A stretch of DNA of 20,677 nt from positions 1 through 20,677 of IMG/VR virus record IMGVR_UViG_3300021373_002552. One strand, written 5' to 3'. The notes under the pieces are model-generated. The model was not told the origin of the DNA. It saw only the letters and a list, made by a program, of their open reading frames with translations, and searched no databases. The position numbers and the translations under genes were made by a program. Below, piece by piece: positions 1 through 20,677 of this stretch (position 1 is its first letter; the number at the start of each line of letters is the position of its first letter). Source of the DNA: a virus.

Positions 1-1
1 T

Positions 2-64
2 GGAATTACTGCATTAATAGTATCCTTTGTATATTTAGTGGTATGGTTGTTAATGGACGATTAG
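2..64 (+). CDS. 3' end of a possible small membrane protein (cut by window edge)
   Basis: An open frame runs from the window edge to a TAG at 62-64 and encodes about 20 residues, mostly Ile, Val, Leu, Phe and Tyr, ending in two aspartates. This looks like the last membrane helix of a small membrane protein. The start lies outside the window, so the length and identity are unknown. It is short enough to be chance. Confidence 0.3.
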   Translation, partial: GITALIVSFVYLVVWLLMDD

Positions 65-92
65 TAAGCATTTTTTATATACATTGTTCTGC

Positions 93-140
93 TGCGTTTT
101 AATGCAGTTGAACGCATTGTATAAGGTGCGTTTTAATGCA
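93..140. repeat. Two copies of a 14-base repeat forming hairpins
   Basis: TGCGTTTTAATGCA occurs at 93-106 and again at 127-140. Each copy presents the loop GTTTTAAT closed by short complementary arms. The second copy sits in a longer stem: 120-129 pairs with 138-147 over ten positions with one G-T wobble. There is no third copy, so this is not an array. The hairpins lie just upstream of the methyltransferase cassette and may be the folded half of a recombination site. Confidence 0.6.
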
Positions 141-161
141 CTTTATACGTTGTTAGCCACC
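123..161 (+). repeat. Left imperfect inverted repeat flanking the methyltransferase gene
   Basis: The segment contains AAGGTGCG (123-130) and GTTAGCCACC (152-161). Both blocks recur in reverse complement, in the mirrored order, just after the methyltransferase stop codon (959-986). The spacing between the blocks is longer here because a hairpin (120-147) is inserted. The GTTAGCC block resembles the core end of integron attC sites (consensus GTTRRRY), with one mismatch. That reading is inference. Confidence 0.6.
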
Positions 162-177
162 GTTTTAATTTTAAGAT

Positions 178-957
178 ATGATATTAAGAAGATTGGGAAA
201 TAAAAAGAAAATAGCAAAGGAAATACAAAAGTACTTTCCACCACATAAAATATACATTGAACCTTTTTTTGGTGCTGGTGGAATGTTTTTTAATAAACCA
301 AAAGCAAAGTATAACATTGTAAATGATTTAGATAGTGATGTATTTAATTTGTTTAATGTGGTTATGAACCAAAAAGAAGAATTAGAAAAAGCATTTTACA
401 TGATGCCTATACATAGTGACCTGCTAAAACATTGGAAAGAGAATGAAGAAACTGAGCCAATTAAAAAGGCATTGAGGTTTTTGTTTTTGAGTAACTGGAC
501 AATATTAGGAACTGGTAACGGTTTGTATTTTGGTGGTAGTAGAGTACAAGGCAAAAAAAACTTTATACCTTTAATTGAATCAACTTTTGAAAAACTTTTT
601 GATGTACAATTTAACAATCAAGATTGTAATAAGTTTTTAGTAAATAATAATTTAGATAATAGAGGAAATAAAAAAGAAAGTGATAACACCTTAATTTACT
701 GCGACCCACCATATTTAGGAACAAATGATAATTACTCTAATAGCTTTACAGAAGAACAAAGCAAAGAATTATTTGATACACTTGAAGAGACTGGCTGTAA
801 GTTTGCAATGAGTGAATTTGACCACCCTTTTATATTAGAACAAGCAAAGCAAAGAAATTTGAACATAATAATAATAGGCGAAAGACAAAACCTAAAAAAC
901 AGAAGAACAGAAATATTAGTAACTAATTATTCAAACTCGCAACAAAGTTTGTTTTAA
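178..957 (+). CDS. dam: D12-class DNA adenine N6-methyltransferase (Dam-like)
   Basis: Transfers a methyl group from S-adenosylmethionine to N6 of adenine in a short DNA motif, in phages usually to protect genomic DNA from host restriction or to mimic host methylation. Residues 28-35 hold the SAM-binding motif EPFFGAGG, and residues 176-179 hold the catalytic DPPY motif. This order (SAM motif first, DPPY last) and the 259-residue length fit the D12/alpha group that includes T4 Dam and E. coli Dam. The N-terminal RRLGNKKKI replaces the more usual WAGGK-type lysine motif. No restriction enzyme gene lies beside it, so it looks like an orphan methylase. The gene is framed by imperfect inverted repeats at 123-161 and 959-986, which suggests arrival as a cassette. 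The target motif cannot be read from the sequence. Confidence 0.93.
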   Translation: MILRRLGNKKKIAKEIQKYFPPHKIYIEPFFGAGGMFFNKPKAKYNIVNDLDSDVFNLFNVVMNQKEELEKAFYMMPIHSDLLKHWKENEETEPIKKALRFLFLSNWTILGTGNGLYFGGSRVQGKKNFIPLIESTFEKLFDVQFNNQDCNKFLVNNNLDNRGNKKESDNTLIYCDPPYLGTNDNYSNSFTEEQSKELFDTLEETGCKFAMSEFDHPFILEQAKQRNLNIIIIGERQNLKNRRTEILVTNYSNSQQSLF

Positions 958-958
958 T

Positions 959-986
959 GGTGGCTAACTACGGATATACGCACCTT
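959..986 (-). repeat. Right imperfect inverted repeat flanking the methyltransferase gene
   Basis: GGTGGCTAAC at 959-968 is the exact reverse complement of 152-161, and CGCACCTT at 979-986 is the exact reverse complement of 123-130. It begins one base after the stop codon of the methyltransferase. Only this arm is seen here: no matching second half follows downstream, so the two arms lie on opposite sides of the gene. Confidence 0.6.
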
Positions 987-1038
987 TTAAGAGCGTCAAA
1001 TAACAAGTAATAAAAAAAACACATTAAAAAGATACACC

Positions 1039-1185
1039 ATGAAAGAACAAGAGTTTATAGAAATATTAAAAGCTAATTCAATTCATAGAACAAACGGATC
1101 TAAGAAAGAATATGTTTTTACAGATAAAGATATTGAGTTATGTGGTCAAGAATTAGAACATAAAATTAACGTAAAGAAACTGTAA
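1039..1185 (+). CDS. 48-residue hypothetical protein
   Basis: An ATG-started frame encodes 48 residues, charged and probably helical at the N-terminus (MKEQEFIEILKANSIH), with no membrane segment. The start is preceded by an A-rich leader typical of Bacteroidetes genes. It fills the gap between the methyltransferase cassette and the next small gene, 13 bases before its start. The family is not recognised. Its real-gene status rests on the filled gap, the leader and the flavobacterial-like composition. Confidence 0.55.
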   Translation: MKEQEFIEILKANSIHRTNGSKKEYVFTDKDIELCGQELEHKINVKKL

Positions 1186-1198
1186 AATCCCAAATACA

Positions 1199-1420
1199 AT
1201 GGTAGAAACAACAATAGAAGAAATTCAAGAAAACAAGAAAGACCACGCGATACGTTTCGCTAACTGGCTATACAATAATTTTTTCATTCCTGTTGGAACT
1301 GATGGGAATTGGGAGATTGATTCAAGTCATTCTGAATTTAATGGAGATTTACCAGAGGTGAATTTATTTTCGACTGAGCAGCTCTATGAAAAATTCACGA
1401 ACAAAAAAGGTGAATATTAA
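1199..1420 (+). CDS. 73-residue hypothetical phage protein
   Basis: Small acidic, soluble protein with an N-terminal helix-prone stretch (residues 1-15) and an aromatic-rich middle (residues 18-40, including the motif FANWLYNNFF). Phage accessory proteins of this size and kind occur in the early regions of flavobacterial phages, but I do not recognise a family. Its stop lies 13 bases before the ATG chosen for the next gene, so the two are likely co-transcribed with the terminase genes or just upstream of them. Confidence 0.65.
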   Translation: MVETTIEEIQENKKDHAIRFANWLYNNFFIPVGTDGNWEIDSSHSEFNGDLPEVNLFSTEQLYEKFTNKKGEY

Positions 1421-1433
1421 TACTCTAGCGATC

Positions 1434-1751
1434 ATGACGGACCAACAAATTGAAGAGCAAGCGAAAAATGAATATCCAGACATTAACTCGGATATAATTA
1501 GCGATCAATCGAAGAAAGAAAATTTGATTCGCAGAGCTGCTTATATAAGAGGCATGAAGAATATGAGGGATAAATCTACCCAAGAGAAGCTTGAAATTTT
1601 CAAGGACATTAAAGAAGAAGCTTACCACATTATTGAACTGTGTTGTGAAGCAGCAGATCAAAACGAAATGAATGATTATTTGAATGGACAGATACAAACT
1701 GCTGAACTGTTCAAGATCAAGGCAGAAGAACAAATTAAAAACAATCAGTAG
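1434..1751 (+). CDS. Hypothetical helical protein upstream of terminase
   Basis: From the ATG at 1434 the protein has 105 residues, is highly charged and is probably all helical, starting MTDQQIEEQAKNEYP. Two cysteines sit together in the middle (ELCCEAA). The frame is also open from an ATG at 1386, which would add 16 basic residues and overlap the previous gene by 35 bases. I prefer 1434 because the added part is unlike the rest and the overlap is unusual. A protein of this type sits just before the packaging genes in many Bacteroidetes phages. Its function is unknown. Confidence 0.7.
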   Translation: MTDQQIEEQAKNEYPDINSDIISDQSKKENLIRRAAYIRGMKNMRDKSTQEKLEIFKDIKEEAYHIIELCCEAADQNEMNDYLNGQIQTAELFKIKAEEQIKNNQ

Positions 1752-1806
1752 GTTTAATAACTAAACTACCTAATAACACAAAATCCTTAAGTATAAATTT
1801 GTATTC

Positions 1807-1838
1807 TTTGAATGATAAATAAAATTTATGTATCTTTA
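1807..1838 (+). promoter_or_regulatory. Putative Bacteroidetes-type promoter for the terminase genes
   Basis: A TTTG at 1807-1810 (-33 element) is followed, after 20 bases, by TATCTTTA at 1831-1838, one base off the -7 consensus TAnnTTTG. The stretch at 1815-1829 (ATAAATAAAATTTAT) recurs exactly before the -7 box of the protease promoter at 8046-8060. The terS start codon lies 20 bases downstream. Confidence 0.55.
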
Positions 1839-1858
1839 TAAATCAATAGTTAAATGTT

Positions 1859-2251
1859 ATGGCAGCACCTAAAGGGAATTTATTTGCACTTGGATTAGAT
1901 ACCTCTGGAAGACCTCCTATTTATTCTGATGATGAAGATGGGTTTAAAGAATATAAAGATAGGTGCATAAGCTTTTTTGAGTATTGTGAATCAACTAAAC
2001 AAAAAGCTACCATTACAGGACTTGCTTTATATCTAGGTTTTTCCTCAAGGGGAACTCTTAACGAGTACTCTAAGAAAAAAGTATTTTCGGACATAACTAA
2101 AAGAGCTATGTTAATGGTTGAAAACTCTTATGAATTAGGGGGTAATACAATCGATATTTTTGCTCTTAAAAATATGGGATGGAAAGATAAGACAGAAACA
2201 GATAACACGCATAGGGGAGATATAACCATAACTAGAGTAATAAAGAAATAG
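1859..2251 (+). CDS. terS: Terminase small subunit
   Basis: Recognises phage DNA and recruits the large subunit to start packaging. The opening MAAPKGNLFALGLDTSGRPP, the central segment TITGLALYLGFSSR (about residues 52-65, a helix-turn-helix of the kind that binds pac/cos DNA) and the tail segment ALKNMGWKDKTE (about residues 102-113) are typical of the family of small terminases common in Bacteroidetes phages. The length (130 residues) is normal. It is followed directly by the large terminase gene, as expected. A promoter-like sequence precedes it. Confidence 0.88.
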   Translation: MAAPKGNLFALGLDTSGRPPIYSDDEDGFKEYKDRCISFFEYCESTKQKATITGLALYLGFSSRGTLNEYSKKKVFSDITKRAMLMVENSYELGGNTIDIFALKNMGWKDKTETDNTHRGDITITRVIKK

Positions 2252-2306
2252 TGAAGACATAGGAGTGTGGAGGGTAAAAAAGTAACATTAAATAAAATAA
2301 TTAAAC

Positions 2307-3536
2307 TTGGTTAACCTTCAATTAGAATATACTCAAAACCAAAACAACTTCTTATTTGGTTACAAACCTGAATCAAAATTTATTATTGTTCCTGCTGGCC
2401 GTCGTTTTGGTAAAACAAAAGGCGCGTGCAATGCTACAATCGAATGGATGATAGAAGGTAAGAAAATCCTTTGGGGTGACACGATTTCTACTAACATCGA
2501 CAGATACATAGAAAGATATTGGAAACCAGAGCTAACAAAATCAGAAATAGACTATCAATATTCTTCACAGAAAAAAGTAATGACCTTAAACGGTTTTAAC
2601 GGCTACATTGACTTTAGAAGTGCAGATAGACCCGAAAACTGGGAGGGTTTTGGATATGATATTATAGTCTTGAACGAGGCGGGTATTATATTAAAAAACG
2701 ATTACCTGTTTACAAATGCAGTACTTCCTATGCTTATTGATAGTCCAGGGTCTAAATTATACGCTATTGGAACTCCTAAAGGTAAAACAAAAAAGGACGG
2801 AAAAGAACATCGTTTTTATTCCATGTATAAGAGATCGTTAACAGATGATAATTTATACGAGTTATTTCAATATTCTAGTTATGATAATCCTTACTTAAAC
2901 GAAAAGGATATAAAAGAGCTAGAACAAGAAATAAAGCTTATGAATCCTGCAATGGTTCAACAGGAAATATACGCGCAGTTTGTTGACGGTGCAGAAGGGG
3001 AGTTATGGGATCAAGTAATAATAAATAGACAAAGAGTAAAAACGTATCCGACATTAATTAGAACAACTATTAACATAGACCCAGCTATAAGTGCAACAGC
3101 CAAAAGCGACGAGACAGGTATAACAGTAACAGGAAAAGACTCAAATAATAACAAATACTTATTGGAAGATTGTTCTGGAATATACACCCCTGAACAATGG
3201 GCTTCAGAAACAAAAAGATTGATTAATAAATGGAATGGAGATTGTGTTGTAGCCGAAAAAAACCAAGGTGGCGATATGGTAGAAAGTGTTTTAAGGGCAG
3301 CAGGAATTAAAACAAGGGTAAAGCTTGTAACAGCTACAAAGGGAAAATATGTAAGAGCTGAGCCTATTTACGCTATGTATGAGCAAGGCAAAGTGTTTCA
3401 TGTTGGTTACTTTAATAAATTAGAGTCCCAAATGTGTTCCTTCTCTAGTGACCTTAAAAAATCCCCTGATAGAGTAGATTCTTTAGTTTGGGGATTAACT
3501 GAGTTAATGAGTCAAAAAGAGGTATTCTTTTTCTGA
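2307..3536 (+). CDS. terL: Terminase large subunit (packaging ATPase and nuclease)
   Basis: Motor ATPase that pumps DNA into the prohead and cuts the concatemer. The Walker A-type motif GRRFGKTK is at residues 31-38. The Walker B strand is at about 117-126 and reads DIIVLNEAG, with Glu124 in the catalytic place but Asn instead of the usual Asp before it. The coupling motif (GTP) is at 155-157. The C-terminal RNase H-like nuclease shows D258 (INIDPA), E317 (VVAEKNQ) and D391 (DRVDSLVWGLTEL). At 409 residues it is a normal compact terminase. The only start that keeps Walker A is a TTG at 2307: an in-frame stop lies at 2298, and the first ATG falls beyond Walker A, about residue 48. The gene therefore appears to use a TTG start, unusual in this window. 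Confidence 0.95.
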   Translation: MVNLQLEYTQNQNNFLFGYKPESKFIIVPAGRRFGKTKGACNATIEWMIEGKKILWGDTISTNIDRYIERYWKPELTKSEIDYQYSSQKKVMTLNGFNGYIDFRSADRPENWEGFGYDIIVLNEAGIILKNDYLFTNAVLPMLIDSPGSKLYAIGTPKGKTKKDGKEHRFYSMYKRSLTDDNLYELFQYSSYDNPYLNEKDIKELEQEIKLMNPAMVQQEIYAQFVDGAEGELWDQVIINRQRVKTYPTLIRTTINIDPAISATAKSDETGITVTGKDSNNNKYLLEDCSGIYTPEQWASETKRLINKWNGDCVVAEKNQGGDMVESVLRAAGIKTRVKLVTATKGKYVRAEPIYAMYEQGKVFHVGYFNKLESQMCSFSSDLKKSPDRVDSLVWGLTELMSQKEVFFF

Positions 3537-3560
3537 TCTATAATTATACATCTTTTTTAT

Positions 3561-3583
3561 ATAAAAATAATTTATTACTTTTG
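3561..3583 (+). promoter_or_regulatory. Putative promoter before the portal gene
   Basis: TACTTTTG at 3576-3583 matches the Bacteroidetes -7 consensus TAnnTTTG. It is preceded directly by ATAAAAATAATTTAT (3561-3575), 13 of 15 bases identical to the block before the terS and protease -7 boxes. No clear TTTG is seen at -33. The portal start codon lies 23 bases downstream. Confidence 0.5.
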
Positions 3584-3606
3584 GTATTGTAATAAGTTTT
3601 ATTTAT

Positions 3607-5034
3607 ATGGCATTAGGAATTAGAAACCCTTTTTATTTTACAAGAAACAGAACAGGGGTTACAGAAGAAGATTTACAAAGAGCAGTTTCTAACGCATTTA
3701 ATCAAGCTTTTTTATGGGGTTCATACGGAACAGAAGCGCTAGACGATGACCAAAACACAAAAAGATATATTGATTTAGCTTATAATATTAATCCAGATGT
3801 TTATTCTGTGATAAACCAGATATCAAGTAAATTCAATTCAGTCCCTTATTACATAAATAGAATTGATAATCAAAAAAGCTATAAAAAGTTAAAGTCGCTT
3901 AACAACGCAACTAAATTTAACTATTCAATACCTCAGTTGTTTAAATCGATTTCATTTCAAAGTGAAAGTTTTAAGGAAGATGCGCTTCCAATGCCATTAG
4001 AAAATCCAAATCCTTTTCAAACATGGAGTGAGTTTTTTAAATTAAGCGATACATTTCTACAAACTAACGGCACTGTTTACTGGTACTTTGAAAAGCCTTT
4101 GCTAAGAGAAAACGCAGATCCGACAGCTATGTATGTTCTTCCTTCTCATTTAATGGAAATAGTGTTAAAGCCTAATTCTGAAATTATTGGAAACGAAAAC
4201 CCCGTAGATTATTACATGTTAAAAGAAGGATATCAATATGTTAAGTTTCCTGAAGAACAAGTAATCACAATAAAATATCCAAACCCTAATTATAGTCAAA
4301 ACGGAGCCAATTTATACGGAATGTCTCCGTTAAGAGCATGCTGGAAAAACATTATGGCTACAAATAAAGGATTGGATTTAGCGGTTAATAATTTAAAAAG
4401 TGGGGGTGCTTTTGGTTTAATACACGCAAAAGACAACCAAACGCCTTTAACGGAAGACCAAGGTAAATCTATAAAGGAGCGTTTAAAGGAAATGGATGCT
4501 AGTACTGAGGATTTAGGGCGTATTTCTGGAGTTAGCGCGGCAATAGGATTTACTAGAATATCATTAACAACAGACGAGTTGAAGCCGTTTGATTATTTCA
4601 GCTACAACCTTAAAATGGTTTGTAATGTGCTGGGATGGGATGATAAGCTTTTAAACAGCGATAAAGCATTAACAGAAAACAATTTAGAAATTGCACAGAA
4701 AAGAGTAGTTTCAAATAAAATAGTATCGGACATAAAGTTATTTGAAGAAGCTTTTAATAATAAGGTTTTACCGATGTTTAGCGGTTATGAAAACGCTGTT
4801 ATTTATTGGAATCCTTCAGAGCTTCCAGAAATGCAGCAGGACTATGAAACAATGGTTAATTGGGTTTCTAAAGCTGTGGACGTTGGTTTAATAACCAGAA
4901 ATCAAGGATTAATGGCAATGAATATTCCTTTAAATGATGACCCGAATATGGATGTTATTACCGTAAAAGACGATGTGATGACATTAGAGGAGGCTATTTT
5001 ACCAAGCGATGAAATAAGGATAAGACAAAACTAA
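3607..5034 (+). CDS. Portal protein (HK97-type)
   Basis: Forms the dodecameric ring at one vertex of the head through which DNA enters and leaves and to which terminase and connectors bind. The 475-residue length, the N-terminal INPDVYSVINQISSKFNSVP segment (about residues 61-80) and the segment LYGMSPLRACWKNI (about 233-246), followed by a helix-rich stem and the GLITRNQGLMAMN segment near the C-terminus, match HK97-type portal proteins. It follows the large terminase and precedes the minor head protein, the standard order. Its last four bases overlap the end of a gene on the opposite strand. Confidence 0.9.
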   Translation: MALGIRNPFYFTRNRTGVTEEDLQRAVSNAFNQAFLWGSYGTEALDDDQNTKRYIDLAYNINPDVYSVINQISSKFNSVPYYINRIDNQKSYKKLKSLNNATKFNYSIPQLFKSISFQSESFKEDALPMPLENPNPFQTWSEFFKLSDTFLQTNGTVYWYFEKPLLRENADPTAMYVLPSHLMEIVLKPNSEIIGNENPVDYYMLKEGYQYVKFPEEQVITIKYPNPNYSQNGANLYGMSPLRACWKNIMATNKGLDLAVNNLKSGGAFGLIHAKDNQTPLTEDQGKSIKERLKEMDASTEDLGRISGVSAAIGFTRISLTTDELKPFDYFSYNLKMVCNVLGWDDKLLNSDKALTENNLEIAQKRVVSNKIVSDIKLFEEAFNNKVLPMFSGYENAVIYWNPSELPEMQQDYETMVNWVSKAVDVGLITRNQGLMAMNIPLNDDPNMDVITVKDDVMTLEEAILPSDEIRIRQN

Positions 5035-5204
5035 TTAAAAGGAATGTTATTTAAAAAATTTATTGATTCTTCTCTAGGAATTGAATTTAACCAATCATCA
5101 TTGGTACATTCTTTAGATTCTTTTAATTCATATAAAACGGTATTTTTTTCATCAACATTAAAAGACGCTATTTTTTTGTTATTTACACTAACAGTTATTT
5201 TCAT
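5031..5204 (-). CDS. Leftward 57-residue hypothetical protein within the head operon
   Basis: On the minus strand an ATG at 5204 opens a 57-codon frame that ends in TAG at 5031-5033, overlapping the portal stop by four bases tail to tail. The product begins MKITVSVNNKKIASFNVDEK, which suggests a beta-hairpin, followed by a charged helix and a WLNSIPREES segment. It has no signal or membrane segment. A perfect -7 box (TATCTTTG read leftward) lies 16 bases upstream of the start, and the gene fills almost all of the 208-base gap between the portal and minor head genes. Opposite orientation plus its own promoter is typical of morons, genes expressed apart from the phage late operon. The family is not recognised. 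An antisense effect on portal mRNA is also possible. Confidence 0.72.
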   Translation of the reverse strand: MKITVSVNNKKIASFNVDEKNTVLYELKESKECTNDDWLNSIPREESINFLNNIPFN

Positions 5205-5220
5205 GAAAAATTATTTTTAA

Positions 5221-5228
5221 CAAAGATA
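5221..5228 (-). promoter_or_regulatory. -7 promoter box of the leftward gene
   Basis: Read leftward the sequence is TATCTTTG, an exact match to TAnnTTTG. The start codon of the leftward gene follows after 16 bases. A TTG lies further upstream (5255-5257 on the plus strand as CAA), but its spacing of 26 bases is too long for a standard -33 element, so only the -7 box is supported. Confidence 0.5.
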
Positions 5229-5242
5229 GCAATAAAACATAA

Positions 5243-6046
5243 ATGACAGAAGAACAATATAGAAGACGTTGGTTAAGGCAGCATAATAGTTATGAAAGAA
5301 CAGCGTATTCAATTTTTTCGCGTTCTTTTAGAGAAACGGCTTTAAGAATACCTTTTAATTTCATCAATGAAAACAATTACGAGCAAATAATTAATAACGC
5401 TATAACAACAACAGAAATAACAAATGCTTATTACGAAGTTTATAATGAAATAGGACAGATACATGGAACTAGAACAGGAAACAGCATAAACAGGCAACTA
5501 AAGGATTTTATAGAGTCTATATTTTTAAATCAGTTTCAAAGAACATTATTGACATGGTTGTTAAACAATGCTGGAACTAGAATTACAACTGTTAGTCAAA
5601 CTTATGCAGATTATATTATACAGGAAATTGCGAGGGGTTTAGCTGGAGAAGAAAGTATAAGAGATATTGTTTCTAACATTCAAAGAAGATTAAACAATCC
5701 CAGATCAGGGTGGTACAGATGGCAATTATTAAGAATAGCAAGAACAGAAACAACGGCGGCCGCAAATCACGGAGCAACCGTAGCGACTCAAATAAGCGGG
5801 GTTGCAACTGATAAAGTTTGGATCAGTGCCGACGATAGCAGGGTAAGAAGACCACCGAAAAGCATATTTAATCACGCGGCAATGAATGGAGTTAAAATAG
5901 ATCAAAACGAAAAGTTTAATGTAAACGGTGATTTAATTGATTTTCCAGGAGACCCAAAAGGAGAGGCTGGAAATATTATTAATTGCAGATGTGCAAGTGC
6001 AGTTGTCGTTAGAAGGGATAACGAAGGAAATATAATTAGGATATAA
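5243..6046 (+). CDS. Minor head protein, phage Mu F-like head morphogenesis family
   Basis: A head assembly protein present in few copies, thought to act with the portal in building the prohead or to be ejected with DNA. The conserved Mu F-type C-terminal half is clear: RIARTET (residues 164-170), KVWISADDSRVR (191-202), H211 in FNHAAMNG, the FPGDPKGEAGN segment (234-244) and the paired cysteines of NCRC (C248, C250). The N-terminal half (1-150) is helical and variable, as usual. Length of 267 residues is near the short end of the family. It starts 38 bases after the leftward gene's own start, so the two genes diverge from the same small region. No plus-strand promoter is evident, so read-through from the portal promoter is likely. 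Confidence 0.88.
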   Translation: MTEEQYRRRWLRQHNSYERTAYSIFSRSFRETALRIPFNFINENNYEQIINNAITTTEITNAYYEVYNEIGQIHGTRTGNSINRQLKDFIESIFLNQFQRTLLTWLLNNAGTRITTVSQTYADYIIQEIARGLAGEESIRDIVSNIQRRLNNPRSGWYRWQLLRIARTETTAAANHGATVATQISGVATDKVWISADDSRVRRPPKSIFNHAAMNGVKIDQNEKFNVNGDLIDFPGDPKGEAGNIINCRCASAVVVRRDNEGNIIRI

Positions 6047-6093
6047 AAGACAATTATTCGAATGCAAAAATTAACATTTAAAAAAACAATAAA

Positions 6094-8013
6094 ATGGCAT
6101 TTAGAATAGAAACAGTAGGTGATTATGCGTTTCAAGTAGTTGACACATTGAGCCCCACACCTCCTTTAATGTACTTACCGCGTCAGGGGACATGGTACGA
6201 AGAACAATCCTTGCAGTCGGGATTTGTAAAATTTTATGGAACCTCTGGAACTAATGAAGATAATATAAAGTTATACAGTAGGTTTGAAAGTGATTTTAAG
6301 GGATTTCCTTTAGCTGAATGTGTAGATGATTCAGACACTCCTTTTACAGATGTAACTTTTAGAGCATGGGTAGGAGCTAATTTAGGGGGTTTTAATACGG
6401 GTGGGTCGACACCCTCACCAACGCCATCATTAGAAAATAGAGTTGTTGTAACTCAGAGTAACTACCAAACAACACTTTCTAATATTGATTCTACTAAAGA
6501 ATATTTTATAGATGGTGTTGTAGATGTTGCTAGCTTTAACATAACACCTCCTTCTGATCCCAACGGGATGCTTATCGTTGGGTATGATTTTGATACTTCA
6601 AAAATAATATCATCGAAAGATAATTTTACACTTATTCAGTCGTCACCTATTGTAGGCGGTGATTTGGTTTTGTTAGGAATGACGCTTTCACAATTTGATA
6701 AAACTTACTTAGAAGTTTCTGGATTGTACGGGCAAATAAATTCTTTAGGGAATGATTTTACTAATGACGATCCTGGTAATACCGATTATAAAGTTTTTTC
6801 CTATGATGATACAGGCGTAAGCGGTAATTATTTCGTTGTTATTAATTCTAATATAGGTAACTTTTGGGTTGTGATAGAAACTCCTGCAAATCCTTCAACT
6901 TATGTAAACGGAACTAACTTATCCCCAATAACAAACACTGAAAGCGTTTCTTTTACTTCAGAAACCCAAGAAGGTAAAAATGTTCCTGATTCAACAGATT
7001 CTAAAGTTAGTTATTCAGGTGGTTCTGGAGGTTCTGGAAATATTAAAATCAGAGATTTAGCAATCGAGATAAGTGGAAGCAACTCCGAGGTATATGATTT
7101 AACCCCAATAGATAACTTTAGAGCAATTGAAGTTAACAGGGTAAACTATAATAACTGTACTTCGTTAGGTGAAATAAACGGATATAGACAAGGATTCGAA
7201 CAGGGTTCTGGTAGGTTTGGAGGAACTCCTACATTAACTTTTTCGGGAAATTGGGGTGGTGGATATGTTTATACCGATACTATTGTTAGAATTTTAGACT
7301 CTGGAATGACAGAGCCTTTATTTAGAGAGGGTACAAACTTTGTGATGAATAGCAGATTCAGAAGTAATGCTAATATAGATCTGCCTTCTTTTGCTTCTTT
7401 TTTAGATTTTAACGGCACAAACTTTCCTAATACAAACACCCTGCAACTAAACGGCTGTACAATAACGAGAAATGGGGTTTTCAACTCCGAAGACTCAAAC
7501 ATAACACCAAACACAAGCGAAGGAGATGTAATTTCCGACTGGAACAGTAACACAGGAATAAGAAACACTATAAGATGTGGCGCGTTGAATGTAGATACTC
7601 AAGTTCCAACGGTATTAGTACAAAACATTTGGAATGATGTTAACGCAGTTTGGGGTTCTTCAGAATTACAACACATGGATAGCCCCACAAATGGAGAATT
7701 AAGGTTTTTAGATCAAACAGAAAGAGATTTTGAGTTAAAAGGACAGATAATAGTCTCTGGAGGGGCTGGAGATGATTTAGAATTTAGAATAGCTATAAGT
7801 AGAAACGACGGGGTAACTTTTGATGAGTTTGGTAGAGTTTTTCAAAGAAATGTTAATTTTCAGTTCTTTGGAGAGGATAGGGCGGATTTAACAATTATTC
7901 AACCATTAAAACTAAACTTAAATGACAGGGTAAAGCTTCAAGTTAGAAACATTACAGATTCAATAAATATAACCGCTTTGCAGGATAGTTATTTTTTAAT
8001 GGAGCAGAGGTAG
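6094..8013 (+). CDS. Large beta-rich structural protein, candidate head spike or fibre
   Basis: A 639-residue protein in the head module between the minor head protein and the protease. Residues 1-100 form an N-terminal domain, probably the virion anchor. A linker rich in Gly, Ser, Thr and Pro follows (about 101-112, TGGSTPSPTPS). The middle (about 120-500) is rich in Asn, Gly, Ser and Thr with alternating hydrophobic residues, as in beta-helical fibres, and has a second flexible hinge (SGGSGGSGN, about 309-317). The last 130 residues form a compact beta-sandwich-like domain. There is no signal peptide, membrane segment or enzymatic motif that I can see. The layout (anchor, linker, beta-rich shaft, globular tip) suggests a surface spike. 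Its place among head genes hints at a capsid-borne fibre or decoration, though a displaced tail fibre is possible. Confidence 0.6.
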   Translation: MAFRIETVGDYAFQVVDTLSPTPPLMYLPRQGTWYEEQSLQSGFVKFYGTSGTNEDNIKLYSRFESDFKGFPLAECVDDSDTPFTDVTFRAWVGANLGGFNTGGSTPSPTPSLENRVVVTQSNYQTTLSNIDSTKEYFIDGVVDVASFNITPPSDPNGMLIVGYDFDTSKIISSKDNFTLIQSSPIVGGDLVLLGMTLSQFDKTYLEVSGLYGQINSLGNDFTNDDPGNTDYKVFSYDDTGVSGNYFVVINSNIGNFWVVIETPANPSTYVNGTNLSPITNTESVSFTSETQEGKNVPDSTDSKVSYSGGSGGSGNIKIRDLAIEISGSNSEVYDLTPIDNFRAIEVNRVNYNNCTSLGEINGYRQGFEQGSGRFGGTPTLTFSGNWGGGYVYTDTIVRILDSGMTEPLFREGTNFVMNSRFRSNANIDLPSFASFLDFNGTNFPNTNTLQLNGCTITRNGVFNSEDSNITPNTSEGDVISDWNSNTGIRNTIRCGALNVDTQVPTVLVQNIWNDVNAVWGSSELQHMDSPTNGELRFLDQTERDFELKGQIIVSGGAGDDLEFRIAISRNDGVTFDEFGRVFQRNVNFQFFGEDRADLTIIQPLKLNLNDRVKLQVRNITDSINITALQDSYFLMEQR

Positions 8014-8045
8014 TATAATTATAATCTATAGTAAGCTAAACAACT

Positions 8046-8068
8046 ATAAATAAAATTTATTATATTTG
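8046..8068 (+). promoter_or_regulatory. Putative promoter for protease and capsid genes
   Basis: ATAAATAAAATTTAT (8046-8060) is identical to the block before the terS -7 box and runs straight into TATATTTG (8061-8068), an exact -7 match. The ATG follows only four bases later, so a transcript from this box would be leaderless or nearly so. Confidence 0.55.
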
Positions 8069-8072
8069 AAGT

Positions 8073-8744
8073 ATGGATAACCTATTACTTAAACAGCATT
8101 CGCAGGAAATTGAGTTAAAAGATTTAGATGAATCCAAAGGAATAGTGGTTGCTTATGCAAATGTTTATGACTTTGAAGATAGTGACGGAGACATTTCAGC
8201 AAAAGGAAGTTTTACGAAAACGGTAAGAGAAAACTCTAAGCGCATAAGAGTGTTAAAAGACCACAATCCTCGAATTACTTTAGGAGTTCCTTTAGAAATT
8301 GACGCTGGTGATTCTTACGGACTTCTTACAACGAGTCAGTTTAACATGTCTAAAGATGTATCGAAAGATATGTTTACAGATATTAAACTAATGGTTGAAA
8401 ATGATTTGAGTGCAGAATTATCCATAGGATATAATGTAGTTGCCAGAAGCAAATCAGACAAAAGAGTGATTAACGAATACAAGTTAATGGAATATTCGTT
8501 TTTGTCAAGCTGGGGCGCAAACAGCAAAAGCACCGTCCAAAGCATTAAAGGAATTAAAAACACTGCTCAAATTATTGAGCTTATTGAAAAATCATATAAT
8601 CTTGATTACTCAGATACAAGATTAAAACAAATAGAAGAACTATTAAAATCACTTACTAGAGCCGAGCCGTCAGTAGACACTCAGGAAAAAGAAGCCGATA
8701 TTTTACAGAATATAGTTCAATCATTAAATAATTTTAAATATTAA
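8073..8744 (+). CDS. Prohead protease (HK97 family, U35 type)
   Basis: Serine protease that is packed inside the prohead and trims the capsid protein's N-terminal domain before DNA packaging, then removes itself. The family's landmarks are present: the DSDGDISAKGSF segment (37-47), the catalytic histidine in LKDHNP (H64), the catalytic serine in AELSIGY (S117) and an acidic residue in LMEYSF (E140), giving the expected His-Ser-Glu set. At 223 residues it is a normal length, with a C-terminal helical tail. It stops five bases before the capsid gene, as usual for this pair. Confidence 0.93.
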   Translation: MDNLLLKQHSQEIELKDLDESKGIVVAYANVYDFEDSDGDISAKGSFTKTVRENSKRIRVLKDHNPRITLGVPLEIDAGDSYGLLTTSQFNMSKDVSKDMFTDIKLMVENDLSAELSIGYNVVARSKSDKRVINEYKLMEYSFLSSWGANSKSTVQSIKGIKNTAQIIELIEKSYNLDYSDTRLKQIEELLKSLTRAEPSVDTQEKEADILQNIVQSLNNFKY

Positions 8745-8749
8745 AAAAA

Positions 8750-9913
8750 ATGTCGGATACATTAGACTTAAAAGATTATAACGACGCCTTAGAAAAGGTA
8801 AAGTCACATATTAAAGAGGGTACAGCAAAAGAAATTAAAGACGCAATCGAATCCTTTAAATCAGAATATAAAGGCGAATTCAAAGACGAATTAGAAACAG
8901 TTCAAGAAGAGCTTTTGGGTAAACTTAAAGAAGTTCAAGAACACGCTGACAAACTGGATGTTAAGCTTCAAGAAAAACAAAAAGGAGAAACAAAGCAATC
9001 GAAAAGCTTTACAGATGTTGTAAAAAAAGCAATTAGCGACAATTACGAAAACATCAAGGAAGTAGAGTCTGGTAAGAAGGAGAAATTTACTTTTAGGACT
9101 AAAGATATGACACTAGGAGCAAACTTAACTGGTGATGCGCCTAAAGATTATAATTTAGATGTAGTTCAGGCTCCGTTTCAAATGATTAACGTTTCAGACT
9201 TGGCAACAACTGCACCAATTTCTGGAGGTACTTATGTTTTTTATAGAGAAACATTAGCAGCAAACAATATCGGAGTTCCAGCAGAAGGCGCTCAGAAAGG
9301 TGTAAATGATTACACATATACTGAAGTAACTGTGAATACTGACTTTATCGCAGGGACGAGCAGATACTCTAAAAAAATGAGAAACAACTTACCTTTTTTA
9401 GAGAACTCTTTATCGATAGCTTTAAGACGTGATTACTATAAATCTGAAAATAGTTTATTCCATACTAAAATCTCAGGAGAAGCAACTGCATCACCTGTAG
9501 TTACAGGAAATGAAATTGAAAGATTATTGAATGTAGTTTCTATTTTAGCCGCTAACGATTTTATGGCTAATGGAATTGTAATTAACCCTGTGGATTATTT
9601 TAAAATTATAACTACAGAAAAGTCTACTGGAGCTGGTTATGGGTTACCTGGAGTTGTAACAATTGACGGAGGTATATTAAGGGTAAACGGAATTCCTGTA
9701 TTTCAGGCTTCTTGGTGTCCTGCCGACAACTATTATGTTGGGGATTGGTCAAGGGTTACTCAAGTAGTGACAGAAGGATTTAGTTTCGCTGTATCTGATC
9801 AGGATAAAGATAACTTCAGCACAAACAACATTACGGCCAGAGTTGAGCAACAAACAGAAATAGTAGTAGAACAGCCAGAGGCTCTTTACTATGGTGACTT
9901 TACAGCAGTATAA
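8750..9913 (+). CDS. Major capsid protein (HK97 fold) with N-terminal scaffold domain
   Basis: Builds the icosahedral shell. Residues about 1-90 are highly charged, alternate Lys and Glu and form a predicted coiled coil, matching the delta (scaffolding) domain that the upstream protease removes. The shell part begins near residue 115 (MTLGANLTGDAPKDY) and shows HK97-fold features such as SGGTYVFYRE and a C-terminal NGIPVFQASWCPADNYYVGDW stretch, then the ARVEQQTEIVV strand. No separate scaffold gene exists in the window, consistent with a fused scaffold. Cleavage is predicted between about residues 95 and 125; the exact point cannot be read. The gene is followed by a structured RNA spacer. 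Confidence 0.92.
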   Translation: MSDTLDLKDYNDALEKVKSHIKEGTAKEIKDAIESFKSEYKGEFKDELETVQEELLGKLKEVQEHADKLDVKLQEKQKGETKQSKSFTDVVKKAISDNYENIKEVESGKKEKFTFRTKDMTLGANLTGDAPKDYNLDVVQAPFQMINVSDLATTAPISGGTYVFYRETLAANNIGVPAEGAQKGVNDYTYTEVTVNTDFIAGTSRYSKKMRNNLPFLENSLSIALRRDYYKSENSLFHTKISGEATASPVVTGNEIERLLNVVSILAANDFMANGIVINPVDYFKIITTEKSTGAGYGLPGVVTIDGGILRVNGIPVFQASWCPADNYYVGDWSRVTQVVTEGFSFAVSDQDKDNFSTNNITARVEQQTEIVVEQPEALYYGDFTAV

Positions 9914-9967
9914 CGATACACTTTCGAGTGATTGTCGCCCCTTGTTTATCGTAATGGTTGCGAGGGG
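9914..9967 (+). promoter_or_regulatory. Structured RNA spacer after the capsid gene (hairpins, possible pseudoknot)
   Basis: Directly after the capsid stop, CGATACACT (9914-9922) pairs with AGTG and TGTCG (9927-9930, 9933-9937) around a TTCG loop. Next, CCCCTTG (9938-9944) pairs with CGAGGGG (9961-9967). Separately, ACGATA (9913-9918) is complementary to TATCGT (9947-9952), which would interlock with the second stem as an H-type pseudoknot. The tail after the second stem is A/T-rich but not a clean run of T's, so it is at best a weak terminator or attenuator, or it protects the capsid mRNA 3' end. Confidence 0.5.
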
Positions 9968-9987
9968 TTACTATTAAATTTTATATT

Positions 9988-10134
9988 ATGGCAAAAGTTA
10001 TAGAAACATTTTATCATCTGAAAACGGGGAAAAAATATTTTCCTGATGATGATTTTAAAGCAGATGCTAAAGAGGTCAAAAGATTAATGGATTTAGGAAA
10101 ACTTAAAAAAGAAGTTAAGAAAAAAACTAAATAA
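9988..10134 (+). CDS. 48-residue lysine-rich protein between capsid and connector genes
   Basis: ATG at 9988 opens a 48-codon frame: MAKVIETFYHLKTGKKYFPD, then an acidic patch, then a lysine-rich helical tail. Its stop overlaps the ATG of the connector gene by one base (TAATG), which strongly supports real translation and coupling. Very small proteins of this kind, with a short beta-type N-terminus ending in an aspartate patch, often sit right after the capsid gene in siphoviruses. Their role is not established, and I give none here. Confidence 0.75.
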   Translation: MAKVIETFYHLKTGKKYFPDDDFKADAKEVKRLMDLGKLKKEVKKKTK

Positions 10135-10601
10135 TGGCATACACTGACATCATATCATTAGCAGACGCAAAAAACTACCTTAGAATTGACGACGGTTTTA
10201 CCTCAGATGATTCACAGATAACAGGAATGATTAACGCGTCTTTAAGATATGTTGAGAAATTTACAAATCATATACTTTTTCAAAGATCAAAAGATTATTT
10301 ACTAATTAATGGTTGCGCTAAAGTATATGATTTTCCAATCAATAGCATAACATCACCCTCAGATACGGAACAAACAAAAAGTTTCACATACAGTAATTTT
10401 AGGGCTTCTCAGAACGAAGAAACATTAACGCTAGATATAGGATATTCTACTGTTGATAATATTCCAGATGAATTGATTCAATATGCGTATTATAAATTAA
10501 AGTTTTACTATTTCGAAGCTAAAGACGATGATACGGGAAAGGGTGAAATACCAGAATGGGCTGAAGACAGCATACATCAGTACAAAAGGTTTATTTTTTA
10601 A
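10134..10601 (+). CDS. Head-tail connector protein (phage gp6-like)
   Basis: Forms the ring that attaches to the portal and continues the DNA channel towards the tail. The N-terminal motif (ISLADAKNYLRIDDGFTSDD, residues 7-26), followed by IDxxI-like helices and the C-terminal segment with IPDELIQYAYYKLKFYYFE, is characteristic of HK97 gp6 / SPP1 gp15-type connectors. The length of 155 residues is somewhat larger than HK97 gp6 but within the family. The start codon overlaps the previous stop by one base, and the stop overlaps the next start in the same way, so translation is coupled. Confidence 0.87.
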   Translation: MAYTDIISLADAKNYLRIDDGFTSDDSQITGMINASLRYVEKFTNHILFQRSKDYLLINGCAKVYDFPINSITSPSDTEQTKSFTYSNFRASQNEETLTLDIGYSTVDNIPDELIQYAYYKLKFYYFEAKDDDTGKGEIPEWAEDSIHQYKRFIF

Positions 10602-10942
10602 TGAGGGCAAGAAGATTTACAAAACAGGTTGAATTGTGGTCGACAAACTCTGTAGCAGATGGGTTTGGAGGTAATACGGTTACTGAATCTAAAATAACGG
10701 ATATCTGGTGTGATTTATCAACTTTGGATAGATTAAAGTATGCGAATAGAGATACAGGGGATATTGATTTTGCAAACAGTGTTTCCGTTACCATTAGAGA
10801 AAACCCAAATTTAACCATTGATTACAAAAACAACTTCATTGTTTATTTAAACGAAAAATACTTTTTTACAGACAGACCTGTAGTAAAAGACTTTCAAAAA
10901 GGATATGTGAGCTTTATAATGCTCAGAAATAACGATGTTTAA
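10601..10942 (+). CDS. Head-tail joining / stopper protein
   Basis: Small beta-barrel protein that closes the connector after DNA filling and makes the surface for tail docking. The MRARRFTKQVELW start, the GFGGNTVTE turn (about residues 21-29), the DIWCDL strand (34-39) and the late DRPVVKDFQKGYVSFIM segment match the phage head-tail joining (SPP1 gp16 / HK97 gp7-like) family. At 113 residues the length is typical. It is coupled by TAATG to the gene before and overlaps the next gene by eight bases. Confidence 0.82.
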   Translation: MRARRFTKQVELWSTNSVADGFGGNTVTESKITDIWCDLSTLDRLKYANRDTGDIDFANSVSVTIRENPNLTIDYKNNFIVYLNEKYFFTDRPVVKDFQKGYVSFIMLRNNDV

Positions 10943-11366
10943 GACAGATATAAAAAACCTTAACGTTGTATTAAAACAACTAAAACAATTTGGAGAAGAA
11001 GCCGAAAAAGAGGTTGAAGTTAACATTTTGGCCACCGCTCAGGATATAGAACTAGAGGCTAAAAGTAAAGCTCCTGTTGATTTAGGTTTTTTAAGAAATC
11101 AAATAGCTTCAGAAAAAATAGACGAATTAAATTACAAGGTAGTAGCTAATGCACCTTACAGTGCTTACATGGAATTTGGAACGGGAGGAGAGGTTGAAGT
11201 CCCTAAAGAAATGAGAGATATAGCGCACCTTTTTAAAGGAAGAGGAGAAAGGAAAGTAAATATTAGACCAAGACCCTTTTTATACCCTGCTTTTGTTAAT
11301 GGACGCAAAAACTTAATAAAGGACTTGGAAAGATTATTAAACAATCTAGGTAAAAAATATAGTTAA
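10935..11366 (+). CDS. HK97 gp10-like neck / tail completion protein
   Basis: Neck or tail-completion protein needed to join heads and tails. The family signature is clear: KSKAPVDLGFLRNQIASE (about residues 43-60), VANAPYSAYMEFGTGG (about 69-84) and RPRPFLYPAF (about 112-121). Residues 1-40 form a helix with many Glu and Lys. The 143-residue length is standard. The start overlaps the end of the joining protein by eight bases, and the stop is coupled by TAATG to the tail terminator. Confidence 0.9.
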   Translation: MFKTDIKNLNVVLKQLKQFGEEAEKEVEVNILATAQDIELEAKSKAPVDLGFLRNQIASEKIDELNYKVVANAPYSAYMEFGTGGEVEVPKEMRDIAHLFKGRGERKVNIRPRPFLYPAFVNGRKNLIKDLERLLNNLGKKYS

Positions 11367-11797
11367 TGAGCAAGCCGTTGCCTGACAAATGGATAAGAAA
11401 AGCTGTTTTTGATCAAATTAATAACATTGTTGTTGATGGGGTTACCATTCCTTGTTATGATACAAACGTAACTGGAGAAAAGAAAAATGCTTATGTGCTT
11501 ATGACTACTCAAATATCCCCAAGTGTAAATGATAATAAATGTGGGATTAAATGGAACTCGTCTTTACTGTTGGATATATTTACTAAATACCAATCATCAG
11601 GTAATACAGGAAGTAGACTTTTTGCAGATAATATTGCAGATGAAGTAAGAAATTTAACTCAAAGCTTAGTTTTAGATCCTTTGAGCGGATTAACAATAGT
11701 TTGGCAAAGACAAGATTTTGAACCAGACATTTCAAGCACAACAGAAAACGAAATAGTTTTTAGAAAGCTGTTGAGATTAGAATTTATGATTAATTAA
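11366..11797 (+). CDS. Tail terminator / tail completion protein
   Basis: Expected to cap the finished tail tube and dock it to the head. The family is suggested by its place (after the gp10-like gene, before the tail tube gene), its 143-residue length, and its pattern of strands (NAYVLMTTQ at about residues 40-50, SSLLLDIFTKY at about 66-76, a long C-terminal strand IVFRKLLRLEFMI). This resembles the DUF3168-like/SPP1 gp17 tail terminators. The individual motifs are weak, so the name rests partly on position. It is coupled by TAATG to the previous gene. Confidence 0.72.
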   Translation: MSKPLPDKWIRKAVFDQINNIVVDGVTIPCYDTNVTGEKKNAYVLMTTQISPSVNDNKCGIKWNSSLLLDIFTKYQSSGNTGSRLFADNIADEVRNLTQSLVLDPLSGLTIVWQRQDFEPDISSTTENEIVFRKLLRLEFMIN

Positions 11798-11819
11798 AAA
11801 CAATAAAGATTATTTATTG

Positions 11820-11827
11820 TATATTTG
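11820..11827 (+). promoter_or_regulatory. Putative -7 promoter box before the tail tube gene
   Basis: TATATTTG matches the -7 consensus exactly and is preceded by an AT-rich block containing ATTATTTATTG. The tail tube start codon is 26 bases downstream, leaving room for a short leader with an AAAAATTTATA stretch. No -33 TTTG is visible. Confidence 0.5.
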
Positions 11828-11853
11828 AAATAGTATAATAAAAATTTATAATT

Positions 11854-12297
11854 ATGCCAACATTAGTAAATGGAGTAAATGTTTTATTTAAGGTTTACGA
11901 CGGAGCTGCTTACGTTCCTGTTGTGTGCTTAAAAAACAATAATCTAACCGAAACCAAAAACATTATTGAATCTCAAACAAAATGTAATCCAGGACAAATA
12001 AAGAAAACACCAGGAAGTTATACCTATGAAATTTCTATTGACGGGGAATATGGGTATGACGCAGGAAGCGTAGAGCAATATGACGATTTAAGGCTAAAAC
12101 TTTTTAACGGTGATTTGGTTCAGTGGGAAATAGAAGGGTATTTTGCAGACGGAACTAATGCTAATTCGTATTATGGGAGTGGTTACTTGTCAGAAGTGTC
12201 AACAGAGGCGAGTTCAGAAGACGCAATAGTGACCTTTTCCGCTACTTTGATGGGTGACGGTGAAACCGATATCACACAAGTAAATCCAAATCCTTAA
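11854..12297 (+). CDS. Major tail tube protein (TP901-1-like)
   Basis: Polymerises into the tail tube around the tape measure protein. The N-terminal NVLFKVYDGAAYVPVVCLKNN segment (about residues 9-29) with its short beta-hairpin, the TYEISIDGEYGYDAGS segment (about 52-67) and the C-terminal DAIVTFSATLMGDGE (about 126-140) are typical of TP901-1-type major tail proteins. At 147 residues it is compact, with no extra immunoglobulin domain. It carries its own promoter box, fitting the high copy number needed. A paralogue-like protein is encoded at 16491-16949. Confidence 0.85.
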   Translation: MPTLVNGVNVLFKVYDGAAYVPVVCLKNNNLTETKNIIESQTKCNPGQIKKTPGSYTYEISIDGEYGYDAGSVEQYDDLRLKLFNGDLVQWEIEGYFADGTNANSYYGSGYLSEVSTEASSEDAIVTFSATLMGDGETDITQVNPNP

Positions 12298-12300
12298 TAC

Positions 12301-12648
12301 ATGAGTAAATTTAGTTTAACTGTAAATCAAAAAGAAATTGGGTTTCATGTTGGAGTAGGGTTTTTAGGCTTTTTCCAATCAAAACACCAAGTAACATTAA
12401 GCGAAATGGTTTACAATTTAGAGCAGTACCCATTTGAATGGGCTCCTAAAATGATGTATGATAGTGCGGTTTATAGACAAGAAAGAGACGACAATACAAA
12501 AAAGCTTAGTTTCTCATTAGATAATTTGATAGACTGGTTAGATTTAAAAGGAGGTATTGAATCGATAGGGCTGTTTAATGCAAAGTTCAGGGAGTTTTTG
12601 GAAACTCACTTGCCAGATCAAGATACAGAAGATTCAAAAAAAAAATAA
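12301..12648 (+). CDS. Tail assembly chaperone G
   Basis: The G product binds the tape measure protein and recruits tail tube subunits. Its 115 residues start with a short beta-rich piece (SKFSLTVNQKEIGFHVGVG), then a mostly helical body, and end in DTEDSKKK. The gene sits between the tail tube and tape measure genes, the fixed place for this chaperone. It ends in a run of ten A's directly before its TAA stop. A -1 slip there would join it to the following frame and give a 220-residue GT form. Confidence 0.8.
   Translation: MSKFSLTVNQKEIGFHVGVGFLGFFQSKHQVTLSEMVYNLEQYPFEWAPKMMYDSAVYRQERDDNTKKLSFSLDNLIDWLDLKGGIESIGLFNAKFREFLETHLPDQDTEDSKKK
12636..12648 (+). other. Likely programmed -1 ribosomal frameshift site (G to GT)
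   Basis: Ten consecutive A's (12636-12645) are followed at once by the in-frame TAA of the G gene (12646-12648). Any A AAA AAA window is a slippery heptamer of type X XXY YYZ. A -1 slip changes the next codon to ATA and continues INWVEDVVSVALGELG without a break into the downstream frame, which has no ATG near its beginning. Position and logic match the conserved G/GT frameshift of siphovirus tails. Confidence 0.8.
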
Positions 12649-12671
12649 ACTGGGTTGAGGATGTTGTTAGT

Positions 12672-12962
12672 GTGGCATTAGGAGAGTTAGGTGTGCCAAC
12701 TTTAAGTGATGTTTATGATATGAGTTGGGCGGAGTTTAGAATACGCCTTTTTGCGTATAAAAGGATGCAAAAGAATAAAATAGATTTATTTAGAATGCAC
12801 GCGTTTCATGCAGCACAAGGAGGTTTATATGCTTTTGCTCCAAATAAATTTCCTAAGACCTTAGACAAGTTTTGGAAAGTTTCTAACACTAATGTAAAAG
12901 ATATGCAAAAAAGACTTGAATTTTTAAAACAGCAGCAAAAAAAATTTAAAGATAATGCCTAG
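12672..12962 (+). CDS. T extension of the tail assembly chaperone (expressed as GT fusion)
   Basis: The T part links the chaperone to the tail tube subunits. The frame is open from the slip site at 12645, reading INWVEDVVSV before the nominal GTG start at 12672. The body (MSWAEFRIRLFAYKRMQKNK, about residues 17-36 from the GTG) is a helical segment of the kind seen in T domains, with a lysine- and glutamine-rich C-terminal helix. Since the only start codon is a GTG and the upstream part of the frame aligns naturally with the domain, independent translation is unlikely. The stop overlaps the tape measure start by eight bases. Confidence 0.78.
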   Translation: MALGELGVPTLSDVYDMSWAEFRIRLFAYKRMQKNKIDLFRMHAFHAAQGGLYAFAPNKFPKTLDKFWKVSNTNVKDMQKRLEFLKQQQKKFKDNA

Positions 12963-14583
12963 GTTAGAAGTAGAAATAACTGGAGAAATAAGAGACTTAG
13001 AAAAGGCTCTGAAAAAAGCCGAACAAGATTTAAAAGACCTTGAAGGACAGTCTTTAAAAACTGGTGCAAAAATACAAAGAACAGGAACACAAGCCGCTTC
13101 AGGGATAAATAAATTAGGAGGCGCCACCGCAAACGCCGTTCCAGCCGTTACGGAATTTTCAAGAATAATTCAAGATTTACCTTTTGGTATAAGAGGGGTG
13201 GCCAACAATGTTACGGCTGCGCTAGAAAGGTTTCAGCAGCTTTCAGCCAGATTAGGAGGGTCTACAAAAGCGTTAAAAGCAATGGCTTCTTCGCTTATTG
13301 GTCCTGCGGGTATTTTATTTGCAGTTTCTACTGTTACTTCATTATTAGTTTCTTTTGGGGATAAGTTGTTTTCCTCTAGTAAGAAATCTGATAAACTTGC
13401 AGACTCTACAAAGAAAACAAACGAAGAACTTCAAAACCAAAGTCAAATACTCAAAGATTTAATTAAAGATTACGAACAGTTTTCAAAAATTAGAACTCAA
13501 TCAATATTTAACACTACTAAAGAAAAAGAAAATGTAAAAGCATTGTTTGCTGTTTTAAGAAGTGAACTGAGTACAACAGAGGAAAGGCAGAGGGCTTATT
13601 CGGCGTTAAATAAAACATATTCTGAGTATTTAAAAAATGTAGACCCAAACAACATAAACCAAGTAATTAAAGCTGAAATAAAACTTTCTAAACAATTAGA
13701 GGTTAGAGAGAAAAGAATCCAGACTTTAAATAAACTTGAAGAAACAGCGAGAGAAATACAGTTAAAGAGACTAGAATTAGACAATCTTGGAAATGTAGCT
13801 GTAAACGACAAAAGACAAGCGGCTTTAGGAACAGAAATACTTCAGCTTCGACAGCTTCAAAAGGAGCTTAGAGAGGCTTTAGAATTATATACTTCTTTAG
13901 ACACTTCTATTGGAGAATTAGGACAAGGGCAAAGACCGCAAGCCACGACCTTAGAAACTGGATTAGTTGCTACGGGATTGTCAGAAATAGGAAATCAATT
14001 AGATGTTATCTTACAAAGACCTTTAACCCAAATAGATGATTTTACACAAAAGATGCAATTAGCTTTACTCGCGTTTAATGAACGAATGCGGCAAATAATT
14101 CAAAATAACATAGCAAACACTTTTGCAGGAATTGGAGAGGCTATTGGAAACGCTTTAACGGGAGCGCAAAATTTAGGGGATGGGTTGGCTAAAGTTTTGC
14201 TTTCATCCGTAGGGTCAATCTTGAAACAACTCGGGACATTAGCTATAACAATAGGGGTAACACTCTTAAAAGTAAAAACCGCTTTAAGCACATTACGCCC
14301 TGAAGTTGCAATAGCAGCTGGAATTGCTGCCATTGGTTTAGGTACTGCGTTTTCTGCGGGGGCTTCAAATTTAGGCAGTCAAATACAGGGAGGAAATGTA
14401 AGCTCTGGAGTAGGAGGCGCAACAAGCGGCAATTTCGGAACTGGAAGAACTGGATTCAGTGGTCAAAGCTTATTCGGTAATTTAACCTTTACAATTAGAG
14501 GCGAAGATTTAGTGGCCGTTGTAAATAACGCAATTGATCAAACGGCAATATTTGGAGGTAATGTAACGGTAGGTAATGACTAA
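12955..14583 (+). CDS. Tail tape measure protein
   Basis: Fills the tail tube, sets its length and is ejected with the DNA. Residues 1-55 form a charged coiled coil (EVEITGEIRDLEKALKKAEQ). A hydrophobic segment follows at about 113-135 (SSLIGPAGILFAVSTVTSLL), then a long coiled-coil stretch (about 140-320), and a second hydrophobic region rich in Gly and Ala at about 385-475, the pattern of tape measure proteins with membrane-inserting parts. At 542 residues it is short. By the usual rule of 0.15 nm per residue the tail would be about 80 nm. No peptidase or muramidase domain was seen. It overlaps the T frame by eight bases and is coupled by TAATG to the next gene. Confidence 0.88.
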   Translation: MPRLEVEITGEIRDLEKALKKAEQDLKDLEGQSLKTGAKIQRTGTQAASGINKLGGATANAVPAVTEFSRIIQDLPFGIRGVANNVTAALERFQQLSARLGGSTKALKAMASSLIGPAGILFAVSTVTSLLVSFGDKLFSSSKKSDKLADSTKKTNEELQNQSQILKDLIKDYEQFSKIRTQSIFNTTKEKENVKALFAVLRSELSTTEERQRAYSALNKTYSEYLKNVDPNNINQVIKAEIKLSKQLEVREKRIQTLNKLEETAREIQLKRLELDNLGNVAVNDKRQAALGTEILQLRQLQKELREALELYTSLDTSIGELGQGQRPQATTLETGLVATGLSEIGNQLDVILQRPLTQIDDFTQKMQLALLAFNERMRQIIQNNIANTFAGIGEAIGNALTGAQNLGDGLAKVLLSSVGSILKQLGTLAITIGVTLLKVKTALSTLRPEVAIAAGIAAIGLGTAFSAGASNLGSQIQGGNVSSGVGGATSGNFGTGRTGFSGQSLFGNLTFTIRGEDLVAVVNNAIDQTAIFGGNVTVGND

Positions 14584-16439
14584 TGGCTTTAAAGTATTTT
14601 TTAGAATATTATGATTTAGTAGGTGTTTTTCATAAAGCCGAAATAGATGATCCTGAATATGTAGGAGAGCCTATAAAGGTAAATGGATATGTAGAATTAG
14701 CCGCAGGGAGTGTAAATAGTCCTATTGAATCGATAAGAGGAACAGGATTAAAGCTATTTTTAGACGCTTCAGTAAATTTAACTTTTCAGGATTTATACTC
14801 AGAAAACGAGAGAACATTTAAAGTTACTTATACCAGAGAAAATATAGTAGAATTTGTCGGGTTTTTAAACCCCGAAGGGCTTTTTGAAAATTATGTTTCT
14901 GATAAATGGATAATTACTTTAATATGCGCGGACGGGTTGTCTTTTTTAAAAAATCTTAGTTACATAAACAACGAAACAAAAGAGTCTTTTAGTGGTAAAC
15001 AAAGGGAAATTGATATTATTGCCAATTGCTTAAAAAGAACAAACTTAGATCTAAATATCTACACAAGTATTGGAATATCATATACAGGACAGCCTTCTAA
15101 TACAAACGTTCTTACTCAGACTTATTTAAACTCAGAAAGGTTTTTAAAAGAAGATAATCAAGACACTATAATGAACTGTGAAGAAGTTTTAAGAAGTGTT
15201 ATTGAAAAATACAACGCCGTTGTAATATTCTATCAAGGGGGTTGGCACATATTCAGACCCATTGAGTTATTTAATTTTACAGCTAGAACTTTTTACGGCT
15301 ATGATTCAAACGCAGAGCCCTTAAACCCAGTAACTAAAGAAGTAGATTTTACTTTTAATTTAGGAAGTCAAATAGATGGTTTTTACCCTCATTGGGCTGA
15401 AACAGATCAACAGAAAAGAATTAAAAACAGTATAGGAGCTTATAGAATTAACTTAAAATACGGGTTAGTTAGAAATATATTAGCAAACCCAACATTGTTA
15501 AATCAAGGAACAGGATTTCAAAGCCCAAGTGATTTTGAGGTTTTCGACTGGAATGTTTTAAACTCTTTGTACATAGGTTTTAATAGCGACAATCCTGGAG
15601 TAGGTGTTGCTGTAACAAACGCTCCGAGCGTGGTTTTAGTATTAGAATCAGACCCTATAACGGTAACACAAAATGAACTTTTTCAATTTAGTTTTACCCA
15701 AAAATCTTTAAATGAAACCCCTGGAATACCTCCATTTTTAGAAAATAATCGAATAGGATATAGAGTAAAATTAACCGACGGAGTTACAGATTATTATTTA
15801 CTTGACGATGGAAGTTGGACTACTAGTGTAGAGGCTATTGATATAGGAACTGTATTTATTGGTTTTACAACTTTTACAGTTCAGGCAGATACGCTACCTG
15901 TTTCTGGTGAAATTACAGTTCAATTACAAGACGCTAGAGACGTAGGTTTTGTATACGTTACTTTAATTGATATTAGGTCTGTCACTGAAATAGTAGGTGA
16001 AAACCATTCATTTGAAAAAACAGTGAATCCAAGTTCAAAAATTTTACCAACTAAAGAAATATTTAATGGAGATATTCCGAGTGATTCTTATTTAGGGACA
16101 ATTTATCAATTTGATGAAACAACACCTACTGAAACATGGGTAAGAGATGGATTTACAAACCCAAATCCTATACTTCGAGTAATGGGAGAAGATACAATGA
16201 GTATGTTTCAAAACCCTTCTATTGAATTTAAAGGTGGATTGTATGGTTTTATTCCCTACATGAGCAGGGTGTTAATTAACAACAATGAAGGTGTTTACAT
16301 TCCTATCGAGTATAGGTACAATACAAAAACAAATACCATGCAGTTGAAGCTTAGAGAAATATTTGGGGTTTTTAGTGGCATATCCTATGAGTTTAATTTT
16401 GACTATGGAAATGTAGTAGACCCTACAATACAAGGATAG
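14583..16439 (+). CDS. Large tail-tip protein (distal tail / hub-like)
   Basis: A 618-residue protein directly after the tape measure gene, where distal tail and tail-associated hub proteins lie. Residues 1-130 are beta-rich (KYFLEYYDLVGVFHKAEIDD, then VELAAGSVNSPIESI and FLNPEGLF). About 130-240 is mixed helix and strand and includes YQGGWHIFRP. The C-terminal part is beta-rich and may be a carbohydrate- or tube-binding domain. No peptidase motif was seen. Similar large proteins at this place are common in flavobacterial siphoviruses and probably make the baseplate ring that closes the tail. The name rests mainly on position and size. TAATG coupling to the tape measure gene supports shared expression. 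Confidence 0.7.
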   Translation: MALKYFLEYYDLVGVFHKAEIDDPEYVGEPIKVNGYVELAAGSVNSPIESIRGTGLKLFLDASVNLTFQDLYSENERTFKVTYTRENIVEFVGFLNPEGLFENYVSDKWIITLICADGLSFLKNLSYINNETKESFSGKQREIDIIANCLKRTNLDLNIYTSIGISYTGQPSNTNVLTQTYLNSERFLKEDNQDTIMNCEEVLRSVIEKYNAVVIFYQGGWHIFRPIELFNFTARTFYGYDSNAEPLNPVTKEVDFTFNLGSQIDGFYPHWAETDQQKRIKNSIGAYRINLKYGLVRNILANPTLLNQGTGFQSPSDFEVFDWNVLNSLYIGFNSDNPGVGVAVTNAPSVVLVLESDPITVTQNELFQFSFTQKSLNETPGIPPFLENNRIGYRVKLTDGVTDYYLLDDGSWTTSVEAIDIGTVFIGFTTFTVQADTLPVSGEITVQLQDARDVGFVYVTLIDIRSVTEIVGENHSFEKTVNPSSKILPTKEIFNGDIPSDSYLGTIYQFDETTPTETWVRDGFTNPNPILRVMGEDTMSMFQNPSIEFKGGLYGFIPYMSRVLINNNEGVYIPIEYRYNTKTNTMQLKLREIFGVFSGISYEFNFDYGNVVDPTIQG

Positions 16440-16478
16440 ATAAAATTTATGAATATATAATTTTACATAAAAAAAACT

Positions 16479-16486
16479 TATATTTG
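16479..16486 (+). promoter_or_regulatory. Putative -7 promoter box before the second tube-like gene
   Basis: TATATTTG matches the -7 consensus exactly. Only four bases separate it from the ATG at 16491, so a transcript starting here would be leaderless or nearly so, as at the protease gene. The 51-base gap before it is very AT-rich, including ATAAAATTTATGAATAT. No -33 TTTG is visible. Confidence 0.45.
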
Positions 16487-16490
16487 TTTT

Positions 16491-16949
16491 ATGGCAAATG
16501 ATTTTTACAAGGGTGACGAAGATATTCTATACATAAAAGTAAATGAAACCTATTACCCTGTAGCCTGTTTAGTTTCAAATGATTTTTCTGAAAACTCAGG
16601 CACAATTGAAACCACCACACGAGATAATTTAGGATGGAAAACATTTCAACCAACAAACCAAAGTTTTGAAGTGTCTTTTGAGGGAATTGAAACACAAGAA
16701 GACGTTATAAACGGGCTGGTTACTTACAAAGACTTACAGAACTTTAAGAAAACTCAAACCCTAATAGATTTTAGAATAGGAAGCGTAAAAATAATTCAAG
16801 GGCAAGGATATATCATAAATATATCTAAAAACTCTCCTGCTGGGGATTTGGTTTCGTTTAGCGGACTACTACAAGGGTTTGGAAGTTATGACAATTACGA
16901 TCCTAATTTGAATGACGTTTTCAATTATGATTTAAACTTTGATTTATAA
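16491..16949 (+). CDS. Second tail-tube-like protein
   Basis: 152 residues that show the same layout as the major tail tube protein at 11854-12297. An early DILYIKVNETYYPVACLVSN hairpin (about residues 10-29) corresponds to NVLFKVYDGAAYVPVVCLKN. It is followed by a middle strand with FEVSFEGIE and a late strand pair (QGQGYIINISKNSP and DLVSFSGLLQGFG) matching GSGYLSEVSTEASS and DAIVTFSATLMGDG. It lies between the tail-tip protein and the fibre gene and carries its own promoter box. A tube-like protein here may form the last ring of the tail, link the tip to the fibre, or serve as an alternative tube subunit. The family assignment is by visual comparison. Confidence 0.68.
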   Translation: MANDFYKGDEDILYIKVNETYYPVACLVSNDFSENSGTIETTTRDNLGWKTFQPTNQSFEVSFEGIETQEDVINGLVTYKDLQNFKKTQTLIDFRIGSVKIIQGQGYIINISKNSPAGDLVSFSGLLQGFGSYDNYDPNLNDVFNYDLNFDL

Positions 16950-16951
16950 AA

Positions 16952-18742
16952 ATGGCAACAAACAACAAATTAATTTTAACGTTTAACAGAGATTTTACAT
17001 TAGATGATACTGTAGAGCTTGTTATACAAATTTCTCAAGTAGGAGGGGTAACTACTTTTACGTGGGTAAATACAGTTTCAAATGCTTTTGAAGTAGAAAT
17101 AGGAACGCCTACAGGAATTTTAGGAGAAAATACAGCAATAAACTTTACAGCGGCTTGGCAAAACTCAATAACAGGATATAGTATTAGTCAATCAACAAAT
17201 TCTGTAACAATAGTTGCGGGTGACAACACTTCTTTCATAAGCGTGGTTGCTAAAGATAGTGGAGGTAATACATACAATATTCCAGCAGATTATAATGTAG
17301 CCATTTTGACACAATCATCAGGAAACAAAATAACATATTCTGATAAAATAGGGTTACGTCCAAAAAAAACCCATATAAATCAATGGTGGGATGATGATGC
17401 TAACGAGGTAAAAGAAAAACACAATCTAAACGATGACAGAATAACTCAAAACGAGTTATTAAAAGCCAATTTAAACGGAGGTAACATATTTACAGGAAAT
17501 CAACAGTTTAATAACGGAGTTGTAACTACTGATACTGACATGGTAATTAACGGTATTCGTGTTGGTGGAGGAAATAGTGCTGTAAACACTAATGTAATAA
17601 TGGGTAATGGAGCTGCTGCTAATATTTTGCCAGATGAAGTAACAGCATGTGTTATTATAGGAACACAAGCAGCAGAAAATATTACGGATTTAGACAAAAT
17701 AACCGTTGTAGGTCATTTTTCAGGAAAAAATTTAACAACAGGAGGATTTTCAACTTTTTACGGTTACGAATCTGGAAGAGATAATGAAGATGGATTAGAT
17801 AATACTTGGGGGGGATATGCTTCAGGACAAATAAATATTTCGGGTAACTTTAATACTGGTTGGGGATATGCTGTAGCTAGATTTTTGCAAGGAGGGTCGG
17901 AAAACGTTATGTACGGTTGGGGAGCTGGACGTGGTGTTTCAGAAGTTAATCCTTATACTGGGTCTTCAAGTATGTTTATGGGATATCAAACGGGTCAAAA
18001 AGCGTTACAGGCTTTAAGAGATACTTTTGTAGGATATCAATCTGGTTTTGCTGCTAACGGATCTGAAGACAACACAACATTAGGGTATTTTTCAGGGCAA
18101 GGGATTATAACTAATGTTCGATGTACTTATTTAGGTTCTAGAGCTGCATTAAACGCAACACAATCTCAAAGAATGACCGCTATTGGTTACGATACTGCAT
18201 CAGGTATAACTACAGGAGGAAACAACTCTTTATACATAGGGGCAAACATTCAACCAAGCTCAGCCACTGTAAACGCTGAAATGAGAATCGGGCTAGGAAA
18301 CGGAACTGTGCTAATAGATTGGCTCGCTTCGAAGTTTATACTTGACAGCACTTTTTCAATCTTAAAAAATGGTGATGGTAGCACAACACTATCAAACGAG
18401 AACGATGAAAAAATAAATGTAGACGCCACTGTGAGGATTGAAGGCGCTACTTCAGCAGTATTAGAAATGTACGACCAAGGCGAAGCCGTTAGCGGAACCA
18501 TGACATACGACGGAAACGCAGAAGAATTTACCTTTAGCACCGAAGTAGACGTAGAGGGAATCGCAAGTGCTAGAGCCTTAAAGACAACTGGCTATACTGT
18601 AGCGACATTACCTACTGGAAGCCAAGGAATGAGAGCATATGTAACTGACGCATCAAGCGTTTCTTACAGAGCCACTGCGACAGGTGGAGGATCTGAAGTG
18701 GTTTCTGTGTTTCATGATGGAACAAACTGGATATATAGCTAA
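16952..18742 (+). CDS. Tail fibre / receptor-binding protein with YadA-like repeats
   Basis: A 596-residue protein, likely trimeric, that should contact the host surface. Residues 1-150 form a beta-rich anchor domain with an early KLILTFNRDFTLDD segment. A short helical linker follows (about 150-185). Residues about 250-432 hold about ten irregular repeats built on a GYxSG core (GHFSG, GYESG, GYASG, GYQTG, GYQSG, GYFSG), as in the left-handed beta-roll head of YadA-type trimeric adhesins. The C-terminal part (about 460-596) ends in GTNWIYS, a common fibre ending. No chaperone (peptidase S74-type) domain was found. It starts two bases after the second tube-like gene. Confidence 0.78.
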   Translation: MATNNKLILTFNRDFTLDDTVELVIQISQVGGVTTFTWVNTVSNAFEVEIGTPTGILGENTAINFTAAWQNSITGYSISQSTNSVTIVAGDNTSFISVVAKDSGGNTYNIPADYNVAILTQSSGNKITYSDKIGLRPKKTHINQWWDDDANEVKEKHNLNDDRITQNELLKANLNGGNIFTGNQQFNNGVVTTDTDMVINGIRVGGGNSAVNTNVIMGNGAAANILPDEVTACVIIGTQAAENITDLDKITVVGHFSGKNLTTGGFSTFYGYESGRDNEDGLDNTWGGYASGQINISGNFNTGWGYAVARFLQGGSENVMYGWGAGRGVSEVNPYTGSSSMFMGYQTGQKALQALRDTFVGYQSGFAANGSEDNTTLGYFSGQGIITNVRCTYLGSRAALNATQSQRMTAIGYDTASGITTGGNNSLYIGANIQPSSATVNAEMRIGLGNGTVLIDWLASKFILDSTFSILKNGDGSTTLSNENDEKINVDATVRIEGATSAVLEMYDQGEAVSGTMTYDGNAEEFTFSTEVDVEGIASARALKTTGYTVATLPTGSQGMRAYVTDASSVSYRATATGGGSEVVSVFHDGTNWIYS

Positions 18743-18762
18743 TTAATAATAAAAACAATAAC

Positions 18763-18909
18763 ATGAAAAATTTAAACGAAATTGATCTCAATGACTTAGA
18801 TGTAGGTTATGATATCGTAACAAGGAAATGCGATGATCCAAACGGAGACGAAAACGATCAAGGAGACGAAGACAGCATTGTCGGAGACAGACCAGACGAC
18901 CGTGACTAA
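18763..18909 (+). CDS. 48-residue acidic protein
   Basis: Starts MKNLNEIDLNDLDVGYDIVT and ends in a strongly acidic stretch with many Asp and Glu (roughly a third of the last 27 residues), with no membrane segment or signal. The ATG follows an A-rich leader 20 bases after the fibre stop. The stop overlaps by eight bases the GTG start preferred for the next gene, an arrangement that supports translation. The family is not recognised. Confidence 0.6.
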   Translation: MKNLNEIDLNDLDVGYDIVTRKCDDPNGDENDQGDEDSIVGDRPDDRD

Positions 18910-19216
18910 AAAGATAATACTTTACACGGGATTAATAATAGGAATTGGAACCTATCTTTTTTGGAATGATCTAAGGGATTTAGGATTTAAAGTTTTCTAC
19001 CCAGGAAACGCCCTGTTTATTTTTTCTCTGTGTTTGTATTTATTTTTAACAGAAACGAAAAGCTTTATTAAATACGTCCTCTTTTGCCTTTCGTTAAACA
19101 ATCTTTTAGATGAATTATTTTTTGATCCTACTAAGATGGGTATCAGTGAAGTATTTATTTTTCTGACTGTTTTGATTTTCGCTATATTAAGAAGTAAAAA
19201 TGCAAAAAGAACCTAG
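18902..19216 (+). CDS. Small membrane protein with four predicted helices
   Basis: From GTG at 18902 the product has 104 residues: MTKKIILYTGLIIGIGTYLF is a first membrane helix, followed by three more (NALFIFSLCLYLFLTE, YVLFCLSLNNLLDELFF, ISEVFIFLTVLIFAIL) and a basic tail. An ATG in the same frame at 18833 would add 23 polar residues but overlap the acidic gene by 77 bases. I prefer the GTG because it gives a standard eight-base overlap and begins directly at the membrane helix. Membrane proteins before the holin are common in phage lysis regions. A holin or antiholin role is possible but unproven. Confidence 0.65.
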   Translation: MTKKIILYTGLIIGIGTYLFWNDLRDLGFKVFYPGNALFIFSLCLYLFLTETKSFIKYVLFCLSLNNLLDELFFDPTKMGISEVFIFLTVLIFAILRSKNAKRT

Positions 19217-19547
19217 TTATTTTGATGAAGCTTATGAATTTATAGTAAAAATAATTATTCCAGCTTCTGCTGGGATTGCTGCAAAAGTGGCAATTCAAAT
19301 GAAGAATGAGAAATTGAGTATCAGTAGAGTAATTATAAGCTTTATTGCAGGTATCGTTTGTGCATACTTTGCATACCCCTTTATAAACAACTTTGCAGAC
19401 CAAGAATATATGCCTGCATTGATTGGACTTTCTGCTATTAGTGGAGAGAAGATAACCGAGTACGCGGTATACAGATTTAAGATTGATGTATTTTTAGGTG
19501 TATTGGTAACTACGATTTTAGAAAAAATTAAAGGCAAAAACAAATGA
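19200..19547 (+). CDS. Holin-like membrane protein
   Basis: 115 residues, with a short polar N-terminus and membrane segments at about 15-33 (IVKIIIPASAGIAAKV), 43-63 (RVIISFIAGIVCAYFAYPFI) and 71-85 (MPALIGLSAIS), then a weaker one at about 96-110, and a lysine-rich C-terminal tail. This layout, including the Gly-Ser-rich GLSAISGEKI turn, resembles LydA-type phage holins, which make pores in the inner membrane to start lysis. It overlaps the membrane protein before it by 17 bases and the lipoprotein after it by four (ATGA). No endolysin gene follows in the window. Confidence 0.62.
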   Translation: MQKEPSYFDEAYEFIVKIIIPASAGIAAKVAIQMKNEKLSISRVIISFIAGIVCAYFAYPFINNFADQEYMPALIGLSAISGEKITEYAVYRFKIDVFLGVLVTTILEKIKGKNK

Positions 19548-19945
19548 AAAAAGCAAAACTAACGCTTGTATTAATCGTTTTAATAATGATTAACGCTTGC
19601 AAACCTACTTACAGCTCGTTAGCTTACGACAACGCATTAAAAGCCAAACAGGATGTTTTAAACACCGTTGAGCTTAGCATTAATCCTTACGGGGATTTTG
19701 TAGGAAAGATTGACTCTTTAAAGTTAGAATTGAATTCTTATTATACCTATGAGTTAGAGCGACCTAATAACAAAGCTTCAGTAGAAATCTGGAAAAGACT
19801 CATTAAGGATAAAGGAGTGGTGACAAAGTTTTTCGAACTATGGAAAACATTGGGCGTATTAAGATCAAAAGAAGTCGAGACATCCAAGAAACAAATAGGA
19901 TTGAACTTTGATCAATTAATCGAATTAGAACAAGCTAAACAATAA
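19544..19945 (+). CDS. Lipoprotein in the lysis region (spanin-like candidate)
   Basis: 133 residues starting with a lipoprotein signal: KK, a hydrophobic stretch (LTLVLIVLIMI), then the lipobox INAC with the lipidated cysteine at residue 19. The mature part is mostly helical, with a lysine- and glutamate-rich C-terminal half. The gene is coupled to the holin-like gene by an ATGA overlap. In phages of Gram-negative hosts an outer-membrane lipoprotein beside the holin is often an o-spanin that fuses the two membranes. Here the partner i-spanin is not obvious, and the length is larger than many o-spanins, so the role remains open. Confidence 0.7.
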   Translation: MKKAKLTLVLIVLIMINACKPTYSSLAYDNALKAKQDVLNTVELSINPYGDFVGKIDSLKLELNSYYTYELERPNNKASVEIWKRLIKDKGVVTKFFELWKTLGVLRSKEVETSKKQIGLNFDQLIELEQAKQ

Positions 19946-19949
19946 GGTC

Positions 19950-20282
19950 ATGGGAGAAATAGAAATAACACTACAGAACATCAAAGACGAATCTTTAACA
20001 GCCCTTAAGGAAACGTTTGGGGATTCTTACGAAGACTCTAAACAAGAAATAGAAGAGCTATTAAAAGAATCTGAAGAAAAAGCCAAGGAATGGGCTGCGG
20101 ATCTCATTACAGGAGCTACTAGAATCGAAGCGGTTAAATATTTTCTAAAGACTGAGAAATCCTTATATGAAAACACGCTTCTTAAACTCGCTGGTATTCA
20201 ACAAATCAATGCATCGAATTTAAAAGATCAGTTAATACAAATTCTTATTGATAAATTAGGAGAACTAGCAAATAAGCAGTAA
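19950..20282 (+). CDS. 110-residue helical protein of unknown function
   Basis: Starts MGEIEITLQNIKDESLTALK and is highly charged, with Glu/Lys-rich helices (EELLKESEEKAKEWAADL at about 35-52) and an amphipathic C-terminal helix (LKDQLIQILIDKLGEL). No membrane segment or signal is seen. It begins four bases after the lipoprotein gene and ends about 50 bases before a strong terminator, so it is probably the last gene of the late operon. The family is not recognised. Confidence 0.65.
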   Translation: MGEIEITLQNIKDESLTALKETFGDSYEDSKQEIEELLKESEEKAKEWAADLITGATRIEAVKYFLKTEKSLYENTLLKLAGIQQINASNLKDQLIQILIDKLGELANKQ

Positions 20283-20335
20283 ATTAGAGTGTTCGAAATA
20301 CGAGGTAACAACTTTTTAAAGTTTCGCAATTAATT

Positions 20336-20359
20336 AAGCTCCCTGGAAGGAGCTTTTTT
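20336..20359 (+). terminator. Rho-independent terminator ending the operon
   Basis: AAGCTCC (20336-20342) pairs with GGAGCTT (20349-20355) over seven base pairs around a six-base loop, followed by a T run to 20359. It is the only clean terminator in the window and lies about 50 bases after the last gene of the rightward block, 11 bases before the next ATG. Confidence 0.85.
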
Positions 20360-20370
20360 AAACTCATAAA

Positions 20371-20640
20371 ATGTCAACACAGGAAGAAAAAAATAGAGCG
20401 CTTAAAAACTTTATGGAAGAGTTTTTTGATTTTGATGAATTAGTGAAATGCGGTTTTTTCAAAGAAGAAATGAGGGTTGACTACAAAGCGCAAGCAGAAA
20501 AAATTTGCTTCTTTTTTGGATACGATAGTGTTTATCAATACAACACCACAACAATACACGCTCACATATCATTTGAAGGAAAAAGACCTGAAGGATTTGA
20601 AAGCTTTGTAACAACTATCAATCCTTGGTTTGAAGACTAA
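20371..20640 (+). CDS. 89-residue hypothetical protein after the terminator
   Basis: Acidic, soluble protein with an N-terminal helix (EEKNRALKNFMEEFFDFDEL), a Phe-rich segment around residues 47-50 (CFFFG) and a beta-type C-terminal half (TIHAHISFEGKRPEG). It has no signal or membrane segment. It lies just downstream of the terminator, so it may belong to a different transcription unit or be reached by read-through. No promoter box was found before it. The family is not recognised. Confidence 0.65.
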   Translation: MSTQEEKNRALKNFMEEFFDFDELVKCGFFKEEMRVDYKAQAEKICFFFGYDSVYQYNTTTIHAHISFEGKRPEGFESFVTTINPWFED

Positions 20641-20677
20641 TTTTGCACCCGAAAAGATATTAACCCAACTACTCGAA

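Follow-up and report, generated by a model that had tools for sequence, protein, structure and literature searches.

The junction between the portal and minor head genes of this phage probably carries a real, small, moron-like accessory gene, here called p57, which lies in a variable slot, reads against the head operon and is likely transcribed from a box of its own (Table 1). The window, that is, the whole stretch of DNA analyzed, is the entire IMG/VR record, a virus fragment of 20,677 bases with a G+C content of 33.6%. The closest annotated relatives are Cellulophaga phage phi10:1 (43% identity in the portal and 45% in the minor head protein) and Flavobacterium phage 11b (42% in the portal), and the phage is an uncultured relative of flavobacterial phages such as these two. 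An earlier note, made from the sequence of the window, had pointed out a minus-strand frame of 57 codons that fills the gap and overlaps the end of the portal gene (stop codon at 5032-5034) by four bases, with all remaining genes running rightward. Both descriptions hold; p57 is the sole minus-strand frame of at least 40 aa in the window that has a positive coding score.

Table 1 Features at and around the portal/minor head junction of the window.
Feature	Position	Strand	Details
TACTTTTG box upstream of portal	3576..3583	+	Likely start of the rightward unit running through the slot
Portal protein gene	3607..5034	+	Left border of the slot; PHROG 12 (1.2e-39), Pfam Phage_portal (6.2e-28)
p57, 57-aa leftward gene, MKITVSVNNKKIASFNVDEKNTVLYELKESKECTNDDWLNSIPREESINFLNNIPFN	5031..5204	-	ATG start, TAG stop; coding score and start context in the text
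Variable slot at the portal/minor head junction	5035..5242		208 nt, 21% G+C; junction lengths in relatives in the text
Forward 58-aa frame	5044..5220	+	Coding score -0.125, shadow-like; judged a shadow of p57
AAAAA, -14 to -10 relative to the p57 ATG	5214..5218	-	Fits the A-rich translation element of Bacteroidetes; part of the start-context profile
TATCTTTG box	5228-5221 (5221..5228)	-	Matches the flavobacterial -7 box TAHHTTTG; 16 nt before ATG; predicted leader of ~12 nt
Minor head / head morphogenesis gene	5243..6046	+	Right border of the slot; PHROG 2468 (1e-39), Phage_Mu_F (2e-7)

The frame has the character of a protein-coding gene. Scored per codon with the codons of the window's own rightward genes against the most similar wrong-frame model, p57 reached +0.10 per codon (+0.09 to +0.10 over the two models used), in a test that is less powerful for very AT-rich and hydrophobic frames. 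With the second codon model, built from long genes in 151 related loci of low G+C, none of 765 shadow frames (45-75 aa, lying inside long genes) matched the p57 score. A frame of at least 57 aa arose in just 182 of 20,000 dinucleotide shuffles of the slot stretch, and the p57 score was equalled by 2 of 183 such shuffle frames. The start context of p57 lies at the 90th percentile among 712 long-gene starts and includes a run of A residues; in F. johnsoniae, the known translation signal consists of A residues enriched at positions -14 to -11 (PMC6847099). Codon use and start context both resemble those of real genes and, given the positive score, the absence of any shadow frame scoring as high and the favorable start context, p57 is very probably a real gene.

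The same bases are also covered by a forward frame of 58 aa, on which the earlier note was silent. This frame could be the real gene, an ordinary co-directional insert perhaps with a C-terminal membrane segment, of which the leftward frame would be the shadow: the filled slots of relatives carry forward genes that mostly start ~15 nt or less past the portal stop, and this one starts at 9 nt. Membrane proteins, moreover, get low scores in the codon test, as illustrated by the 55-aa insert of locus L044 (-0.05). However, the score of the forward frame (about -0.13) is shadow-like, falling in the upper range of the shadows (45 of the 765 are equal or higher), and among the 30 forward inserts of relatives, 29 exceed -0.06. 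Purines occupy 46% of its first codon positions versus 68% in the window genes, its start context lies at the 53rd percentile of long-gene starts, and homolog searches with it found none. Since the minus-strand frame scores above all shadows, has the better start context and is also preceded by a box, we consider it unlikely that the forward frame is the gene.

The earlier note had raised the question of whether the gap is a variable site in related phages, and the answer is yes. Two alignment-based IMG/VR scans together with phage records provided 129 distinct usable junctions: 74 have a gap of at most 12 nt, 4 have one of 13-60 nt and 51 have one of more than 60 nt, with a maximum of 2.1 kb; in phi10:1, the portal and minor head genes even overlap by 20 bases. 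Because the junction is closed in 74 loci and filled in 51, we regard it as a variable cargo slot. The inserts are mainly single forward genes of 30-100 codons, some being larger, and most filled slots hold small genes unrelated to p57. Among the near relatives, the slot is empty in L009, L092, L093 and L096, carries unrelated forward genes in L008, L011, L097 and L098, and holds two-gene inserts of 2.1 kb in L091 and L095. A leftward coding-like frame occupies the slot in the window only, among the 129 loci, and every other filled slot seen carries forward genes, which counts against the accessory-gene reading. Inserts were AT-richer than their own locus in 37 of 42 cases in relatives, and low G+C is therefore a trait of the slot cargo generally rather than a peculiarity of p57.

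Two further observations concern the slot and its surroundings. First, the differing forward inserts at L003:6357-6599, L011:2804-2953 and L019:5340-5483 end in alike short tails (FTITGKDLAGVINNTIDRNGRLE, FESSKQDISGILTRTLDRNKGLG and FTISSKDLGEIYTKSRRFDELG), possibly a shared motif. Second, the 639-aa gene that follows the minor head gene (6094-8013) is, over its N-terminal ~106 residues, 42% alike to genes of L091 (238-984) and L095 (831-1589), and these counterparts are placed in the portal slot, before the minor head gene. Genes appear, from these sequence matches, to move between the portal slot and the site after the minor head gene.

The putative promoter of p57 was examined with respect to the flavobacterial -7 box, which in F. 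johnsoniae is TAHHTTTG and is accompanied by a poorly conserved -33 element (PMC6847099); TAnnTTTG is also given for F. psychrophilum (PMC9723704). The exact TATCTTTG octamer described in the earlier note indeed stands 16 bases ahead of the p57 start and is the single exact copy in the window. Since shuffled windows contain a mean of 1.54 copies, only its position carries weight; when the local sequence is shuffled, a stretch of 40-46 nt contains the octamer with a chance of ~0.003 and TAHHTTTG with a chance of ~0.04. A TTG (-33 element) at normal spacing to the box was looked for and is absent. Between the window genes, TAHHTTTG is found five times on the plus strand versus 1.0 expected (P=0.002), and once on the minus strand versus 1.16 expected. 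In relatives, 41 leftward coding-like genes lead a cassette, and 15 of these have the motif 3-40 nt upstream, versus 10 of 469 shadow frames, a comparison of sequences that supports the putative p57 box by a factor of ~17. Of the own promoter that had been claimed, the -7 box in its proper place and the recurrence of box-bearing leftward genes in relatives thus stand, while the missing -33 TTG and the local chance of ~0.04 make the promoter weaker than the earlier note claimed. Host RNA polymerase would most likely transcribe p57 from this box, so that p57 expression would not depend on rightward transcription of portal.

Such boxes were also counted upstream of the head genes of relatives. 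TAHHTTTG occurs within 60 nt upstream of the portal gene in 49 of 60 cases and of the prohead protease gene in 34 of 100, versus 1 of 87 for the minor head gene and 0 of 80 for the major capsid gene. On this basis, promoters of the host type are very probably in use in this phage group, and the slot would lie within a rightward unit starting at the portal gene. Elsewhere in the window, a distance of precisely 4 nt separates TAHHTTTG from the downstream start codon of the prohead protease gene (8061-8073, ATG at 8073) and from that of the gene starting at 16491 (16479-16491); this spacing places the predicted transcription start at the A of the start codon, which would give a leaderless mRNA. 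This 4-nt spacing is the commonest one in relatives (18 of 34 boxed protease loci and 10 of 49 boxed portal loci); in F. psychrophilum, leaderless mRNAs seemingly make up just ~5.5% (PMC9723704). The 11-mer ATAAAATTTAT is present in three exact plus-strand copies (1819-1829, 8050-8060 and 16440-16450). Every copy sits at or between the ends of genes, two are near promoter-like boxes, and AT-rich stretches similar to it are found upstream of the protease box in relatives.

A scan of simple hairpin-T sites revealed no terminator-like site next to p57 (4700-5600); the sole leftward one lies inside the portal gene (3912-3893) and is no more than expected at chance level. Without such a site beside p57, the predicted leftward transcript could continue into the portal gene as antisense RNA. 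One could hence read the slot as encoding a leftward RNA, mainly antisense to portal or a non-coding regulator, in which the frame is incidental, and the leftward box would suit this. In Salmonella prophage BTP1, the antisense RNA STnc6030, which like the predicted p57 transcript is antisense to phage genes, confers superinfection exclusion (PMC7067206). However, STnc6030 acts as RNA, in contrast to p57 with its coding character, no Rfam match above chance was obtained (the one match was far under the gathering score), and relatives with conserved portals are found without such a leftward unit in the slot; we consider a mainly RNA-based role improbable. A combined scenario, in which p57 would be made early from the host-type promoter as an anti-host or anti-defence protein while convergent or antisense transcription restrains portal until late, appears decidedly improbable. 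That the slot is non-functional AT-rich filler at an insert-tolerant junction, with both frames arising by chance, would fit the lack of homologs, the 21% G+C and an arrangement seen in no other locus, but is very improbable given how rarely shuffles yield a frame of at least 57 aa (182 of 20,000) or one with the p57 score (2 of 183), and given the snug fit, box and start context of p57.

With p57 taken as a protein-coding gene, its product would be a protein of 6.6 kDa. Searches against PHROGs, Pfam, NCBIfam, PADLOC, IMG/VR, phage and plasmid records and PDB sequences found no homolog, and the comparison with phage protein sets proposed in the earlier note accordingly gave no match. A relation to the MKKAxIYFNG inserts of L027, L030 and L038 was rejected (hhalign probability of 0.4%), and alignment with the leftward proteins of phi10:1 or with 11b gp17 showed no convincing relation. 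The protein is acidic (pI 4.9) and hydrophilic (GRAVY -0.65), with no evident membrane segment, and the surface- or membrane-borne form of superinfection exclusion, a role suggested in the earlier note, is therefore disfavored for so short a protein. A single-sequence AlphaFold model, of low confidence (pLDDT 60), has a strand hairpin with helices after it. A process of elimination, together with the analogy to accessory genes found in slots of this type, leads us tentatively to suggest that p57 may be a soluble acidic protein directed at a host or defence target.

The position, orientation and absence from relatives of p57 fit a moron-like accessory gene. Like phage morons and prophage accessory genes, p57 is an extra opposite-strand gene between conserved structural genes, AT-rich, absent from relatives and possibly equipped with its own promoter. 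Its insertion point separates genes that are adjacent in relatives, and the base composition of the gap deviates from that of the window. Unlike a typical moron, it has no adjoining terminator found in our scan and no sign of lysogeny, and the slot cargo of related phages is mostly forward. The moron claim thus stands for a real opposite-strand gene at a variable site and falls short for the terminator and for the prophage setting: the annotated genes of the fragment include no recognised integrase or repressor, and of two scans of bacterial genome contigs for prophage relatives, the one with the portal itself gave none and the one with the alignment gave just three distant portals and no close copy. 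Lysogeny of this phage is unsupported.

Several known systems resemble p57 in part. STMMW_20121 of prophage ST64B is antisense to lytic genes and has its own promoter (PMC7067206), an arrangement for which p57 is a candidate only. The phi10:1 genes gp64-gp67 are likewise small minus-strand genes in a rightward head module, but they lie after the minor head gene, are four in number and have no sequence relation found to p57. Flavobacterium phage 11b gp17 (80 aa) is a small orphan in the identical portal/minor head slot, but is on the forward strand and unrelated to p57. Leftward small genes are common elsewhere in the head modules of relatives. Multi-gene leftward cassettes are found after the minor head gene or deeper in the head module (L002:7204-8035, L105:4207-5769, L106:4813-5944, L134:3812-4527 and L028:6520-8484), and a coding-like frame facing leftward begins no more than 1.5 kb past the minor head gene in 19 of 112 loci, although several of these (e.g. 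L110-L119) resemble tail genes in differently arranged genomes.

p57 is an orphan in a well-populated phage group; its kind, optional phage cargo, is ordinary, and for this slot it is unusual in facing backwards. In the proposed mechanism, p57 would have entered the head operon in the opposing orientation, and its production would be independent of the rightward portal transcript. The slot is a concrete site in the head module where small genes of unknown role come and go between conserved morphogenesis genes, and slots of this kind offer a practical way of finding candidate genes for anti-defence or host takeover. Reversed and with its own box, p57 is predicted to be the slot member for which expression at a different time from the head genes is most likely.
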